A stretch of 64,000 nt of DNA from Natrialba magadii ATCC 43099 (GTDB lineage Archaea > Halobacteriota > Halobacteria > Halobacteriales > Natrialbaceae): positions 3,286,001 to 3,350,000 of the forward strand of contig NC_013922.1 of the NCBI RefSeq assembly GCF_000025625.1, read 5' to 3'. Shown here piece by piece: positions 1-64,000 of the stretch. Made by a program: the position numbers and the translations under genes. The notes under the pieces were generated by a model that did not search any database, was not told where the DNA came from, and saw nothing but the letters and a program-made list of their open reading frames with translations. Each line of letters opens with the position of its first letter. Positions within the stretch are counted from its first letter, which is position 1.

Positions 1-1643
1 ATCTCCATCGTACTCAGTCGCGTACTGGCCACGTTGATCACGTCGTCGACGCGGCCGAGCATCGTGATGTAGCCGTCCTCGTCGACTGCAGCGGTGTCGC
101 CGCTGAAGTAGCGCCAGACACCTACGTCGGGGTCTGAAAACCGATCCCAGTACTCGGCGCGAAACCGGTCGTCACCGTCGTACAGCGTCCGGACCATGGC
201 AGGCCACGGACGCGGAATCGTGAGATAGCCGGTCTGGCCGGGATCGACCGCGTTGCCGTCTTCATCGACGACGGCCACGTCGATGCCGGGCAGCGGTGGC
301 CCCGCAGCGCCGGGTTTCATCTCGTCGACGCCCGGCAGCGTCGAGATCAGGATCGCACCGGTTTCGGTCTGCCACCAGGTGTCGACGACCGGGCACTCGC
401 CGTTGCCGATGTGGTCGTGGTACCAGCGCCAGGGGCCGGGACTGATCGGTTCGCCGACGGTGCCCAGCAGTCGGAGCGACGAGAGGTCGTGGCTGTCGGG
501 GTACGATTCTCCCCACTTCATGAACGCACGGACTGCCGTCGGTGCGGTGTAGAAGATGTCGACCGCGTTCCGGTCGATGATCTCCCAGAGTCGATCCCGG
601 TCAGGATAGTCTGGCGTGCCTTCGTACATCACCGTCGTCGTCCCAAGTGCCAGCGGGCCGTAGACGATATAGGAGTGGCCCGTGATCCAGCCGATGTCGG
701 CCGCACACCAGTAGGTGTCTTCGGGCCGGATGTCGAGCACGCTTCGGGCCGTCCAGGCGACCTGTGCGAGGTACCCTCCCGTCGAGTGAACGACGCCCTT
801 CGGGTCACCGGTCGTCCCCGACGTGTACATCAGGAATAACATGTCCTCCGCGTCTCGCGAGACTGGCTCGACTGACGCGCCTGCAAACGCCTCACGGAGT
901 TCGTGATAGTCCGATTCGCCGTCGCCGAGGACGTGGGGCAGTTCGTCACCCAGTCGGTCGACGACGACGGTTTCGACGTCCTGGTCGACCGAGAGCCGGG
1001 CGTTGTCCGCCTTGCTCTTCTGATTGAACGCGTCACCGCGACGATAGTAGCCGTCGCAGGTGACCAGATATTCGCTGTCGGCGGCGTCTAGCCGCGTCGC
1101 GAGCGCGTCTGCCGAGAGCCCCGCGAAGACGACGCTGTGGGGCGCGCCGATGCGGGCGCAGGCCAGCATCGCGATCGGGAGCTCAGGAATCATCGGCAGG
1201 TAGATCGTCACCACGTCGTCCGCTTCGACGCCCAAATCTCGAAGGGCCGCGGCGAACTCGTTGACCGCGACCGAGAGATCCTGGTACGTGTAGGTCTCGC
1301 GCTCGCCTTGCTTTCCCTCCCAGCGGATCGCCGCGTGATTTTTTCGACCGGCCTCGAGGTGCCGATCGACGCAGTTGTAGGCGGCGTTCAGCTTGCCGTC
1401 GGTAAACCACTCGTAGAACGGCGCGTCCTCGTCGTCGAGGACGGTGTCGTACGACTCGTCCCAGGTGAGGAGGTCTGCGGCCCGCTCCCAGCAGTCGGGC
1501 CAGTCGCGCTCGAACTGCTCACCGAGCGGTTGGTCATCGCTCGTGTCCGTGACGTTCGCCTGTTCAACGAACGATTCCGGTGGGTCGAGCGTCGGCCCGG
1601 TGGGCTCGGGACGATTTCGTCCCCACCCGTTCCGATCGTCCAT
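1..1643 (-). CDS. acs: acetyl-CoA synthetase (AMP-forming), 3' end beyond window
   Basis: Activates acetate: acetate + ATP + CoA gives acetyl-CoA + AMP + PPi, in the cytoplasm. About 547 codons are visible; the C-terminal lid domain lies beyond base 1 (family length is about 650 aa). Seen in the sequence: the adenylate-forming P-loop YTSGTTGDPKG near residue 270, the segment YWCAADIGWITGHSY typical of Acs rather than other acyl-CoA ligases, and WWQTETG near residue 420. The ATG at 1641-1643 (MDDRNGWGRN) is the first start, and the usual N-terminal substrate region follows (ADLLTWDESYDTVLDDED, then YEWFTDGKLN). It is oriented away from the UspA gene's upstream neighbours and stands alone. Identity is firm; which of several paralogous haloarchaeal Acs enzymes it is cannot be told. 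Confidence 0.95.
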   Translation of the reverse strand, partial: MDDRNGWGRNRPEPTGPTLDPPESFVEQANVTDTSDDQPLGEQFERDWPDCWERAADLLTWDESYDTVLDDEDAPFYEWFTDGKLNAAYNCVDRHLEAGRKNHAAIRWEGKQGERETYTYQDLSVAVNEFAAALRDLGVEADDVVTIYLPMIPELPIAMLACARIGAPHSVVFAGLSADALATRLDAADSEYLVTCDGYYRRGDAFNQKSKADNARLSVDQDVETVVVDRLGDELPHVLGDGESDYHELREAFAGASVEPVSRDAEDMLFLMYTSGTTGDPKGVVHSTGGYLAQVAWTARSVLDIRPEDTYWCAADIGWITGHSYIVYGPLALGTTTVMYEGTPDYPDRDRLWEIIDRNAVDIFYTAPTAVRAFMKWGESYPDSHDLSSLRLLGTVGEPISPGPWRWYHDHIGNGECPVVDTWWQTETGAILISTLPGVDEMKPGAAGPPLPGIDVAVVDEDGNAVDPGQTGYLTIPRPWPAMVRTLYDGDDRFRAEYWDRFSDPDVGVWRYFSGDTAAVDEDGYITMLGRVDDVINVASTRLSTME

Positions 1644-1774
1644 GCTCGTTCGGACCGAAGCCGGTCAGCGGAATAAACGTTCCTCCGCCGGAAAGGGAGA
1701 CGGCGACGGGATTTGCCGGTATCTGCTCACGACTGCAGTCGGTGTCATGGTCACCACTACAGCCCTGCACTCTG

Positions 1775-2278
1775 TTACGTTCCGTCGATTCCAACGCTGT
1801 CCGCAGCATCGTTCTCGTCCTCGTTCTCGTTCTCGTCCACATCGCCTTCGCCCTCCCCATCAACGACGAGAACCGGCCGATCAGCGAACCGAACCACTGC
1901 ATCGACGGTGCTTCCGAGCAACGCCCGCTTGAATTCCGAACTGCCACGTGCGCCAACGACGATCGCATCGACCTCCCAGCGATCGGCCGCAGCGAGAATC
2001 TCCTCGTGTGGAACACCCGACCGAACCGCCGTCTCAGCCGTGATATCCGCCGCTCGGGCGCGCTCTCCGAACGCAGCGAGCGAGTCCTCTGCGGCCCCAC
2101 GGAGATTCCGCTCGCGCTCGTCGGGATCGACGATCGCGTTATCGTACTCGGTTCTGGATTCGACAACTGCCACCCCGTAGAGCTCAGCCCCTAGATCGGA
2201 TGCGAGGCCGATGCCGTGTGCTGTGGCCGCCGTCGCGTCGTCGCTCCCGTCCGTCGCAACGAGCAAAGACTCGTACAT
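1775..2278 (-). CDS. UspA-family universal stress protein
   Basis: A 167-aa single-domain universal stress protein. It starts MYESLLVATDGSDDA, the canonical first beta strand and acidic nucleotide-site residue. The ATP-binding signature G-2x-G-9x-G-(S/T) is visible as GARGSSEFKRALLGST near residue 108, so it probably binds ATP. A short acidic tail (DENENEDEND) follows the last strand LVVDGEGEG. Family members are small cytoplasmic stress or metabolism modulators; the partner is unknown. It is monocistronic, 131 bases downstream of the acs start and on the same strand. Confidence 0.93.
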   Translation of the reverse strand: MYESLLVATDGSDDATAATAHGIGLASDLGAELYGVAVVESRTEYDNAIVDPDERERNLRGAAEDSLAAFGERARAADITAETAVRSGVPHEEILAAADRWEVDAIVVGARGSSEFKRALLGSTVDAVVRFADRPVLVVDGEGEGDVDENENEDENDAADSVGIDGT

Positions 2279-2432
2279 AGCTCTGCGTATGCGGCCCTCC
2301 GTGAAAGATGTGAACCAGATCTCCGCCCGAAAGTGTCGGACAGGCGACTGGCTTCTCCGAGGTCGTCTATGACAGAGTGTTCCATAGAGTGACCGGATTG
2401 GTGGAACTCGAGTAGCACTGTTTGCTCACTGC

Positions 2433-3308
2433 CTACTCGTCTTTCTTTGGCATCGTCGAAAACCGAGCCGGCGACTTCATGTCTGCCCGCTTCGAGGGAG
2501 ACGGTGCCAGCGTCGAGTGGCGAACGACGCCACGCGAGGATTTTCCGTCATCTGAACCGGATTCTGTATCAGATCCGAGATCAGGGTCGAGGTCTGGGTC
2601 GATATCAGCTTCCAGTCGTTCGTCGAACAGTTCGTCATCGTCTTCGGTTGCGGATTCCTCGTGGTCACGGTCACCGTCACCATCACCATCACCATCACCA
2701 TCACTCACTTCGTCGACCACACCGTCGTCCTCACTCTCACCACCCACCGACGCCAATTTCTCCTGCAGACCGTCTACATCATCGCCGAACGACGACACCC
2801 GGTCGCGCAACGCTGTGCCCAGTTCGGACTCGACGGACTCGAGTACGTCACTGTCGTCGTCTGCTTCAGATTCGGGTTCGGACTCGGACTCGTCCTCCCC
2901 ATCATCGGCTTCCATATCAGCATCGGCATCAGCATCTGCAGCACGATGCTCACTGATCGCCTCTCGCAACCCCCCAATCGCCTCGTCCATCGTCTCCTCA
3001 TCAGCACTGTCAGCTAACCCACTCAGCCGTAACAGCCGCTCTAACTCCGCGACGTGCTCTGGGTCGCCCTGTGCGATCGCTGCCGGCAGCGACTCGGGCT
3101 CACTCCCGTCCGGCAACGTTCCGAGCCCCACCGCCTCGAGTATCTCCCGCGGCTCGGCCGACTCGAGGAGGGCATTGGCGTCGGCGGCAGCCTCGGATAT
3201 CGCTTCGCCACTCGGTGTGTCGTCCGCCTCGACCAGCGCTCCGGCCTCGATATCAGCGGTTTCGAGGATCTCGGTGACGCGTTCCTGGAGGTCGCCTGTG
3301 TCACTCAT
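2433..3308 (-). CDS. very acidic protein of unknown function (acidic cluster gene 4)
   Basis: A 291-aa protein starting MSDTGDLQERVTEILE. Residues 1-130 look folded and helical (segments such as DPEHVAELERLLRLSGLAD and EAIGGLREAISEHRA). After that comes a long Asp/Glu/Ser-rich region made partly from 6-bp DNA repeats (DADADADM and DGDGDGDGDGD tracts). No enzyme motif is recognised. It is the last of four consecutive same-strand genes encoding acidic proteins with a short hydrophobic or amphipathic module, separated from the next gene by about 145 bases. The G+C pattern and frame are gene-like and the opposite-frame ORFs are serine/proline mirror images. Function unknown. Confidence 0.8.
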   Translation of the reverse strand: MSDTGDLQERVTEILETADIEAGALVEADDTPSGEAISEAAADANALLESAEPREILEAVGLGTLPDGSEPESLPAAIAQGDPEHVAELERLLRLSGLADSADEETMDEAIGGLREAISEHRAADADADADMEADDGEDESESEPESEADDDSDVLESVESELGTALRDRVSSFGDDVDGLQEKLASVGGESEDDGVVDEVSDGDGDGDGDGDRDHEESATEDDDELFDERLEADIDPDLDPDLGSDTESGSDDGKSSRGVVRHSTLAPSPSKRADMKSPARFSTMPKKDE

Positions 3309-3453
3309 GGATACTGCTAGGCAGGCGAGTTCCGTTAACGTTGGCCGGGCCTGTTCCGGGTGCCCTTCCCGGACTGTCTGTTCCAGTACGGTGAGGCGAG
3401 GTCGGACTCGAGTACGACCGAGTTGCGGTGCCGGCGATTACGGTGCCGGCGAG

Positions 3454-4302
3454 CTACGACGCGTCGTCCGCGTCTGTCACGGTATCGATGATTTCGTCGG
3501 TCATCTCGTCCCGGCTGAGGTTGGCCTTCACGCCGACTTCTTTGGCGACGGACTGGAGGTCCTCGTAGGACATCACGCCGAGGAAGTCTGTAAGCGTGTC
3601 CCGGCGGAGGTCTTCGAGGTCGGCAGCGTCGTAGTTGCTTTCGTCGGTTTCTGCTGTGTCGGTTTCTTCGTCGTCTTCGTCTCCGTCTCCGTCTCTGTCT
3701 CCCTCTCCGTCTTCGGCCTCGTCTTCGACCTCGTCCACATCCACGTCCTCGCCGTCAGTTTCGTCCTCACCGGTCTCTTCCCGTTCCTCGTCCGTATCTT
3801 CGTCAGCACTCTCCTCATCCTCCTCACCAACCACGCCCTCCAGACTCGTTCCCTCCGTCACCGAGGCCGCGGCTGACTCGACAGAATCGCGCGCAGTACT
3901 GTCCGTGAGTGCCGTCTCGACTCCGCGTTTGACCGCCTTCGCGAGTTCTGTGACCAGGCTTTTGAGCGTCGGGCCGCCAATCACACCGCTCTCGTCGGCT
4001 GTGTCTGTTTCCGTTTCCGTTTCCGTTTCACGCTCGTCTTCAGCGTCTCCGTCCGCCTCGTCCGCAGCGGCGTCATCGGGCTCGGATTCGAACGCACTCG
4101 AGAGCGTCTCGTGTACCTCCGCTCCGACTGAGGCTCCGACGGTGCGTCCGAACTGTTCGCCGAACTGCCGGCCGACCGATTCACCGACCTCGCCGGCGTC
4201 GATGCCGTCTTCGATCGAACCGCCGTTGATGAGTTCGGCAACGTCGAGCTGTTCAGTGACCTCCTCGGTGACGAGTTGTTTCAGGTCGGTCTCCTCAGCC
4301 AT
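3454..4302 (-). CDS. acidic protein with glycine-zipper helix and C-terminal SAP/Rho-N-like domain
   Basis: A 282-aa protein; the ATG at 4302 (MAEETDLKQLVTEEVTEQLD) is chosen over an upstream GTG. Near residues 35-65 there is an amphipathic segment with repeated G-x3-G spacing (VGESVGRQFGEQFGRTVGAS). A TETETETDT tract and a long acidic linker follow. The last 45 residues (LGVMSYEDLQSVAKEVGVKA, then DEMTDEIIDTV) resemble the small helical Rho-N/SAP-type nucleic-acid-binding fold; that resemblance is inference. It is the third gene of the acidic cluster, about 50 bases after the preceding one, so probably co-transcribed. No enzymatic residues seen. Confidence 0.82.
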   Translation of the reverse strand: MAEETDLKQLVTEEVTEQLDVAELINGGSIEDGIDAGEVGESVGRQFGEQFGRTVGASVGAEVHETLSSAFESEPDDAAADEADGDAEDERETETETETDTADESGVIGGPTLKSLVTELAKAVKRGVETALTDSTARDSVESAAASVTEGTSLEGVVGEEDEESADEDTDEEREETGEDETDGEDVDVDEVEDEAEDGEGDRDGDGDEDDEETDTAETDESNYDAADLEDLRRDTLTDFLGVMSYEDLQSVAKEVGVKANLSRDEMTDEIIDTVTDADDAS

Positions 4303-4355
4303 TGGTGTCACCTCGGACGCGATGGGGTGGCCACCAGGGGTTGGCGGAGTACATG

Positions 4356-5021
4356 CTATTCATCGTCTGTGTCGTCGGTTTCGTCGTCGGTTTCGCTGTC
4401 GTCCTCGCTTTCGTTACCACCGTTTTCGTCTTCCTCCTCCTCTTCGCCCGCTTCTTCCTCGCTTTCGTCGTCCTCGTCTTCGCCTTCATCTGAGCCCTCG
4501 TCCGCTCCTTCATCCTCGGTTTCCGACTCCGTGCTCTCGTCTTCGCGTTCGTCGTCAGCTTCGTCTTCGTCCTCTTCGTCCTCTTCGTCCTCTTCGTCCT
4601 CTTCTGCCGCTTCTTCCTCGTCTTCGCTCTCGTCGTCCGCTTCGGCTTCGTCCTCTTCGTCCTCTTCTGCCGCTTCTTCCTCGTCTTCGTCCTCCTCTTC
4701 CTCACCCCGCTTGAGTACCTCATCGAGTGCCATCTCACCGATCATCCGACCTAGGCTCGCCCCAATCTTCCGTCCAACTACCGCACCAATTAGCGCCCCC
4801 AGCGACTCACCCAGCGGTTTGTCCTCGTCGATCTCACCCTCCCAGCGCGTCCCCTCGAGAAGCTCGCGCAGGTTGATGTTCTCGACGATTTTTTCGTAAT
4901 CGATTCGGCTCGTCACTGACTCCGCTGCCGCCTCTACGCCGGTCTCTGACTCTGCTTCTGCATCAGTCTCTGTCTCTGACTCTGCTTCCGTCTCTGTCTC
5001 CGTATCTGTCTCGTCACTCAT
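4356..5021 (-). CDS. acidic protein with glycine-zipper amphipathic segment
   Basis: A 221-aa protein, MSDETDTETETEAESETETD. The N-terminus is a Glu/Thr repeat; residues 40-115 hold the only non-acidic part, including the glycine-zipper stretch LGESLGALIGAVVGRKIGAS. The rest is nearly pure Glu/Asp with EEDEEDEE tracts. The start ATG overlaps the stop of the upstream gene by four bases (ATGA, 5018-5021), showing translational coupling. The shared G-x3-G helix suggests it and its neighbour at 3454 associate with each other or with a membrane; that is inference. Confidence 0.82.
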   Translation of the reverse strand: MSDETDTETETEAESETETDAEAESETGVEAAAESVTSRIDYEKIVENINLRELLEGTRWEGEIDEDKPLGESLGALIGAVVGRKIGASLGRMIGEMALDEVLKRGEEEEDEDEEEAAEEDEEDEAEADDESEDEEEAAEEDEEDEEDEEDEDEADDEREDESTESETEDEGADEGSDEGEDEDDESEEEAGEEEEEDENGGNESEDDSETDDETDDTDDE

Positions 5022-6307
5022 GAGCTTGCCTCCGGCTGTTCCGCATCCGCAGTTTCCTGTCCACCCGATTCATCAGCGTTCGAACCCGAACCCGAACCCG
5101 CACCCGCACTTGAACCCGAATCCGTCTGCTCGATGAGCTGTTTGAGCACTTCCCGAACGACAGTCGCAACGAGTTCCTCGATGGGCAGGCCAGGCACGAG
5201 TCCGAGGGCTTTCTGTTTCACTGTGTCAGTGGCACTCGAGAGCGAATTGCTCGCTGAATCGGCGAGTCTCGAGAGTGGGCCGTCGGTGTCCTCGCCGTCG
5301 TCTTCCTCGTCTTCGGCTGTTTCGTCCGCGCCCTCACCGTTTCCGTCGTCGGACTCACGCTCTGCAGCACCGACACCAGGAAGCCGTCCAACCAACGACT
5401 TGAGCCAGCGGATCGGGGTTTTGAGAGCTGCTTTCGCTGCCGAAACCGGCATCCCCAGAGCAGACCGTACTCGTTCTCCCATCGACCCGAGTATCGATCG
5501 GAGTTTTTGTGCGGGTTTCGCGAGGAGCGATTTGGCTTTCTCGAGTAGCGCACGGGGTCCGTCCAGAAGGCCGGTCACGGCCGAAAGCAGGTTTCCGAGC
5601 AGGTTGTTCTGTCCCGGTCGGGCCGAGACGTCGAGGGTAACTGGGTTCAGGTTGACCTCGAGCCCGAGCAGGTCGAGAAAGAGTCCGTCGAGGTCGAGGT
5701 GGAGGACACCGCTCGCGTCGTTGTCCTGATAGACGTCCTCAGCGTCCTCAACGTGGCCGCTGGTGACGGAGTCGTCTTCGCTTTCGTCCGCAGCTTCCTC
5801 TGTCCCTCCGTGTTCGGCTTCATCGTCGCTTTCATCGTCTTCGCCTGCTTGTTCGCTTGTTTCGTCCGTTTCGTTCGTTTCGTCTGCTTCACCTGTTTCG
5901 CCCGTTTCACTCACTTCGTCCGCTTCGTCCGCTTCGTCTTCCTCACTGGGCCCACCACCTTCCTCACCCTCATCTTCTGCTGCTTCCGTTGCTTCCGCCG
6001 CCTCCGCCGAATCGTCACCACCGTCTTCGCGTTCTGTCTCGCCAGACTCGTCCTCACCGCCCGTCTCAGCAGCCTCATCCTCGTCCGCTGTCTCGTCCGC
6101 GTCTGTTTCTTCGTCAGTTTCCGCGCGATCACCAGCTGCTTCAGACCCGCTTTCGCCGTTCTCCTCGGCACCCTCAGTCTGGCCGCCGTCGGTTACCAGC
6201 CGCTGCCGACGGCGTTCTGAGACTGAGACGGGGGTACGAGGTGACGGCCTCTCGAGTCCGGGTGGGCTATCCCACCCAATACCGTCTCTCTCTGACCCAT
6301 CTGTCAT
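5018..6307 (-). CDS. acidic protein with central hydrophobic LLGNLLSAVTGLLD-type module
   Basis: A 429-aa protein. The ATG at 6307 (MTDGSERDGIGWDSP) is preferred; a longer ORF upstream has Cys-rich, non-halophilic composition. Residues about 50-195 are an acidic linker rich in Asp/Glu. Residues about 198-300 form a hydrophobic module beginning VLHLDLDGLFLDLLGLEV and continuing through ARPGQNNLLGNLLSAVTGLL, then basic amphipathic helices (LLEKAKSLLAKPAQKLRSIL). I recall the GNLLGNLLxAVxGLLD string from short uncharacterised proteins in several bacterial phyla, but cannot verify it. It is the first gene of the acidic four-gene cluster and overlaps the next by four bases. Function unknown. Confidence 0.8.
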   Translation of the reverse strand: MTDGSERDGIGWDSPPGLERPSPRTPVSVSERRRQRLVTDGGQTEGAEENGESGSEAAGDRAETDEETDADETADEDEAAETGGEDESGETEREDGGDDSAEAAEATEAAEDEGEEGGGPSEEDEADEADEVSETGETGEADETNETDETSEQAGEDDESDDEAEHGGTEEAADESEDDSVTSGHVEDAEDVYQDNDASGVLHLDLDGLFLDLLGLEVNLNPVTLDVSARPGQNNLLGNLLSAVTGLLDGPRALLEKAKSLLAKPAQKLRSILGSMGERVRSALGMPVSAAKAALKTPIRWLKSLVGRLPGVGAAERESDDGNGEGADETAEDEEDDGEDTDGPLSRLADSASNSLSSATDTVKQKALGLVPGLPIEELVATVVREVLKQLIEQTDSGSSAGAGSGSGSNADESGGQETADAEQPEASS

Positions 6308-6457
6308 TATCCGAGAACATAAACGGCAAACAGAACTGTGGTAATTTGCCTTGCGTGTGCACCCGTTTCCGGCAGCTCTGGGATCCGATCTCCCAAAGCT
6401 ACCGTACACGAGACAGTATCGGAACAGCGAGTTTCACAGCTACGCAGTCAATCGCCG

Positions 6458-7819
6458 TTACAGCGACTCGAGGAACCGATCGAACGCGCCGCTCCCAGGA
6501 TGAACGTGTGCGTACGTCCCCAGAGAGTCGTACGCCAGCAGCCCGTCGTGCTCGCCGTCGATCCCCCTTCCGCGAACCGCCTCGAACGCGAACCGTACGT
6601 CTGAGTCCACGTCGGCACTCGAGTAGTGGAACTCGTGGCCACGAAGCGTCTCACCGGCGTGGGCGGTGAGGGTGTCGTTGACGGTCTCGAGTTCGATGTG
6701 GTCGAGCGCCTGATAGCGGTCGTGCATGGTGACGTCGGCGGGGAGGATGCCAGCCATCTCGTGGGTTGTGGGGTCGGCGTCGGTGTCGGCGTCGGTGTCG
6801 GTGTCACCCTCACCAGTGGTCGTCAACGACCGACTCATCGCCATCAACCCACCACACTCGCCGAACACCGGCAAGCCCTCGCTTGCCCGGTCGCCGAGTG
6901 CCGTCAGCGTGCCAGCGGACTCGAGTACATCGGCGTGCAGTTCGGGGTAGCCACCGGGGAGGTAGACGCCGTCACAGTCGGGGACAGGGTCGCCGGCGAC
7001 AGGCGAGAACGTGACGAGGTCGGCGCGCTCGCGAAGGCGCTCGATCGTCGCAGGATACCGGAAGCAGAACGCCGCGTCGCTGGCGACGGCGACAGTCGCG
7101 TCGACCGGAGACGCGGATTCGGCCGGCGTCTCGGGTGTAGCGGGTTCGCGGGCGGCCGCGAGGAGTTGGTCGGTGTCGATCGTCTCTGCAGCCTCCCTGA
7201 GCGCCGAGCGCGACAGTGCGGCTTCCGACCCCATCTCGAGCCCGAGGTGGCGGTCGGGGATTTCGAGGTCCTCGCGTGGCGGAATGCGGCCGAAGTACTC
7301 GAGTTCGTCCGGGAGCGCGTCCTTGATCCCCTGCTCGTGACGGCCGCCGTGGGCGCGCTGGGCGATGATGCCCGCAACGTCGATGTCGCGGCCGATTTCG
7401 GCGGCGTACTCGCGGAAGCCGTACGCCGTCGCGGCAACGCTCTCCATCCCGGCTTTGGCGTCGGCGACGAGGACGACGGGCAACTCGAGTGCGGCGGCGA
7501 CCATGGCGGTACTCGAGACATCGCCGTCGTAGAGGCCCATAACGCCTTCGACGAGGCAGATGTCGGGTTGGTCGGCAGCGTCGGTGTCCGCTGCGCGGGC
7601 GCAGTTTCGCCGGACTCCATCCTCGCCGGAGAGCCACAGGTCGAGCGTTCTGGAGGGGCGGCCGGCGATGGCCTCGTGATGGCTTGGGTCGATGAAGTCT
7701 GGGCCGGCCTTCGCGGGCTGGACGGATTGTCCTGCGTCGGAGAGCGCCTGCATCGTCGCGAGCGTCGCAACGGTCTTGCCGACGCCGGAGCTGACGCCGC
7801 CGAAGACGAGCCCATTCAT
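6458..7819 (-). CDS. cbiA: cobyrinic acid a,c-diamide synthase
   Basis: Glutamine- and ATP-dependent amidation of carboxyls a and c of (cobalt) cobyrinate in cobalamin biosynthesis; cytoplasmic. The 453-aa chain starts at the ATG at 7819 (MNGLVFGGVSSGVGKT), which places the P-loop of the dethiobiotin-synthetase-like domain at the N-terminus as in the family. The C-terminal class I glutamine amidotransferase domain shows YLPGGYPELH and the nucleophile Cys in GECGGLMAMS, with the late His in GHEFHYS. An extra DTDTDADTDAD insert, encoded by a short DNA repeat, sits in the amidotransferase domain. No cobalamin genes flank it; CbiX is 36 kb away. Confidence 0.94.
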   Translation of the reverse strand: MNGLVFGGVSSGVGKTVATLATMQALSDAGQSVQPAKAGPDFIDPSHHEAIAGRPSRTLDLWLSGEDGVRRNCARAADTDAADQPDICLVEGVMGLYDGDVSSTAMVAAALELPVVLVADAKAGMESVAATAYGFREYAAEIGRDIDVAGIIAQRAHGGRHEQGIKDALPDELEYFGRIPPREDLEIPDRHLGLEMGSEAALSRSALREAAETIDTDQLLAAAREPATPETPAESASPVDATVAVASDAAFCFRYPATIERLRERADLVTFSPVAGDPVPDCDGVYLPGGYPELHADVLESAGTLTALGDRASEGLPVFGECGGLMAMSRSLTTTGEGDTDTDADTDADPTTHEMAGILPADVTMHDRYQALDHIELETVNDTLTAHAGETLRGHEFHYSSADVDSDVRFAFEAVRGRGIDGEHDGLLAYDSLGTYAHVHPGSGAFDRFLESL

Positions 7820-8093
7820 CGGATTTCCTCGAGACTTCTGTCGACGCTGCGCGTTCGGCTTTCTCGTCCGGTTCCGATCGACGTCGGCCTGCGGGTTGCC
7901 ATTGTACTTGTCTTCACACAACTGTACTTGAACTCATCGGTGGAACGAGTGCCCAGCGGGTCACACGGACCCTGCAGGGGAGGTAAACCAAATCGGCTAA
8001 ACAGGAAGTCAGTATCGAGCGGTTCGCATACTCCGGTGTGCCAGCCTGACGAACAGTACGTGCTGGCCGTGTACAACGAGTGAACGGGGACTC

Positions 8094-8276
8094 TTAGTCA
8101 AAGACGGCTTCATACGCGAGCGCCAGAACTACCATCGAAAGAAGCGTTCCAACAACTGCTCCAACCGGACCTGTACCGAGATACTCGGAAGCCGTGACTC
8201 CGAGTACGAGCGAAATAGCTCCCAATACCCAGGCTACTCGTGACGGCAAGCGCTTCGACGCAGTAGGAGTTGCCAC
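8094..8276 (-). CDS. small two-helix membrane protein
   Basis: A 60-aa protein, MATPTASKRLPSRVAWVLGA. Two hydrophobic helices are evident (about residues 13-30 and 36-57), with a basic N-terminus that would stay inside by the positive-inside rule. It ends AYEAVFD. I do not recognise a family, but it resembles the many short paired-helix proteins of haloarchaea. The roughly 250-base gap on its upstream side (8277-8524) contains no other gene that I see. Confidence 0.6.
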   Translation of the reverse strand: MATPTASKRLPSRVAWVLGAISLVLGVTASEYLGTGPVGAVVGTLLSMVVLALAYEAVFD

Positions 8277-8524
8277 ATCACCAATTGTCCCACGAGATAT
8301 AATAGTGCTATCCAGATGGACGTTGAGGATGAGTCACCGCGGCAACGTGAGTACGTATGGGACATCCGCACACCGAGGTATCGATGACGACGTATCGGCT
8401 ACTGCATCGAACTATCGGTGATCCCCTCTCTGGGAACCGCGCTCTGACAGCCGCTACACAGCAAACGCCGAACCGGCGACGAACTTAACGGCACCAATCG
8501 GCTAGCAATGAATCTGGACCACTC

Positions 8525-8764
8525 ATGACAGACGACCAGCCCGCAAACGAGACACCGCCCGATGAGACGCCCGCAAACGAATCCACAGCGGCCGACGACA
8601 GTCCCGAAGCCAACCTCCGCGAGGCGCTACGCCACCTCGACGCCGCGCGGGACACCGGTGAGCTCCGGAAGACGCACACGGTTGCACTCGAGGAGGTCGC
8701 GCGCACGATTACGACGGTCCTTCGAGAGTACGAGACAGACGGGAACCCCGAACAGGACGGATAG
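8525..8764 (+). CDS. small acidic haloarchaeal protein
   Basis: A 79-aa acidic protein starting MTDDQPANETPPDETPANES. A disordered Pro/Glu/Thr N-terminus is followed by a helical C-terminal half (EANLREALRHLDAARDTGEL and VALEEVARTITTVLREYETD). The composition and helix pattern are those of a real haloarchaeal gene. It precedes the NCS2 permease by 87 bases on the same strand and could share a transcript. Function unknown. Confidence 0.7.
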   Translation: MTDDQPANETPPDETPANESTAADDSPEANLREALRHLDAARDTGELRKTHTVALEEVARTITTVLREYETDGNPEQDG

Positions 8765-8851
8765 CGTGTCTCTGCGGTGACGATTCGGGCGCGTTATGGC
8801 CGAGGATCAACACGCCTTTGAGCCCCCTCGCGCGTTATCCGGTAAGTCTAC

Positions 8852-10438
8852 ATGACGGGGGACGACGCTGGGGACAGGACACGCGCCGACGGTATCGAGT
8901 ATGGGGTCGACGACAAGCCACCGCTCGGTGAGTCGGCGGTGCTCGGTATTCAGCACTATCTGACGATGGTTGGAGCGAACATCGCCGTGCCGCTGATTCT
9001 GGCCGAGGCGATGGGAATGCCCGAAGAGTTGTGGCCACAGTTCATCGGAACCTTCTTCGTGGTGTCGGGGATCGCGACCCTGGCCCAGACGACGTTCGGG
9101 AACCGGTACCCGATCGTGCAGGGCGCACCGTTCTCGATGCTCGCGCCGGCGCTCGCGATTATCGCGGTCGTCACGGCTGGCGGGGTAGCCGGACAGCCCG
9201 ACTGGCAGGCCGCACTCTTGCAGTTACAGGGCGCGATCATCGTCGCGGCGATTGTCCAGGTCGCGATGGGGTACTTCGGCCTCGTCGGGAAACTACAGCG
9301 GTTCCTCTCGCCGGTCGTTATCGCGCCGACGATTGCGCTGATCGGGCTGGCGCTATTCGACGCCGGACAGATCACGTCGCCAGACCAGAGCTGGTGGTTG
9401 CTCGGGCTCACCCTGGGCCTCATCCTGCTGTTCTCGCAGTACCTCGATCTCAAGCACAAGGCGTTCCGACTGTATCCGGTGATTCTGGCGATCGCGCTGT
9501 CGTGGATCGTCGCCGCAGCGCTGTCGGCGGCTGGTGTAATCGGAATCGACCACCCCGGCCACGTTCCACTTGGGGATGTTACCGAAACCACACTCATCCT
9601 GCCGATCGCACCGTTCCAGTGGGGAATTCCTGAACTCACGACGGCGTTTGTCATCGGCATGTTCGCCGGCGTCCTCGCCTCGATCGTCGAGAGTATCGGC
9701 GACTACTACGCCGTCGCAAACCTGACCGGGGCCGCCGCACCTAGCGAGAAGCGGATCAACCACGGTATCGGGATGGAGGGACTGATGAACATCTTCTCGG
9801 GGATCATGGGCACTGGCGGCTCGACATCCTACTCCGAGAACGTCGGTGCGATCGGACTCACTGGCGTCGCCTCGCGCTACGTCGTTCAGATCGGGGCGCT
9901 CGTCATGCTGGTCGTCGGCTTCATCGGTTACTTCGGTCAGCTCATCGCGACGATCCCCGATCCGATCATCGGTGGCCTGTTCATCGCCATGTTCGCCCAG
10001 ATCGTCGCCGTCGGGATCGGCAACCTTCGCCACGTCGATCTCGAATCCTCGCGCAACGTGTTCGTCATCGGCTTCGCGCTGTTCATCGGCCTCGCGATTC
10101 CGGAGTACATGGCTAACTTCGAGACGACGCTTGCCTTCCGCGACGCTGTCGGCATCGAAGCCGCGATCGCGCCACTCGCTACCGCTGACGTCATCACCGC
10201 GATCGGACTCGGTGCAGGAATCGAAGCTGCCGCCACCGTCGCCGTCGACACGGTGTTCATCATCGGCTCGACCGGGATGGCAATCGGCGGACTCGCCGCA
10301 CTGCTACTCGACAATACGATTCCAGGCACCCGCGAGGAACGTGGCCTTACCGAACTGAATCAGCTCACCGAAGAGGATGAGGAGTTCGAATCGTTCTGGG
10401 ACCGCTGGGTCAGTTCGGACGGCGAACGCGGACAGTAA
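8852..10438 (+). CDS. NCS2-family uracil/xanthine permease
   Basis: A 528-aa integral membrane nucleobase transporter, probably proton-coupled uptake of uracil or xanthine. After a short acidic N-terminus the family motifs appear: VLGIQHYLTMVGANIAVPL in the first membrane segment, QGAPFSMLAPALAII, SIVESIGDYYAVANLTGAAA and GTGGSTSYSENVGAIGLTGVASR, the conserved NCS2/NAT segment with the substrate-binding Glu. About 12-14 membrane helices can be counted. The C-terminal tail (EEDEEFESFWDRWVSSDGERG) is cytoplasmic and acidic. The exact base transported cannot be read from the sequence. Confidence 0.94.
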   Translation: MTGDDAGDRTRADGIEYGVDDKPPLGESAVLGIQHYLTMVGANIAVPLILAEAMGMPEELWPQFIGTFFVVSGIATLAQTTFGNRYPIVQGAPFSMLAPALAIIAVVTAGGVAGQPDWQAALLQLQGAIIVAAIVQVAMGYFGLVGKLQRFLSPVVIAPTIALIGLALFDAGQITSPDQSWWLLGLTLGLILLFSQYLDLKHKAFRLYPVILAIALSWIVAAALSAAGVIGIDHPGHVPLGDVTETTLILPIAPFQWGIPELTTAFVIGMFAGVLASIVESIGDYYAVANLTGAAAPSEKRINHGIGMEGLMNIFSGIMGTGGSTSYSENVGAIGLTGVASRYVVQIGALVMLVVGFIGYFGQLIATIPDPIIGGLFIAMFAQIVAVGIGNLRHVDLESSRNVFVIGFALFIGLAIPEYMANFETTLAFRDAVGIEAAIAPLATADVITAIGLGAGIEAAATVAVDTVFIIGSTGMAIGGLAALLLDNTIPGTREERGLTELNQLTEEDEEFESFWDRWVSSDGERGQ

Positions 10439-10543
10439 CTCGGTTTTCGTTTCTTTGGCGGTTTGACTGCCAGCTTGTCCGTAAGTCTCCGCACACGTGG
10501 TGCACCGGACTCGAGTACAGCCGACACGGATGCGGTTCGGTCC

Positions 10544-10587
10544 GCCAACTTCAGTCTGTATCGGGGCCAACTTCAGTCTGCATCGGG
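10544..10587. repeat. 22-bp tandem duplication
   Basis: The unit beginning GCCAACTTCAGTCTG occurs twice head to tail (10544-10565 and 10566-10587) with one T/C difference. It lies in the non-coding stretch between the NCS2 permease and the SRA-HNH pseudogene. The surrounding gap (10439-11043) holds two copies of the frequent ACTCGAGTA motif and one possible 29-codon ORF; otherwise I see nothing in it. Confidence 0.7.
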
Positions 10588-10815
10588 GGCCTCATGTGGA
10601 GATGTGCCGGGCGAATGTGGGTGGCGTGAGGAGTCGGGGACTCGAGTACCGATATTCTGAGCCAGCGGCGCAGGGTCCGTGCGGGTACGCAGTACAAACG
10701 GAGGATTGTCTTTCACTAATGGCACTGGCCAGTTGGTCTGCGACCGAGTGGGGTGCAAGAGACAATTCGCTACCGATTGGTCGTGAGGAGAGCTGATACC
10801 ATAGTACCGAGCCGG

Positions 10816-10905
10816 CTACTCATCCGCAATAATAATTTCTTCAGACTCTTCCTGCTCGCACTCTTGAATTGCTTCTTTGACGTCTTCTTGTGTCGCTTCT
10901 TCCAT
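10816..10905 (-). CDS. possible 29-aa acidic micro-protein
   Basis: A short ORF, MEEATQEDVKEAIQECEQEE followed by SEEIIIADE and TAG. It is predicted to be one amphipathic acidic helix with a single Cys, ending in an Ile-rich strand, a composition typical of halophilic protein rather than chance. A TTTTACA-like TATA element lies about 45 bases upstream, and GAGGGT sits just before the ATG. Nothing else occupies this strand. It is too short for certainty; homology or ribosome profiling would settle it. Confidence 0.35.
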   Translation of the reverse strand: MEEATQEDVKEAIQECEQEESEEIIIADE

Positions 10906-11814
10906 CCTGTACCCTCTTTGGCGCTAGCATTCGACTCTGGGAGTGTAAAACAGCACTAGCGTATTCTCATCGAGAAAATACCCTCGTTCGTTTTGGAAGG
11001 GGTGACGCCAGGGTGATGCGGTGTCCTCGATCTTCCAACGGACTCACTCTATCCCGTGCAGTTCTCGGTGTGCCTGCAAGGCGTCCGAAGACGGCTGCTT
11101 CGCTGGCTCTTGGGGGACAGCGAGTTGTGTTCCCTCGAGTGTCCGAATTTCCTCGGGGGCCGTCTCGTCAGTTCGGTCGTTCAGGATGATCTCACGGTCG
11201 CTCGTCACTGCGAACCAGCCTGTATCGAACGCCCAGTGGTGGAGTCGGCACAGTGCGAGTCCGTTGTGGACCCTGTCTATGCCGCCTTCGGCTTTTGGAA
11301 AGATATGGGCTGCTTCGACCTCTGGGCTGCCGTCCGGTGATCGCCGCGCTGCACCGCACGCCGCACACGTGTCGTCGTAGGCATGCTTGACCTGCTTGGC
11401 AAACGCCGATGACCGTGTGAGTCGTGTCGTTCGTTCGCGCTCCGTTGTGTCTGTGAGCGACGGGCCGTCGTCTGCAGCCATCACAACTGTCGCTTGGGCG
11501 TCGGTGTACTCGTCCCAACCCGCAATTCCAAGCTTTTGCATCTCGAACCGGTAGACCATCCGTTCGCCGTCGTTCACGTACGTGTGGTCCACGACGTTGA
11601 CGAGTCCCTCGTACTCGTACGCATCCACGCCCTCTACGCTGGTGAAAAAGTAGATCGGAATGAGTTCGTGGGTCGCCTCCTTCAACGCACGATTGGCGGC
11701 TGTCTCCAGCTGGTCGCCCTTCTCGGGGACCCCTCGCCAATGTAGCGAAATTGGTCGCCATGCCCGATACGGTCGTCGTAGATCTCGCCCTCGTTCGACA
11801 GCAAAATTATGTAT

Positions 11815-12202
11815 CAGTAGTTGGTAATACGGTTTCTTTATTCAGTATGGGACGTGAAACTCGCGTTCAGTATAGGCAAACTACCTTCCTATTCAAAGAA
11901 GTTATCAACTCGTCCTATCAAAAACCCTGAAAGCGTAATTAGAATACTTCCCCACATCAACATAACCATCTCACCCTCTGCTGCAGGGGCTAATTCCTGA
12001 ATGATTGCCACTGTTCCGGCAATAACGGCTATTTGTAGACCAAGAATACCGACAAGAATTTTGTCAGAGGCCATAGAGTGAATGATACGAGGATTGATGT
12101 AAATGTCTTGCGGGAATCGGTCAGTTCGCACACGTAGTTACCGAACAGCCGATTCAGTTTCAGGGCCGATTCTGAATAAAGAAATCGCGCTACTATCTAC
12201 TG
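11815..12202 (-). mobile_element. 388-bp inverted-repeat element E1 with one small gene
   Basis: It is bounded by CAGTAG and CTACTG; the ends form imperfect terminal inverted repeats of about 47 bp sharing TTTCTTTATTCAG and TGAAACT. It is flanked by a 4-bp direct repeat GTAT (11811-11814 and 12203-12206). Removing the element and one GTAT restores an uninterrupted reading frame in the SRA-HNH gene (DDHRY joined to IILLSNEG), which proves insertion. No transposase is encoded; the only ORF is a two-helix membrane protein. A relative with matching ends lies at 40345-40723. Confidence 0.88.
11889..12074 (-). CDS. small two-helix membrane protein carried by element E1
   Basis: A 61-aa protein, MASDKILVGILGLQIAVIAG, with helices at about residues 6-26 and 34-52 and a charged end GRVDNFFE. 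The ATG at 12074 is chosen; a GTG at 12131 gives a longer frame whose extra residues lie in the conserved right end of the element. An AT-rich segment (ATTTACATC) precedes the ATG. No family recognised. It is the sole cargo of a non-autonomous-looking element, in the same position and orientation as an unrelated small membrane ORF in element E2. Confidence 0.6.
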   Translation of the reverse strand: MASDKILVGILGLQIAVIAGTVAIIQELAPAAEGEMVMLMWGSILITLSGFLIGRVDNFFE

Positions 12203-12439
12203 GTATCTGTGGTCGTCCGCCCGGCGAAGATTGATCCCCTTGATCTGATAGCCGAAGTTCGTGGTGAATACGCTCTCCAGTTCCGCCTGTGTGACTGTCT
12301 GGTGCAACTCGAGTTCAAACTCCCCTGGGCAACCCATTGTCTGAATTGACTGTCTTCGTCAGGGGAACCCTAAAGCTGCTGGCATCAGTCTGTCCCCCGT
12401 CGATTTTGTCTTGGTCTCAGACATCAATTCTAGCGAAAG

Positions 12440-13184
12440 GGCACTGTCTAGTTGAGTTAGTTTGAGAAGTGAGCAGGTCGTTGAGTTAATTTGGAATGAA
12501 GCTCGCAGACCTGCCCAGCGAGAGCTACGACGCGGATTTAGAAGAAACTTGGGAGAACGAACGGACGGCAACGCCCGTCAGGGCGTTTGCCGTCCGCCTC
12601 CACGCCACCGGTTGTTCGCTTCGGGAGACAACAACGATTCTTGCCGAATTAGGCGTTGAACGCTCTCATGGAGCGGTTTGAAACTGGGTACATCGGCTGG
12701 CTGACAGCGTCCCTGACCCGCCGAGGGCGAAGCCCTCGCGGGTCGCGGTTGACGAGACCGCTGTCAAAATTAACGGCGAATGGTCTTGGCTGTACGCTGC
12801 AATAGACCTCGATACAAAGTTGATTCTCGACGCCCAGCTGTTCGGTCGCCACGGCACCGATCCGGCCGCTGCGTTCCTGCATGGACTCCGCGAGAAACAC
12901 GATCTCTCAGAAGTGGTGTTTCTCGTTGATCAGTTTGGGTATCGGACTGCCATTGCTCGATTAGGATTGAACGGTCGGGTTGACTACACCGACCGAAACC
13001 TCATCGAAAAGTGGTTTCACACCTTCAAAATGCGCGTCGACCGTTTCCATAACTCATGGGTGGGCAGTCGGCGGGGCGCTCGCAAGTGGGTTGAACAATT
13101 CGTGCATTACTACAACCGTCAGAGACCGCATCAATCGCTCGACGGACGAACACCAGCTGAGGAGGTGCTAAACTAGACAGTGCC
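12440..13184 (+). mobile_element. IS6-family insertion sequence, copy A
   Basis: It begins GGCACTGTCTAG and ends CTAGACAGTGCC, perfect 12-bp inverted termini. It carries one transposase frame on the plus strand interrupted by TGA. It differs from copy B at only a handful of bases, for example CTGCCCAGCG against CTGCTCAGCG, and AACCTCATCGAAAAG against TACCTCATCGAAAGG. Confidence 0.92.
12496..13176 (+). pseudogene. IS6-family transposase with internal stop (copy A)
   Basis: The reading frame runs MKLADLPSESYDADLEETWE to HGAV, meets TGA at 12679-12681, then continues in the same frame as NWVHRLADSVPDPP to the end at TAG. The TGA sits where relatives have a Trp codon (my recollection of ISH14/15-type proteins). 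The DDE triad is otherwise intact: Asp in RVAVDET, Asp in VFLVDQFGYRTA, Glu in NLIEKWFHTFK. The ending RPHQSLDGRTPAEEVLN is typical of haloarchaeal IS6 transposases. Unless the stop is read through, no DDE protein is made. Confidence 0.88.
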
Positions 13185-13235
13185 GTAACAACAAATGGGA
13201 AAGAGCACTGAAAGGTATATTATTGTGGCTATCGT

Positions 13236-14216
13236 CTATGAGACCCACTCTGTTTCACATTCTACGCTATTGATTGTGAGTCCTGGAATGTCTTCACCCC
13301 CAAGATCTCCTCCCCAGTCTGAGTCTGAGCCCACACCAGCCCTTGAATATGAGAGGCCGTATGCTTGAGCAGATGTTGCTGTTGCGATGAGTACTCGATA
13401 GTGGGTTTTTGGTTCAAGCAGGAACCCAGTTGCGCCACCAACTGTGAGAGTACCATCGTCTGTTACGACCTTTTCGTCGAGCCCGTCATTGTCAGCATAT
13501 TCGAAGATTTCGTGTTGGTATTCTGGATCTGGGTCTTCGGGAAAAGTCCCATCGTCTTGCTCTTTTACTACAGATACTGTGCCAGCCACACCTGCATTGG
13601 CTCCCGTTATGGCTCCGAGAGCTAGTGTTCCGATTGTCCAAGCGACTTTAGCCCAGTTCTGAGGAGTGACCGTATCGTCGATGGGCACTTCACCTTTCCT
13701 CTCGTTGTCTGTCTCCTCCGAAGTATCGGTTGATTCACCTGCTGAAAAGGGATCAGTGGCATCAACTACACCGTATTGAGCACGGTATTCCCAGTCTATT
13801 TCCATAGTCAGGTCCGCCTTTTGAGTTGGTGCCGCGTTATAGATATCAATATAGGAGGCGGAAATGGCTGCGGCAGAGGGATTGGATCCACCTGAAGAGG
13901 ATACCGCTTTGAGGCTGTACCCATCATCTCCAATATAGTAGTTTGCTGTCGAATTATTGGGGTCGCAAGTGTAGTAGGCCCCCATACTAGTGTTCGGTAT
14001 CTCTTGTTCGGAAATGAGTGCGTAGGTATTTCGTGGTTCTTCAGAAACTTCTAATTCTAGGTCGCACATACTTTCTGGTGTTACAGGTTCCCGCTCTTCG
14101 TTGTCGGCATTGGTTGTTCCAATAAGCATCCCGCTCCCTAAACCTGCTACACCGACTGTCTGTAGGACTTTTCTCCGATTAATTCTTGAGAATCTTTTAT
14201 TGGTTGGTGGCATCAT
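13236..14216 (-). CDS. Tat-exported protein of unknown function (transposon cargo)
   Basis: A 326-aa protein, MMPPTNKRFSRINRRKVLQT. The NRRKVLQT-VGVAGLGSGML segment is a twin-arginine signal with a hydrophobic core, and no Cys follows at a lipobox, so the protein is secreted or retained by other means. The mature part is acidic with two early Cys (one in MCDLE, one in YTCDP) and a hydrophobic patch IGTLALGAITGANAGVAGT near residues 193-212. Codons are more AT-rich than the neighbours, consistent with arrival on the composite transposon. Function not recognised. Confidence 0.8.
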   Translation of the reverse strand: MMPPTNKRFSRINRRKVLQTVGVAGLGSGMLIGTTNADNEEREPVTPESMCDLELEVSEEPRNTYALISEQEIPNTSMGAYYTCDPNNSTANYYIGDDGYSLKAVSSSGGSNPSAAAISASYIDIYNAAPTQKADLTMEIDWEYRAQYGVVDATDPFSAGESTDTSEETDNERKGEVPIDDTVTPQNWAKVAWTIGTLALGAITGANAGVAGTVSVVKEQDDGTFPEDPDPEYQHEIFEYADNDGLDEKVVTDDGTLTVGGATGFLLEPKTHYRVLIATATSAQAYGLSYSRAGVGSDSDWGGDLGGEDIPGLTINSVECETEWVS

Positions 14217-14331
14217 TTTTCACCATCTAACATACTTTCACCATTTGTATTAACTTTAACTATCAAGAATGTCGCCATCACATGAGTGTCTGCACCTACC
14301 CTGGCTGATTAATCACTTCCTGGGGATATAA

Positions 14332-14523
14332 TCATATCTGGTCCTTTATGTTATCGAAGAAATAGAGGAGTAGAGCTCCTGTTATTATTAGAGAGGTTGA
14401 AAACCAAAGTGGTGTTCCTCCCCCTGTTAGGATGTTGCCTAGGATTGCAAATCCGTATAGAAACAGTACTATTCCAATAAGCCAGATACCGAAAACTGCT
14501 GTTTCTTTGATTGCCAGATTCAT
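14332..14523 (-). CDS. small two-helix membrane protein (transposon cargo)
   Basis: A 63-aa protein, MNLAIKETAVFGIWLIGIVL, with hydrophobic helices at about residues 8-30 and 38-56 and a charged end FDNIKDQI. It is AT-rich like its neighbour at 13236 and divides the same strand with a 115-base gap; it may be co-transcribed. In size and topology it matches the cargo of elements E1 and E2, but its flanks lack their terminal repeats. The region 14524-14850 between this gene and IS copy B is AT-rich and I see no gene in it. Confidence 0.6.
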   Translation of the reverse strand: MNLAIKETAVFGIWLIGIVLFLYGFAILGNILTGGGTPLWFSTSLIITGALLLYFFDNIKDQI

Positions 14524-14850
14524 CGGTTAGTTATGGTTGGGTGATTTTCATTATGAGGTTTTTGGTCGACTCAAAAAATCCATCTTGTGAACCAAGTACA
14601 GATGAGATTGTTTGGTGAGACTAGTTCGTCTGATGTAATAGTCTTGTTGAGTATCACACGTTCGATAGACTGACTGGGTTAGTAGTGGATTGTTAACAAC
14701 AGCTTCAGAGTGTTTTCCCCTGTTCTTTTTTGTTCACTCGATTGTAAACTACATGTCGCATATCAAGGGTCTGGCCGAGCTAATGGAGATACCTCTATGA
14801 TAAGCACGCCTTTGTTCCAGCAATAGAGCAACCGAACCGTCTATTTAGAC

Positions 14851-15595
14851 GGCACTGTCTAGTTGAGTTAGTTTGAGAAGTGAGCAGGTCGTTGAGTTAA
14901 TTTGGAATGAAGCTCGCAGACCTGCTCAGCGAGAGCTACGACGCGGATTTAGAAGGAACTTGGGAGAACGAACGGACGGCAACGCCCGTCAGGGCGTTTG
15001 CCGTCCGCCTCCACGCCACCGGTTGTTCGCTTCGGGAGACAACAACGATTCTTGCCGAATTAGGCGTTGAACGCTCTCATGGAGCGGTTTGAAACTGGGT
15101 ACATCGGCTGGCTGACAGCGTCCCTGACCCGCCGAGGGCGAAGCCCTCGCGGGTCGCGGTTGACGAGACCGCTGTCAAAATTAACGGCGAATGGTCTTGG
15201 CTGTACGCTGCAATAGACCTCGATACAAAGTTGATTCTCGACGCCCAGCTGTTCGGTCGCCACGGCACCGATCCGGCCGCTGCGTTCCTGCATGGACTCC
15301 GCGAGAAACACGATCTCTCAGAAGTGGTGTTTCTCGTTGATCAGTTTGGGTATCGGACTGCCATTGCTCGATTAGGATTGAACGGTCGGGTTGACTACAC
15401 CGACCGATACCTCATCGAAAGGTGGTTTCATACCTTCAAAATGCGCGTCGACCGTTTCCATAACTCATGGGTGGGCAGTCGGCGGGGCGCTCGCAAGTGG
15501 ATTGAACAATTCGTGCATTACTATAACCGTCAGAGACCGCATCAATCGCTCGATGGACGAACACCAGCTGAGGAGGTGCTAAACTAGACAGTGCC
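14851..15595 (+). mobile_element. IS6-family insertion sequence, copy B
   Basis: It has the same 745-bp length and the same GGCACTGTCTAG / CTAGACAGTGCC termini as copy A, in the same orientation. The right flank AGCGAAAG (15596-15603) matches the left flank of copy A, not any sequence to its own left. Confidence 0.92.
14907..15587 (+). pseudogene. IS6-family transposase with the same internal stop (copy B)
   Basis: The frame starts MKLADLLSESYDADLEGTWE and is stopped by TGA (15090-15092) at exactly the codon affected in copy A, then continues to TAG. DDE residues are retained, with YLIERWFHTFK in place of NLIEKWFHTFK. The shared nonsense codon means the mutation predates the duplication of the copy, so transposition must have been driven in trans, by readthrough, or by recombination. 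Confidence 0.88.
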
Positions 15596-15637
15596 AGCGA
15601 AAGAATAAATTCATTCCACTGAGGTATTTAGCCATTG

Positions 15638-16189
15638 ATGGTATCACAGGAATCACTCAACAGACTCAAGCCGTTTATCGACGAGGGCGAGACGACGATC
15701 GATGGCTACTCCACCAGCCACGAAATCGGTGTCCTCACCGACCGCCAACTGCTCAGCCTCGAAGTACGTGGCCGAGAGAACACCACGACGGTGGTCGACA
15801 CAACGTACCTCGACCAGCTCGGTGGCGTCTCGATCGAACACAATACGACTCCCGACTTCCATCAGGACAAACTCCTCTCCGGTATCGTCTCGCTGACCGT
15901 CGCACTCATCTCGTTGGCCCTTTTCGGCACGATCGACGCGGAGGCACCTGCGGCAGTCCTCCTGCTCGTCGGCCTCGGCGTCGGCGTCCTGAGTCTAGTC
16001 CTGTTCGCAGAAGCGTTCAACACACCCGAGGATACGGTTCACATCCAGCTACAGACCGATACCGGAGAGATCGCCTGGCAGGCCCGGCTCGATGAGGAGT
16101 ATCTCGAGTTCGCTGAAACACTCTCGCGAACAGTCAGTTCGGCCCACGCGACAGCAGAATCCGTGACCCGGACGGTTGGCCGGTATTGA
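15638..16189 (+). CDS. membrane protein with N-terminal PH-like region
   Basis: A 184-aa frame; ATG at 15638 (MVSQESLNRLKPFIDEGETT). Residues 15-70 alternate like a beta-rich bacterial PH-type domain (GYSTSHEIGVLTDRQLLSL). A hydrophobic hairpin follows (LLSGIVSLTVALISLALFG and AAVLLLVGLGVGVLSLVLFA), then a second beta-rich stretch (VHIQLQTDTGEIAWQARL) and a helix. The terminal stop TGA coincides with the start of the downstream TnpB element (TGACCTCC...), so the native C-terminus may have been trimmed. Its promoter side abuts the composite transposon, whose target site is only about 35 bases upstream. Function unknown. Confidence 0.75.
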   Translation: MVSQESLNRLKPFIDEGETTIDGYSTSHEIGVLTDRQLLSLEVRGRENTTTVVDTTYLDQLGGVSIEHNTTPDFHQDKLLSGIVSLTVALISLALFGTIDAEAPAAVLLLVGLGVGVLSLVLFAEAFNTPEDTVHIQLQTDTGEIAWQARLDEEYLEFAETLSRTVSSAHATAESVTRTVGRY

Positions 16190-16330
16190 CCTCCTCCCGC
16201 GCCTAAAGTCGCGGGAATCCCACCATGGGATTTCAGGCCGAGCGAAGTGGCCTGTTGGTTTCAAGACGCATTCGTTCCATGCGTCACCTGCTGGGGTTCA
16301 GCATCGGCATGGCTGTCTTGTGGCCCGGTC
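16187..16330 (-). ncRNA. putative TnpB guide RNA (omega/reRNA) scaffold
   Basis: Inferred from family knowledge: TnpB guide RNAs are transcribed from the 3' part of tnpB through the right end of the element and finish with about 16-20 bases of flanking guide. On this strand the tnpB 3' end is followed by CCATGGTGGGATTCCCGCGA and a strong hairpin closing at GCGGGAGGAGGTCA. The predicted guide would then be the sequence entering the upstream gene's last codons (ATACCGGCCAACCG). No direct evidence of transcription. Confidence 0.35.
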
Positions 16331-17583
16331 AATGAGGCCCCATCCGTAGCCGAGTCATCGTCACCAGCCTTCTGCCGGGAAGTCCGGTCGCTTTGGCGGT
16401 GGCTCTCTCCACTACGGTAGCGGTCTGCGATATTCATCGCCCCGTTCACGTCAGCCTGGTATTCTGTGACCCAACAGTCGTCGTTCGAACAGCGGAACGT
16501 CGCCTGTCGTGGTCGAGAGCCGACCTTACCACAGGCGTGGCATTCTTTCGACGTGTTCCGGGGATTCACCGTCTCGACGGGAATCCCCTTCTCGGCGGCT
16601 TTGTACCGAATCTGTGCGTGGAGCTTCGCAAAGCCCCATCCATGTAACCGCCGGTTCATGTACGCGCCGTAGTCCATGTTCTCGCGGATGTACGTCAGGT
16701 CTTCCAGTACCAGCACCGGGTTCTCGACGGACTCGGCGTATTCAACGACCTCGCGAGTTACCCGGTGGACCACGTGGTCAATCCGGTTCCACAGCGATTC
16801 GCCGTAGGACTCCGCGATTCGCTCACTGCCACGTCTCTGAAGCCGTCGCTTGGCGGTGAAGTAGGTTTTGCGGAGCCTCCGGACGGTTTTGCCGTCGTTG
16901 GCCCACAGTTTGGGGCGAACCGGAGAGCCACTCTCATCGCGGTGACACACCGTGACGAGACTCGCTTCTCCGATGTCGACGCCGATCGGCGTCCTGTCGA
17001 GCCCAACGAGACAGGGCTCGCCAGACGAGTCTGGCGGGGTCCGCTCGTTGGCAGACGTCGCAGATTGTTCCTCTACGTCGCGGGTGGCGGTGATGTGGAG
17101 ATACCACGTCCCATCCCGCTCGAGGAGCCGACTTTCACCCATCTCGACATCACCAGCATACACTGCTTCCAGCCAATCCCGCTGGTCTGGATTGGCGTGT
17201 GCCGGGATCCAGAGGTGGTAATCGTCGTGATGGGGAATTTTGATGTACCACTCGAGGGAGTTCTGTGGCTTGTGGTCGAGTTGAACACCTTCGTTGGTAA
17301 ACTTCACCGGATGGTCGTCGTGAAGTTCGTCGGTATCGTAGCTGCCGCCACAGAGTTGCGGGACGTACTGCTTGAGGGCGTTTTTAGCGTAGCCGGAAAG
17401 GTCGTACTCGACAACAATGTCGTTTGTGGCTGACTGGGTGGTGCAGTCGGCGTCGAAGGCTGCCTGAAGTGCCTGCTGATATGCCTCACGAGTCTCACAG
17501 AGCTTGCGCTCCTTGTGAGCATTGGGGTCGACGAGGCGCAACTCGAGCGTCTTCGTGACTTCAGGCATCCGTTCTGTACCCAT
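16261..17583 (-). CDS. TnpB RNA-guided nuclease (IS200/IS605 OrfB family)
   Basis: A 440-aa protein starting at the ATG at 17583 (MGTERMPEVTKTLELRLVDP); a Met five residues later is an alternative. The RuvC-like active site is complete: Asp in IGVDIGEASLV, Glu in VLVLEDLTYIRE and Asp in YQADVNGAMNIA. The zinc ribbon reads CHACGKVG then CSNDDC. Family members are guided by a reRNA that overlaps the 3' end of the gene to cleave DNA at the donor site. A disordered tail (SDRTSRQKAGDDDSATDGAS) overlaps the presumed guide-RNA region. Probably active, judging by conserved residues. Confidence 0.92.
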   Translation of the reverse strand: MGTERMPEVTKTLELRLVDPNAHKERKLCETREAYQQALQAAFDADCTTQSATNDIVVEYDLSGYAKNALKQYVPQLCGGSYDTDELHDDHPVKFTNEGVQLDHKPQNSLEWYIKIPHHDDYHLWIPAHANPDQRDWLEAVYAGDVEMGESRLLERDGTWYLHITATRDVEEQSATSANERTPPDSSGEPCLVGLDRTPIGVDIGEASLVTVCHRDESGSPVRPKLWANDGKTVRRLRKTYFTAKRRLQRRGSERIAESYGESLWNRIDHVVHRVTREVVEYAESVENPVLVLEDLTYIRENMDYGAYMNRRLHGWGFAKLHAQIRYKAAEKGIPVETVNPRNTSKECHACGKVGSRPRQATFRCSNDDCWVTEYQADVNGAMNIADRYRSGESHRQSDRTSRQKAGDDDSATDGASLTGPQDSHADAEPQQVTHGTNAS

Positions 17584-17789
17584 CAATACGGCACAGGACA
17601 CGATATACGTCAGCCATGCGGAGTGAAAGTAAAGGATGGAAATCCACCGCAGCGTCACTCCGAAAACGGACAATCACTGCCTATCGCTCGACCTGCGCCT
17701 GAAGACGCAGGTATGCGCTAGCAATCTGTATCAACTGTAGACGTTGACCACCCGCACTCGCGGAGGCGCGAGCCAGAGACCAGCCACAA

Positions 17790-17835
17790 ACGCAGATACG
17801 CAGACACGCAGACACGCAGACACGCAGACACAGAC
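17790..17835. repeat. 8-bp tandem repeat (ACGCAGAC)n
   Basis: Five units ACGCAGAT/ACGCAGAC in a row, then a partial unit, ending eight bases before the ATG of the 426-aa membrane protein. Its position in the presumed promoter or leader makes a length effect on expression conceivable. The units have no spacers, so this is not a CRISPR array. Confidence 0.85.
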
Positions 17836-17843
17836 GGCCAGCG

Positions 17844-19124
17844 ATGTCACGCACACCCACTCGAGCGTTTCACGGTGAACGATCGAACGCTTACCTCTCC
17901 TGGCTAGCGATCGCAGTGGTACTGTTCCTCGGAATTCGAGCACTCCGTGCCGGCCTCGTTCACGAAATGTTGTTCGCCGCGACCGTCGTCACTGTCGCGC
18001 TCGTCCCCGCCGTCGTACTCGAGTCGAAACGTGCTTCACTCCCGTGGGAAGTGACAGGTATCGCAGTCGTGCCGCTGCTGGTGGCTGTGTTCGCACCTGA
18101 CCTCTGGAGTCGACAACTCGTCCTCTACGCCGGTGGGGCGACGATCGCACTCGCGCTCACACTCGAGGTACACGCGCTCACAGAGATCCGTCTCGAGCGA
18201 GGACTCGCCATCGCGTTCGTCACGATGGTGGCTGCGTCGATCGCGGCAACGTGGGCAACGCTCACGTGGGTACAAGACATCGTCGCGGGCACGGCCGTTC
18301 TCGCGAGTAATACGGAGGTGATGTGGCTTTTGATCGCTGCAACGGTCGCTGGGCTCGTTGCGGGGATCTGTTTCGATCTGTACTATCGACACTTCCCCGG
18401 TGAGGAGCTCGTATCGGCGCCTATCGACGGCATCGAGGAAGACGTGTTCGCGATCAAAGCCGACATCGACGGCCAGCCGCCACTCGAGGAACGGCTTCCG
18501 CTCTCCAGGCGTGTACAGTATGGACTCGTTCAGCTGTTGCGCCTCGGCATGGTTGCGATACTTGGCTACGGTGTGAGTGTGTTCGATGTCGGTGCTGTCT
18601 CCAACGCGGCTGCGATGCTCGCGGTCACGTTCGTGCCAACGGTCCTGCGCCGACGATATGACGTGCCGTTCGACACCGGCCTCGTACTCTGGATCACGGT
18701 GGTCGTCTTTATGCACTCGATCGGTTCGTTCTATATCTACGATCGTTCGTTCTGGTGGCACAATCTCACGCACCCGCTTTCAGCAACGCTCGTGGGTGCG
18801 ATCGGATACGTTGCAATCCGGGTTCTCGACGAACACCGTGACGAGGTTCATCTGCCACCAGGGCTGACACCGGGTTTTGTCGTGATTTTCGTGCTTTCGT
18901 TCGGCGTCTTCTGGGAAATCGGCGAGTTCGGGTTCGATGTCGTTGCCGGCCGTACCGGACTCGAGATGCCCCTGGCCCAGCACGGTCTCGACGATACGAT
19001 GACAGATATCGTGTTTAATACGATCGGTGCGATCGTTGTCGCACGCTGGGGGCTGCCGTATCTCACCGACGTTACAGACGCTGTGACGGATCGTCTCGAC
19101 GGATGGTCGGTATGTAACCACTGA
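17844..19124 (+). CDS. polytopic membrane protein, DUF2238/YjdF-like C-terminal half
   Basis: A 426-aa protein (MSRTPTRAFHGERSNAYLSW) with about ten hydrophobic helices. The C-terminal half has the pattern I associate with DUF2238/YjdF: WWHNLTHPLSATLVGAIGY, GVFWEIGEFGFDVVAG and the closing GLDDTMTDIVFNTIGAIVVA, with conserved His, Glu and Asp inside membrane segments. Substrate and role are unknown. A central soluble loop (DGIEEDVFAIKADIDGQPPL) splits the two halves. It stands alone between the TnpB element and a convergent histidine kinase. Confidence 0.85.
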   Translation: MSRTPTRAFHGERSNAYLSWLAIAVVLFLGIRALRAGLVHEMLFAATVVTVALVPAVVLESKRASLPWEVTGIAVVPLLVAVFAPDLWSRQLVLYAGGATIALALTLEVHALTEIRLERGLAIAFVTMVAASIAATWATLTWVQDIVAGTAVLASNTEVMWLLIAATVAGLVAGICFDLYYRHFPGEELVSAPIDGIEEDVFAIKADIDGQPPLEERLPLSRRVQYGLVQLLRLGMVAILGYGVSVFDVGAVSNAAAMLAVTFVPTVLRRRYDVPFDTGLVLWITVVVFMHSIGSFYIYDRSFWWHNLTHPLSATLVGAIGYVAIRVLDEHRDEVHLPPGLTPGFVVIFVLSFGVFWEIGEFGFDVVAGRTGLEMPLAQHGLDDTMTDIVFNTIGAIVVARWGLPYLTDVTDAVTDRLDGWSVCNH

Positions 19125-19262
19125 GATGATGGGGGACGGCGAACCCAACGCGGGGCGAGGACGTTCGAAGATGGGAGCCAAATACCTGGATCACAGAGGC
19201 ACCTTCCCTGACACCTGGATCAGAGATCGTCTCCGTCGCGAACAACCAGTGTATAAAGTCCG

Positions 19263-21695
19263 CTACTGTTCGTGGTCCGCTATTGCAGGCAGCGTAAGCG
19301 AGAACGTTGCTCCCTCGCCCGGCTCGGAATCGATCCACATCTTCCCGCCATGACGCTCAACGATGCGCTGGCAGAGTGCCAGTCCAAGGCCTGTTCCGTC
19401 GTACTCGTCACGGCTGTGTAACCGATTGAAAATATCGAACACGCGGTCCTGATTCTCTGGTTCGATACCAATCCCGTTGTCGTGAACCGAGAGCACCCAC
19501 TCGTGCTTTCGACGCTCTGCATCGAGGTAAATACGGGGCGTTGCATCCCCGCTATAGGTGATGGCGTTTTCCAGCAGATTCTGCAGCACCTGCCGAAGCT
19601 GGTCGCCGTCGCCTTCCACGCAGGGGAGGGGTTCTGCAGTAATTGTGGTGTCGGTGTCTTCGATCTGTAGCTGTAGATCCTCACGCACGTCATCAAGGAC
19701 CGTCTCTAACTCGACCGGTTCGAGTGGATCACCGCGAGTTTCGACGCGGGAGTACGCGAGCAGGCCATCGATCATCCGGCGCATTCGATCCGCGCCATCG
19801 ACGGCGAACTCAAGGAACTCCTCGCCGTCCTCGTCGAACTCCTCGCCGTAGCGCTGTTCGATCAACTGGAGATAGCTCGAGACCATTCGCAGCGGCTCCT
19901 GTAAGTCGTGCGAGGCAGCGTAGGCAAACTGCTCGAGTCGCTTATTCGATTCCCGCAATGCGCTTTCGCGGTGCTCCCGTTCGATCTCGTAACTCACCCA
20001 CTGCCCCATCAACTCGAGGAAGGTGTGCTCGGTCTCTGTGAACTCGTGGTCTCGGGGCTCAGTACTCCCGACCCATAGTGTCCCATACGGCGTTGTGCCG
20101 TTCATCACCTTCGTGCCAAGATAGCACGATAAGCCGTACTCCTGATAGATCTTGTCATCCTCCCAGTCGGTGCCGCGAACGTCTGCCATTCCGACCGGCT
20201 CGTCACTCTCGATGGCCTGCCGACAGTAACACCCGTCACCGGGATCGGTCCACAAGGTATCAGAGTCGTCGACCATGTCACCCCAGTACCCGATCGTGAA
20301 GTCGTTTCGGAACCGGTCGTCCCACGAGGGCAGATGAGTCAGTCCGGCCGTCTCGAGTCCCATCCACTCGCGGCCGAACTCGAGTAACTGCTCGAGTTTC
20401 GTCTCGAACGCGAGGTCGGGGTCTGCCGTGATCTGGTAACTCTCCTGCAGGAACTCCTCGCGTTGCTGGCGCTCAAGTTCGTACTCGATCCACTGTCCCA
20501 TCAGGTCGAGGTACGTCCGCTCGGCGTCGGTGTACGGCTTCTCGCGGGGTGTCTGACTCGCGAAACAGAGTGTGCCGTACTCCTCGCCGCTGACGTGGAC
20601 GGCTGTCGCGAAGTACGCGTCCAGTCCAAACCGCTCGTAGGCACGGTCGGTGGTCCAGCCCACCTCGGCGGCGTCCGTCACGGCGATCCGGCCGGGTGCC
20701 GCGAGCAATTTCTCACAGTATGTGTCAGACAGTGAGTCTGTGCTGCCCGCTGTGATCTGGTCGTGATCGCCGACCGCTTCGACGATGTCGTACATCCCGT
20801 CAGCGGTTGTCTGGGCGAAATAGCCGATCTCGAGACCGAATCGCTCGCTACCCAACTCGAGCAGGCCACGGACCTTCGTCTCGAACAACCGATCTGAATC
20901 AGCCGTCACCTCGTAGAGGTCCTTCAGGAATTGCTCGCGCTGTTGGAGTTCTACCTTTGCTGTTGTCCGCTCACGGAGCGTCTGGAGCATGCGCTCGTTT
21001 TCGCGAACAGGCGCGTTGTCGCCGAAGAGTTCCTCAGGTGGCGTATAGTAGAAGTTGTGACATGCTGCGCCGTTGTAGATGAGATGCGGATGGGTTCGGA
21101 TAACGTTCTGGATCAGCTCTGGATCGAACAGTTCGCGGTCGTACTGGCAGATGGCAAGGACATCCTCGTGATTGAAAAGATCGTTAATTTTCGACTCGTA
21201 CTCCATTAATTGTTCAATCGTCGTCTCGTCTTCCTTGATCCACGACATCTCGGCGACGAGACGGAGTGCCTCGAATTCCTCGGTGGCCTCCGAGGTCGCA
21301 TCGGCATAGAACTGGATCATCTCGTGCTGGTCGAACGTCCCGCTTCGGAGGTAGGTTTCAGCAACGGTGTAGAACTCCAGCGCGCCCGACTCAAGCGCGG
21401 CATCGACATCAATTCCAGCAGTGCGCAGTGTTTGCTGGACCTCGGCTTCGGTGCTCTGATCGACAACGTAGGCGATGCGCTCGCCGCGCTCGAGGCCGTG
21501 GCGGACGAACGGTACAGCGGCTTCGAACTTCTCGCTGGACGTCTCGTAGATGTGTGCGAAGTGATCGTTGCAGTCGTGACCGTCGAGTGCTTCGACCGGA
21601 CCGCTGAACTCTCGGCTCTGCTGGAACGCTTCAAGCCCGGTCTCGAGGGTCACAGCGTCACTGGCCACGTCGGTTGGAGAGACGTTTTGACTCAT
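19263..21695 (-). CDS. MEDS-GAF-GAF sensor histidine kinase
   Basis: An 810-aa soluble sensor kinase with no membrane segment. Order: MEDS (DcmR-type) sensory domain at about residues 40-235 (DHFAHIYETSSEKFEAAVPF, CHNFYYTPPEELFG), GAF 1 at about 265-410, GAF 2 at about 425-575 (each with the preceding FL-x-ESYQITADPDLAFETKL-type linker), then HisKA with the phospho-acceptor His in YAASHDLQEPLRMVSSYL. The HATPase contains N-box LLENAITYSG, G1 HDNGIGIEPE and G2 GTGLGLALCQ. The duplicated GAFs share Cys residues that could bind a ligand. No response regulator is adjacent. Signal unknown; MEDS and GAF suggest a small molecule or light. Confidence 0.92.
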   Translation of the reverse strand: MSQNVSPTDVASDAVTLETGLEAFQQSREFSGPVEALDGHDCNDHFAHIYETSSEKFEAAVPFVRHGLERGERIAYVVDQSTEAEVQQTLRTAGIDVDAALESGALEFYTVAETYLRSGTFDQHEMIQFYADATSEATEEFEALRLVAEMSWIKEDETTIEQLMEYESKINDLFNHEDVLAICQYDRELFDPELIQNVIRTHPHLIYNGAACHNFYYTPPEELFGDNAPVRENERMLQTLRERTTAKVELQQREQFLKDLYEVTADSDRLFETKVRGLLELGSERFGLEIGYFAQTTADGMYDIVEAVGDHDQITAGSTDSLSDTYCEKLLAAPGRIAVTDAAEVGWTTDRAYERFGLDAYFATAVHVSGEEYGTLCFASQTPREKPYTDAERTYLDLMGQWIEYELERQQREEFLQESYQITADPDLAFETKLEQLLEFGREWMGLETAGLTHLPSWDDRFRNDFTIGYWGDMVDDSDTLWTDPGDGCYCRQAIESDEPVGMADVRGTDWEDDKIYQEYGLSCYLGTKVMNGTTPYGTLWVGSTEPRDHEFTETEHTFLELMGQWVSYEIEREHRESALRESNKRLEQFAYAASHDLQEPLRMVSSYLQLIEQRYGEEFDEDGEEFLEFAVDGADRMRRMIDGLLAYSRVETRGDPLEPVELETVLDDVREDLQLQIEDTDTTITAEPLPCVEGDGDQLRQVLQNLLENAITYSGDATPRIYLDAERRKHEWVLSVHDNGIGIEPENQDRVFDIFNRLHSRDEYDGTGLGLALCQRIVERHGGKMWIDSEPGEGATFSLTLPAIADHEQ

Positions 21696-22056
21696 GTATC
21701 ACCCACTGTTCGCTGTCGCAGATACTTGCTCTCGCCCACAACGACAAGCCTCGATTAAACTGGCATCGAACGCGAGAAGGGGACGAACGACGGCTTCCGC
21801 GGTTAGAGTCGCTGGTTCAGTCATCGCTAATACAGTCATTACCGAATCGAGATTAGCGAGAGGGAAAAGGTTGTTGTATATTATTCCATAGTACAAAATC
21901 TAGAAATATTCAGCTGGGATACGGTCTGGCCAGGCCACAGTATTCTCCTGTACCGTGTCGCACTTCGCTTCGCTCGGCGTTCTCTCCTTAAATCCTACGC
22001 GAAATCCTACACGATCTAGTAACTGTGGCTCACGAAGTTGTTCGCGACAGAAACGT

Positions 22057-22130
22057 GGGCGCTACAGGATTTGAACCCGTGACAGCTTGGTCCGAAGCCA
22101 AGTACTCTGTCCAGACTGAGCTAAGCGCCC
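22057..22130 (-). tRNA. tRNA-Arg (anticodon UCG)
   Basis: On the minus strand the sequence folds as a cloverleaf: acceptor GGGCGCT pairing with AGCGCCC, D-arm, anticodon stem CTTGG/CCAAG around the loop CTTCGGA giving anticodon TCG, and a T-arm with GGTTCAAATCC. It is 74 bases long and has no encoded CCA or intron. UCG reads CGA-type Arg codons. Confidence 0.93.
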
Positions 22131-22154
22131 GCACCCTTCCGTATCCGTCGACCT

Positions 22155-22162
22155 CCTATAAG
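22155..22162 (-). promoter_or_regulatory. TATA box for tRNA-Arg
   Basis: CTTATAGG on the minus strand is centred about 28 bases upstream of the tRNA 5' end, the standard archaeal spacing for TBP binding. Confidence 0.6.
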
Positions 22163-22294
22163 TCACTCGATTTTCACCGATTCAGACAGACACCACCATA
22201 CCTCTCCAACACACCCCCTCACTCGAGTCGCTTCGGGTATTCCCAGTCCGTGAAAACCACCGCGACTTGTCTTTATCTGTGAGCCAAAGGGGGA

Positions 22295-22483
22295 ATGATG
22301 ACCGCACACGAGTACACGGCCACCGACGAGCCGCCCTTTTCCGAAACCGATGCACTCGAGTTGCATCACACCGAGCCGGGGATGGTGACGGTGGTGCCGG
22401 CGGATGCGAGTGAAGTCGAGCGAGCCGAGGCGTGGTTGGCGGTGTCGGAGTCGGTGTGCTGTGAACTCGAGCAGTGGCGGTAA
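22295..22483 (+). CDS. small conserved haloarchaeal protein (DUF7511-like)
   Basis: A 62-aa protein (or 61 from the second ATG at 22298): MTAHEYTATDEPPFSETDAL, then GMVTVVPADASEVERAEAWL and CCELEQWR at the end. The form PADASE-x-ERxxxWLA is one I recall from a family of short haloarchaeal proteins. No catalytic motif. It is expressed alone, between tRNA-Arg and the second TnpB element. The CC pair near the C-terminus is unusual for a haloarchaeal protein. Confidence 0.7.
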   Translation: MMTAHEYTATDEPPFSETDALELHHTEPGMVTVVPADASEVERAEAWLAVSESVCCELEQWR

Positions 22484-22599
22484 GTCAGGCTCGTAGACAG
22501 GGTGTCGATATCGTGTTCCGACGTGATGGTGTGCCACCGACACGAGTCGGTCACCGTTGTCGTTGTACCGGCGGGCTGACGACAGTGAACTACCCCACC

Positions 22600-23889
22600 C
22601 TACTCGCTCACGGCTGACGCCGTTCGCTCCTTGAGGGCGGGGCTTCCTGTTTCCACGACGCGCTTTGCAGATACAGGTGTATCCACAGGGAACGCAGTCT
22701 CCACAGGCGTTCGAAAATCGCTGTGCGATTTTCGCAGCCCATCAGAATCGCAAAGCGATTCTGAGGACGTTGATTCGGAGCGTCCCGCTCCTAACCGCTC
22801 TTTGACACCGCGAGAAAGGATGTTCCACGCCGCGTTCGCGTCTCTATCTGCCTCGAACCCGCAGGAAGGGCAGGAGTGTTCGCGCACCCACAGCGGTTTC
22901 TCGGTCGAAACGCCGCAGGACGCACACTCCTTGGTCGTCCCTGCTGGTTCGACTGCCACGAAGTGCGTCCCCTCTTGCTTGCACTTGTATTCGAGCATCC
23001 GCAGGAACGTCCCCCACGCCGCACCTGCCCGATTTCGAGAGTTGCCCGGGAGTTCGACCAATCCCTTCGCATCTAAGTCCTCCACAGCCACGAGGTCGCA
23101 CTCTCTCGCGTAGTAGTTCGAGAGTTTGTGCAAGAAGTCTCGGCGCTTGTTCTTCAGCACGGCGTGGCGTTCGGCCACGACACGGCGCTGTTTCTCCCAG
23201 TTGTTCGAGCCGTGTTCCTTCCGCGAGAGGTCGCGCTGTGCGCGTTCCAACCGCTCTCGCTCGTCGGACAGGTCGAGGGATTCGACGGCGGTTCCGTCGG
23301 TGTCGTGGGTGTACTTGAGAATCCCTACGTCAATACCGACGCACCGCTCAGGATTCTCGGGCTTCTCCGGTGGGTCGTCCGGGGTTTCGACGCCGAGGAT
23401 AGCGTACCACTTGCCGGTCGGTTCCTGTTTGACTGTGACGGTCTTGACTTCGGCGTCGTCGGGCAGGTTGCGGTGGAAGGTGAGCGGGATTTCACCGAGT
23501 TTCGAGAGCCACAGCCGCGTCCGACCGCTCGTGTTCTTGAGCTTGAAGCCGGATTGACTGTAGGTGAAACTGCGGTACTCGCCCGGAGCCTTCCGCTTGA
23601 GCGTCCCGACGCGGTAGCCGTTCTCTTTCCGACCGCGAAGCGTCGAGAGGTTGTCGTACAGCCGTTGTACGACCTTCTGTAGTACCTTCGAGTGGACTTG
23701 TTTCAGTTCGCTCCACCACTTCTTGAGGCTCGGTAGGAGTTTCTGCTCGGAGTACGCCGAGGTGTCGCTGGTTCGGTTGAGTCGGTGGAGGAAGTGGTTG
23801 TAGACCTGTCTACAGGTATCGACAGTCCACGCTAACTGTTCTTCGAGAGCATCGGACGGTCGGAGCCGATACCTGTAGTTGTAGTTCAT
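22600..23889 (-). CDS. TnpB RNA-guided nuclease (IS200/IS605 OrfB family)
   Basis: A 429-aa protein starting MNYNYRYRLRPSDALEEQLA, the common OrfB N-terminal helix-turn region. The RuvC-like triad is complete: Asp in VGIDVGILKYTH, Glu in DLVAVEDLDAKGL and Asp in EADRDANAAWNIL. The zinc ribbon is CASCGVSTEKPLW with CPSCGF. The last residues (LKERTASAVSE) are encoded within the structured right end, where the guide RNA is expected. It starts directly after the stop of the RHH gene (TAG then ATG, no gap). It is unrelated in detail to the TnpB at 16261, so this is a separate lineage. Confidence 0.93.
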   Translation of the reverse strand: MNYNYRYRLRPSDALEEQLAWTVDTCRQVYNHFLHRLNRTSDTSAYSEQKLLPSLKKWWSELKQVHSKVLQKVVQRLYDNLSTLRGRKENGYRVGTLKRKAPGEYRSFTYSQSGFKLKNTSGRTRLWLSKLGEIPLTFHRNLPDDAEVKTVTVKQEPTGKWYAILGVETPDDPPEKPENPERCVGIDVGILKYTHDTDGTAVESLDLSDERERLERAQRDLSRKEHGSNNWEKQRRVVAERHAVLKNKRRDFLHKLSNYYARECDLVAVEDLDAKGLVELPGNSRNRAGAAWGTFLRMLEYKCKQEGTHFVAVEPAGTTKECASCGVSTEKPLWVREHSCPSCGFEADRDANAAWNILSRGVKERLGAGRSESTSSESLCDSDGLRKSHSDFRTPVETAFPVDTPVSAKRVVETGSPALKERTASAVSE

Positions 23890-24075
23890 CTACGAACGTT
23901 CTTCGATGAGTTCGTCGAGTTTTCCGCGAACGAACGACGAGAGGTTGAGGTGGTTCTCCTCGACCCATTCGGCTTGGTCTTCGCGGATGGTGATGTTCTT
24001 CCGTCTCACGACATGCGCACTATGCGCACTTGTGCGTATAGTTGTTGCGATTGCGTGGGCCTGTGTGCTGGGCAT
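23890..24075 (-). CDS. ribbon-helix-helix protein, likely repressor of the TnpB unit
   Basis: The 61-aa frame contains a compact RHH domain: RRKNITIREDQAEWVEENHL then SSFVRGKLDELIEERS, matching strand-helix-helix of the Arc/CopG type. The first 22 residues (MPSTQAHAIATTIRTSAHSA) are odd in composition and are encoded by repeated DNA. I think the real start is a GTG near 24009 just before RRKNITI, leaving the repeats as an operator. The stop touches the TnpB ATG, so the two are translated together. The function as an autorepressor is inference. Confidence 0.7.
   Translation of the reverse strand: MPSTQAHAIATTIRTSAHSAHVVRRKNITIREDQAEWVEENHLNLSSFVRGKLDELIEERS
24013..24039 (-). promoter_or_regulatory. 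three 9-bp units, candidate RHH operator
   Basis: Plus-strand ATGCGCACT occurs twice in tandem (24013-24021 and 24022-24030) and is followed by TGTGCGTAT (24031-24039), which is close to an inverted copy. RHH dimers typically bind short tandem or inverted sites overlapping their own promoter. The array lies directly before the most likely RHH start. Confidence 0.45.
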
Positions 24076-24316
24076 CGAACGTGTTTGATACTCGTGCGGC
24101 GCTGTATCCCCTCCCTACTCGCTCGCTCCGCTCGTTCGTTGAGGAAGGGGCCTTAGCGCCTCAATTCAGGTAAATAGCAACTCACGAGCGAAGTGATCGT
24201 TGCAGACGCCGCTGTGATTGTTCGTGGATGCTGGCACCCGGCTCGAAATAGTATGGTGACACTTTCTGGGACGCGGACCGTACCGTTTAACCGGCCTGCC
24301 TGAGCACTCCCGCCCA

Positions 24317-25168
24317 ATGACAGCGGGGGAGACGATTCGCGGGTTGCTCGAGTTGACACGACCGGTGAACGTGCTGGCCGCGAGCGTGTTGACGTTCATC
24401 GGCGCGTTCGTCGCTGGTGGCGTTGGCTCGTATCCGCTGCAGACGGGCGCGGCAGTCGCCGCGACCGGGCTGGCGGTCGGTGCAGGGAACGCGATCAACG
24501 ACTACTTCGACCGGGAAATCGACCGGATCAACCAGCCCGGGCGGGCGATCCCCCGCGGCGCGGTGAGTCCGCGCGGCGCGCTCGTGTTCAGTATCGTGCT
24601 CTTCGCCGCCGCAGTCGGCCTCGCACTCACCCTTCCCCTGGAAGCACTCGCCATCGCCGGGATCAACCTGGTTGCGTTGGTGGCCTACACGGAGTACTTC
24701 AAGGGCTTGCCCGGTCTCGGGAACGCGCTCGTGGCCTACCTCGTCGGGAGTACCTTCCTCTTTGGTGCGGCGGCGGTCGGCGAGATTGGCCCCGCAGTCG
24801 TCCTCTTCGCGCTCGCGGCAATCGCGACGCTCACCCGCGAGATTATCAAGGATGTCGAGGACATCGAGGGCGACCGCGAGGAGGGGCTGAACACCCTTCC
24901 GATCGCCATCGGCGAGCGTCAGTCGCTGTACATCGCAACTATCTTGCTCGTGATCGGTGTCGCCGCGAGTCCACTGCCGTACGTGCTCGGCTACTTCGAA
25001 CTCGAGTACCTCCTTGTCGTGCTCCCGGCGAACGCGATCATGATCGTGGCGGTCTACGAGAGTTTCGAGGACCCTACGATTGGGCAAACCCACCTGAAGT
25101 ACGGCACCTTTCTCGCGGCGCTGGCGTTTATCGTGGGGCGGGCGGCACTCGAAGTCAACGTGCTCTGA
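24317..25168 (+). CDS. digeranylgeranylglyceryl phosphate synthase (UbiA family)
   Basis: Adds the second geranylgeranyl chain to geranylgeranylglyceryl phosphate, an essential step of archaeal membrane ether-lipid synthesis (EC 2.5.1.42). The 283-aa protein has the UbiA signatures: first Asp-rich motif NAINDYFDREIDRINQPGR and second motif IKDVEDIEGDREEGLNTLP, both on the cytoplasmic side. About eight or nine membrane helices surround them. The start MTAGETIRGLLELTRPVNVL puts the conserved LTRPVN at the usual place. Family length and order match archaeal DGGGP synthases rather than bacterial UbiA. Confidence 0.93.
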   Translation: MTAGETIRGLLELTRPVNVLAASVLTFIGAFVAGGVGSYPLQTGAAVAATGLAVGAGNAINDYFDREIDRINQPGRAIPRGAVSPRGALVFSIVLFAAAVGLALTLPLEALAIAGINLVALVAYTEYFKGLPGLGNALVAYLVGSTFLFGAAAVGEIGPAVVLFALAAIATLTREIIKDVEDIEGDREEGLNTLPIAIGERQSLYIATILLVIGVAASPLPYVLGYFELEYLLVVLPANAIMIVAVYESFEDPTIGQTHLKYGTFLAALAFIVGRAALEVNVL

Positions 25169-25208
25169 GCTGACTGGGGTGCGTGTACCATGTGCCGGCA
25201 GGATGGGA

Positions 25209-25241
25209 ACAGCCACAGCCACAGCCACAGCCACAGCCACA
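25209..25241. repeat. 6-bp tandem repeat (ACAGCC)n
   Basis: Five and a half head-to-tail copies of ACAGCC between the UbiA-family gene and the CoA-binding gene. A longer upstream reading of the CoA-binding ORF would translate this as Ser-His repeats, which I take as non-coding. Confidence 0.85.
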
Positions 25242-25306
25242 CAAGGACCGAACGAGGAGGCGAGCACGGCGAATCATACAACTGCCTGGAGTCGGTACAG
25301 CAGGGC

Positions 25307-25735
25307 ATGGCATCTCCCGTGGGAATCAGCGAACCGGACGCGCTCCGAGAGATACTCAAGTCCGAGACGATTGCGGTCGTGGGCTGTTCGCGGACGCCGG
25401 GGAAGGCGGCCAACGGCGTGCCGGCGTACCTGCTCGAGCAGGGGTACGACGTGATTCCGGTGAATCCGTTCGCGGACGAGATTTTTGGGCGGGAAGCGTT
25501 CGAGTCACTCGCAGACGTTGCCGAGCAGTCCGATGTTGACATCGTCTGCGTCTTCCGCCCGAGCGAGGAGGTCGCCGACGTTGTCGAGTCGGTACTCGAG
25601 CACGAGGTTGGTGAGGTGATCTGGCTTCAGCAGGGAATCCGCGACGATCAGGCGGCCGAGCGCGCTATGGACGCTGGGTATCGCGTCGTTCAGGACCGGT
25701 GTCTCAAGGTCGATCACCGGCGGCTCGCGACCTGA
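25307..25735 (+). CDS. CoA-binding domain protein (YccU-like)
   Basis: A 142-aa protein; the ATG at 25307 (MASPVGISEPDALREILKSE) is preferred to an upstream start that would include a His-Ser repeat. The single Rossmann-type CoA-binding domain shows TIAVVGCSRTPGKAANGVPA, VIPVNPFADEIFG, the DIVCVFRPSEEV strand and IWLQQGIRDDQAAERAM with the closing VVQDRCLKVDHRRL. Members of this family bind CoA but have no settled function. It follows the lipid gene by 138 bases on the same strand. Confidence 0.88.
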   Translation: MASPVGISEPDALREILKSETIAVVGCSRTPGKAANGVPAYLLEQGYDVIPVNPFADEIFGREAFESLADVAEQSDVDIVCVFRPSEEVADVVESVLEHEVGEVIWLQQGIRDDQAAERAMDAGYRVVQDRCLKVDHRRLAT

Positions 25736-25854
25736 ACGAGACCCCAAACGGGCGTCGTGAGCGGAGTGGCAGGTGAAGACGCCAATTGATCAAACACTGA
25801 GGGGTACCACCGACAGAGACTTACATACCACCGGACTACACGAGAGACGTACAT

Positions 25855-26049
25855 ATGTGTGACCGGTCCGGGAACTGTTCCAACGACGGGGTCTGCCAGC
25901 TCGTCTTGCGGAACCGGAAGACGGGCATGGACGTCGTCGAGCACCACTGCAAGGCACATCTCGTCCTCCGGGTGTGGGAGGTCGAGCGCGATGACGAATT
26001 CGAGGTCGTCGATGCGACGACGCTTCAGCAGCCCTCGACGGCCGGATAG
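25855..26049 (+). CDS. small Cys-containing protein of unknown function
   Basis: A 64-aa protein, MCDRSGNCSNDGVCQLVLRN. Cys residues at positions 2, 8, 14 and 32 plus nearby His (VEHHCKAHL) could make a metal site; this is inference. Charged, halophile-like codons support it as a gene. An AT-rich segment (ACTTACATACC) lies about 30 bases upstream. The 310 bases after it (26050-26359) contain only loosely repetitive ATAGCCACGGTC-like sequence and no gene that I see. Confidence 0.6.
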   Translation: MCDRSGNCSNDGVCQLVLRNRKTGMDVVEHHCKAHLVLRVWEVERDDEFEVVDATTLQQPSTAG

Positions 26050-26359
26050 CGGCTGAGTGCAGCAATCGGCCTTCGGTGGGTGACTGTCGAGGACCTGGAT
26101 TCACGACGCCTGTCTCTCCCGTGAGAGCAGGTGCTCGTGTTCTGCCCGTGCATCTCGCCCTAGTACACGCGTTCTATTTTGCGGCCGCTTGAGTCTCACA
26201 GCAGGATACGCTGCAGTCACACGGTCACAGCCATCGGTATAGCCACGGTCACACGATCACGACTGGATATAGCCACAGTCGTAGTCTCGGCCCCAGCCAC
26301 AATTCTCCAGTCAGAACTCGAGTACTGCGTCTCGAACCGTTTCACCGGTGACGCTGTGT

Positions 26360-27340
26360 TCAGGAACTCCACTCCTCGAACGAGCGGTAGATCCCCTTCG
26401 AGAGATAGCGTTCACTCGAGTCCGGGAACACAGTAACGACGGTATCGTGAGGCGTCTCGATCTCACCGGACGCGATCTCGCGGGCAACCTGCTTCGCGGC
26501 GACGCCGGCGGCACCGGCACTCGAGCCGACGAGGTGTCCTTCCTCGCGTGCGAGGCGCTCGAGTTCGCCATGTGCGTCCTGATCCGGAATCGGGTACACT
26601 GCGTCGACGAGTTCGGGGTTGAACAGCTCGTTCGTTTCGACGTTGTGGGTGCCGATGCCCTCGATCTTGTACTCGCCTTCCTCGCGATCCTCATCGAGGA
26701 GTTCGCCGTACAGGGAGCCTTCGGGCTCGACTGCGCCAACGTAGGTGTCCGAGTCCTGCTCGAGTGCGTAGCGGGCGATTCCCATCAGCGTGCCCGCGGT
26801 GCCACAGCCCGCGACGACGGCACCGACGTTGCCGTCGAGTGCCTCGTAGATTTCTGGGCCGGTGGTGGCGTAGTGGGCCTCCGTATTCAGCGGGTTCGCG
26901 AACTGCTGGGGGACGACGGCGTCGTCGAGTTCGTCGGCCAGTTCGTGGGCGCGGTCGATCGCACCACCCATGCCGTCCGCCGTTGGCGTGTTGATAACTT
27001 CTGCGCCGAGGGCGTCCATGAGCTGCTGTTTCTCGACGCTGAAGCGCTCGGGGACGACGAAGATGGCGTCGAGGCCGAGTTGCTGGGCGGCCGTCGCAAA
27101 GCCGATACCGGTGTTTCCTGCGGTCGGCTCGATGACCGTGCCGCCCGCGGGAACGTCGCCACGTTCGAGCATTCGCTCGAGCATGTAGCGGCCGATCCTG
27201 TCTTTGACGCTCGCGCCTGGGTTGAACGACTCGAGTTTGGCGTAGATTCGGACGCCCTGCGGGCCGTCTCGAATCCGTACGAGGGGCGTTTGCCCGATCG
27301 TCTCGAGCACCGAGTCCAACGGTCGCTCGTGGGTCGTCAT
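26360..27340 (-). CDS. PLP-dependent cysteine synthase
   Basis: Condenses O-acetylserine (or a related activated serine) with sulfide to give cysteine. The 326-aa protein starts at the ATG at 27340 (MTTHERPLDSVLETIGQTPL); a start seven codons upstream is possible. The PLP Lys is in NPGASVKDRIG; the substrate loop is PTAGNTGIG; the phosphate-binding glycine loop is GCGTAGTLMG; the C-terminal SSAGAAG segment is intact. IEGIGTHNV replaces the commoner IQGIGAGF, so cystathionine beta-synthase-like activity is an alternative. Single-domain and cytoplasmic. No sulfur-assimilation genes adjoin. Confidence 0.9.
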   Translation of the reverse strand: MTTHERPLDSVLETIGQTPLVRIRDGPQGVRIYAKLESFNPGASVKDRIGRYMLERMLERGDVPAGGTVIEPTAGNTGIGFATAAQQLGLDAIFVVPERFSVEKQQLMDALGAEVINTPTADGMGGAIDRAHELADELDDAVVPQQFANPLNTEAHYATTGPEIYEALDGNVGAVVAGCGTAGTLMGIARYALEQDSDTYVGAVEPEGSLYGELLDEDREEGEYKIEGIGTHNVETNELFNPELVDAVYPIPDQDAHGELERLAREEGHLVGSSAGAAGVAAKQVAREIASGEIETPHDTVVTVFPDSSERYLSKGIYRSFEEWSS

Positions 27341-27519
27341 CGTGCTGGCAAATGTTGCCACTGTTGTTAGGTCTTCCCTTTCTTTTTGTATCTGACTGAG
27401 TTTGCTCTCACTCGGTCACTGTCTCACCCGAACCCACAACGGACTGAGTCAGTTTCTGCTGTGTCAGCTACAGAAGCGACGTACGCGGTTGAGCGGTCGA
27501 AACGTGTGACCGCCCGGAG

Positions 27520-27867
27520 CTATTCAGCGGGCTGTTCGCCAGCGTCAGTACTTGCACTCTCTCCGCTTTCTGAACCGTCGCCATCCGTCTCGTCGTCTGC
27601 CTCTGCCGCGGCGAGATCGTCGGCGTCGTCGATGGCGGCATCGGCGAGGATCTGTTCCCCGTCGATGTCGTGCTCATCGGCGATCGCGAGCAGCAACTGG
27701 CGCTGTTCTGCGAGCTGGTGATCCATGCGCTTGACGGTATCGTGCGTGTCGTCGACCTCCCCTTCGAGGTTCGTGATTCGCTGCTGAAGCTGCTGTACCT
27801 GCTTGTACATCGCTTCGGCGCGGTCGGAGAGGCCCTGAATCTTCTTTGCGGTGCTGCCAAGTCCCAT
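27520..27867 (-). CDS. coiled-coil haloarchaeal protein (DUF5798-like)
   Basis: A 115-aa protein, MGLGSTAKKIQGLSDRAEAM. Residues 8-60 form a coiled coil (YKQVQQLQQRITNLEGEVDD), then LLLAIADEHDID, and an acidic disordered tail. I recall this layout from DUF5798. It is monocistronic and sits upstream of the divergent SRP RNA. Role unknown; a structural or adaptor function is plausible. Confidence 0.82.
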   Translation of the reverse strand: MGLGSTAKKIQGLSDRAEAMYKQVQQLQQRITNLEGEVDDTHDTVKRMDHQLAEQRQLLLAIADEHDIDGEQILADAAIDDADDLAAAEADDETDGDGSESGESASTDAGEQPAE

Positions 27868-27994
27868 GTGTCAGCAATATAGCGGCTGGCTAATGGGCTT
27901 TTTCCTCCAACTGGGTCGCGAAATCAGCTGCCGGGCAACTAACCGATGGCGTCCAGATCAGCGCGCCCTCGTGCGGTTGTCGAGGCGAAAGGTC

Positions 27995-28002
27995 CTTAAG
28001 TA
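27995..28002 (+). promoter_or_regulatory. TATA box for SRP RNA
   Basis: CTTAAGTA is centred about 26 bases before the inferred start of the SRP RNA and resembles the strong TATA boxes of haloarchaeal stable RNA genes. Confidence 0.6.
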
Positions 28003-28023
28003 GCCGGCCAGTATGATACGATG

Positions 28024-28330
28024 GATAGGTCGGGCAGTTTGGCCCTGCTCCCAACCCGCGCTATGGTCATTAGCGGGGACCGAATACCGTGGGCGTCCGG
28101 TCAGACCGGCCGGGGCCCCGGGAGCCAACGTGGAAGCCTCGTCCGTCGGGGACAGCGGTCCACGGTGGCCGTCCGCAGGGACGTCCCATCGTGGTTAGCC
28201 GGCGACAGCCCATCAGGCGCGGAAGCGAGCAGTGGACCGCCGGACACCTGTCGCTCGACGGGTCGCGGGGTGGAGAAGGCAACCGGGATTCCCCCGGCCG
28301 GAACGCCGGGCAATCGCGGCCTCCACATTC
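28024..28330 (+). ncRNA. signal recognition particle RNA (7S RNA)
   Basis: The RNA scaffold of the SRP, which directs signal-peptide proteins to the membrane with SRP54 and SRP19. The universally conserved helix 8 is recognisable at about 28211-28240: the symmetric/asymmetric loop context ATCAGGCG, the GGAA tetraloop in GCGGAAGC and GAGCAG on the return strand. Upstream GC-rich segments (GGGGCCCCGGGAGCC, CCACGGTGGCCGTCCGCAGG) and downstream CCCGGCCGGAACGCCGGG build the long S-domain/helix 5 arms. The length of about 305 fits archaeal 7S RNA. Ends are inferred from the TATA position and helix pairing and may be off by several bases. Confidence 0.8.
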
Positions 28331-28456
28331 ATACTTCATACTGCAACCTACTCGTTCAGCGTCAGCCACGGCCGCAGCGCTGGCCGACGCGCATCCAGCA
28401 TCGCAGTTCCAGCCGCGACCATAACACGATTGGCCATCGGCCACCAGCCACCACGT

Positions 28457-29212
28457 ATGATCAGCCTCGCGCTTTCGATCCGGCAGGACGACTGCCCACT
28501 GAGCGCGGCCAGCGACGCCCACGACGTCGCGTTCGTCACTCCACACTGGCACTACGACCACGACCGCTCCCAACTCGAGTTGCGCATCCTCGCAGACGCC
28601 GCCGACCGGACCGCACTCGAGTGCGGACTGGACGTGATCCGCGCGCACCCCGAGACGGACGCCTTCAATTTGCTCGCAAAGCAGGGCGGAACCGCGCGCG
28701 TCCACCTGACGATGGGGACGACCGTGACGATGGGCACCGTTGTCGCGAACGGGGGCTATCTCACTGCCCCCTTCGAGAACGTCGACGGCCGCGAGCGCTG
28801 GCAGCTTGGCTTCGACGATGAGCGCGCTGCCGAGCACACGCTGGCCGTCCTCAGCGAGCACGACGACGAGTTCGAGGTCCACGAGCGTCAGCGCCTCGAC
28901 CCCGAGACGGTACTCGCGGACGTGCGCGCCGACGCGATCGGTACCACCGTCCTCGAGGGCGCGCGACGACTCACGAACACCGAGCGCGAGACTATTCGCC
29001 GGGCCGTCGCTGGCGGCTACTATTCGGTCCCGCGGACGGCGACGCTCGGTGACCTCGCGGCCGATCTCGGCGTTTCGGACGCCGCCGTCTCGAAGACGCT
29101 CCGGCGCGCCGAACAGAAGTTATTGGCGCCGATGGTGGGGGTACTCGAGTCCAGCCCGGAATCCCGAAGTGGTCGACTCGGCTGGCCAGAGAGTGACTGC
29201 GAGCAGACGTGA
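28457..29212 (+). CDS. Bat-type HTH transcriptional regulator
   Basis: A 251-aa protein starting at the ATG at 28457 (MISLALSIRQDDCPLSAASD). An N-terminal regulatory domain (about residues 1-170, GAF/HTH-associated type) is followed by an HTH_10/Bat DNA-binding domain: LTNTERETIRRAVAGGYYSV then TLGDLAADLGVSDAAVSKTL and RRAEQKLLAPM. Such proteins are common haloarchaeal one-component regulators. The longer frame upstream runs through the SRP RNA and is not coding; the 126 bases between (28331-28456) hold no gene. Target genes unknown. Confidence 0.9.
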   Translation: MISLALSIRQDDCPLSAASDAHDVAFVTPHWHYDHDRSQLELRILADAADRTALECGLDVIRAHPETDAFNLLAKQGGTARVHLTMGTTVTMGTVVANGGYLTAPFENVDGRERWQLGFDDERAAEHTLAVLSEHDDEFEVHERQRLDPETVLADVRADAIGTTVLEGARRLTNTERETIRRAVAGGYYSVPRTATLGDLAADLGVSDAAVSKTLRRAEQKLLAPMVGVLESSPESRSGRLGWPESDCEQT

Positions 29213-29354
29213 GCCGCCAGGGTGTGGCTGTTACTGGTCTGTAGGCGCTGGTCCTATTACTGTCCCTGTTCCCACCTCTGAGAAAGGCGAGCCCACAGCC
29301 AGGGGTTAACATCCTAACGATAGCACCCATTCCCGGACAGTCCCTACTCCGAAT

Positions 29355-30278
29355 GTGTACTGGAAAGCTGTTTCACTGCCGTCGCTCTCGCCGTATCTCT
29401 TCGCACTGGCTCCACTCGCTGCAGCCGGGCTCTGGGGCGGTCTCTACGGTGTGAGTAAATGGGGTTTCGATGCCGTTCCGCCGCTGACACTCGCGTTTCT
29501 GCGGGTCGCCGTCGGCGCGGTTGCACTACTCACCGTCGTCAATCTGGTCTACCCACGCCGGCGCTTTTCCCGCCGAGACCTGCTCAGTTTCACGTTTCTG
29601 GGGGCTGTCGTCGCCGCCTCGCTTGCGACACAGTTCGTCGGCACTGCGCTGACGACTGCCAGCCAGGGCTCGCTCATCACCGTTCTGACGCCGATTTTCA
29701 CGATCCTGCTCGGTGTCTCCCTGCTCGGCGAGGACCTCTCGCCGCGGCTCGTCGCCGGGATCACCATCGCGACCGCTGGCACCGTCATCGTCCTCTCCGG
29801 GCAGTACCACCTCGCCGAACTTGCGGGCGTCGCGACGACCGGCATCCTCATGCTCCTGCTCGCGAGCGCGACCTGGGCGCTGTACACCGTCCTCGGCAAA
29901 CCGCTGATCGAGCGCTACTCCGCACTCGAGACGGCGACGTACTCCTGTGTCGCTGCGGTGCCCATGCTCGCGGTCCTCGTGCCGGTCGAACTCGCCCGCA
30001 CGGAGGCCTCACTGTCGTCCATCCCGGTAACGCCGGAACTAATCGTCGCGGTGCTCTACCTCGGCCTCCTCGGCACTGCGGCCGCGTGGTATCTCTGGTA
30101 CAAGGGACTCGAGTACGTCGACGCGAGCGTCATCTCGGCGTTCTTCTTCCTCCAGCCGGTCGTCGGTGCGATTTTCGGGGCGGCAGTGCTTGGGGAGTCG
30201 CTCGGCTCGCGGTTCGTGCTGGGCGGTGCCGTGATGGCGGTTGGCGTCTATCTGGTGTCGACGGAGTCGAACCCCTGA
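29355..30278 (+). CDS. EamA/DMT-family transporter
   Basis: A 307-aa membrane protein with two EamA repeats and about ten helices: LAPLAAAGLWGGLYGVSKWG and PPLTLAFLRVAVGAVALLTV in repeat 1, and TTGILMLLLASATWALYTVL with LYLGLLGTAAAWYLWYKGLE in repeat 2. The last helix is GSRFVLGGAVMAVGVYLV. The chosen start is GTG (29355); no in-frame ATG lies close by. The family exports amino acids, nucleosides or other metabolites; the substrate cannot be predicted. Confidence 0.88.
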   Translation: MYWKAVSLPSLSPYLFALAPLAAAGLWGGLYGVSKWGFDAVPPLTLAFLRVAVGAVALLTVVNLVYPRRRFSRRDLLSFTFLGAVVAASLATQFVGTALTTASQGSLITVLTPIFTILLGVSLLGEDLSPRLVAGITIATAGTVIVLSGQYHLAELAGVATTGILMLLLASATWALYTVLGKPLIERYSALETATYSCVAAVPMLAVLVPVELARTEASLSSIPVTPELIVAVLYLGLLGTAAAWYLWYKGLEYVDASVISAFFFLQPVVGAIFGAAVLGESLGSRFVLGGAVMAVGVYLVSTESNP

Positions 30279-30351
30279 GCAGCCGTCCGGACTACGAACT
30301 GCGAACAGCCCGCTCGAAAAGCATCGCTTCGTACTGGGTCGCTGCGTCTCG

Positions 30352-30600
30352 TTATCGGTGCAATACGGCCGTGTGACCGCGCGTATCGATCAACTGTGCG
30401 TTGACGCGGTCTGCGAGGTCCGCTGCTTTTTCCTCGGTCGAACTACCGGCGCGGGCCGCGCGGAGGAACTTCACCTTCACGAGGTCTCGGTCCGCGAGCT
30501 GGTCGTTGAGTTCGTCGACGACGGCGTCGACGCCGCTTTTGCCGACCCAGACGGTGACGTCGACGTCGTGGGCCCGCTGTTTGAGTTTCTGCTGGTCCAT
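30352..30600 (-). CDS. YhbY/CRM-domain RNA-binding protein
   Basis: An 82-aa single CRM (CRS1-YhbY) domain, MDQQKLKQRAHDVDVTVWVG. The hallmark GxxG loop reads WVGKSGVD, followed by VVDELNDQLADRDLVKVKFL and the final strand TRGHTAVLHR. Family proteins bind pre-50S ribosomes or group II-type RNA. It lies 101 bases upstream-to-downstream of the RNase P gene on the same strand and could be co-transcribed with it, both having RNA roles. Confidence 0.9.
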   Translation of the reverse strand: MDQQKLKQRAHDVDVTVWVGKSGVDAVVDELNDQLADRDLVKVKFLRAARAGSSTEEKAADLADRVNAQLIDTRGHTAVLHR

Positions 30601-30701
30601 ATCGACACGTATCGGGTCCAGGCGGTTAATCCTCTCGAAGATGCGGGACTGTCATGTGCGCCGCCGCTGTGTGCGTGCTGGTCACGTCACAATCGTCCGC
30701 G

Positions 30702-31052
30702 TCAGCGACTGTTGGCTGCCGACTCCGTCTCGGTACCCGACTCGTCAGCGTCTTTCTGGTCACCGTCGTCTTCCCGGTCACCATACGGATATCGAGCGTG
30801 AGCGCCACAGTCACAGGAGATCACCACGTGGCCGTTCTGCAGCCTGACCCGTGCGTTCTTGCCCGGGCGAAGATAGGTATCACAGGCATCACAGGTGAAC
30901 CGTCGAAACTCGCGTGGCAGGGTCAGGCGGTTGCGCTCTGCGATACGACGGGCGAGTCGAACGTAATATCGCGCGCGGTCGTCCTCGCCGTCGGCTGCCG
31001 CCGCTCGAGCGAGATCGTGAAGGCGGTCGATCCGTTCCTCGGCGACGGTCAT
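30702..31052 (-). CDS. RNase P protein component 4 (Rpr2/Rpp21)
   Basis: Protein subunit of archaeal RNase P, which removes the 5' leader of tRNA precursors. The 116-aa chain starts at the ATG at 31052 (MTVAEERIDRLHDLARAAAA). The helical N-terminus includes the family segment RYYVRLARRIAERNRLTLP; the zinc ribbon has CDAC and CDC with RPGKNARVRLQNGHVVISC between them. An acidic disordered tail is added, as often in haloarchaea. The order rnp4-yhbY recurs in haloarchaea in my recollection. Confidence 0.92.
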   Translation of the reverse strand: MTVAEERIDRLHDLARAAAADGEDDRARYYVRLARRIAERNRLTLPREFRRFTCDACDTYLRPGKNARVRLQNGHVVISCDCGAHARYPYGDREDDGDQKDADESGTETESAANSR

Positions 31053-31693
31053 GACCACGGGTTGTACTGGTCTGCCTATTGATGTTGTGTTCTCCGCCGT
31101 CGGTTCCACACTGTCTACTGGCGCGATTCAGCACCCCACGTCGTCAATTTCACGTCAGGAACGGTTTACACACAGCATAGCGGGTCGCCTGTTTCTCTGT
31201 TGGCCCGGATTCACTCGAGTACACCACCGTTCACCAGCACCGTATTTCGAAGCGTTTTATACGTGGGGTGTCGACGGACTGAAGTGTACGACTAAACGTA
31301 TCGTCTCGACCTGTGACTCGCCCGCGAGACGCCCCCTCCATCGACTGCCGAATGAAACCCAGTACCCGTGCTACACTCCCCCTCCACCCCGCTGACGGCT
31401 GTCGCTCCTGCGCATAAATCACCAGAACGAATAGCGAATGCTACGCATCCCCATCACGCAGTTACCCTCACTATAACGATACGGAGTTGGATCGAAGCGA
31501 AACTGAGCCCGACGTACACACGACTACCATCTACACTACCGGACCGTTCCGATCCCTCCCAGACTACTCAGAATGACGACGATTCCCAGCACGACCGCCG
31601 AAGCGAGGACGGCAGCGAGAGAGACGACGAGTGGCCCACGTACGACCGCTTCTATGCAGACGACCGCAGCCACGACCAACGGAGGTGTCCACC
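31053..31693. other. 640-bp region without a convincing gene
   Basis: Between the RNase P gene and the first permuted binding protein. It contains a TATA-like TTTTATACG at about 31255-31263, one ACTCGAGTA motif (31213) and, on the minus strand at about 31536-31680, an open frame translating to LVVSLAAVLASAVVLGIVVI-type hydrophobic residues without a good start codon. The plus-strand frame in the same place reads Thr/Ala-rich. I do not call a gene here. Confidence 0.4.
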
Positions 31694-33610
31694 ATGAACT
31701 CGATGTCCGGAGACGCTGACACCGGCTACAGCCGTCGCTCGCTCCTCGCTGCCGGCGCGACTGGCCTCTCGATTGCTGCCAGCGGTTGTATCGACCGTGT
31801 CCAGAGCGTCGTCGACCCTGATGCCTCCGAACAGCTCTCACTGTCTATCCTCTCGCTCCCCGCTGCCGACGGTGACAGAGAGACCGCCGAAATCGCACGT
31901 CATCTGGAGTCCAACCTCGAAGCGGTCGGCATCAATGCGACGATCAGCACTCGCTCCGAGTCCGAGTTCCTGGAGGCGATTCTGATCGACCACGACTTCG
32001 ACCTCTACGTGGGCCGCCACCCGGCTGACTTCGACCCGGACTTTCTGTACGAGACGCTGCACTCCACCTACGAGTACGACCGAGGCTGGCAGAACCCGTT
32101 TGGCTTCACCGACCCGCTGTCGATCGATCCGTTGCTCGAGCGCCAGCGCAACGAAACTAGCGCCAATCGCGAGCGGACTGTCACGGCGCTCCTCGAGGCA
32201 ATTGCACAGGTGAAACCGTTCGAACCGATCTGCGTGTCGAACGAGTACCGCGCCGTCCGAACTGATCGGTTCGACGGCTGGGACGAGACCCACCTCGGAA
32301 CCGGACGGGGCTACCTCGGACTCGAACCTGACGCTGCGTCCGACGCCGAACAACTTCGTGCGCTCGTCACGGACCAGCGGCTGACCCAGACCTTCAACCC
32401 GCTCTCCCCGACGACGCGCGAGCAGGGGGTCATCGTCGACCTGCTGTACGACTCGCTTGCCGTTCCAACGTGGTCCGTTCCCGACGAGGCTGAGGCAACG
32501 GACGAGGAGACGCGAGCGGGTGCAGAAGTGATCGACGCGGCAAACGTCTCGATCGAACCCTGGCTCGCGACCGACTGGGAGTGGGACGGTGAGGACCGAA
32601 CCATGACCGTCGATATTCGCGAGGACTGTCTGTTCCACGATCACAGCGAGGACGGCGACGACACTGACGCAGACACCGGCGATAGCAACGGTAACGATAG
32701 CGCCATCCCCCTCACCGCCGAGGACGTCAGGTTCACCTATCGATTCCTCGCAGACACGACGTACGGACGCACCTCGAGTGCTTCCCCCGCACCACGCTAT
32801 AAGGGCCATGCAAGCGCAGTCGACTCGGTCACCGTCGAAGACGACTACCGAGTCACAATTTCGTTCTCGACGGATCGGGCCGTCGCCGAGCGTGCGTTGA
32901 CGGTCCCGATCCTCCCATCCGGCTCTGACTCACCCTGGATCACCCATCTCGAGAACAGCGTCGAGTCCACAGACGACGACTGGTCGCCGACGCAGGGTGA
33001 CTGGAGCATCGTGACGACCGGTCACGCGCCACCGACAGGTAGCGGTCCCTACAAGTATGACTCCCACGACGCGGGAGAGTCCGTCACGCTCACGCGCTTT
33101 GAGGATCACTTTACGCTCCGGGACGACGATCACGACCTGCCAGCGCCTACCGCCGACGAACTTCACTTCGAGGTCGACCCGGGAACGAGTTCGTCGATCG
33201 AACGGGTCGCAAGCGGCGACGCCGATATCACGACATCGGTACTCGATACCTACGCACTCGAGTCGACGGTCGACGACGACGCTGTGTCGTTCGTCGAGTC
33301 GCCGTCGTGGTCGTTCTATCACGTCGGCTTCAACACGCGCAACACGCCGTGTGGCAGCCCCAACTTCCGTCGTGCGGTCTCGCAACTGATCGACAAGCAG
33401 TGGATCGTCGACGAGGTGTTCGCTGCCGAGGACAGTGCACGGCCCGTCGCGACACCGGTTGCCGAAGAGTGGACGCCCGACTCGCTCGCCTGGGACGATG
33501 GCGAGTTGGTGACGACGTTCGTCGGCGAGGACGGGGAACTCGACGTCGACGCCGCGCGAGAACTGTTTGCATCACACTTCGAGTACGACGACGGAGCGCT
33601 GGTCCGGTAG
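31694..33610 (+). CDS. Tat lipoprotein, circularly permuted family-5 solute-binding protein (copy 1)
   Basis: A 638-aa exported lipoprotein: twin-Arg SRRSLLAAGATGLSIAASGC with the lipobox Cys. The order of parts is unusual. Residues about 45-220 resemble the C-terminal part of SBP_bac_5 proteins (LSLSILSLPAADGDRETAEI, then DFDLYVGRHPADFDPDFLYE). The canonical N-terminal part follows: TFNPLSPTTREQGVIVDLLY, WLATDWEWDGEDRTMTVDIR, LTAEDVRFTYRFLAD and GSGPYKYD. It ends at the family's middle: VGFNTRNTPCGSPNFRRAVS and ELDVDAARELFASHF. So the domain is circularly permuted. The start ATG gives the Tat signal directly. It is followed by a PAP2 gene after 11 bases. Confidence 0.88.
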   Translation: MNSMSGDADTGYSRRSLLAAGATGLSIAASGCIDRVQSVVDPDASEQLSLSILSLPAADGDRETAEIARHLESNLEAVGINATISTRSESEFLEAILIDHDFDLYVGRHPADFDPDFLYETLHSTYEYDRGWQNPFGFTDPLSIDPLLERQRNETSANRERTVTALLEAIAQVKPFEPICVSNEYRAVRTDRFDGWDETHLGTGRGYLGLEPDAASDAEQLRALVTDQRLTQTFNPLSPTTREQGVIVDLLYDSLAVPTWSVPDEAEATDEETRAGAEVIDAANVSIEPWLATDWEWDGEDRTMTVDIREDCLFHDHSEDGDDTDADTGDSNGNDSAIPLTAEDVRFTYRFLADTTYGRTSSASPAPRYKGHASAVDSVTVEDDYRVTISFSTDRAVAERALTVPILPSGSDSPWITHLENSVESTDDDWSPTQGDWSIVTTGHAPPTGSGPYKYDSHDAGESVTLTRFEDHFTLRDDDHDLPAPTADELHFEVDPGTSSSIERVASGDADITTSVLDTYALESTVDDDAVSFVESPSWSFYHVGFNTRNTPCGSPNFRRAVSQLIDKQWIVDEVFAAEDSARPVATPVAEEWTPDSLAWDDGELVTTFVGEDGELDVDAARELFASHFEYDDGALVR

Positions 33611-33621
33611 CACGACACGCC

Positions 33622-34503
33622 ATGCTCACACAAGTACTCACACGAGTCGCGCTCGTCGTTGCGCTCGCACTCGTGTTTTCGCTTGCGGTCTTCATCGGCC
33701 GTGACCGACTCGCCTCGCTTCGCACCGAGTGGCGACCGCGGCTCCGCCAGAGCGCTCCCGCGTTTGCGCTCTTGCTCGTGATCCTCGGCCTCAACCGGAT
33801 CATGCGCCAGGACGGATACGACATCTCCCAGGCGTACGGCGTCCACATGACCGAGGTGTTCTACTCGCTCGAGGGTGATTTCGTTCTGCTCTTTCGATCG
33901 ATCGCGACACCGGAAGTGACGACGTTCTTCTCGGTCTCGTACGTCTACGTCTACGCGTTCGTGCTGGTCTTCCCGGTCGTCGCCTACTTCGCGCTCTCGA
34001 ACACCGTCGTCCTCCGCCAGCTGTTGACGGCGTACTCGCTCAACTACGTGATCGGACTCACGTTCTACCTGCTCGTGATCGCCTACGGGCCGCGAAACGT
34101 CATGATCGAGGGAATGGACGCGACGCACCTCTACTACGCGAATCCGGAGTATATCCACCTTACGACAGAGGTCAACCAGAACCGAAACGTCTTCCCATCG
34201 CTGCACACCTCGCTGTCGGCTACGGTCGCCATCTTCGCCTACATGACCCGCGACCAGTATCGAGCGTGGTTCCCCGTCGCAGTCGGCCTCGCAACGAGCG
34301 TCATCATCTCGACGATGTACCTCGGCATCCACTGGGCAATCGACGTGGTCGCCGGCCTCGTCCTCGCCGCCGTCTGTGTCGTCCTCGCGACGCAACTCGT
34401 CGGCCGTTGGTCGCTGTCGGCCCTTCTCAAGCGTGTACAAGCCGCTGGTCAGAGCACGGCTGCGTCTGGGCCAAATCGAGAGCAGGGAGACGATGGCGCG
34501 TAA
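33622..34503 (+). CDS. PAP2/AUR1-type membrane phosphatase or phosphotransferase (copy 1)
   Basis: A 293-aa protein, MLTQVLTRVALVVALALVFS, with about six membrane helices. The PAP2 active-site motifs are present in AUR1/inositol-phosphorylceramide-synthase style: FPSLHTSLSATVAIFAYMT (PSGH-like motif with catalytic His) and STMYLGIHWAIDVVAG (S-x6-H-x3-D). An N-terminal YGPRNVM may correspond to the first motif. The active site should face outside. It is 11 bases behind the permuted binding protein, so co-translated. Substrate unknown; lipid phosphate chemistry is likely from the family. Confidence 0.87.
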   Translation: MLTQVLTRVALVVALALVFSLAVFIGRDRLASLRTEWRPRLRQSAPAFALLLVILGLNRIMRQDGYDISQAYGVHMTEVFYSLEGDFVLLFRSIATPEVTTFFSVSYVYVYAFVLVFPVVAYFALSNTVVLRQLLTAYSLNYVIGLTFYLLVIAYGPRNVMIEGMDATHLYYANPEYIHLTTEVNQNRNVFPSLHTSLSATVAIFAYMTRDQYRAWFPVAVGLATSVIISTMYLGIHWAIDVVAGLVLAAVCVVLATQLVGRWSLSALLKRVQAAGQSTAASGPNREQGDDGA

Positions 34504-34596
34504 GGAGACCCAGAAGTCGACAATTCACCCCCCGAGTGACGATGTTACAGCGCAATACTGTTATATCGCCACGAGCGAACTGTGGCAACGGACCTA

Positions 34597-36522
34597 ATGA
34601 GCGACCCCGCCCCGTCAACGAGCCCCGACAACCACACACGCGACAGCGACGACGCCGCTCGCGGCGGTCCCAGTCGCCGGTCGATGCTCGCCGCGACAGC
34701 CGGTCTCACCGTCTCGATGAGCGGCTGTATCCGCGAAGTACGAAGCATCGTCAACCGCGACGAGGTTGCCCCACTCTCACTGACGATTTCGACGGTTCCC
34801 GCCGACGGCGACCGAGAGAGTATCCAGCTCGCCCGCGCCGTCGGCTCGGCACTCGAGTCCGTTGGCGCCGACATCGCGATCGATATGCTGTCTCAAGAGG
34901 AGTTTCAGCGTGCGATCCTCGTCAATCATGACTTCGATCTCTACGTCGGTCCCCATCCCGGGGACACGACGCCTGACTTCCTTTATGAACTCCTGCACTC
35001 GCGATTCGCGGAGGAAGCCGGCTGGCAGAATCCCTTCGGACTGACGAATCTCGCTATCGACGACCGGCTGGACGAGCAGCGTGTCGCCACAGGCGTAGCC
35101 GCAGACGCAGACGGGAACGGGAACGGGAACGGGAACGGAGACGAAGGCGAAAATGGAGACGAAAACGAGACCAGCGACCGCGAGGACGCGATCACGGCAA
35201 CACTCGAGACGGTTGCGCGCGAGCAGCCGTTCGTCCCGATTTGTCGGCCGACGGAGATCAGACTCGCGCGCTCGGATCGATTCCAGGGCTGGGGAGAGGG
35301 GCATCCAGCGACTCGATTTGGCTATCTTGGTCTCGAGCCACAGTCTGATGGGGCGTCTGCGGAGCTTCGGGCAGTACACACGGACGCACGGCCGTCACAG
35401 AATCTGAATCCGCTGTCGGCGGAGTATCGGGAGCGTGGTCTCTCGACCGAGTTGCTGTACGACTCGCTTGCAGTGGCGCAGTGGCGTGGTGCTGGCGACC
35501 GTGAGTCGGAGACCGACACCGCAACCGATGTCAGTCCCTGGCTCGCGAGTGACTGGGAGTGGAGCGACGACGACACCCTCCTCGTCACCCTCCGGGAGGA
35601 CTGTGAATTCCACGACGGCACGCGACTCACTGCCGAGGACGTCGCCTTTACCTACGAGTTCCTCGCGGACACGACCCGCGGCAGTCGGCGCTTTGCCGCA
35701 CCAGCCCCCCACTACCGCGGCCGCGTCGCCGCCGTCGACGACGTGACCGACCTGAGCGAGACCGAACTCGAGTTCACCGTCGCAGCGAGCCAGCCGGTCG
35801 CCGAGCGCGCACTGGAGGTGCCGATCCTCCCGAAACACATCTGGGACGAGCGCACGGACCAGGCGAGCCTCCGCGGCGTCACGGTTTCGGAGGGGACGAC
35901 CGAAGCGCTCGTCACCGACAACGTGCCCGCAATCGGCAGCGGCCCCTATCAGTTCGACGAGCGGACCGACCGTGATCACCTTACGCTCGCACGCTTTGAC
36001 GCACACTTTACGCGCCGCGACGGCGTCGATCTGCCGGAACCGACAAGCGAGCACCTGCGCATCCAGATCGACCCGCGGAGCACGTCCGCGATCGAACTCG
36101 TCGAAAGCGACAGTGCCGACGTGACGTCTTCGCCACTCGAGTCCTACGTCGTCGATGACGTGTTCGAAGACGACGAGGCAATTTCGGAAACGACGGTACT
36201 CGAGTCACCATCCTGGTCGTTCTACCATATCGGGTTCAACACGCGTCGAGCGCCGCTTTCCAATCCGCGGTTTCGCAGGGTCGTTGCCCGACTCCTCGAC
36301 AAGGAACAGTTGGTCGAGGAGGTGTTCCACGGCCATGCACAGCCGATCGCAACGCCGGTGGTCGAGGAGTGGGTTCCCGACTCGCTCGCCTGGAACGGCA
36401 GCGATCCGGAGACGCCGTTTTTCGGGACTGACGGGGAGCTCGATGTCGCGGCTGCGAGGGATGCGTTCGAAGATGCGGGACTGCGCTACGACGATGACGG
36501 AAGACTCCGGGTGAGACACTGA
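34597..36522 (+). CDS. Tat lipoprotein, circularly permuted family-5 solute-binding protein (copy 2)
   Basis: A 641-aa paralogue of the protein at 31694. Signal: SRRSMLAATAGLTVSMSGC with lipobox Cys. Permuted order again: PLSLTISTVPADGDRESIQL and DFDLYVGPHPGDTTPDFLYE first, then QNLNPLSAEYRERGLSTELL, WLASDWEWSDDDTLLVTLRE, DGTRLTAEDVAFTYEFLADT, ILPKHIWDE, GSGPYQFDE, and finally IGFNTRRAPLSNPRFRRVVA and AARDAFEDAGLRYDDDGRLR, which is normally followed by the part found here at the N-terminus. A GNGNGNGNGDE insert from a DNA repeat lies near residue 175. ATG at 34597 is preferred over GTG at 34582. The stop overlaps the next ATG by one base. Confidence 0.88.
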   Translation: MSDPAPSTSPDNHTRDSDDAARGGPSRRSMLAATAGLTVSMSGCIREVRSIVNRDEVAPLSLTISTVPADGDRESIQLARAVGSALESVGADIAIDMLSQEEFQRAILVNHDFDLYVGPHPGDTTPDFLYELLHSRFAEEAGWQNPFGLTNLAIDDRLDEQRVATGVAADADGNGNGNGNGDEGENGDENETSDREDAITATLETVAREQPFVPICRPTEIRLARSDRFQGWGEGHPATRFGYLGLEPQSDGASAELRAVHTDARPSQNLNPLSAEYRERGLSTELLYDSLAVAQWRGAGDRESETDTATDVSPWLASDWEWSDDDTLLVTLREDCEFHDGTRLTAEDVAFTYEFLADTTRGSRRFAAPAPHYRGRVAAVDDVTDLSETELEFTVAASQPVAERALEVPILPKHIWDERTDQASLRGVTVSEGTTEALVTDNVPAIGSGPYQFDERTDRDHLTLARFDAHFTRRDGVDLPEPTSEHLRIQIDPRSTSAIELVESDSADVTSSPLESYVVDDVFEDDEAISETTVLESPSWSFYHIGFNTRRAPLSNPRFRRVVARLLDKEQLVEEVFHGHAQPIATPVVEEWVPDSLAWNGSDPETPFFGTDGELDVAAARDAFEDAGLRYDDDGRLRVRH

Positions 36523-37574
36523 TGCTGACGCAAGTACTCCTCCAGCTGACCGTCGTCGTCACGCTCCTGGTACTCGTCTCGATCGGTCTCTTCGTCGGTC
36601 GCTACCGGCTTCGGGACACCCGAACCGAGTGGCGAGCCCGTGTTCGAGCGGCGGCTCCCGTCACGGCGTTACTCGCCGCAGTCTTGCTCTTCAACAGCGT
36701 CGCCAGACAGTACGGTCCAGATGTCTCCTGGATGATTCACTGGAATCTCACGTGGCCGATCTACGACGTGGAAGGCGAGTTCATCCTCTGGCTGCAGTCG
36801 TTCGAAGCGCCGGCGATTACGGCGTACTTCTCGTTCATCTACATCTACGGCTACGTCTTTCTGCTGGTCTTCCCGGTCATCGCCTACTTCGCGCTCTCGA
36901 ATACGCGTCCGCTGCGCGAACTCCTGACGGCGTACACGCTGAACTACGTGCTGGGGCTTGGAATCTACGTCTTCATCGTCGCCTACGGGCCGCGAAACAT
37001 GATGCCGGAACTGGTGGACGCGCTGCTGTACGATACGTATCCACAGTACCAGCACCTCACACGACAGGTCAACCGGAACACGAACGTCTTCCCATCGCTG
37101 CACACCTCGCTCGCGGCAACCGTGACGTTCCTCGCCTTCCGGACCCGGGCGATCTATCCGAAGTGGTTCCTCCTCGCGACGGGTCTTGGCGTCTCGGTCG
37201 CGATTTCGACGATGTATCTCGGGATCCACTGGGTGATCGACGTGGTGGCTGGAATCGTCCTCGCCTACATCTGTGTCGCGCTCGCCGGTGTCCTCGTCGG
37301 TCGCTGGTCGCTCACAGACTGGATCGCAACGCTTCAGGGTTCGAGCACGGGTGCCGATGGTCGGTCTCGACCAGACACAGGCGTAGCTTCGAGTTCGGAC
37401 GCGGGTGCGGTCAGCGCGGATTCGAGCCCCAGCGAAGAAGCGTCCGAACCAGCCCGTTCCGAATCGGGATCGGGAACGAGGTCGGATCCTGACGCTGAAC
37501 CGGACTCAGATCCAGACCCAGACACAGAGCCAGATCCAGACTCAGATCCGGACCCATCCGGACCTCGCGCCTGA
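36522..37574 (+). CDS. PAP2/AUR1-type membrane phosphatase or phosphotransferase (copy 2)
   Basis: A 350-aa paralogue of 33622 (MLTQVLLQLTVVVTLLVLVS). It has the same motifs FPSLHTSLAATVTFLAFRT and STMYLGIHWVIDVVAG and the same YGPRNMM. It carries an extra cytoplasmic tail of about 80 residues, Ser/Glu-rich then Asp-Pro repeats (DSDPDPDTEPDPDSDPDP) from a 6-bp DNA repeat. The ATG shares a base with the stop of the binding protein (TGATG), direct translational coupling. The two modules 31694-34503 and 34597-37574 are a tandem duplication that has diverged considerably. Confidence 0.87.
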   Translation: MLTQVLLQLTVVVTLLVLVSIGLFVGRYRLRDTRTEWRARVRAAAPVTALLAAVLLFNSVARQYGPDVSWMIHWNLTWPIYDVEGEFILWLQSFEAPAITAYFSFIYIYGYVFLLVFPVIAYFALSNTRPLRELLTAYTLNYVLGLGIYVFIVAYGPRNMMPELVDALLYDTYPQYQHLTRQVNRNTNVFPSLHTSLAATVTFLAFRTRAIYPKWFLLATGLGVSVAISTMYLGIHWVIDVVAGIVLAYICVALAGVLVGRWSLTDWIATLQGSSTGADGRSRPDTGVASSSDAGAVSADSSPSEEASEPARSESGSGTRSDPDAEPDSDPDPDTEPDPDSDPDPSGPRA

Positions 37575-37762
37575 ACACTGTTCCCGCTCGTTTGCTATGC
37601 TGTACAACTCGAGTACGGTGTCTGTATTGGCGGTGCTGTCAGCGTCAGCGTCACCGCCACAGCGTTGTCACTGTTCTATCTCGGTTGGTGACGGGTACGA
37701 ACGTGAATGTGGTGTAGGGTATGATGCGCACCGAGCGCTACACAGAGCCCACAGCCGTGGCG

Positions 37763-38191
37763 TTACTCGTCTTCGAGCGCGTCAGCGATCCGCTTGAGCG
37801 CGCGCGTCTGGTCGCGCATCTCGTCGCGCAGTTGTCGAACTTCGCGGACGAGTTCCTCGTTGCCGACTTCTTCGCTGCCGCCTGGGCCACCGCCCATGCC
37901 GCCCGGGCCGCCTGGGCCGCCGCCCATCATGCCGCCCATCATCTGTGCGAACGGGTTACCGCCGCCGCCCATGCCGCCTGGGCCGCCGCCGCCAAACGGA
38001 CTCTCTGGGGGCTCGCCCTCGCCTTCACCTTCTTCGGCGCGCTTCTCGCGGATTTCTTCGACGCGCTCTCGGAAGGATTTCTCTTCGCCGTCGTCGCCGT
38101 CGGTGCCGTCGCCGGCGTCGCTACCGTTGTCAGGTTCGGTTTCGTCCGTCATACCCTCGGATTCTTGACCGCCGCGGAAAAGGATTGCCAT
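37763..38191 (-). CDS. Gly/Met-rich haloarchaeal protein with C-terminal coiled coil
   Basis: A 142-aa protein from the ATG at 38191 (MAILFRGGQESEGMTDETEP); the Met at 38152 is an alternative start. Layout: acidic disordered stretch, helix SFRERVEEIREKRAEEG, a Gly/Met/Pro low-complexity region (GGPGGMGGGGNPFAQMMGGM) and a final coiled coil VREVRQLRDEMRDQTRALKR. The low-complexity part resembles GGM tails of chaperonins, but no chaperone domain is present. Function unknown. It is divergent from the MOSC gene. Confidence 0.72.
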   Translation of the reverse strand: MAILFRGGQESEGMTDETEPDNGSDAGDGTDGDDGEEKSFRERVEEIREKRAEEGEGEGEPPESPFGGGGPGGMGGGGNPFAQMMGGMMGGGPGGPGGMGGGPGGSEEVGNEELVREVRQLRDEMRDQTRALKRIADALEDE

Positions 38192-38310
38192 GTTTTCGGG
38201 GTTGCTGACGTGTTGTGCCTCGGGCCACAGCCGAGACGGCCGATGCCGAACGCAACCTGAGACCACGCTGAAGCCCAACGACTATCTCGATCCGACGCCA
38301 GAACGACCGT

Positions 38311-38913
38311 ATGACCGGTCAGATTCACGCGATCCATATCGCTCCCGAACAGGGTGCACCGCCAGAACGGGTCGAACGCGTCGAGGCCGTCGCCGGCCGT
38401 GGACTCGAGGGCGACCGCTACTACACCGCCGAGGGAACGTTCGAGGACCGCGAGGGCAGCGACCTCACACTCATCGAACGCGAGACGCTCGCCGCCGTCG
38501 AACGCGACTACGATATCGATCTCGAACCCGGCGTCCATCGGCGCAACGTCACGACGACCGATATTGCGCTGAACCACCTCGTCGGCAGTCGCTTTCGCGT
38601 CGGTGACGCCGTCTGTGAGGGGATCGAACTCTGCGAGCCGTGTTCGTACCTCGAGCGCCACCTCGAACGCGAGGGGGTCCGCGACGCGCTGGTCCACCGC
38701 GGCGGCCTGCGCGCACGGATACTCGAGGGCGCGACACTCGAGATGGGTGATCGTGTCGCCGTTGTTGTCGATACTGATACTGATACTGATACTGATACTG
38801 ATACCGAGACCGATACTGATACTGATACCGAGACCAGCGAGGCCAGTCAAGACAGCGAGACAGACACTGACAACGACACGAACCGAACACAGACGGCACG
38901 CTCGCACTGCTGA
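38311..38913 (+). CDS. MOSC-domain protein
   Basis: A 200-aa protein with a single MOSC domain: residues 1-150 include GRGLEGDRYYTAEGTFEDRE, PGVHRRNVTTTDIALNHLVG, and CEPCSYLERHL with the conserved Cys that binds Moco sulfur in this family. The last 50 residues are a DTDTDTDTETDTDTDTE repeat, encoded by GATACT-type hexamers, plus an Asn/Thr-rich end. MOSC proteins deliver or use sulfur for metal-sulfur cofactors. The substrate is not known. Likely cytoplasmic. Confidence 0.9.
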   Translation: MTGQIHAIHIAPEQGAPPERVERVEAVAGRGLEGDRYYTAEGTFEDREGSDLTLIERETLAAVERDYDIDLEPGVHRRNVTTTDIALNHLVGSRFRVGDAVCEGIELCEPCSYLERHLEREGVRDALVHRGGLRARILEGATLEMGDRVAVVVDTDTDTDTDTDTETDTDTDTETSEASQDSETDTDNDTNRTQTARSHC

Positions 38914-38968
38914 ACCGGCACCGTTTTCGCCGCTCGCCCCTGACGCTGACATAACGGCGACAGCACAC

Positions 38969-39766
38969 ATGAACGAGCGAGGAACGCAATCACTGATGGA
39001 TCAAGAAACGCTCGACCGGCGCGTCCAGGCCGGTGAAACACCACAGTGGGTCGCCGACCACTGGGAGTCCTTTCGGGAGGGGCTGCTCGGCGAGCGAAAC
39101 AACTCGCCGTTCCCCTGCTTCTTCGGGGCGGAATCGGTCGCCGCCGGCGAACCGATCTACACCGCCGTCCCGTCGATGAGCGACGCCGATGCCCTGTTGA
39201 CCCTGCGCGACCGGATACTCGAGTACCTCGACGTCTACCAGGACCACGCGGGACGCGCGTCGCTTGTCACGTTCTTCAAGCCGCCCGAGGAACCACTTTC
39301 GGAGCGCGAGTATCACGACGCGCTCTGGCACATCCTCCAGACGCTGCACCTGCACGACCCGGAGCCCTGGCCCGAGGACATCCCGACGGATCCCGACGAC
39401 AAGCACTGGGAGTTCTGTCTGGGCGGCGAGCCGATGTTCCCGACCTGTCGTGCGCCGTTCTACGACACGCGGAAGAGTCGCTACTGTCCGATCGGTCTCG
39501 AGATTACCTTCCAGCCGCGGGCACTGTTCGAGGACCTGAACGTCACCGCAGAGTACGAGGCCGGCCAGCGCGCCCGCGACGTAATTCAGGACCGACTCGA
39601 AGAGTACGACGGCGTCTGTCCGCACGCTGATCTCGGCGACTGGGGCGTCGACGGTGACCGGGAGTGGCCCCAGTACATGCTCTCCTCGGACGAGGAACAA
39701 GCGCCCGCCGAGTGTCCAATCACCGTCACGCGAGAGCATCCGAAGCCGGCAGCGAGGCTGTCGTGA
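38969..39766 (+). CDS. YqcI/YcgG family protein
   Basis: A 265-aa protein; the ATG at 38969 ([20 protein letters not shown]) is chosen, 38996 is an alternative. Family pattern: [20 protein letters not shown], the aromatic-rich [33 protein letters not shown] and [20 protein letters not shown] with conserved Cys residues. These proteins have been linked to nitrogen-oxygen chemistry and to heme/iron binding in relatives; the reaction here cannot be assigned. Its stop overlaps the GTG start of the isochorismatase gene by four bases, so the two are translated together. Confidence 0.87.
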
Positions 39767-40350
39767 CCGACGCAGCCACTCCGTCGCCGACCGACGCAGA
39801 CCTGGCCGACGCCGCGCTCGTCCTCGTCGACTTCCAGACGGGCTTCGACGATCCCGCCTGGGGAACGCGAAACAACCCCAACGCCGAGGAGCGAGCCGCC
39901 GAGTTGCTCGCACACTGGCGCGAGACGGAGCGCCCCGTCGTCCACGTCCGCCACGCGTCGACGGAGACAGAATCACCGCTTCGGCGCGACCAGCCTGGAT
40001 TCGCGTTCAAACCTGCTTTCGAACCGCGTGACGACGAGCAGACGTTCGCCAAGTCCGTCAACGGCGCGTTCGTCGACACCGCACTCGAGTCCTGGCTGCG
40101 CGAGCGCGACATCGAGTCGCTCGTGGTCGCCGGACTGACGACGGATCACTGTGTCTCGACGACGACGCGGATGGCCGAGAATCGCGGCTTCGATGTCCAC
40201 CTGGTCGCCGACGCGACTGCGACGTTCGACCGGACGTTCGACGGCGAGGAGTTCGATGCGGAGACGATGCACCGAACGGCGCTGGCGCAGCTAGACGGTG
40301 AGTTCGCGACGGTCGTACGGGCGGCGTCGCTGGTCGACAGCTCACAGTAG
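39763..40350 (+). CDS. isochorismatase-family cysteine hydrolase
   Basis: A 195-aa protein starting at GTG 39763 ([20 protein letters not shown], read as Met), overlapping the upstream stop as GTGA. The catalytic triad of the family is visible: Asp in [12 protein letters not shown], Lys in FAKSVNGAF and Cys in [12 protein letters not shown]. It hydrolyses amide or ester bonds of small molecules such as nicotinamide or isochorismate; the substrate is unassigned. The last codons are altered: the Gln and TAG stop (CAG TAG) come from the end of mobile element E2, which seems to have inserted into the original stop codon. Confidence 0.9.
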
Positions 40351-40723
40351 TTGGTAATACGGTTTTTTTATTCAGCGTGTGGCCTGAAACTCGCGGTAGG
40401 TACAGTAACTGGACTTACCGATTACCTCGGTCGGAGTCAACTTCCCTATCGTCGCTATCCAGCGTGAAATTTTTCAACACGGGGTCAACGTGGTCGGGGC
40501 CGAAAAACGACCGCAGTGCCAATGTCGTCCCAAGGTACGACGCAAGGAGAAGGATACCAAAGCCGATAACGAAGCTAATAGCCAGTTCGGAGACCATGCG
40601 CATAATCAACCAACTGTTGGAATAAATAACATACGGTGTTCAGTACGCACACGTAGTTACCGATTTGTCTGTTTTCAGTTTCAGGTGTGAAACTGAATAA
40701 AGAAATCGTGCTACTATCTACTG
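40345..40723 (-). mobile_element. 379-bp inverted-repeat element E2 with one small gene
   Basis: It starts CAGTAGTTGGTAATACGG and ends CTACTATCTACTG, nearly identical to E1 for about 50-60 bases at the left end and about 80 bases at the right end, while the centres differ. The ends are imperfect inverted repeats of each other. The flanks are CTCA (left) and CTAA (right), a 4-bp duplication with one change. Restoring CTAA regenerates an isochorismatase ending GACAGCTAA, that is a TAA stop at the insertion site. It carries one small membrane-protein ORF, positioned as in E1. Confidence 0.85.
40415..40609 (-). CDS. small membrane protein carried by element E2
   Basis: A 64-aa protein, MIMRMVSELAISFVIGFGIL, one long hydrophobic helix at about residues 8-32 (possibly a hairpin) and a hydrophilic Asp/Arg end (DSDDREVDSDRGNR). 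Starts at codons 1, 3 or 5 are all possible. A TTATTTATT TATA-like sequence lies about 20-25 bases upstream, so it may be leaderless. No similarity to the E1 cargo beyond size, hydrophobicity and position. Confidence 0.6.
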   Translation of the reverse strand: MIMRMVSELAISFVIGFGILLLASYLGTTLALRSFFGPDHVDPVLKNFTLDSDDREVDSDRGNR

Positions 40724-40762
40724 CTAAGAACTGGCTCCCGAGAACGGAGAACAGCACCCCTG

Positions 40763-41533
40763 TCAGCCGAACGAGCCAAGCGACGACTGCAACTCCCGTT
40801 CGGTCTCGCCGTCCTCGAGTTCGTAGCCGACCAGATCACGCATGTCGACCGCGTAGGTCGTCCCACCCTTCTCGACCACGAGAATTCGTCCCTTCACACC
40901 GCGAACCGTCCCCGACGCGATGGTCTCGCGAACCGGTCGGGACTCGAGTACGGGTTCGAATTCGTAGTCGAACGCGAAGCGCTCGATGACCTCGAACTCC
41001 GCGAGCACGTCGTCCCAGGCGTCCTCGTCGACGCTGCTCGCGAGCGCGGCGACCTTCGGGCCGGTACGGACGCGGTCGACGAGCCACGTTGCGATTTCGG
41101 CCTCGATTTCGCGGGCAATTTTCCCGTTCGAGACGGTGTGGACGTGCGCCGCCCGGTCGGCACCCTGCTCGCAGAGGCGCGTTTCGAGCCGCCAGCTTCG
41201 GGTGACGCCGACTTTGAACGTGTCAGGGGCGAAGGCGGCGATGTAGACGGCGTGTTCCTCGTAGCAGTCCATCTCGTCCTTCAGACAGGTGCCCGTACAG
41301 CGCGCACAGACCCAGGTGCTCGTGTGGAACTCACAGTACGGTGCCGACGAGCGGTCGCAGGCGATGTGGCCGGCCTCGCCGATGGTGCCGGCGCAGTGGC
41401 GCTCACCGAGCGAGTACGCGAGTTCGTCGCCGGACTCGAGTGGCCGGTGCTCGATGTCGTCGCCGTCAGCGTCGCCGTCTGCGAGGAGGAGAGCCGAACC
41501 GCGCCCGCTCGGCTCGTAGCCGACCACTTGCAC
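40763..41533 (-). CDS. DUF2797 family protein
   Basis: About 256 aa from GTG 41533 (VQVVGYEPSGRGSALLLADG); an upstream GTG at 41626 gives an unlikely extension. Family features: ELAYSLGERHCAGTIGEAGH, then Cys-rich CARCTGTCLKDEMDCYEEHA, the strand VYIAAFAPDTFKVGVTRSWR, and a GIY-YIG-like arrangement that I recall as part of DUF2797 annotation. Four or more Cys suggest zinc. A C-terminal beta barrel-like stretch follows (VRGVKGRILVVEKGGTTYAV). Function unknown. Confidence 0.85.
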   Translation of the reverse strand: MQVVGYEPSGRGSALLLADGDADGDDIEHRPLESGDELAYSLGERHCAGTIGEAGHIACDRSSAPYCEFHTSTWVCARCTGTCLKDEMDCYEEHAVYIAAFAPDTFKVGVTRSWRLETRLCEQGADRAAHVHTVSNGKIAREIEAEIATWLVDRVRTGPKVAALASSVDEDAWDDVLAEFEVIERFAFDYEFEPVLESRPVRETIASGTVRGVKGRILVVEKGGTTYAVDMRDLVGYELEDGETERELQSSLGSFG

Positions 41534-41695
41534 GCGCGTTCGTTGGTGGTGGGGGCAAATATACTCCTCGTTGTCGCCACAGGCGAGGCTCGACTCGAGT
41601 GGCGCGTGTACTCGAGTCGAGTTCACCGCTGACCCGCGTTCGTCTTACCGACTATCTGGACGAACAATTATGGGCCGTGGGGGAGATGCGGACGT

Positions 41696-42043
41696 ATGGC
41701 ACTCGAGGGACGACTCGACGCGACAGTATCGTCGGACGCGGCGGGGTCGGATACCGTCGCGCTCGCGTTTACGGTGCGAAACGAGGGATCAGAGACGGAA
41801 ACGCTGCGGTTTTCGGATGCCTGCAAGGCGGAGTTCGTCGTTCAGGAGGAGGGTCGAGAGGTCTGGCGCTACACGGACGGGCGGATGTTCGCCCAGATGC
41901 TGAGCGCCGAGGAACTCGATCCGGATGAGGAGACGACCTACGAGGCGGCGTGGGAGGAGCCACAGTCGGGCGAGTTCACGGTTGTTGCGGAGTTACAGGC
42001 GCGGGAGACGACGTGCGAGGCGCGGACAGAGTTGACGGTTTGA
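41696..42043 (+). CDS. BsuPI-like (intracellular proteinase inhibitor) domain protein
   Basis: A 115-aa beta-sandwich domain: MALEGRLDATVSSDAAGSDT, VALAFTVRNEGSETETLRFS, VWRYTDGRMFAQML and GEFTVVAELQARETTCEART. The pattern (free of signal peptide, FSDACKAEF loop, WRYTDGRMF) matches the BsuPI family named after a Bacillus intracellular protease inhibitor. Whether it inhibits proteases here is untested. Monocistronic. The 229 bases after it (42044-42272) show no gene. Confidence 0.85.
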   Translation: MALEGRLDATVSSDAAGSDTVALAFTVRNEGSETETLRFSDACKAEFVVQEEGREVWRYTDGRMFAQMLSAEELDPDEETTYEAAWEEPQSGEFTVVAELQARETTCEARTELTV

Positions 42044-42272
42044 GGGGCGCTGTGCGTTGTGGTACGGGAACTGAGACAGTGGTTGCAGTGTCACGGCCCG
42101 CCGTCGAGACGTAGCGTGCGACCAGTAGTGAGCGAAGCAAGTGGATAAGCGAACCGCCAACCCAAAGACTGGTTTTCGATACCAGACATCTTCTTTCCAC
42201 TTTCCGATTTCGAGTTCCCGGTTCGGCAGAAACAACGAAGTGAATAAACCATCCCCCTCCTAACGAGTAGGT

Positions 42273-43178
42273 ATGCAAGCGCTGGTCATCGCGGCGCACG
42301 GATCGCACCTGAATCCGGATGCCTCGACCCCGACGTACGCCCACGCGGACACGATCCGCGAAACGGGCGCGTTCGACGAGGTCCGCGAGGCGTTCTGGAA
42401 GGAGGAACCGCACTTTCGCGAGGTGATCCGCACACTCGAGTCCGACGAGGTGTTCGTCGTCCCGCTGTTCATTAGCGAGGGCTACTTCACCGAGCAGGTC
42501 ATCCCGCGCGAACTCCGTCTCGACGACTGGGGCCCCGATAAGTGGGACTCCGATGGCACCAGTGCCTCCCAGGTCACCCTTGAGGCGACGGACGTCGGCA
42601 AGACGATTCACTACTGCGGACCGGTCGGCACGCACGACGCAATGACGGACGTGATCGTCCAGCGCGCCGAAAGCGTCACCGAGGATCCCGACGTGGGCGA
42701 GGGAGTCGGCCTGGCGGTCGTCGGCCACGGCACCGAGCGCAACGAGAATTCGGCGAAGGCCATCGAGTACCACACCGAGCGAATCCGCGAGATGGGCCGC
42801 TTCGACGAGTCCAAGGCGGTGTTCATGGACGAAGAGCCGGAAGTCGACGACGTGACGGACTTCTTCGAGAGCGAGGACATCGTCGTCGTCCCCCTCTTTA
42901 TCGCCGACGGCTACCACACACAGGAAGACATTCCCGAGGATATGGGCCTCACCGAGGATTACCGCCTTGGCTGGGACGTCCCCGCTGAAGTCGACGGTCA
43001 CCGCATCTGGTACGCCGGCGCAGTCGGCACCGAAGGCCTGATGGCCGACGTCCTCCTCGAGCGTGCCGCCGACGCAGGTGCGGAACTCGGCGATGCGATC
43101 AACCGCGTTCGTCAGATCACGAGCACAGCCAGCGGCGCTGACAGTGACGCTGAACGACACAGCCAGGCGGGTGACTGA
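42273..43178 (+). CDS. cbiX: sirohydrochlorin cobaltochelatase, long form
   Basis: Inserts Co2+ into sirohydrochlorin in the anaerobic cobalamin pathway. The 301-aa protein holds two CbiX halves: half 1 with ALVIAAHGSHLNPDAS and VFVVPLFISEGYFTE, half 2 with LAVVGHGTERNENS and IVVVPLFIADGYHTQEDIPE. The metal-binding His are in AAHGSH and VGHGTE. The gene fits long-form CbiX better than SirB/CbiK. It stops two bases before the ATG of the DR2241-type gene, a pairing I recall from other haloarchaea. Confidence 0.9.
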   Translation: MQALVIAAHGSHLNPDASTPTYAHADTIRETGAFDEVREAFWKEEPHFREVIRTLESDEVFVVPLFISEGYFTEQVIPRELRLDDWGPDKWDSDGTSASQVTLEATDVGKTIHYCGPVGTHDAMTDVIVQRAESVTEDPDVGEGVGLAVVGHGTERNENSAKAIEYHTERIREMGRFDESKAVFMDEEPEVDDVTDFFESEDIVVVPLFIADGYHTQEDIPEDMGLTEDYRLGWDVPAEVDGHRIWYAGAVGTEGLMADVLLERAADAGAELGDAINRVRQITSTASGADSDAERHSQAGD

Positions 43179-43180
43179 CG

Positions 43181-44524
43181 ATGGGGATCGGTGACGATGA
43201 CGAGTCGACAAGCGCCACACAGCGGCTGTTGGCGACGCTCACGGCTGCCGACGAGAGCGAGGCAGACACAGACCAGGACCACACCATCGCCTTCGACGGC
43301 CTCCAGATCACACGAGACGCAGACGACGAGTTCACACTCACGATCGACGCCGCTGACATCGCCCAATCCGGTCTGGATGCGGACGCACTCGAGTCCGTGC
43401 TCGCTGGCGACGAACTCGAGGGTGTCGCGGCGTACGTGACGAACTGGCACTACTGGCAGGAGACGGTCGGCGGCGAGGGAACTGCCCGGCGAGCGTTCCT
43501 GCGGTGGTGTGAGCACGCGTCGCGTTCGGTTTCGGGGAGTACTTCAGCTGGTGGTGATGCTAATGGTGATGCTGATGCTGATACTGGAGCCGGTGGTGAT
43601 GCTGATACTGGAGCCGGTGGTGATGCTAATGGTGATGCTGGTGACGGCGACGGGGCCAAAGCGGGAGACAAGCAAGAGCAGAACCAGGCACTCACCGTCC
43701 CGGATCGCTACGCCGCCCTGCAGGGCGGCATCGACCGCGAGTGGGGCCAGCTCTGTATCACCGCCCGCTTCGCGGACGTCGACCATCCCGACGGCGAGCG
43801 CGTCTATGACCTCTGGCACGTTGAGGACGCTGGAGCGGACGTTACCGAACTCACAGTGTACGACGACCCGCGCGCGGCACGCGAAATAGCCACCTACGAC
43901 GAGGGCGGTCGGTACCGTCCGCTAAAGACCGCGCCGACGCTCGAGACGGGCTGGGCCTTTACGGGTCTCTCGGGCGACGAACTCGTCGACGCCGTCGGCT
44001 TTTTCTACCCAGCGACGATCGCCAACTGGCATCGCGAGCGCGAGGGCAACCTGGACGTCGACCACTGGACCGAGACCGCAGACCGCCAGAGCGGCATCTA
44101 CGAGGTCGTCTCCGAACTCCCTCGCGAAGCCGTCGACTGGATGGCTGAAGCCTGCTGTGTCGACTCGCAGTGTCTCCGCCGACGAGAGTGGGAGTACGAA
44201 GACGGCGACGAACTCGACGCCGACGGCGGTGCCGGCCCGTTCCCCTGCCGGGAGCCGTGCTCGCTCGTCGTCGCTGCTGCGCGCAAGTGGGCCATCGCTG
44301 AATCGGAAGCCGAGCGGACGTACGAACTGGAGCTCACGCCAACCGAGCGCAACCAACTCGAGGAGCTAATCGACGCGGTTGCAGACGGCAAAACGGACGA
44401 GATCCGCGAGGCGGATGTCAACGACGGCGCGAACCGCTATCGCGCACGGTACCTGCGAGCGAAGCGGTTCTCTGACGAGGGTGGACTTGCGATGCGAGAG
44501 CAGTCACAGGCAGGGTCGGAATAA
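43181..44524 (+). CDS. DR2241-family Fe-S protein, CbiX partner
   Basis: A 447-aa protein starting MGIGDDDESTSATQRLLATL. The C-terminal third holds Cys residues likely to bind a 4Fe-4S cluster: EACCVDSQCLRRREWEYEDG, then FPCREPCSLVVAAARKW. The central part (RYAALQGGIDREWGQLCITA) begins the conserved DR2241 core. Between them and the N-terminal domain is a 35-residue Gly/Asp/Ala insert built from GGTGATGCT-like repeats. Immediate coupling to CbiX suggests a role in cobalt insertion or in a preceding redox step of corrin synthesis; the reaction is not known to me. Confidence 0.87.
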   Translation: MGIGDDDESTSATQRLLATLTAADESEADTDQDHTIAFDGLQITRDADDEFTLTIDAADIAQSGLDADALESVLAGDELEGVAAYVTNWHYWQETVGGEGTARRAFLRWCEHASRSVSGSTSAGGDANGDADADTGAGGDADTGAGGDANGDAGDGDGAKAGDKQEQNQALTVPDRYAALQGGIDREWGQLCITARFADVDHPDGERVYDLWHVEDAGADVTELTVYDDPRAAREIATYDEGGRYRPLKTAPTLETGWAFTGLSGDELVDAVGFFYPATIANWHREREGNLDVDHWTETADRQSGIYEVVSELPREAVDWMAEACCVDSQCLRRREWEYEDGDELDADGGAGPFPCREPCSLVVAAARKWAIAESEAERTYELELTPTERNQLEELIDAVADGKTDEIREADVNDGANRYRARYLRAKRFSDEGGLAMREQSQAGSE

Positions 44525-44554
44525 GGAGACAGAACGAGACTGGGACAGCCGCTT

Positions 44555-45343
44555 TCACCAGTACAACAATCCCAGTGCAACGACGACACCGACGAGCACG
44601 ATTCCGGTGCCGATAGTCGCGATGGGACCGCCGACTGCAGACGTAACCGCCACGGCGAGCGCGAGCGCGAAGAGTCCGAGCCCGACGACGGCGAGCGTTC
44701 CCGAATCGAGTCCGAGCGTCCGTGTCAGTTGGTCGGTGAGCGACAGTTCGTCGTCGTCTTCGGAGCGCGCCGGCGCAGCGAGCGACTCGTCGACGTCGAC
44801 GCCCGCCGGCGGCGGTGTCACCGTCACCGTGATCGAAACCGATTCGGATCCGTAGCCGGTGAGCAACTCGAGTTCGCCCCGAATTGGCTGGTTGAGTCCG
44901 TCGGCGGTGACGTCGATGGGGACCGGTGTTACGGCGTTGGGTTCGATGTAATAGTTAGGGGTCCGAAGCGAGGCAACGCGTGCGAGGGTATCGCCGAGTC
45001 GGCAGTGAACGTGTGCCGGCGAGTCCTGCCCGTGGAGTTCGATGACGAACGAGGAGTCCGTTTCAATCGCGTTGCGTTCGGGTGAGAGTGCGTCTTCTCG
45101 TTTGCGGTCTACGTGGACGGGGAGGGCTGTGGTCGTGGTCGTGGTCGTGGTGTTGGTGTTGGTGCTGGCGCTCGCACTCGCACTCGCACTCGAGGTAACT
45201 GTCGAACCGGCAGCCGTGGCACCCGTCGTTGCTGCACTGTCACCAACTCGCGAGTCGGTCGTCGCCTGCGTGTCACTGGCCGACGACTCGTTCTCGCGCG
45301 ACGGTGTGGACGATGTGGAAGGTGTGGATTCGGACCCAGTCAC
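44555..45343 (-). CDS. haloarchaeal membrane-anchored protein (DUF7524-like)
   Basis: About 262 aa from GTG 45343 (VTGSESTPSTSSTPSRENES); no ATG lies close. A Ser/Thr-rich low-complexity N-terminus (TNTNTTTTTTTT) leads to a beta-rich domain: LPVHVDRKREDALSPERNAI, VIELHGQDSPAHVHCRLGDT, YYIEPNAVTPVPIDVTADGL. Two C-terminal hydrophobic helices follow (LAVVGLGLFALALAVAVTSA and IATIGTGIVLVGVVVALGLL), so it is membrane-anchored at its end. I recall this arrangement as DUF7524. Function unknown; the start is uncertain. Confidence 0.72.
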   Translation of the reverse strand: MTGSESTPSTSSTPSRENESSASDTQATTDSRVGDSAATTGATAAGSTVTSSASASASASTNTNTTTTTTTTALPVHVDRKREDALSPERNAIETDSSFVIELHGQDSPAHVHCRLGDTLARVASLRTPNYYIEPNAVTPVPIDVTADGLNQPIRGELELLTGYGSESVSITVTVTPPPAGVDVDESLAAPARSEDDDELSLTDQLTRTLGLDSGTLAVVGLGLFALALAVAVTSAVGGPIATIGTGIVLVGVVVALGLLYW

Positions 45344-45435
45344 GGTACAGACACAGGTAGTGGTCTGGTGCCAGTTACAAGTAGCTTCCGTCGTTTTATG
45401 CGATCGCGCCGACGAACGTTCCGTTACCCCCGACC

Positions 45436-45651
45436 CTATGCAGGCGATCCCTCTCGCATATCTGGCGGGAGCAAGTTGGGAATGCCGTCCTCGATCGGGT
45501 AGCGCTCGCCACACTCGGCACAGACGAGCGTTCCGTCGACGACCTCGGCTGCGGCATCACCGTCAGCACTCTCATCGTACGTCGCGTCTTCGAGTTCCAG
45601 TTCGTGCTTGTCGAGCGGGCAGCGCAGGATATCAAGCAACGACTCCTTCAT
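45436..45651 (-). CDS. Trm112-family methyltransferase activator
   Basis: A 71-aa protein starting at the ATG at 45651 (MKESLLDILRCPLDKHELEL). Trm112 is a zinc-ribbon partner that activates SAM methyltransferases for tRNA, rRNA or release factor. Cys pattern: RCPLDKHELEL and LVCAECGERYPIEDGIPNLL. The IEDGIPNLLP ending is diagnostic. A Trm9-like methyltransferase that could be its partner lies at 57830-58657. Confidence 0.93.
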   Translation of the reverse strand: MKESLLDILRCPLDKHELELEDATYDESADGDAAAEVVDGTLVCAECGERYPIEDGIPNLLPPDMREGSPA

Positions 45652-45721
45652 ACTTGGAAGGCATATCGCAGACAGCAAAAGGCTTCGGGAACGGACGCCA
45701 CCACCGTTCCCGACCAGTGAA

Positions 45722-45730
45722 CATATATAC
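45722..45730 (+). promoter_or_regulatory. TATA-like element upstream of GAF-PAS kinase
   Basis: CATATATAC in a short AT-rich patch about 60-67 bases before the kinase ATG. It is the only clear TATA-like sequence in the 137 bases between Trm112 and the kinase, and is divergent between them. Confidence 0.4.
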
Positions 45731-45788
45731 GAAACTGTGCATCACAGTACCAATGCATTCGAGCACCGTTTTGAGGTGACTTCGACAG

Positions 45789-47495
45789 ATGACGTCTTCC
45801 TCTCTCGTCGATAGCGTCGCTGCACTCGGTCGCCTGGCATCCGAACTCGACGCACTCGATTCAGTCACGGAAGTCTACACGCACGCCATTCGAACGGCCG
45901 ACCACGTTCTCGAGTTCGATGCGGCGATAATCTGTACAGTCGAGAACGGCGTTTTTGAACCCCAGGCGATCCACACGACACGTCTCATCCCGGCAGCACC
46001 ACTCACAGCCGATGCCGGTATCGCCGGGAAAACCCACCAGGAGAACGAAACCTACGTCGTCGGTGATCTGACGACCCACACTGACGCCGAACCGGCAAGC
46101 GACGCGTTCCGATCCGTCCTCTCGATCCCGCTCGAAGACGGCGGTGTCGTGCAGTTCCATGCAACCGAACCGGACGCCTTCTCGGAGGCTGACCAACACC
46201 TCGGCGAGTTGTTCGTCGCGACGGTGACGAGCGCGCGAAATCGGGTCAGCTACGAGAGTGCACTCGAGACGGAACGTGATCAGTTCGCGGCGCTGTTCGA
46301 GAACGTTCCCGATGCGGCGCTGCAGTACCGTCTCGAGGACGGGCGGCAAGTCATCGACGCGGTTAACTCCGCGTTCATCCGCGTGTTCGGTTTCGACGCC
46401 GAGGATGTCGTTGGCGAACCACTCGTGGAACTGATCGAACCGGCGACGCACGACGGAGCTGACGGGGGATCAGACGGAATCACGAGACCGAGAAACGGCG
46501 GGGACAGGACGCTGCCACCGGCCCAGACACCGATCGAAGAGGGCACAGGAGTACCGACGGATCGGCCACGAACACAGCCACACCTCGCGGAAACGGAGTT
46601 ATCGGAACGGACCGACGTCGAAGTCGTTCGCGAAACCGCGGACGGACCGCGTCCGTTCTTACTCCGCAACATTCCGGTCGCAACGACCGACGGAACGACA
46701 CGTGGCTACCTGATCTACACTGACCTGACCGAACTGAAACTCCGCGAGCGGGAACTCGAACGCAAGAACGAGCGCCTCGATAAGTTCGCGAGCATCGTCA
46801 GCCACGATCTGCGAAACCCGCTCACAGTCGCCGATGGCTATCTCGATCTCGCACTCGAGGACGCCTCGGACGATATCCGGCCTGCACTCGAGGAGATACA
46901 GGACGCACACGGCCGGATGCAGCAGTTAATCGAGGACGTGTTGACGATGGCCAGAGGTGAAACGGTCGACAATCCCAGTTTGATCGACGTCGCCACAGTT
47001 GCCGAGGCTGCCTGGGACAACGTCGATACTGCCTCGGCATCGCTGGAGACGACGAGTTCGCTCCGGATCGAGGCCGATCGGACGCGGCTGTTACGGTTGC
47101 TCGAGAACCTCTTTCGGAACGCGGTTGAGCATGCAGGCACAGATGCGACCGTCCGTGTCACCAGCCTTGAGGATGGCTTTGCCGTCGAAGACGACGGGCC
47201 TGGGATTTCATCCGAGCGCCGTGACGCTATTTTCGAGTCCGGACACACCGACACGGCCGAAAACACTGGTCTTGGACTGGCGATCGTCGACCAAATTGCG
47301 ACCGAACACGGCTGGACGGTCGACGTAACGTCGGCTAGCACCGGCGTCTCGTCGGAGACGGAGCCCGGTGCACGCTTCGAATTTACTGGCTGTCGCCTCG
47401 GTGACGACACAGCCACAGTTACTGACCGCGAGCGTGACCGCACCCTCGACTGGGACAGAGAACTCGCCAGACACCAACTGGAGGGATGGCGATGA
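45789..47495 (+). CDS. GAF-PAS sensor histidine kinase
   Basis: A 568-aa soluble kinase. GAF at about residues 15-150 (LEFDAAIICTVENGVFEPQA, VLSIPLEDGGVVQFHATEP), PAS at about 165-315 split by an 80-residue low-complexity insert (QYRLEDGRQVIDAVNSAFIR), HisKA with the acceptor His in FASIVSHDLRNPLTVADGYL, HATPase with N-box LLENLFRNAVEHAG, G1 VEDDGPGISS and G2 NTGLGLAIVDQI. No membrane segment. The stop overlaps the start of the CHAT-like gene as ATGA (47492-47495), so both are made together, suggesting that kinase and CHAT-like protein work in one pathway. Confidence 0.92.
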   Translation: MTSSSLVDSVAALGRLASELDALDSVTEVYTHAIRTADHVLEFDAAIICTVENGVFEPQAIHTTRLIPAAPLTADAGIAGKTHQENETYVVGDLTTHTDAEPASDAFRSVLSIPLEDGGVVQFHATEPDAFSEADQHLGELFVATVTSARNRVSYESALETERDQFAALFENVPDAALQYRLEDGRQVIDAVNSAFIRVFGFDAEDVVGEPLVELIEPATHDGADGGSDGITRPRNGGDRTLPPAQTPIEEGTGVPTDRPRTQPHLAETELSERTDVEVVRETADGPRPFLLRNIPVATTDGTTRGYLIYTDLTELKLRERELERKNERLDKFASIVSHDLRNPLTVADGYLDLALEDASDDIRPALEEIQDAHGRMQQLIEDVLTMARGETVDNPSLIDVATVAEAAWDNVDTASASLETTSSLRIEADRTRLLRLLENLFRNAVEHAGTDATVRVTSLEDGFAVEDDGPGISSERRDAIFESGHTDTAENTGLGLAIVDQIATEHGWTVDVTSASTGVSSETEPGARFEFTGCRLGDDTATVTDRERDRTLDWDRELARHQLEGWR

Positions 47496-50062
47496 GGCGA
47501 ACGACGATCACCGATCCCGTGACGATTTCGGTGACCGGGACGACGCTGCAGGCCCGCGATATTGCCGGCAACACGAGCTCGTTCGGGCTGGTCGGGTGGG
47601 ACCAGCTTGAAGACCCCCACTCGTTCGACGAACCGATCGACGCGGTCACCGTCGGCCGCGTCTCCGAGATACGATACGACCTGTTGAACATGGTCGATAT
47701 ACAGCGCGTCGACGGCACGCTTCCGCAACCACAGTCCGAGTCCGGTAGCGACGAGGACGGCGGGGATAACGCTGTCGGGCCGACAGACACTCCCGACACG
47801 GAGAGTGCGGCCGAGCGCACAGCTGGCGACGAAGACGCCACCAACCCACGTCTCTCCGTCGAAGCCGGTGATCAGGAACTCACGCTCCCCGATGGCGCGT
47901 ACATCTGTCGATTCGATGCGAATCTGTTCGTCCGCCTCCGGTTCGATGCACCAGTAACGATCAAAAACCGGTCTCGCGGGCCGATGACCATTTCGTTCGA
48001 ACACCCCACACGCGTGACGTTCGGGTTCAAATCACCTGTCGACTACCCACGCGACGAGATCACGGTGGCACCGACACCGAACGGCGTCGCAACCGCTCTC
48101 TCGTATCTGTCGCGATCGATCGAGACCACGACAGCGGATCGCGTCCACCGAAACTATCGCGGCTACCCGCCGCTACTCGCAGTCGACGACAACGCGACTG
48201 AGACGATCGTTCCCGACTCGATCCGCGAAAACACACCGGAAACCGGACTCGAACTGGTTGTTCCGCCCGACCTGTCGACACTCTTTGTCGCCGCGCCGCT
48301 CGCGTACTACCTCGGTGCGCGAGTCCGGACGACAGAGCAGGTGGGACTCGAGTCGGACCGAGCGGGAGCGACAGCAGGTGCAGGTGCAGGTGTAGGTTCG
48401 GGTGCGGGAACAAAGAATATGGATGCAGGCGAAGCGAGAGACGACAGTTCCTGCGATAGCAACGGCAACGACAGTAACAGCAGCGACAACAGCGATAGCA
48501 ACGACAACAGCGCCAGCAACAGCACCATCACCCCCTACCTGCACGCACCCGCCATCGACTTCCACCACGAGTTCGCAAACGGCCCCGCGTTCGCAACAGC
48601 GGTTCGTGCCCTCCTGCAGCGGACGTTCTTCCTCGACTTGCTCGTCTCCTGGATTGAACCAACAGAACCGACAGTACTCGAGTCCGACGCGCTGACGGAC
48701 GCAGGCATCGACCTCTCGGACTGTCCCGAACAGTCGATTGCCGAGCGGGTGCAAACGTATCTCTCCCTCCCAGACGAGCCGATCGACGAGATTCTGCCCC
48801 AGTGGCCCTACCGGATGACTGTCGCGCCGACGGCGGCACACATCGACGTATTGCCGCACCTACTCTACGACCTGGCAGCGATCGAGACGCCGGCGGGATC
48901 GTGTTTTGAGGTTGAGGGCGATGGCGAGAGTGGGAGTGGGAGTGGGAGTGAGTGTGAGTGTGAGTGTGAGTGTGAGAACAAGGTAGTGGACAAGTCAACC
49001 GGCACGGCCAGCGACTCGAACACGGAGGATTCGAGGCGAATTGGGGAGCTACGGTCGTGGGATACTGAAGACGAGGCGGACACCCTCGACGATCCCCTCG
49101 CAATGCGCCGCCGGATTCACGGTGTCCTCGATGATGGGACGATTGCTGATGAGGCGGGCAAGCGCGCTGACGGCGACCCACTGACTCCTCACGCTCCTCG
49201 CTCTCAGGCAAACTGGTCGACGTTCATTGCGCATCCGAAGGCCTACGAGAATCGGCTTTCGGATCTCGAGCAGCAATCAGACGAGCGAACAGTAATCGTC
49301 GTCTTCGCAACCGAAAGCATCCCCGAATCGGCGCGCGAACAGATCGTCGATACCTACAGGCGTCGCTCCGATGCGGTCTCGCCGCGTGTCGAGCGAGTCG
49401 ACGATCCGACGCGAGTCGAACTCGCAGACGTGTTTACAGCTGGTGCTGATTTCCTCCACTATATCGGCGACTGTGACGACGATGGTGTCGGGTTCGCGTG
49501 TACAGACGGGACCCTGTCGCCGACGGCGCTTCCCGGAAACGAGGTTGGACTGTTCCAGCTTGACGCAGCGAACGCGGCCGGTGTTGCCCGGCGACTGATC
49601 GAGGTGGGGAGTATCGCTGGCGTCGCGGGCTACCGGACCCCAGCGTCTGAGCGCGACGTGTCGGTGACGACGACCATCGGTGAACTCCTGCTCTACGGGC
49701 AGAGCCTCGCGACGGCCCACACCTGTGCAACTGTCCAGACCGACGGCTCTGGCGGTGTCGTCGTCGGTGACGGGACACATCGCTTCGTGGCGAAATGGCA
49801 GCCCTCGGAGATTCAGTCGCTACAGGAGGCCGACGATGGGACGATTCGAGGGCTCTCCGTCCCGTTCCCGGTCGATCCCGTCGGAGCCCACTGGCGCGGC
49901 AATCGCCCCGAGAACAAGCGACTGATCCCGGCGACGATCACGCACGAAATCGCCCCGGAGGGACTCAGCGAGTACATTTCGAATACGGTCAGACCGATCT
50001 ACTACAACGGCGAGTTCTACTGGCCTGAAGAACAGAAGCAGTTGTTGTATCCGATGTCGTAG
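47492..50062 (+). CDS. large haloarchaeal protein with inactive CHAT (caspase-like) domain
   Basis: 856 aa from ATG 47492 (MRRTTITDPVTISVTGTTLQ); an ATG six bases earlier is possible. The N-terminal 280 residues are a conserved beta-rich haloarchaeal module (RLRFDAPVTIKNRSRGPMTI). Low-complexity inserts follow, one reading ECECECECECE. The C-terminal part is CHAT-like: ADFLHYIGDCDDDGVGFACT, TDGTLSPTALPGNEVGLFQL, DAANAAGVARRLIEVGSIAG. Active relatives, as I recall, read HYIGH and LLNACQS; here the catalytic His is Asp and the Cys is Ala, so it is a pseudo-protease. It is translationally coupled to the upstream histidine kinase. Confidence 0.75.
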   Translation: MRRTTITDPVTISVTGTTLQARDIAGNTSSFGLVGWDQLEDPHSFDEPIDAVTVGRVSEIRYDLLNMVDIQRVDGTLPQPQSESGSDEDGGDNAVGPTDTPDTESAAERTAGDEDATNPRLSVEAGDQELTLPDGAYICRFDANLFVRLRFDAPVTIKNRSRGPMTISFEHPTRVTFGFKSPVDYPRDEITVAPTPNGVATALSYLSRSIETTTADRVHRNYRGYPPLLAVDDNATETIVPDSIRENTPETGLELVVPPDLSTLFVAAPLAYYLGARVRTTEQVGLESDRAGATAGAGAGVGSGAGTKNMDAGEARDDSSCDSNGNDSNSSDNSDSNDNSASNSTITPYLHAPAIDFHHEFANGPAFATAVRALLQRTFFLDLLVSWIEPTEPTVLESDALTDAGIDLSDCPEQSIAERVQTYLSLPDEPIDEILPQWPYRMTVAPTAAHIDVLPHLLYDLAAIETPAGSCFEVEGDGESGSGSGSECECECECENKVVDKSTGTASDSNTEDSRRIGELRSWDTEDEADTLDDPLAMRRRIHGVLDDGTIADEAGKRADGDPLTPHAPRSQANWSTFIAHPKAYENRLSDLEQQSDERTVIVVFATESIPESAREQIVDTYRRRSDAVSPRVERVDDPTRVELADVFTAGADFLHYIGDCDDDGVGFACTDGTLSPTALPGNEVGLFQLDAANAAGVARRLIEVGSIAGVAGYRTPASERDVSVTTTIGELLLYGQSLATAHTCATVQTDGSGGVVVGDGTHRFVAKWQPSEIQSLQEADDGTIRGLSVPFPVDPVGAHWRGNRPENKRLIPATITHEIAPEGLSEYISNTVRPIYYNGEFYWPEEQKQLLYPMS

Positions 50063-50075
50063 CGCGTCGCTCGCG

Positions 50076-51461
50076 CTATGGCGCGTCTGTCGGCGTCTCG
50101 ACGACGACAGTCTCCTCGCGACCTGGACCCACGCCAACTGCATAGATCGGCGCGTCGAGTTCGTCGCTGATGTACTCGAGATACGTCCGTGCGTTCTCGG
50201 GGATTGCGTCGTACCCCTCCTCGGCGACGGCGGCCCAGTCGACGTCGTCCCAGCCGTCGAACGTCTTGAACGTCGCCTCGCAGCGACCCCACTCCTCGGT
50301 CGTCGGGGGCATTGCGAGCAGTTCCTCGCCGTCGAGTTCGTAGCTGTGGCCGATCTTCACTTCGTCCAGACCGGCAAGCACGTCGATGTGGTTGATTGCG
50401 AGGCCGGTGAAGCCGTTGACGCGCGCAGAGTGGCGCAACATTGGCATATCGAGCCAGCCGACGCGGCGCGGACGGCCGGTAACAGTCCCGTACTCGCCGC
50501 CCTCTTCGCGAATATACGTCGCAAGCTCCTCGTTCTCGCCGTCGCCCTGCTTGTCGTAGCCGGGCGTGTCGCCTTCGACGCCGCCGAGTTCGGTCGGCAA
50601 CGGGCCGCTCCCGACGCGCGTGAGATAGCCCTTGACGATACCGATGATCTCTCCCTCGGCGATGACGTTGGGGCTGAGCCCCGTACCGACAGCCGCACCG
50701 CCCGCAGTCGGGTTCGAGGACGTGACGTAGGGATAGTTCCCGTGGTCGATGTCGATGATGGTCCCCTGTGCTCCCTCGAACATGACAGTCTCGCCATCGG
50801 CCATCGCATCCGTGAGGAACGCGCTTGCGTTGACGGTCATGTTCTGTTCGGCGAGGCGCTCGCCGATCTCTCTAAACTCCTCGAAGAGCGCGTCGACGTC
50901 GAACGCGTCCGGATCGTCGAGGTCCGAGACATCGGCGCCGTAAACGTCCTCGATGAGCGCGCGCTTCTGTGGCACGACGTACTCGAGTCGGTCTCGGAGC
51001 ACGTCGGGGTCGAGTAGGTCGCCGATGCGGACGCCGCGGCGGCCGGCCTTGTCCTCGTAGGTTGGGCCGATGCCGCGACCGGTCGTGCCGACTTCCTGAT
51101 CGTCTTCGCTCTTGACGTCTTCCTCGATACCGTCGAGGACGCGGTGGAACGGCAGGATAACGTGGGCGCGCTCTGCGACCCGAACATCGGGATCGAGGCC
51201 TTTCTCCTGGAGCGCCTCGATTTCGTCGAACAGCGTCCGTGGGTTGATCACGCAGCCGTTGCCGAGAACGCCGATCTTCCCTCGGACGGCTCCCGAGGGG
51301 ACGAGCGATAGCTTGTACTTCTCGCCGTCGTGGACGACGGTGTGTCCGGCGTTGTCGCCGCCCTGGTAGCGGGCCACGACGTCAGCGGTGTCGCCGTAGA
51401 GGTCGACGACGCCGCCCTTGCCTTCGTCGCCGAGTTGAGCCCCGACGATTGTGACGGTCAT
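50076..51461 (-). CDS. purA: adenylosuccinate synthetase
   Basis: IMP + aspartate + GTP give adenylosuccinate, first step of AMP synthesis; cytoplasmic. 461 aa from the ATG at 51461 (MTVTIVGAQLGDEGKGGVVD), with the GTP-binding glycine loop GDEGKG at the start. Other family segments: QGGDNAGHTVVHDGEKYKLS, GTTGRGIGPTYEDKAGRRGV, VMFEGAQGTIIDIDHGNYPY-type (EGAQG) and TGRPRRVGWLDMPMLRHS. A small halophilic insert is present near residue 340. It converges with the CHAT-like gene, 13 bases apart. The 387 bases upstream (51462-51848) hold promoters but no gene I accept. Confidence 0.97.
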   Translation of the reverse strand: MTVTIVGAQLGDEGKGGVVDLYGDTADVVARYQGGDNAGHTVVHDGEKYKLSLVPSGAVRGKIGVLGNGCVINPRTLFDEIEALQEKGLDPDVRVAERAHVILPFHRVLDGIEEDVKSEDDQEVGTTGRGIGPTYEDKAGRRGVRIGDLLDPDVLRDRLEYVVPQKRALIEDVYGADVSDLDDPDAFDVDALFEEFREIGERLAEQNMTVNASAFLTDAMADGETVMFEGAQGTIIDIDHGNYPYVTSSNPTAGGAAVGTGLSPNVIAEGEIIGIVKGYLTRVGSGPLPTELGGVEGDTPGYDKQGDGENEELATYIREEGGEYGTVTGRPRRVGWLDMPMLRHSARVNGFTGLAINHIDVLAGLDEVKIGHSYELDGEELLAMPPTTEEWGRCEATFKTFDGWDDVDWAAVAEEGYDAIPENARTYLEYISDELDAPIYAVGVGPGREETVVVETPTDAP

Positions 51462-51812
51462 AACAGCGGCGGATTCTTGCCGGTCCGATAAACAGATTAC
51501 GGTATCACTGGGGGTATCTGCCCGGGAGGGGCAGCAATATATCCACCTTCGTGCACACATCCTGTGAAGGCGCGAACAGGAATGCACGTGTTCGTTCGGT
51601 GAACACCGTCAGCGAGAACCGCGCGTTGGGCCTCACAGAAACACGTGAGTGACAGCGCCGGTATAACTGAACGAACAGTTTCGGGTCGTAGACCACCATG
51701 AGACGGCGAATATCATCATCATCGTTCATCGTATAGACACGCAAGCGGAAGCGTTAACTACTGGCAAAAACGAGCATCGGGTTGAGAGTGGTCGTCTCAA
51801 TCTCGGAGAGTA

Positions 51813-51823
51813 ACTTTTAAAGG
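51813..51823 (+). promoter_or_regulatory. TATA box of the winged-helix gene
   Basis: ACTTTTAAAGG is centred about 31 bases before the ATG at 51849, predicting a transcript starting within a few bases of the start codon (near-leaderless), as is common in haloarchaea. Confidence 0.55.
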
Positions 51824-51848
51824 GTACAAAGACAAGTTAACAAATGCC

Positions 51849-52154
51849 ATGATAGACCGACTTGAGAAGGAAGTCGATATGCTTGAACGACATCTGCAGG
51901 TCCTGAAGATGGTCATCGAAAACGAACCAATCGGTATCGTGAAGATGTCCAACGAGACCGGCTACCCACACCACAAGGTTCGCTACTCGCTGCGTGTCCT
52001 CGAAGAGGAGAACCTCATCGAGCCCTCCAGCCAGGGAGCGATCAAGACCGAGCGCACGGTCGAGTTCGTCGACGAACTCGACGGCAAAATCGACGACATC
52101 GTCGACAAGCTCGACAGCATGAAGATCGAAGACGTCGCCGAAGTCGAAGGCTGA
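51849..52154 (+). CDS. small winged-helix protein
   Basis: A 101-aa protein. An N-terminal helix IDRLEKEVDMLERHLQVLKM, a winged helix-turn-helix (GIVKMSNETGYPHHKVRYSL with recognition helix RYSLRVLEEENLI) and a C-terminal helix VDELDGKIDDIVDKLDSMKI that could dimerise as a coiled coil. This looks like a conserved archaeal transcription regulator. Fewer lineage-specific changes than its neighbours suggest a housekeeping role; targets unknown. Confidence 0.85.
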   Translation: MIDRLEKEVDMLERHLQVLKMVIENEPIGIVKMSNETGYPHHKVRYSLRVLEEENLIEPSSQGAIKTERTVEFVDELDGKIDDIVDKLDSMKIEDVAEVEG

Positions 52155-52455
52155 TTAGCCGCGAACGACGCGACTGAGCCAACCTGACCGACCCGTATCA
52201 GCTCGAACAGATCGACACCGCGTTTCACCGGATCCGTCCCCGCTCTCGCAGACGCCGGTTTCGGCCGGTGGAGCCGCCATCGATCTGTCTTTACTTTCTC
52301 ACAACACCAACCCGAAAAGCACTGCCTGTGAGCAGCGCTCTGTTGCGTGCGCTGGTCAGACAGAAGTGTGTGAGCACCGTGTGCGAGCACAGACAGTGCG
52401 CAAGCGACGAAGCGAGGCAGCAAGAAAACGTACCGTCGTCAGCAGAGACGCCAGC

Positions 52456-55290
52456 TCACAACTCCGGCACGTTCATATGGAACCCTTCACTGCGTGACTC
52501 CACCAGACAGAGATGATAGCCACTCTTGCGCGAGAGGTTCACGTAACTCAGCTTCGAACCGCGGCTCAAGAATCCGCTGCTCGTCGCCTGCTCTGTCACC
52601 TCGAGTGCACCCGGCTCGAAGTAACTCGAGGTCACCGCGACTGCCGCTGCAAGATCCGGATAGTTCGCCTTGACCGCCGAGGCCGCAACCTCGAGTTCCT
52701 CGAGTAGCGCCTGGCTCGCGGGCTCGCGCGAGTCGTTGAGTGTCGCGAGAACGAGCGGGTTGCCCATCTTGTCGAACGCGACAACATCGAAGGTGACCTC
52801 GTCAGGGACGTCTTCGGTGTCGTCATCCGCGAGCGAGATCGTCGCTCCCAGTTCTGCGCGGTCGATTCGCGGAATCGCGTCGTAGAGATCCGCTAGCCCG
52901 TCCGCGTGTCCCGTATCGCGAATCTCGTACAGCACCATCTCGGTGAGCCAGTCGACGAACGAGTACTCGATAGTCTCAGTGAGGAAACGTTCGTACGGCT
53001 GGCCGTCGACAGCGACCGTCTCTGTGTCGAACTCGGTGTGGTGTTCGAGCCGGAGATTCGAGGCAACCTCGTTGCGATCCGCTGCGCCATCGTGGGCCGT
53101 CTCGAGTGTTGGCTGGCTCTTCGAGTCGTAGCGCACGAAGAGGTTCGTTCCCGACAGTGCCTCCGTCGGCGAGAGGTGCGTTTCGGCGTCAAACCCGGAC
53201 TGGCTGTCACCGTCACCGCCACTGCCACTGCCACCGCCACCAGCCCGTGCCTGTTCCAGTTCGGACTCGAGTTCACTCACTCGCGTCTGGAGCGACTCGA
53301 CCGTGCTCGTGAGCTGTTGATTTTCGGCGTGCAGTTCGTCACGTTCGGTTTTGAGCTCCCTGGCCTTCTCTGCGAGGGCGTTGTGTTTCTGTTCGAGTTC
53401 CTCGATCCGGCGGGTGTACTGGGCGAGGTTGCGTTTGTGTGCGTCGCCTGCACCGCTTCCGGACGTGTTCTGTTCGGTACTGTTCTGTCCGTCGCTGCGC
53501 TGGCGAGACGATGTCTGCGAGTGTGACTGTGGAGAGTCTGTACTGCGGGAATCGCCACCGGCGTTCGAACTGGTGTTGGATCGATCCGCGTTGGTAGCGC
53601 GACGCTGGTTCGATCCCGACTGGTCAGCTGATGACTGGGACTGCGTGCTCGGTTTGGAAGATGCTGTTGACGACCGTGACTGTGACTGTGACTGTGACTG
53701 TGACTGTGACTGTGATTGCGATCGCGACCGACTACTGGCTGCACGCGAGGGTGCACCAGTGCGCGCCCCATCCTCACTCGCCGCCGAATTGTCCGGATCG
53801 ATCGACGGAATCGATCGGGTTTCTCGCCAGGCCTCTTCGGCCTCGAGTTGCTGATCGAGTTCGCCGTCCTCGTCATCGTCCGTGTTTCCGTCGGGATCGG
53901 TCTCGTCACGGGCCGTTGTGTCGCTGTTCGCGTCTGCGACCGTGGCTGTGTCTGTGGCTGCGGCCGTGGCTGTTTCTGTGGCTGTGGCTGTGGCTGTTTC
54001 TGTGTCACCGTCTGCCGGCCCTGGCTCCGTCTCTGCCTCGACTGGCGGTGCCGGCGTCGCCTCCGACACACCGCTGGCATCGCCAGCACCGGCGTCCGCA
54101 CCGTCACCGTCCTCTTCGATCCAGGAGATATCGTTCTGTTCGAGTTCTTCTGCCGCCGCTTCGACCGTTTCCGGATCGGGGCTCGACATGCCCGCCCGGT
54201 TTGTACCGTCGCTGGGACTGTCTTCGACCTCGGCCGCTCCCGTCACCTCTTCGCCCGCGCTGGCCGGCGCATGCGTACCGGCGTCGGACTCGCGCTCAGC
54301 GTCAGCCTCCGCGCCGACCTCCCTCTGTTCCGTCGACGCCGACTCGTCGTCAGATGCCACTGGTGCAGTGATTCCACCCGGCCCGTCCGTCTCGGCCTCG
54401 GTGATGGTACTCGAGTCGTCGGTCGTGATTCCGGAGCCAGTTCCAGCCTCGCTTCCGGTTTCGGCCCCGACTCCAGCGTCACCGCCCGAGGGTAGCTCTG
54501 TGTCGAGAGCTGTGTCGATGTCAGTGTCTGCTCCCGTTCCTGCGCTCGCGCCCGTACCGTCCGAAACGTCGAGTTGGTCGATCGCCGACTCGGTAGGGTC
54601 GAGGCTCGGTTCGGCCCGTGTTCCGGCGTCGTCGACACTGCCGGCAGCGTCACTGGTGTGGCTTGCGTCACCAACTCCTGTGCCTTGCCCAGTTTCAGCC
54701 GTGTCTTCGTCGTTGGTCGTTCCTGTCCGTCCCGTCTCCTCGGACGCGCCTGTGCCGGGGATGTCGGTGACATCGATATCGACGTTGAGGACCTGATAAA
54801 TGCCGACCTCGTCGTCGGCCCGCTCGAACGCTTCGTCACCGGTGAGCAACCGCTCGGCGTTGCCGATGTAGGCTGCTGCCATCCGCCGACCGCCGTAGTA
54901 GATGGCGTAGTAATCCCCACTGAGAACGTTCTCGCTCAGTTCGATGTAGCCCGTAAACGAACCGTTCTGGAGCGTCTGATCGACTTCGCGAAGCGGCGTT
55001 TTGTTCGTATAGTACTTCGCCTGTACGTCGCCGCCGCGCTCTTCCATCGTACAGAGCAACGGCAGTGCCGGGTCCGGGGCGCGGTAAGCGGTCCCGTCTG
55101 CGTCCTCGAAGTCAGTTATTTCACCGTCGATGATGCCAACGACGCGGCCGTTAAGCATAAACAGCCACGCGCCAGATGCAGCGACTGCTCCCGAAAAGTC
55201 ACTGTCGGCGAGAGTAGACAGGTCATCGAAACCACCGCTGAACGGGCGAGAATCCCACTGCTCGACGCGCTCTTGCGTGCGCGAGTCCAT
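52456..55290 (-). CDS. large haloarchaeal coiled-coil protein (DUF7527-like)
   Basis: 944 aa. N-terminal domain, residues 1-175: MDSRTQERVEQWDSRPFSGG, AWLFMLNGRVVGIIDGEITD, YAIYYGGRRMAAAYIGNAER. Then about 420 residues of acidic/Ser-rich low complexity, including an SQSQSQSQSQSQ tract from GTGACT hexamers. A coiled coil follows (EELEQKHNALAEKARELKTE). The C-terminal 240 residues form an alpha/beta domain (TNLFVRYDSKSQPTLETAHD, FDVVAFDKMGNPLVLATLND, SSYFEPGALEVTEQATSSGF) that has the look of a restriction-endonuclease-like fold; that is inference. I recall the family as DUF7527. Function unknown. Confidence 0.8.
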   Translation of the reverse strand: MDSRTQERVEQWDSRPFSGGFDDLSTLADSDFSGAVAASGAWLFMLNGRVVGIIDGEITDFEDADGTAYRAPDPALPLLCTMEERGGDVQAKYYTNKTPLREVDQTLQNGSFTGYIELSENVLSGDYYAIYYGGRRMAAAYIGNAERLLTGDEAFERADDEVGIYQVLNVDIDVTDIPGTGASEETGRTGTTNDEDTAETGQGTGVGDASHTSDAAGSVDDAGTRAEPSLDPTESAIDQLDVSDGTGASAGTGADTDIDTALDTELPSGGDAGVGAETGSEAGTGSGITTDDSSTITEAETDGPGGITAPVASDDESASTEQREVGAEADAERESDAGTHAPASAGEEVTGAAEVEDSPSDGTNRAGMSSPDPETVEAAAEELEQNDISWIEEDGDGADAGAGDASGVSEATPAPPVEAETEPGPADGDTETATATATETATAAATDTATVADANSDTTARDETDPDGNTDDDEDGELDQQLEAEEAWRETRSIPSIDPDNSAASEDGARTGAPSRAASSRSRSQSQSQSQSQSQSQSRSSTASSKPSTQSQSSADQSGSNQRRATNADRSNTSSNAGGDSRSTDSPQSHSQTSSRQRSDGQNSTEQNTSGSGAGDAHKRNLAQYTRRIEELEQKHNALAEKARELKTERDELHAENQQLTSTVESLQTRVSELESELEQARAGGGGSGSGGDGDSQSGFDAETHLSPTEALSGTNLFVRYDSKSQPTLETAHDGAADRNEVASNLRLEHHTEFDTETVAVDGQPYERFLTETIEYSFVDWLTEMVLYEIRDTGHADGLADLYDAIPRIDRAELGATISLADDDTEDVPDEVTFDVVAFDKMGNPLVLATLNDSREPASQALLEELEVAASAVKANYPDLAAAVAVTSSYFEPGALEVTEQATSSGFLSRGSKLSYVNLSRKSGYHLCLVESRSEGFHMNVPEL

Positions 55291-55327
55291 AGTTCAACAA
55301 GCGGGAAGTGCAACAAATACGTTTCGC

Positions 55328-55606
55328 CTAGATTTTCGATTCGGCATCCTCTGCGAGTTCTTTCATCCGCTTGCCAATTCGGCCGGCACTCGAGAACTCG
55401 TCTTCGCTCATTCCCTTCGCAAGGGCGTTTCCGAGGACGAAGACCGCGTGTTTGTGTTCGCTCTTCGATTTGTGGACATGCGAGGGGTCGACGTCGAGCT
55501 GGTGGTACGGCTCAAAAAGGCCCTCGTCGACCTCCTCGCGCTCTTCGAAGTACTCCATAATGACGACGAGTTCTTCGTGGAGTTCGAGGAGTTCATCCTT
55601 GTGCAT
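55328..55606 (-). CDS. UPF0058 family protein
   Basis: A 92-aa protein starting at the ATG at 55606 (MHKDELLELHEELVVIMEYF), the standard N-terminus of UPF0058, followed by YHQLDVDPSHVHKSKSEHKH and GNALAKGMSEDEFSSAGRIG. Clustered His suggest metal binding. It is a small soluble archaeal protein of unknown role. It lies 37 bases downstream-to-upstream of the 944-aa gene's start on the same strand and could be its operon leader. Confidence 0.93.
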   Translation of the reverse strand: MHKDELLELHEELVVIMEYFEEREEVDEGLFEPYHQLDVDPSHVHKSKSEHKHAVFVLGNALAKGMSEDEFSSAGRIGKRMKELAEDAESKI

Positions 55607-55772
55607 GCCCACGGCTACGAACGGTTTCGGCTTAAGAGTTGTGTGCCGTGTAGTCGCAAAAGCGGCTGCTGGTGGGTATGCGGGCTGAGTATGGAGTTGC
55701 AGGACTGAATTCGGGCCACGGGCTCGACGGATCGGGGGTGCTGTGTGCAATCAGTCGAGGGGGAATCGCCAG

Positions 55773-56936
55773 TCAGTCGGCGGCCGTCGCCGGTGTGCGG
55801 TCGCGCTGGTCCGCGGGGAACCACGCCAGTTCGTGTTCGGCGGTGACGCGCACCGCGACGCGCTCGTCGAGGCCGATCCGATCCGAGTGGTTGTGCATAC
55901 ACTCGATCGTCTCACCGGTGTCGAGTTCGACACGGTAGAGCACCGTCGGACCGAGGTAGCGTCGGTAGACGACGCGGCCGTTCGCCTCGCCGTCTGCCGC
56001 CGGCAGCGCCGTTACATCGTCCGGGCGGACGAGCAAGTCGATACCGGTGCCGTCGTACTGGTGGGCGAGCCCGTTCACGTCGTCGCGGAGTACGCGCCCG
56101 AGCGCAGTGTCGACGTGGTCGCCATGGACCTCACCCGAGAGAAAACTCGCGTGGCCGAGAAAACCCGCAACGAAGCGCGATTTCGGCTGCTGGAAGACGC
56201 GTTCTGGCGTATCGATCTGTTCGATCTGGCCATCGTTCATCACTGCAACACGGTCCGAAATCGAGAGTGCCTCCTCCTGGTCGTGTGTAACCGAAATTGC
56301 CGTCACACCGGCTTCCTTGATGATCCGGCGCACTTCCTCACGCATCTCGACGCGTAGGTCCACGTCGAGATTCGAGAACGGTTCGTCGAGCAGGAGCATC
56401 TTTGGCTCGGGCGCGAGCGAGCGCGCCAGCGCAATCCGCTGTTGCTGGCCGCCCGACAACTCGTTCGGATAGTGTTCTCCGTGGTCTGCGAGCCCAACCA
56501 TCTCGAGTAGCTCCGCGACGCGAGCGTCGCGTTCGTCGCTCGACCACTCCTGCAGGCCGAAGGCGACGTTCTCCCAGGCGGTCATGTGTGGGAACAGGGC
56601 GAATTCCTGAAAGACGACGCCGACACCGCGCTCCTCTGGTGGGACGAACCGGCGCTCGCCGGCCACGGGGGTTCCCTGAAGCATAACGTGGCCAGCGTTC
56701 GGTTCCTCGAGGCCGGCGATCAGCCGGAGTGTCGTCGTCTTGCCACAGCCGGAGGGGCCGAGGAGGGTGAGAATCTCACCGTCCTGAACGGATAGCGAGA
56801 GATCTGAAATGACGGTCTCAGAGCCGTATCGTTTTCCGATCCCGTCGAGTTCCAGTACGACGTCGTCGGCGACTGTAGTCGTTCGTGTGTGAGCAGTCTC
56901 CTCAGGCGTCGTCGTAAGCAGTTGTCCATTCCCCAT
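55773..56936 (-). CDS. ABC transporter ATP-binding protein, Fe3+ / FbpC type
   Basis: 387 aa. The nucleotide-binding domain has Walker A GPSGCGKTTT, Q-loop VFQEFALFPH, signature NELSGGQQQRIALARSL, Walker B MLLLDEPFSNLD and the switch His in SVTHDQEEALSI. The C-terminal TOBE region (LLVRPDDVTALPAADGEANG) is of the PotA/FbpC subgroup. Drives import of a ligand held by a periplasmic protein through a separate permease, none of which is nearby. A DtxR-like operator (56972-56987) over its promoter points to ferric iron rather than polyamine. Confidence 0.9.
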   Translation of the reverse strand: MGNGQLLTTTPEETAHTRTTTVADDVVLELDGIGKRYGSETVISDLSLSVQDGEILTLLGPSGCGKTTTLRLIAGLEEPNAGHVMLQGTPVAGERRFVPPEERGVGVVFQEFALFPHMTAWENVAFGLQEWSSDERDARVAELLEMVGLADHGEHYPNELSGGQQQRIALARSLAPEPKMLLLDEPFSNLDVDLRVEMREEVRRIIKEAGVTAISVTHDQEEALSISDRVAVMNDGQIEQIDTPERVFQQPKSRFVAGFLGHASFLSGEVHGDHVDTALGRVLRDDVNGLAHQYDGTGIDLLVRPDDVTALPAADGEANGRVVYRRYLGPTVLYRVELDTGETIECMHNHSDRIGLDERVAVRVTAEHELAWFPADQRDRTPATAAD

Positions 56937-56971
56937 TATCGACTCCCCGGCTGCGGCCGGGACACATTCGA

Positions 56972-56987
56972 TTTAGGGGTGCCTAAA
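56972..56987 (-). promoter_or_regulatory. DtxR/SirR-type iron operator
   Basis: TTTAGGGGTGCCTAAA: perfect 6-bp inverted arms TTTAGG/CCTAAA around 4 bases, the consensus style of archaeal iron-dependent DtxR-family repressors (Idr/SirR). It lies just downstream of the TATA box of the FbpC-type gene, so bound repressor would block initiation when iron is plentiful. Confidence 0.7.
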
Positions 56988-56990
56988 ACA

Positions 56991-57000
56991 CTTATAATTG
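56991..57000 (-). promoter_or_regulatory. TATA box of FbpC-type gene
   Basis: CAATTATAAG read on the minus strand, directly upstream of the iron operator and about 55-64 bases before the ATG at 56936. Confidence 0.6.
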
Positions 57001-57146
57001 CCGGTCCGTTTCCATCGGGCGAGAGGCAATCGAGCGCGTTCGAACGCGAGAAAAGTGCTGTTGGCGGCGTGTAGTGCGTGTAGAGGGTTCGTAGCGAGAG
57101 TAGCGACGCAGGGACACAGCCCGGCCAAATCGCCTCTCGAGACTGG

Positions 57147-57617
57147 TCAGAGTTCGACCCCGCTCGGGATCAGGCTGTGCTGTCGAAGCAGGCTCCCCTC
57201 GTCGTCGTAGACGAGGAACGTCCGTTTGTCGTAGGTGACGAACTGCTCGCCGTCGAGCGTAATCTCGACCTCGTAGCGGCCATCGTCGTCGTTTTCTTCC
57301 TCACCGTAGCCCCGCGCTGCACGAATAAACCGAAGCACGTCGGTTGCCTCCTCGTTCAACTCGAGGATGAAATCACCAGTGACCCGGTTCGTGACACTGA
57401 CGACGCCAGCGGCGTCTCCGTCGAGTGGCTCCTGTAGCCGGAGGGCTACATCAGTCTCGCCTGCGTCGAGAACCTCGTCGCCGGGTCCTGTAAGGCGCTC
57501 ACGAAGCATCGCCGCTGGGCCGGTAAAGTCGATCGATACCGAGGGTTTGCTCGGTTCCTCGTCGGTTTCAACCCAGTCGACATTGCTGACATGTAACGTG
57601 AAGTGCTCGCGCCTCAT
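57147..57617 (-). CDS. DUF5793-like haloarchaeal protein
   Basis: 156 aa from ATG 57617 (MRREHFTLHVSNVDWVETDE); a start 27 bases upstream at 57644 (MGALTDDYG) is equally open. Family pattern as recalled: SIDFTGPAAMLRERLTGPGD, then GDFILELNEEATDVLRFIRA and YEVEITLDGEQFVTYDKRTF. Soluble, beta-rich, with no catalytic motif. It is divergent from the methyltransferase gene; the 200 bases between hold AT-poor promoter DNA. Confidence 0.85.
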   Translation of the reverse strand: MRREHFTLHVSNVDWVETDEEPSKPSVSIDFTGPAAMLRERLTGPGDEVLDAGETDVALRLQEPLDGDAAGVVSVTNRVTGDFILELNEEATDVLRFIRAARGYGEEENDDDGRYEVEITLDGEQFVTYDKRTFLVYDDEGSLLRQHSLIPSGVEL

Positions 57618-57829
57618 TCCGTAGTCATCGGTTAGCGCTCCCATCGTATGAACGTAACGCACGGTGCATCATCTCGTTGAACAGACACCAGTTCGAGACA
57701 GTTGTGGAACCGGGATGTTCAGTTTGTATCTCCGGATCAGATTCGTGATACGACGGCTCGCGCAGTTTCTGTCGACCGGTCGGACTCCGTTACGAACGCT
57801 TTTTGCGCGCCCGTCGACGATATCGAGCA

Positions 57830-58657
57830 ATGGCTGACCGTCACGACCGTTCGCACGACCGGGCCGACCGCGCAGCCGTTCGTGACACCTACGATCAGAT
57901 CGCGACGCACTTCGCAAAGACCCGCGAGTACGCCTGGCCCGAAGTCGAATCGTTCGTCGAAGATGTCGTTGCAGACGGGTCGACCAGCCGTGACGAGGCT
58001 GACGATAGAGTCTCTGCTGACGGTGACGACGCCGACGACGCCGACGACGCTAGCGACGCTGACAACACTGCCGACAGCGACCAACCGACGACGGTCGGCC
58101 TCGACCTCGGCTGCGGGAACTGCCGTCACGCCGAACTGCTGGCCAAGACCGACCACTTCACCCACGTCCTCGGCGTAGACGTCAGCCGCGGCCTCCTCGA
58201 AACCGGCCGTGACCGCGCACGAGAGCGTGACTTTACCGTCAGCCTCTGTCAGGGCGACGCCGCCGAACTCCCACTCGCAACCGACGCCGTCGACAGTGCC
58301 GTCTATGTCGCGACACTCCATCACCTCCCCACGCCGGCCGCCCGACAGGCCAGCCTCGACGAACTCGGTCGCGTGCTCGCCCCCGCCCCTGACGGCCGCG
58401 CACTCGTTAGCGCCTGGTCAACCGCCCACGACCGCTTCGACGAGGACGAACTCGACACCGCCGACGGCACCGGCTTCGACACCACGATCGAATGGACCCT
58501 CCCGGGCGGCGAGACCGTCGACCGCTTCTACCACATCTACACCCCCGAAGAGTTCGAGCGGGATCTTGCTGCGAGTTCGCTGGAGGTACTCGAGTGGGAG
58601 GTCTCGAGCGGCAACTGTTATGCAGTCGTTGCTGGCGCTGACGAATCAGACACGTGA
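57830..58657 (+). CDS. Trm9-like SAM-dependent methyltransferase
   Basis: 275 aa from the ATG at 57830 (MADRHDRSHDRADRAAVRDT). Class I methyltransferase: motif I GLDLGCGNCRHAELLAK, motif II region HVLGVDVSRGLLETGRDRAR, acidic strand QGDAAELPL, and VYVATLHHLPTPAARQASLD that matches the Trm9/ABH8 subgroup. Trm9 completes wobble-uridine modifications (such as mcm5U) with Trm112, and a Trm112 gene is at 45436. An acidic insert DDADDADDASDADNTAD sits before motif I. The tRNA target is an inference. Confidence 0.88.
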   Translation: MADRHDRSHDRADRAAVRDTYDQIATHFAKTREYAWPEVESFVEDVVADGSTSRDEADDRVSADGDDADDADDASDADNTADSDQPTTVGLDLGCGNCRHAELLAKTDHFTHVLGVDVSRGLLETGRDRARERDFTVSLCQGDAAELPLATDAVDSAVYVATLHHLPTPAARQASLDELGRVLAPAPDGRALVSAWSTAHDRFDEDELDTADGTGFDTTIEWTLPGGETVDRFYHIYTPEEFERDLAASSLEVLEWEVSSGNCYAVVAGADESDT

Positions 58658-58744
58658 TCGGTTACGGTGAGTGTCCCGACTGCGCCAGCTGGGGCCGATA
58701 GCGCGCCAATCGCTGGCAGGCGGTGACTCCGAAACGGAAGCGCC

Positions 58745-58750
58745 TTAAAC
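58745..58750 (+). promoter_or_regulatory. TATA box for tRNA-Gly
   Basis: TTAAAC about 26 bases before the tRNA 5' end, in CGCCTTAAACATGG. Confidence 0.5.
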
Positions 58751-58773
58751 ATGGAGCCAAAACTGGGGAGTGA

Positions 58774-58844
58774 GCGCGGATGGTCTAGTGGTAGGACCTG
58801 AGCCTTCCAAGCTCATGGCCCGGGTTCAAATCCCGGTCCGCGCA
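58774..58844 (+). tRNA. tRNA-Gly (anticodon UCC)
   Basis: Cloverleaf: acceptor GCGCGGA/TCCGCGC, D-loop with AGTGGTA, anticodon stem TGAGC/GCTCA around CTTCCAA giving TCC, T-arm CGGG/CCCG with GTTCAAAT, discriminator A. It reads GGA/GGG Gly codons. Its 3' 42 bases are the attachment site of the integrative element that follows. Confidence 0.95.
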
Positions 58845-58975
58845 CTTTTCGACGAACAACACCGTGAGCCGACGGAATCGAATGAGGGATTTGAAGTAGA
58901 GAAGTCGCAGCCCGCACAGTGAGCGAAGCGAACGAGCAGGACCGTCTTCGCGTGGTTCAAATCCCGGTCCGCGCA
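58803..58975 (+). repeat. left direct repeat (attL side) of the tRNA-Gly element
   Basis: 173 bases running from the anticodon loop of tRNA-Gly through GAACAACACCGTGAGCCGAC and ending in a second partial tRNA 3' end, GTGGTTCAAATCCCGGTCCG CGCA (58952-58975). The same 173-174 bases recur at 61841-62014 with few differences. Confidence 0.9.
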
Positions 58976-59129
58976 TCACCGTTCTCCGCATCGTTAGCGC
59001 CCGCTCGAGCGAAGCGCCTCCCAGTGCAGTAAGTCAGCGACCCACGAACAGGGTTCACGCGAAACTGGTCGAGACGTAACTCGTGGCTTCCAGGTTTCCT
59101 CACGTAGACAGTACACGGTCCATCGACCT

Positions 59130-60239
59130 ATGAGTGAAGAACCCGAGAACATCGTCCTCGTGCCCGAACCGTCAGCGAAACACCTCAACCCTCGACAGCG
59201 CGTTTCCTACCGAAACCATCGACGCAACCTCGTCGATTGGATGCTCTCCGAGGGAAAAGATCCGAAGCGATCGATCGGCTACGCCCATTCGACGACTCGT
59301 CAGCGGGCGTACCGCCTCGACACGCTTTACCGAAAAACGTGGAAGGCAGAGAACCGATACACGGAAAAGATCACGCCCACACATGCGGACGCCTGGATGG
59401 AGGAGTTAGCGGAGACGGACTACTCCCAGAGCTACAAACACTGTTGTCAGAAAGCGGTACAGACGTTGTTCAAGTGGGAACGACACGAGTTCGCAAGCGC
59501 GGTCGAATGGGAGCCGAAACTATCGTTTGCATCGCGATCGCTCCACAGTCCGCGCGATTTCCTCACGCGTGACGAACGGGCGCGCGTCCGGGAGGCTGCG
59601 CTCGAATACAGAGGAATTCCCGATTACAACGCCGTTACACCGGATGAGCGTGAACACTGGTGGCGATATCTCGCACAGCGATTGGGAAAACCGAAGGACG
59701 ACGTGACGGTAGACGAATGGGAAGCCGCAAACAGGTGGAAGATACCGTCGCTACTGTGGACGACGCTGGACGTCGGGCTGCGTCCGATCGAAGTGCGGCG
59801 AGCGACGACATCGTGGATAGACGCGGCGAACAGCGTAGTACGGATTCCAAAGGAAGACTCGGCGAAGAACACGGAGCACTGGCGGTGTAGCTTGTCGGAT
59901 CGAACGGTGATGGCAGTCGAGCGGTGGCTCGAAGAGCGGGGATGTCGGGAGAAATATGAGAACACGGAACAACTCTGGCTCACCCGGTTCGAAAACCCGT
60001 ACTCGACCGGATCACTGAACCGAATATTTCGGGAGATCTGTGCGGAAGCCGGAATCGCAGTGGCGGATCGCGACTTGACGTGGTACTCGATACGCCACAG
60101 CGTCGGGACGTACATGGCGGACGAACTGACGATGAAGGCGGCCGCAGCGCAGTTGCGCCATCGATCGATTAAATCCACGGTACGGTACGATCGAGCGCCG
60201 ATCGAGGAACGAAAGGCGGCACTCGAGCAGATGGGGTAA
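59130..60239 (+). CDS. tyrosine recombinase / integrase
   Basis: 369 aa, MSEEPENIVLVPEPSAKHLN. A SAM-like N-terminal core-binding domain (YRNHRRNLVDWMLSEGKDPK to YSQSYKHCCQKAVQTLFKW) and a catalytic domain with Arg in DVGLRPIEVRRATTSW, the His-x2-Arg region in WYSIRHSVGTYMADEL, a second His in AAQLRHRSIKSTVRYDR, where Tyr of VRYDRAP is the nucleophile candidate. It would integrate and excise the element at tRNA-Gly. It lies 285 bases from the tRNA, next to attL as usual. It looks intact. Confidence 0.93.
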   Translation: MSEEPENIVLVPEPSAKHLNPRQRVSYRNHRRNLVDWMLSEGKDPKRSIGYAHSTTRQRAYRLDTLYRKTWKAENRYTEKITPTHADAWMEELAETDYSQSYKHCCQKAVQTLFKWERHEFASAVEWEPKLSFASRSLHSPRDFLTRDERARVREAALEYRGIPDYNAVTPDEREHWWRYLAQRLGKPKDDVTVDEWEAANRWKIPSLLWTTLDVGLRPIEVRRATTSWIDAANSVVRIPKEDSAKNTEHWRCSLSDRTVMAVERWLEERGCREKYENTEQLWLTRFENPYSTGSLNRIFREICAEAGIAVADRDLTWYSIRHSVGTYMADELTMKAAAAQLRHRSIKSTVRYDRAPIEERKAALEQMG

Positions 60240-60305
60240 TTCCTATTCAAATAATTAGTGTACGCACAAGGTTATTGTTCTCGAGGTCAAATAATCGGTC
60301 AGGAT

Positions 60306-60884
60306 ATGGCTGACGACGAATCTCTGGCACCACCCGAAGCGATCGAGATCGGGGACGAGGGGGAACACACCGACGAATGGACGGAGGAGATGCCGGGAGT
60401 CGACCGCGTGATTTCGGTCGCGTTGACACTCGAACAACCGCGGACGGCGGACTGGATCGCGGAGCAAACGGAGGTATCACCGACGACGGCACGGAGTCAC
60501 CTCGAGCGGTTGGTCGATCTGCATATCCTGAGTGCAGTCGAACAGCGAGGTGCGAAGACGTACTACCCCGATGCCGCGTACCAGCGGTTCAAAGAAGTAT
60601 CACAGTTGATCGAGGAACACACTCGAAGCGAGATCGAGACGATAGCGGTCACCGCAAAGGAGGACATCGAGGAGCTCAGGGAAACGTACGGTGTCGAGAG
60701 CGCGGATGAACTACGGAAACTCGCGACGGCCGAAGACACCTCCTCGACGGAGGCGCGGGAGTGCTTCAAAAAGGCTTCCGAGTGGGACTCGCACTCGCAC
60801 ATGGTCTCGATAGCAGAGGAAGCGCTCGAGCGATACGAGAAATTCAGCGAGCACTACCAACCGTCGGTGGATTCTGCTGCATAA
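60306..60884 (+). CDS. winged-helix regulator, predicted antitoxin (TumA-like; DUF7342-like)
   Basis: 192 aa from the ATG at 60306 (MADDESLAPPEAIEIGDEGE). N-terminal acidic stretch, then an HTH: TADWIAEQTEVSPTTARSHL with recognition helix SPTTARSHLERLVDL, then a helical dimer part EVSQLIEEHTRSEIETIAVT. The stop TAA is directly followed by the next ATG, so toxin and regulator are coupled. Antitoxin role inferred from that arrangement and the partner. Confidence 0.8.
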   Translation: MADDESLAPPEAIEIGDEGEHTDEWTEEMPGVDRVISVALTLEQPRTADWIAEQTEVSPTTARSHLERLVDLHILSAVEQRGAKTYYPDAAYQRFKEVSQLIEEHTRSEIETIAVTAKEDIEELRETYGVESADELRKLATAEDTSSTEARECFKKASEWDSHSHMVSIAEEALERYEKFSEHYQPSVDSAA

Positions 60885-61391
60885 ATGTATCCCGACGATT
60901 TGCTGGCAGATGGCGGATCCGATCCGATCGGTCTCTCCGGTCGGCGGAGTCGGATCTTCGAGCAGTTACGGATCAATCTGAACCACCATCCCGCGACTGA
61001 GACGGTAGCCGTCAGACCGACACGCGACCAGAAAGACCGGAAACTCGTCGCTCACTTCGATACACAGATTTTGGTCGATGGACTCGTCGATGCGGCCGAA
61101 GCCAAACTCGAGATCAACTGGTGGACCCACCCGGCCGGAATCGACGACCAGTTCAAGTTCCACTACATCGAGCCGTCGGGCTACGATTGCGGCTGGCACC
61201 GACAACCGCATCCGGAGGAATCGAACATCCCGTTCGACCACTTTCAGCAGCGGGCCTCGCCGGAGAGCGACTACCAATACCAGGGCGTCGATTTTCTGGA
61301 AGACACTCCCGTCGGACTACTGTGGGAAGTGACTCAAACGCGACTCCCGAGGATCATCCGAGCTCGGTACGATCCTGAGACGGAGTTTTAG
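60885..61391 (+). CDS. TumE-like toxin
   Basis: 168 aa, MYPDDLLADGGSDPIGLSGR. The core resembles the TumE toxin family as I recall it: EAKLEINWWTHPAGIDDQFK, FHYIEPSGYDCGWHRQPHPE, PFDHFQQRASPESDYQYQG and TPVGLLWEVTQTRLPRIIRA, with conserved GWH, HPE and His-rich positions that suggest a metal or nuclease site. Genes of this type are cell-growth inhibitors neutralised by the upstream HTH protein. On this element it could act to prevent loss. Activity untested. Confidence 0.72.
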   Translation: MYPDDLLADGGSDPIGLSGRRSRIFEQLRINLNHHPATETVAVRPTRDQKDRKLVAHFDTQILVDGLVDAAEAKLEINWWTHPAGIDDQFKFHYIEPSGYDCGWHRQPHPEESNIPFDHFQQRASPESDYQYQGVDFLEDTPVGLLWEVTQTRLPRIIRARYDPETEF

Positions 61392-61840
61392 GATTCGTCG
61401 GCTACCGCGTCGTAATCCCCTGGTGACGGTCCACGTCGCGTCGTCCGATGAACCGCAGCGATTGCTCACGAACCGCATCAGGTGTCCTCGAGTTCGTCGT
61501 CAGTCGGGAAATCAGGATCAGTTATCACGGCCTATGCCTCCGCGTTCGAGTAATCGTTCGGATCGAGCACTGGGGACTCCCCGTAGCGGCGAGAGATCGT
61601 GACCGACTGAAAACAGCGGTAAACTGGATAGTACGTGTTACGGATGTAAGCCCCGAAGCTCACGACACCGGCCTTTATAATATACTAGATAGTATTACGA
61701 GTCGAGGAAATCAGGAACGCTGACGAGGGAAAATACAACACGGAGGCGGGGTTACCGTCGAAACAGTCGTGGAGTCTGTGTCGTTCGACGTCGATTTGAC
61801 CTCTGTTCGATGGGTGAAATCACACGGGTTGTGACAGACC

Positions 61841-62014
61841 CCTTCCAAGCTCATGGCCCGGGTTCAAATCCCGGTCCGCGCATTTCTTCGGCGAACAACA
61901 CCGTGAGCCGACGGAATCGAATGAGGGATTTGAAGTAGAGAAGTCGCAGCCCGCACAGTGAGCGAAGCGAACGAGCAGGACCGTCTTCGCGTGGTTCAAA
62001 TCCCGGTCCGCGCA
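61841..62014 (+). repeat. right direct repeat (attR side) of the tRNA-Gly element
   Basis: Begins CCTTCCAAGCTCATGGCC (tRNA-Gly 3' half without its 5' half) and ends with a second partial end GTGGTTCAAATCCCGGTCC. It matches 58803-58975. A further degraded end, CAACCCCGGTCCGTGC at about 62047-62062, hints at an older integration. Confidence 0.9.
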
Positions 62015-62152
62015 TTACTACTGCGAGCAACACCGCGAGCAGCAGCAACCCCGGTCCGTGCCTACGTCTCACGCACTGCTCACACTCGTTCCTGCAAACC
62101 GCCTTGCACCCTTGCACATCCGCGCATCGACACTACTGCCGCCACTGCCCAG

Positions 62153-62671
62153 TACTCGAGTATACCCGAGACTGACACCAGATACGAGGAAGGCGACGTT
62201 GTCGCAACGCCGGACGGCCGCGGTGTCGTCGCAGCGGTGCTGACGAGCGAGTTCGAGTTCCCGACAGGAGAGGGAGAAGACGACGAAAACGTCACCGCTG
62301 TCGACGCAAGTGATGCTCAGCCTGCGTACGTCGTCGGACTCGGCCCCGAAACCATCGGTTCGGCGGTGTATCGTGCCTCGGTACTCGAGACAAGCGACCT
62401 GGAGGACGACGACGCGACGCAGTCGACTGCCGGTGACGGCGACGCGGAGGCGCTCACACCGATCGTCAACGACGACGTCACCGGTTTGGACGATCTGCCG
62501 GAGGGGTGGGACAGAGACAGTGTACTCGAGTTCTGGTCGTCTATCGGTGGCTCCTGGGAGTCGTGTGTCGAGGAGATGACGGACGAACTCGGCGAGGATC
62601 GAGCGAAGGCGAACTGTTCGGCGATGAAAGACGAAGTGATGCGAACGCAGCGGTGGCGGAATCGTTTCTGA
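62153..62671 (+). CDS. haloarchaeal protein of unknown function, start not found
   Basis: A clear coding frame: IPETDTRYEEGDVVATPDGR, GVVAAVLTSEFEFPTGEGED, YVVGLGPETIGSAVYRASVL, then LPEGWDRDSVLEFWSSIGGS and RAKANCSAMKDEVMRTQRWR. No ATG, GTG or TTG lies between the last att scar and ETDTRYEE; the codon before PETDT is ATA. Either ATA or a distant in-frame GTG in the att repeat (61958) is used, or integration removed the real start. The SWESCVEEM and NCSAMKDEV Cys pair resembles a small metal-binding segment. Function unknown. Confidence 0.65.
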   Translation, partial: YSSIPETDTRYEEGDVVATPDGRGVVAAVLTSEFEFPTGEGEDDENVTAVDASDAQPAYVVGLGPETIGSAVYRASVLETSDLEDDDATQSTAGDGDAEALTPIVNDDVTGLDDLPEGWDRDSVLEFWSSIGGSWESCVEEMTDELGEDRAKANCSAMKDEVMRTQRWRNRF

Positions 62672-62710
62672 ACCGCGGGGGCAGTTTTCGGCTTTCGATT
62701 TTCGATCTTC

Positions 62711-62820
62711 GGTCAGCGGCCAGCGGTCAGCAGTCAGCAGTCAGCAGTCAGCGGTTAGCGGTTAGCGGTCAGCGGTTAGCGGTCAGCAGTCAGCAGTCAG
62801 CAGTCAGCGGTCAGTGGTCA
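62711..62820. repeat. 7-bp tandem repeat array (GGTCAGC/AGTCAGC/GGTTAGC)
   Basis: About sixteen 7-bp units between two convergent genes; the last TCA of the array is the stop codon of the minus-strand membrane protein. Units vary in position 1 (A/G) and 4 (C/T). No spacers, so not CRISPR. It may act as a transcription barrier between the genes, or be neutral slippage. Confidence 0.88.
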
Positions 62821-63369
62821 GCCTTCGAGCGGCGTCTCGGCAGCCCCCGGCTGAAGGTTCGTGACGAGGGCAAAGGCGATGCCGAGCACCGTCCCGAACA
62901 GCAGGTGGCCGATCAGACTCTCGACCGCTGTCGTCGGGAAGTCGGCTGCTGCCTCGGTGCCGATCGCCTCGAGCCAGACCGGCAGGACGAGCAGCGGCAG
63001 GAGTGCCCAGACAGCCAGCCCGAAGACGAAGCCGGCGGCGACGACGCGCAGCGTGATCCCGGTCCGCGAGAGCGACTCCGTTTCGGGATTCATCTGGAGC
63101 GTCCCGAGGATCGGCTCGCGGGTGACGAGGAAGCCGAAGATCAGCCCGAGGACGATTCCGTGGGCGAGGTGGATTCCCCAGCCGACGACCCCGGTCGGGT
63201 CCAGCCCGTAGATACCGGGAATCGCCGCCGAGACGACCTCGGGATCGAAGAGCCAGATGAGGGCCCCGAAGACGAGTGCACCGACTGCACCACCGACTGC
63301 GCCACCGACCGGCCAGCCAATCGAGCTCTCGACACCGACTGTGGTCTGTGTATCTGACTCTGCGCTCAT
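62818..63369 (-). CDS. four-helix membrane protein (DUF6789-like)
   Basis: 183 aa from the ATG at 63369 (MSAESDTQTTVGVESSIGWP). Hydrophobic helices at about residues 19-42 (GGAVGGAVGALVFGALIWLF), 67-85, 105-130 and 145-170, with conserved Gly in GIHLAHGIVLGLIFGFLVT and HLLFGTVLGIAFALVTNL. It resembles small membrane proteins with halved HPP/DUF6789 topology; function unknown. Its stop codon lies at the edge of the 7-bp repeat array. Confidence 0.78.
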   Translation of the reverse strand: MSAESDTQTTVGVESSIGWPVGGAVGGAVGALVFGALIWLFDPEVVSAAIPGIYGLDPTGVVGWGIHLAHGIVLGLIFGFLVTREPILGTLQMNPETESLSRTGITLRVVAAGFVFGLAVWALLPLLVLPVWLEAIGTEAAADFPTTAVESLIGHLLFGTVLGIAFALVTNLQPGAAETPLEG

Positions 63370-63543
63370 GATGGGGCTAGTGTACCACAACGGGCTCCAT
63401 AATGGTTTGTCCGGCACGTGTCACGTCCGCCGGGCAATCACGACGCGTACACAGTGCGGTGGGCTACTCGAGTTCGCTTCTCACCCGCCGTCGCCGGCTG
63501 GACGATGGCTATTAGTTTCCGTTCGACCAAGCGGACCCAACCC

Positions 63544-64000
63544 GTGTCTCAGGACCTCACGTACGAACTGCTCGGGTGGCCACCCGGCGGGCCAAAGCTG
63601 CCACTCGACCACAAGCGGTTCAGTTACGCCGGCAAGTTCGTCATGACGAACACCGGCAAGGCGGTCGCCCGCGACGGCGAAACCATCGTCGCAGCGATCG
63701 CGTTCAACGAGGATCGAACCGACGAGCACACGCTGTGGCTCCGGTACGTCACCGTCGCTCGCGACCGCCGCGGCGAGGGGATCGGCCCCGAACTCGTCTC
63801 GCTCGTCCGCGACCACGCCGTCGAGCGCGGCTACGAACGCATCCGTATCGCAGTCAACAACCCTTTCGCCTACGAGGCGCTCTACCGTGCTGGCTTCACC
63901 TACACCGGTGAGACGACGGGAATCGCCGAACTGGTACTCGAGTACCAACCATCCACACCTGGTGAGAACGGCACCACGACCGAACGCGAACGAGACACGT
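63544..64000 (+). CDS. GNAT-family N-acetyltransferase, 3' end beyond window
   Basis: 152 codons visible from GTG 63544 (VSQDLTYELLGWPPGGPKLP). GNAT core: LWLRYVTVARDRRGEGIGPE (acetyl-CoA pyrophosphate loop RDRRGEGIG), AVERGYERIRIAVNNPFAYE, ALYRAGFTYTGETTG. The opening LLGWPPGGPKLPLDHKRFSY is a haloarchaeal subgroup feature. It acetylates amines using acetyl-CoA; the target is unknown. Confidence 0.88.
   Translation, partial: MSQDLTYELLGWPPGGPKLPLDHKRFSYAGKFVMTNTGKAVARDGETIVAAIAFNEDRTDEHTLWLRYVTVARDRRGEGIGPELVSLVRDHAVERGYERIRIAVNNPFAYEALYRAGFTYTGETTGIAELVLEYQPSTPGENGTTTERERDT

Follow-up and report, generated by a model that had tools for sequence, protein, structure and literature searches.

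The window, the 64,000 nucleotides of Natrialba magadii DNA that were analysed, contains two genes for solute-binding lipoproteins (SBPs) of the SBP_bac_5 family, each followed by a gene for a PAP2-type membrane protein. The two SBP-PAP2 units lie in tandem (31694..37574, + strand) as direct repeats about 2.9 kb apart (spacing 2897-2915). The first lipoprotein (P0001, 638 amino acids) is encoded at 31694..33610 (+) and the second (P0002, 641 amino acids) at 34597..36522 (+). In both, the Tat signal and lipobox are followed by the segment that is C-terminal in canonical proteins (block B), and only then by the canonical N-terminal segment (block A). In protein 1 the Tat signal peptide and lipobox (Cys32) occupy 31694..31789 (+), with the translation SRRSLLAAGATGLSIAASGC; block B (residues 46-218; 31829..32347, +) aligns to positions 366-496 of an HMM of canonical receptors, and block A (residues 219-638; 32348..33607, +) to positions 76-347 of that HMM and 2-275 of the Pfam profile. 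In protein 2, whose Tat signal and lipobox translate as SRRSMLAATAGLTVSMSGC, block B (residues 58-254; 34768..35358, +) aligns to canonical HMM positions 357-460, with the un-permuted match reaching Pfam position 362, and block A (residues 255-641; 35359..36519, +) to canonical HMM 74-361 and Pfam 2-284. Haloarchaeal SBP_bac_5 proteins are usually exported by way of a Tat lipobox, and the translations of the window pair carry such signals (SRRSLL...SGC and SRRSML...SGC).

The PAP2_3/PAP2 membrane phosphatase-family protein after the first lipoprotein is encoded at 33622..34503 (+), its start being set by comparison with locus L017, and scores 63.0 bits against PF14378 and 48.5 bits against PF01569; its counterpart at 36522..37574 (+), whose start codon overlaps the stop codon of the second lipoprotein gene, scores 66.5 and 46.4 bits. 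Both exceed the curated cut-offs of the two families, and the phosphatase role is putative. Judged by eye, they retain FPSLHT and YLGIHWxxDV (YLGIHWVIDV in the protein at 36522..37574), the PSxH and HxxxD-type motifs shared with PAP2_3/PAP2 enzymes. Elsewhere in the window, short DNA repeats give rise to low-complexity ORF tails (38311-38913 and 25190-25735): an Asp-Thr run ends a MOSC-domain protein, and another ORF begins with a His-Ser run.

SBP_bac_5 (PF00496) is the sole Pfam family above cut-off in the two lipoproteins, with 155.5 and 157.5 bits against a gathering score of 32.4, and in each its match is broken into two stretches. The better one (residues 287-627 and 312-635) covers only the initial three quarters of the profile, positions 2-275 and 2-284 of 368, and in the whole-genome search the first gene had profile positions 290-362 ahead of 2-275. 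When the proteins were un-permuted, each gave one collinear stretch (profile 2-362) and the score rose, from 155.5 to 167.8 and from 157.5 to 170.6 bits; the same treatment of a paralogue from the host also yielded one collinear stretch and raised its score from 209.6 to 221.4 bits. An earlier note had proposed that the two proteins have a permuted block order, visible as two swapped blocks on the SBP_bac_5 HMM. The swapped stretches and the effect of un-permuting bear this out, and the single collinear match that the note named as refuting it is ruled out. Both ORFs are present as that note describes them; the motifs it quotes come mostly from the second protein (34597-36522). Taken alone, block B of the window proteins resembles that of canonical proteins weakly (3.6 and 19.1 bits). 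In a sequence search of the PDB, 4wed_A was matched at its residues 362-478 by residues 46-166 of protein 1, and the downstream portion of the protein matched the N-terminal half of other family-5 structures.

The order was also examined by a rotation scan, in which proteins were rotated in 12-residue steps against an HMM built from nine canonical receptors. Rotation gained 12-102 bits in 44 of 53 permuted proteins, and at most 2.5 bits in 32 canonical proteins, including E. coli DppA, OppA, GsiB and NikA. Among the nine permuted proteins that gained less than 10 bits, three of which are L105-L107, block B precedes block A in eight by direct alignment. The proteins with long N-terminal read-through, L105-L107 and L081, showed almost no gain, because their surplus N-terminus lands inside the rotated sequence; L105-L107 have the swapped order in direct alignment despite this low gain. 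One further candidate, L136, proved canonical by the scan and was set aside.

The position of the cut is shared throughout the main clade to which the window proteins belong; block A ends at about HMM position 347-363 and block B starts at about 343-375. This corresponds approximately to residues 382/383 of the E. coli OppA precursor and 369/370 of the DppA precursor, after the helix ‘AkkLLaeAGY’, a site which we take to be inside domain III (lobe II) of OppA. The new C-terminus follows the helix and turn ‘AkkLLeeAGY..DG’, near OppA precursor residue 382. A related protein from Nitratireductor aligns to B. subtilis AppA (1xoc) in two significant, swapped segments, residues 202-529 to 22-345 and 44-168 to 375-495. 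No permuted member of the family was found in the PDB, and no match spanning the junction was seen among the chains listed for single-protein and profile queries. Predicted models of the two window proteins were poor (pLDDT 39.6 and 51.3, from alignments of 9 and 11 sequences); for the better one the matches listed by Foldseek were binding proteins of the DppA/OppA/NikA type, with a TM-score of only about 0.2, and the two-lobed fold is thus assigned by homology only. It is very probable, on the sequence comparisons, that the window proteins are natural circular permutants of a family-5 (DppA/OppA-type) binding protein, in a family where permutation has recurred; this estimate covers permutation and recurrence jointly.

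The arrangement is not restricted to this locus. Of the 12 SBP_bac_5 proteins that the host genome encodes above the family cut-off, five are permuted; those outside the window pair lie at L022:6687-8549, L023:5485-7260 and L024:6476-8167. Relatives of the window type, here called PAP2-type, were found in 172 of 293 genomes and 61 of 87 genera in a sample of the order, mostly full length and collinear with the window proteins, and in 65 of 117 genomes of a smaller sample. The earlier note had asked about the spread in other haloarchaea and had excluded an assembly artefact from the order being shared by the two paralogues; these counts answer the former and strengthen the latter, since the same order in so many genomes is attributable neither to chance nor to assembly. 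Several of the relatives sit near contig starts. Proteins of the same order are also encoded on plasmids of Nitratireductor, Roseomonas, Maritalea, Microvirga, Neorhizobium and Ketogulonicigenium, the bacterial spread having been sampled from plasmids only; where annotated, they are called ‘ABC transporter substrate-binding protein’. No relatives were found on viral contigs. By sequence relationship, this main clade (event I) is large and old, and common to haloarchaea and alphaproteobacteria.

On phylogenetic grounds at least four independent permutation events are shown, all within one stretch of lobe II. The tree built from re-ordered sequences requires four order changes, and in AU tests on the denser sampling a single clade of all permuted proteins was rejected (p = 8e-40), as were clades joining events I and IV (p = 6e-6) and events I and II (p = 2e-61), the trees being the product of quick searches. 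One origin of all permuted proteins was rejected even in the first, sparser tree (p = 0.008). For events II and III the case is made by plain sequence identity and not by deep branches.

Event III took place outside the haloarchaea, in another family of the phylum, in the genus coded g89. Here a permuted receptor adjoins dppBCDF in three genomes (G208, G216 and G255), and the receptor is canonical in four congeneric ones (G192, G204, G281 and G282); in swapped order the two forms are 84-86% identical in block A and 85-89% in block B at the protein level, and 77-81% identical as DNA. The permuted protein of G216 ends ‘...LAKEYLKKAGYSE’, where its canonical counterparts read ‘...KEAGYSEDNKLKLELWW’. 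Permuted and canonical genes still resemble each other in the signal peptide and in the sequence immediately 5' of the start codon; the permuted gene is inverted relative to dppB and has different flanking genes. In the loci compared (L118, L119 and L179 permuted, L180 and L181 canonical) the canonical gene is located elsewhere; the g89 pair is a candidate for step-by-step tracing of one permutation.

Event II was found in four genomes of genus g2, which belongs to the family of the host. The cut in this permuted receptor (P0006) precedes the helix, unlike that of the main clade, and its nearest relatives, L145-L147, are canonical, with 38-45% identity in block A and 31-34% in block B. The downstream importer genes of L176 and L173 match; the event II loci (L132:4858-6504 and L176-L178) carry the same importer genes as their canonical relatives. 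Event IV is represented by P0007 of G275 (L117:5730-7472), which is permuted and falls outside the clade containing event III. P0007 carries a C-terminal PGF-CTERM sorting signal, which would place its anchor after lobe II, at the opposite end of the chain.

Errors of assembly or annotation, or the decay of fused tandem genes, could be entertained as the source of the permuted genes because tandem SBP genes do occur and assemblies may collapse there, but the explanation is refuted for the main clade and has next to no probability, given intact ORFs and signal peptides across the haloarchaeal sample, one shared cut, conserved operon positions, and the presence of event III in G216, a single-contig genome. 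A chimeric origin, in which block B came from another SBP gene and was fused before a C-terminally truncated SBP, is very unlikely. Haloarchaeal genomes do contain numerous paralogous SBPs, in part arranged in tandem (L027), and in the ancient main clade a single parent gene for the two blocks is only presumed; against this, both blocks of event III show their high identity to one single canonical protein, and the two blocks of event II have common nearest canonical relatives in L145-L147. Permutation of a single receptor gene is the reading we retain, and it seems likely that the permutations arose when a gene was duplicated in tandem, fused in frame and trimmed by deletion. In event III, the retained 5' region and signal peptide speak for this route rather than for the capture of a new signal.

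The genes around the permuted receptors fall into two types. In the Dpp-type, importer genes adjoin the receptor: the host proteins at L023 and L024 each head a complete dppBCDF operon, importer genes adjoin 11 of 14 inspected haloarchaeal Dpp-type copies, and they also adjoin the copies on alphaproteobacterial plasmids. Genes for an M28 peptidase, an IclR regulator and hydantoinase B/oxoprolinase recur at the plasmid loci, and M28 peptidase genes lie beside L024 too; such genes recur in Dpp-type operons (L090-L094, L024:8389-11206). The M28 peptidase, with the plasmid-borne hydantoinase B/oxoprolinase genes, hints at peptide-like or cyclic-imide substrates. Since importer genes stand beside permuted receptors in the Dpp-type members of event I and in events II, III and IV, as they do beside canonical ones, these receptors are probably still functional, and delivery to the importer has probably survived the change of order. 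Furthermore, the earlier suggestion that a permutation could alter how the protein docks with a partner has to be set against the many permuted members that keep DppBCDF, so that permutation alone implies no new docking partner.

In the PAP2-type, a PAP2_3/PAP2 gene lies directly downstream of the receptor gene in 31 of 38 inspected copies (the window pair and 29 of 36 others), the remaining seven having no PAP2 neighbour. The two reading frames often touch or overlap, and the pairing is kept across many genera. No ABC importer genes lie beside the window pair, which belongs to a subfamily that is orphan in this sense. The fifth permuted SBP of the host, at the start of contig C1, also has a PAP2 neighbour (L022:2161-9626); genes resembling cetZ, dihydropteroate synthase and mptE by eye lie near it. 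From gene order we infer a partnership between the SBP and the PAP2 protein. We know of no fixed pairing of PAP2 with a solute-binding lipoprotein, and no papers on one were found in the open-licence literature.

In the proposed mechanism, the former C-terminal block follows the lipobox, and the former termini, both of which are in lobe I in canonical proteins, would be joined by a short linker. Each permuted chain would fold as an ordinary two-lobed receptor and bind an extracellular solute while tethered via lobe II; the shift of the anchor that had been supposed is upheld on sequence, where the lipobox is now followed by a lobe II strand in place of one from lobe I. The ancestral role of the clade may have been that of receptor for a Dpp-type ABC importer. 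As a tentative best guess, the window pair could be part of a haloarchaeal side branch in which the importer was lost and the receptor came to act together with the PAP2 enzyme encoded next to it, holding or delivering what a phosphatase or phosphotransferase reaction consumes or produces. More speculative is an extracytoplasmic, importer-free system for handling substrates, conserved among haloarchaea, in which the lobe-II-tethered receptor would present ligand to the PAP2 enzyme or take it over from the enzyme, with the lobe II joint of family-5 receptors acting as a recurrent hot spot that tolerates or favours permutation.

Two other roles for the window pair may be considered. Orphan binding proteins of haloarchaea can serve chemoreceptors, as BasB and CosB of Halobacterium do, and the permuted orphans might likewise be the ligand-binding parts of a sensory pathway; this is improbable, as no transducer or kinase gene was among the called neighbours in the window and PAP2 is the steady neighbour. 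Alternatively, they could be ordinary receptors for an ABC importer encoded at a distance, the PAP2 gene being incidental or co-regulated. Sister branches of the clade head importer operons and the host genome has several Dpp-type importers, which would suit such an arrangement; the persistence of the SBP-PAP2 pairing across genera, with frames so often in contact, and the lack of importer genes adjoining the pair make it rather unlikely.

Compared with canonical SBP_bac_5 proteins (cluster C: DppA, OppA, NikA, GsiB and AppA, 1xoc), the permuted proteins are homologous over both blocks and have an export signal, and their Dpp-type members are likewise found in dppBCDF operons; they differ in the swapped blocks and the new termini in lobe II, and the window pair differs further in its coupling to PAP2 without importer genes. 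Natural circular permutations have been reviewed (PMC2096629), with DNA methyltransferases and plant proteinase inhibitors (PMC2259423) among the examples. The probable route is the same there, namely tandem duplication, fusion and a new start and stop, whereas here the protein is the receptor of an ABC importer, at least four events fall in one stretch, and one of them lies within a single genus, where the 5' region and the signal peptide have stayed similar. Binding proteins permuted by engineering serve as biosensors (PMC6335823); they show that the same two-lobed fold class tolerates new termini, but they are laboratory constructs and not natural genes. The statement that no permuted family-5 binding protein had been described agrees with our search of open-licence papers, which returned engineered permutants and no natural permutation of the SBP_bac_5 family.

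Profile annotation labels all of these proteins ‘ABC transporter substrate-binding protein’, and so the permutation is hidden. As a rule, a natural circular permutation is deduced from a comparison of distant proteins. In the present case a single receptor family, large and well studied, has undergone it at least four times independently in one stretch, which offers an exceptionally clear example from nature of a protein cut and re-joined during evolution. Because event III is recent (about 79% DNA identity, same genus), its molecular steps should be reconstructable and testable. Permuted receptors that keep the same importer offer a natural test of how anchor position and lobe connectivity bear on delivery, and the SBP-PAP2 pair, from its gene order, points to what may be an undescribed partnership.

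Follow-up and report, generated by a model that had tools for sequence, protein, structure and literature searches.

What does a substrate-binding lipoprotein do when the gene behind it encodes a PAP2-type membrane enzyme and no permease follows? The question is raised by the 4.44 Mb, four-contig genome of Natrialba magadii, in which two gene pairs of this kind, each encoding a binding protein (SBP) and a PAP2-type enzyme (PAP), lie head to tail in the window, i.e. the whole 64,000-nucleotide stretch that was analysed (C1:3286001-3350000). An earlier note, made from the sequence alone, saw here a candidate undescribed system that captures a ligand for a reaction at the outer leaflet, such as headgroup transfer or polyprenyl-phosphate recycling, rather than for import. 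The SBP-PAP unit is real and conserved, and apparently undescribed. Our preferred reading, to which we give slightly less than even credence, is that it is a two-component enzyme of the outer surface, in which the lipoprotein would serve an AUR1-type PAP2 enzyme in outer-leaflet phosphotransfer.

The four genes are all on the plus strand, and the ORF list confirms their coordinates and order as first noted. In brief, SBP1 (31694..33610) is a permuted SBP_bac_5 lipoprotein of 638 aa (Pfam E 2.8e-45), with a Tat RR at residues 14-15 and a lipobox at Cys32. PAP1 (33622..34503) is an AUR1-type PAP2_3 membrane enzyme of 293 aa (E 4.1e-17), in which motif alignment, model and fold place the triad H195/H237/D241 together with P157-R158. 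The second pair consists of SBP2 (34597..36522, alternative GTG start at 34582; 641 aa, E 6.6e-46), likewise a permuted SBP_bac_5 lipoprotein, and PAP2 copy 2 (36522..37574; 350 aa, E 3.7e-18), an AUR1-type PAP2_3 protein that ends in an acidic low-complexity tail. Scores against SBP_bac_5 (PF00496) are 155.5 and 157.5 bits at a gathering cut-off of 32.4, and those against PAP2_3/PAP2 are 63 and 66.5 bits at a cut-off of 27. Both reported junctions are found in the sequence: 11 bases (33611-33621) separate SBP1 from PAP1, and the SBP2 stop codon TGA (36520-36522) shares its final base with the ATG of PAP2 copy 2, giving TGATG and a gap of -1. The ORF list contains no permease or ATPase in the unit. 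SBP1 and SBP2 are approximately 49% identical, PAP1 and PAP2 copy 2 approximately 52%, and a third SBP-PAP copy, unlinked to the tandem, is located at C1:6750-9626. The flanks of the tandem are ordinary; one side carries a cysteine synthase-like gene, a DMT-type transporter and a homologue of RNase P component 4.

The pair is not restricted to this strain. A search for related loci gave 11, each with a complete SBP-PAP-SBP-PAP tandem; two of these, L019 and L021, are the plasmid and chromosome of one strain. A PAP profile matched every one of the 125 Natrialbaceae genomes at 1e-15 and 190 of 292 Halobacteria genomes at 1e-30, covering 57 of 77 genera and leaving 102 genomes without a match. 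At the level of the phylum it matched 71 of 294 genomes at 1e-12, the non-haloarchaeal matches being weak. With the full tandem in 11 loci and a class-wide PAP family, we reject a strain-specific duplication. An SBP lies directly upstream on the same strand in all 40 loci of the set L027-L066, and a permuted SBP does so for 95 of the 118 haloarchaeal PAP genes inspected, a rate that is biased, as L027-L066 come from top-scoring matches and L103-L141 mostly from lower ones. The window's own two pairs are not counted among the 95. Among 94 linked pairs (one was left out of the gap count because it has no usable start), the genes overlap in 57, by exactly one base in 40 and by four in 14, and the distance from SBP stop to PAP start is at most 20 bases in 79. 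No fused SBP-PAP reading frame was seen in the inspected pairs, and in L047 and L057 a second SBP stands without its own PAP. The pairing of SBP and PAP is thus far beyond chance and conserved over Halobacteria.

The two genes have also been inherited together. For the PAP tree L021 and L102, both copies of L019, and seven rows identical to others were left out. Of the 130 distinct PAP rows 95 are linked to an SBP and 35 are not, the latter comprising 12 from the distant outgroup, one at a contig edge (L092) and 22 that form a single clade nested among linked rows (SH-aLRT 98, quick tree). The simplest reading is that the linkage arose once in haloarchaea and was lost once. A search of the neighbours of the unlinked PAPs gave only local synteny within one genus and out-of-frame shadows. 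Since these 22 close relatives have no adjacent SBP, the enzyme can act without one. For the pair tests, 25 of the 95 pairs were left out for want of a full-length SBP; over the remaining 70 the SBP and PAP distance matrices correlate at r = 0.90, and the true pairing came out first among 2048 arrangements of the partners in 12 tandem loci. Based on these results, SBP-PAP units have duplicated and travelled whole. In a midpoint-rooted SBP tree copy 2 forms a clade (20 rows, 0.97) and copy 1 does not (35 rows, 0.7). Both pairs of the tandem go back to an old duplication of the complete unit, and they probably differ in ligand.

The lipoproteins were described as permuted, and this holds at the level of profile, model and DNA. 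Profile A4, built from the first approximately 165 SBP residues past the signal in 14 sequences, matches canonical family-5 binding proteins at positions ~340-515, with a best E of 2e-8; searched against PDB sequences, it places the N-terminal piece of SBP1 (31829..32332) on DppA 356-487. Residues 211-638 of the SBP model align with canonical residues 1 to ~365 (AppA 1xoc, Z 21.4, 328 residues). The paired SBPs thus depart from the canonical SBP_bac_5 domain order in that the canonical C-terminal region stands first, and in the DNA of genomes G237 and G176 the PF00496 part 287-364 likewise precedes part 1-286. We considered the permutation as a special mark of the SBP-PAP unit and rejected it. 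The layout is not peculiar to the unit, because permuted SBPs also occur in complete DppBCDF operons in N. magadii and elsewhere (L026, L143, L050 and L053). In N. magadii both layouts are found beside Dpp-type genes, permuted in L026 and L143 and canonical in L144-L147.

Every one of the 70 full-length linked SBPs has a Tat RR, and 68 have a lipobox-like motif. Eight residues (L97, L118, W132, Q133, L148, P365, Y542 and D567) are each conserved in no fewer than 67 of the 71 SBP rows linked to a PAP, and four permease-linked permuted SBPs lack them, which makes them candidate ligand or interface residues. The position of DppA Asp408, which we take to be the peptide-amine binding residue, holds Gly in 37, Ala in 14, Asp in 4 and Glu in 3 of 70 PAP-linked SBPs, with others in the remainder, as placed by MAFFT and profile. 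The apparent loss of this residue in most PAP-linked SBPs is suggestive only as evidence against peptide import.

An SBP of this kind could instead be a regulator or chaperone that responds to a ligand or lipid by adjusting or stabilizing the PAP2 enzyme, like LpqW or like Kei1 with Aur1. The obligate pairing without an importer fits such a role, Aur1 with its partner Kei1 is one of the two best structural matches of the PAP, and the N-terminal SBP profile also matches the LpqW structure 2grv, weakly (64 residues, E 0.009). According to a review (one of PMC3229680, PMC12802301 and PMC8972800), LpqW steers AcPIM4 to lipomannan, and PimE channels it to PIM6. However, the general SBP fold is kept, and the conserved W132, Q133, Y542 and D567 fit a retained specific ligand at least equally well. 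We consider a purely regulatory SBP unlikely, and prefer an SBP that would hand a ligand to the enzyme.

The PAP was called AUR1-type, which is correct at the level of fold and motif. The top fold match of the PAP1 model (pLDDT 76.5, pTM 0.76) is the inositol phosphorylceramide synthase 9vj4 (Z 14.7, 210 residues, 3.2 A), followed by Aur1-Kei1 9ivc (Z 13.4), LpxE (12.5), SMSr (12.1), G6PC1 (10.4), YodM (10.3) and PgpB (10.1). Both protein models are of moderate confidence, the other having a mean pLDDT of 74.1. By sequence the order is reversed, the PAP profile matching YodM at E 7e-6, PgpB at 1.5e-4 and AUR1 weakly at 0.0027-0.0034, and no AUR1 model is present among the NCBIfam matches. It should be noted that the PAP2 fold by itself cannot tell transferases from phosphatases. 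AUR1 has FPSLH and STMYL, and the alignment shows FPSLH and STMYLxxHxxxD-type motifs in the linked PAPs. In PAP1 numbering, the triad H195/H237/D241, P157-R158, PSLH and T231 are invariant in all 95 linked rows; at the STMYL positions, 75 rows have Ser and 20 have Ala at S230, all 95 have Thr and 93 have Tyr. Lipid phosphatases carry the signatures PSGH and SRx5Hx3D, also visible in the aligned PgpB of E. coli and YodM of B. subtilis, which have PSGH and an Arg where PAP1 has T231. The PgpB/YbjG-type signatures are therefore absent from the linked PAPs, all 95 of which carry Leu where the phosphatases have Gly and Thr where they have Arg. Judged by motifs and fold, AUR1-like transfer is more likely than plain hydrolysis.

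The orientation of the enzyme can be predicted from its loops. In PAP1, loops 25-43, 124-134, 209-216 and 258-266 are net basic, and loops 62-96 and 155-190, the second of which runs into the first catalytic motif, are net acidic. Overall, the loops with catalytic motifs are net acidic or uncharged and those of the opposite side net basic. By the positive-inside rule, the active site is thus predicted to face the outside.

An outward-facing PAP could also recycle polyprenyl phosphate, dephosphorylating dolichyl or polyprenyl diphosphate after surface glycosylation while the SBP captures the glycan or sugar product. The C55-PP phosphatase PgpB and LpxE are structural neighbours of PAP1, and PMT-like GT-C and sulfotransferase genes adjoin some units. 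Among 46 loci whose upstream flanks were compared (L027-L066, L097-L100, L139 and L140), nine have an arylsulfotransferase and/or a PMT-like GT-C gene nearby (L038, L040, L042, L097-L100, L139 and L140). By family these are extracytoplasmic modification genes; though present at a minority of loci, they fit an envelope role, including the one that we prefer. Nevertheless, the replaced phosphatase signatures speak against recycling, and the 102 Halobacteria genomes without a match would be odd for a housekeeping step. We therefore regard recycling as rather improbable; of the two reactions proposed in the earlier note, headgroup transfer agrees better with the motifs and fold than does recycling by a phosphatase of the PgpB kind.

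The same flanks contain a membrane protein, HYP, upstream and on the SBP strand in nine of the 46 loci (L027, L031, L039, L041, L042, L045, L097, L099 and L139). A resemblance of HYP to LssY_C was considered, but it has no Pfam support; the one match among eight sequences, to DUF7359 (E 0.0097), is below the cut-off. Three matched pieces of HYP occur in the N. magadii genome, none adjoining an SBP-PAP unit. In the 20 loci L047-L066 neither HYP nor arylsulfotransferase or PMT-like genes were found. A single lone ATPase-like match lies upstream of the unit in L060, on the same strand.

Importer genes were searched for around the units and across genomes. None of the 40 loci L027-L066 has DppB or DppC on the strand of the unit; within this set they occur only near L050 and L053, in a facing operon on the other strand that has its own SBP. 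DppB homologues are found in 52 of 56 pair-bearing genomes and missing from four, G191, G237, G335 and G176. PF19300 was also absent from these four, while it matched 11 of 14 named control genomes, Haloferax volcanii included, and their only PF00496 proteins are five SBPs, every one adjoining a PAP gene. With neither DppB nor any other SBP_bac_5 protein, the pair there must work without an Opp/Dpp importer. In these four genomes the pair is not an Opp/Dpp importer, and in the remaining genomes it is likely not one either. Since four pair-bearing genomes lack a DppB-type permease, Opp/Dpp import cannot be the general function of the pair, and the DppB, PF19300 and PF00496 searches refute an orphan importer as the general explanation. 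The earlier claim against import stands. Neither observation that the earlier note named as refuting came true: the pair extends well beyond this strain, and no obligate permease partner emerged from the 40 loci and 56 genomes compared.

Because 52 of the 56 genomes have DppB-type permeases, hand-over to a distant importer may occur in most species. Still, a scavenging role, in which PAP would strip phosphate from an extracellular compound and the SBP would deliver the product to a Dpp-type importer whose genes lie in another place, seems very improbable to us. Permuted SBPs also accompany complete DppBCDF operons in N. magadii, but the Asp408 position is Gly or Ala in 51 of 70 PAP-linked SBPs, and the four genomes refute this role for themselves unless another importer family serves.

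We thus return to a two-component enzyme of the outer surface. The permuted SBP would be exported folded via Tat and then lipid-anchored, and would serve the AUR1-type enzyme made from what is probably the same message, not an importer. It may capture a polar ligand (an acceptor, a head group to be donated, or that of an adjacent lipid) and present it to the predicted extracellular active site of PAP through direct contact. PAP would then move a phospho-group through a phospho-histidine step. The initial interpretation thus survives in part: the pair is conserved, it does not serve import, both proteins are predicted to act outside, and headgroup transfer is the better of its two reactions. 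As some pair-bearing genomes lack the Opp/Dpp pump, the likely task of the pair is to make or alter the outward surface of the membrane, not to import food. More speculatively, and with less confidence than we place in the two-component enzyme itself, the SBP may be permanently coupled to an AUR1-type phosphotransferase in an ATP-free, ligand-gated system that makes outer-leaflet head groups or surface molecules with phospho-linkages and that has diversified as whole units were duplicated.

Annotation routinely treats SBP_bac_5 proteins as components of importers and the enzyme as a PAP2 phosphatase or inositol phosphorylceramide synthase; in haloarchaea many of these assignments would be functionally wrong. 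A class-wide unit that persists without a DppB-type permease points to undescribed outer-leaflet chemistry, and it offers a testable system for ATP-free modification of lipids or glycans outside the archaeal cell. Should the more speculative coupling prove true, extracytoplasmic binding proteins would gain, in AUR1-type lipid phosphotransferases, a new class of partners. Public annotation calls the SBP 'ABC transporter substrate-binding protein' and the PAP 'phosphatase PAP2 family protein' or 'inositol phosphorylceramide synthase'. In one open-access collection we found no literature on PAP2 together with a haloarchaeal substrate-binding protein or lipoprotein and no description of the system, whose candidacy as undescribed stands; the accessible text of the N. 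magadii genome paper (PMC3403918) does not mention the pair.

Four known systems are close to the unit. The importer proteins DppA, OppA and NikA share the PF00496 family and fold with the SBP, as the match to AppA illustrates, whereas the haloarchaeal SBP is permuted, has a PAP2 partner and persists without a DppB-type permease. The phosphatases PgpB and YodM share the PAP2 fold and the catalytic His/His/Asp; they differ in the PSGH and SRx5H signatures, for which the haloarchaeal PAPs have PSLH and Thr in place of Arg, and we know of no binding-protein partner for them. The IPC synthase AUR1, which acts with Kei1, shares the PAP2-type fold, FPSLH, STMYLxxHxxxDxxAG and the His/His/Asp site. 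The active site of AUR1 faces the lumen, and archaea are not, to our knowledge, makers of ceramide. By sequence the haloarchaeal PAP is only weakly similar to AUR1 (E 0.003), and the haloarchaeal partner is a binding-protein lipoprotein whereas that of AUR1 is Kei1. LpqW of mycobacteria and corynebacteria is, according to PMC3229680, PMC12802301 and PMC8972800, an SBP-type lipoprotein acting in lipoglycan and envelope glycolipid synthesis. Like LpqW, the haloarchaeal SBP is a lipoprotein of the SBP_bac_5 profile type whose unit contains no permease; unlike it, it is tied to a PAP2 enzyme, while LpqW is linked in these sources to polyprenyl-phosphate-mannose transferases such as PimE. LpqW is the nearest precedent for the SBP-PAP unit.

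In the window, the AUR1-type PAP2 enzyme (PAP) of the second tandem copy carries an acidic, repetitive C-terminal tail of Asp, Pro, Glu and Ser (37400-37571) that is absent from copy 1. The permuted lipoprotein encoded upstream of it, SBP2, contains an Asn-Gly repeat insert (approximately 35110-35160). A third SBP-PAP copy is located near the start of the same contig, C1, and is divergently oriented to an FtsZ/CetZ-like gene (locus L025, 5203-6543), the identity of which was read from its translation.

In Natronorubrum bangense the tandem is found on both a plasmid and the chromosome (L019 and L021), with identical tblastn rows, and genome G101 has a tandem doubled in the same way. These doublings represent either true duplication or assembly doubling. 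The gene order in L047 and L057 is SBP-PAP-SBP and, since the second SBP has no PAP, one enzyme may be served by two binding proteins.

A membrane protein, HYP (profile A3), is encoded upstream of the SBP in L027, L031, L039, L041, L042, L045, L097, L099 and L139. Trp, Arg and His positions are conserved in this family, for which Pfam gave no accepted family. HYP also adjoins PAPs lacking a directly upstream SBP (L089 and L118). A PAP of the SBP-less clade is encoded on a Halostagnicola plasmid (L101, 5800-6651), flanked by a linear amide hydrolase on one side and a pst phosphate operon on the other.

Circularly permuted SBP_bac_5 proteins are also encoded within DppBCDF operons (L026, L143, L050 and L053), and circular permutation is thus a wider trait of haloarchaeal binding proteins.
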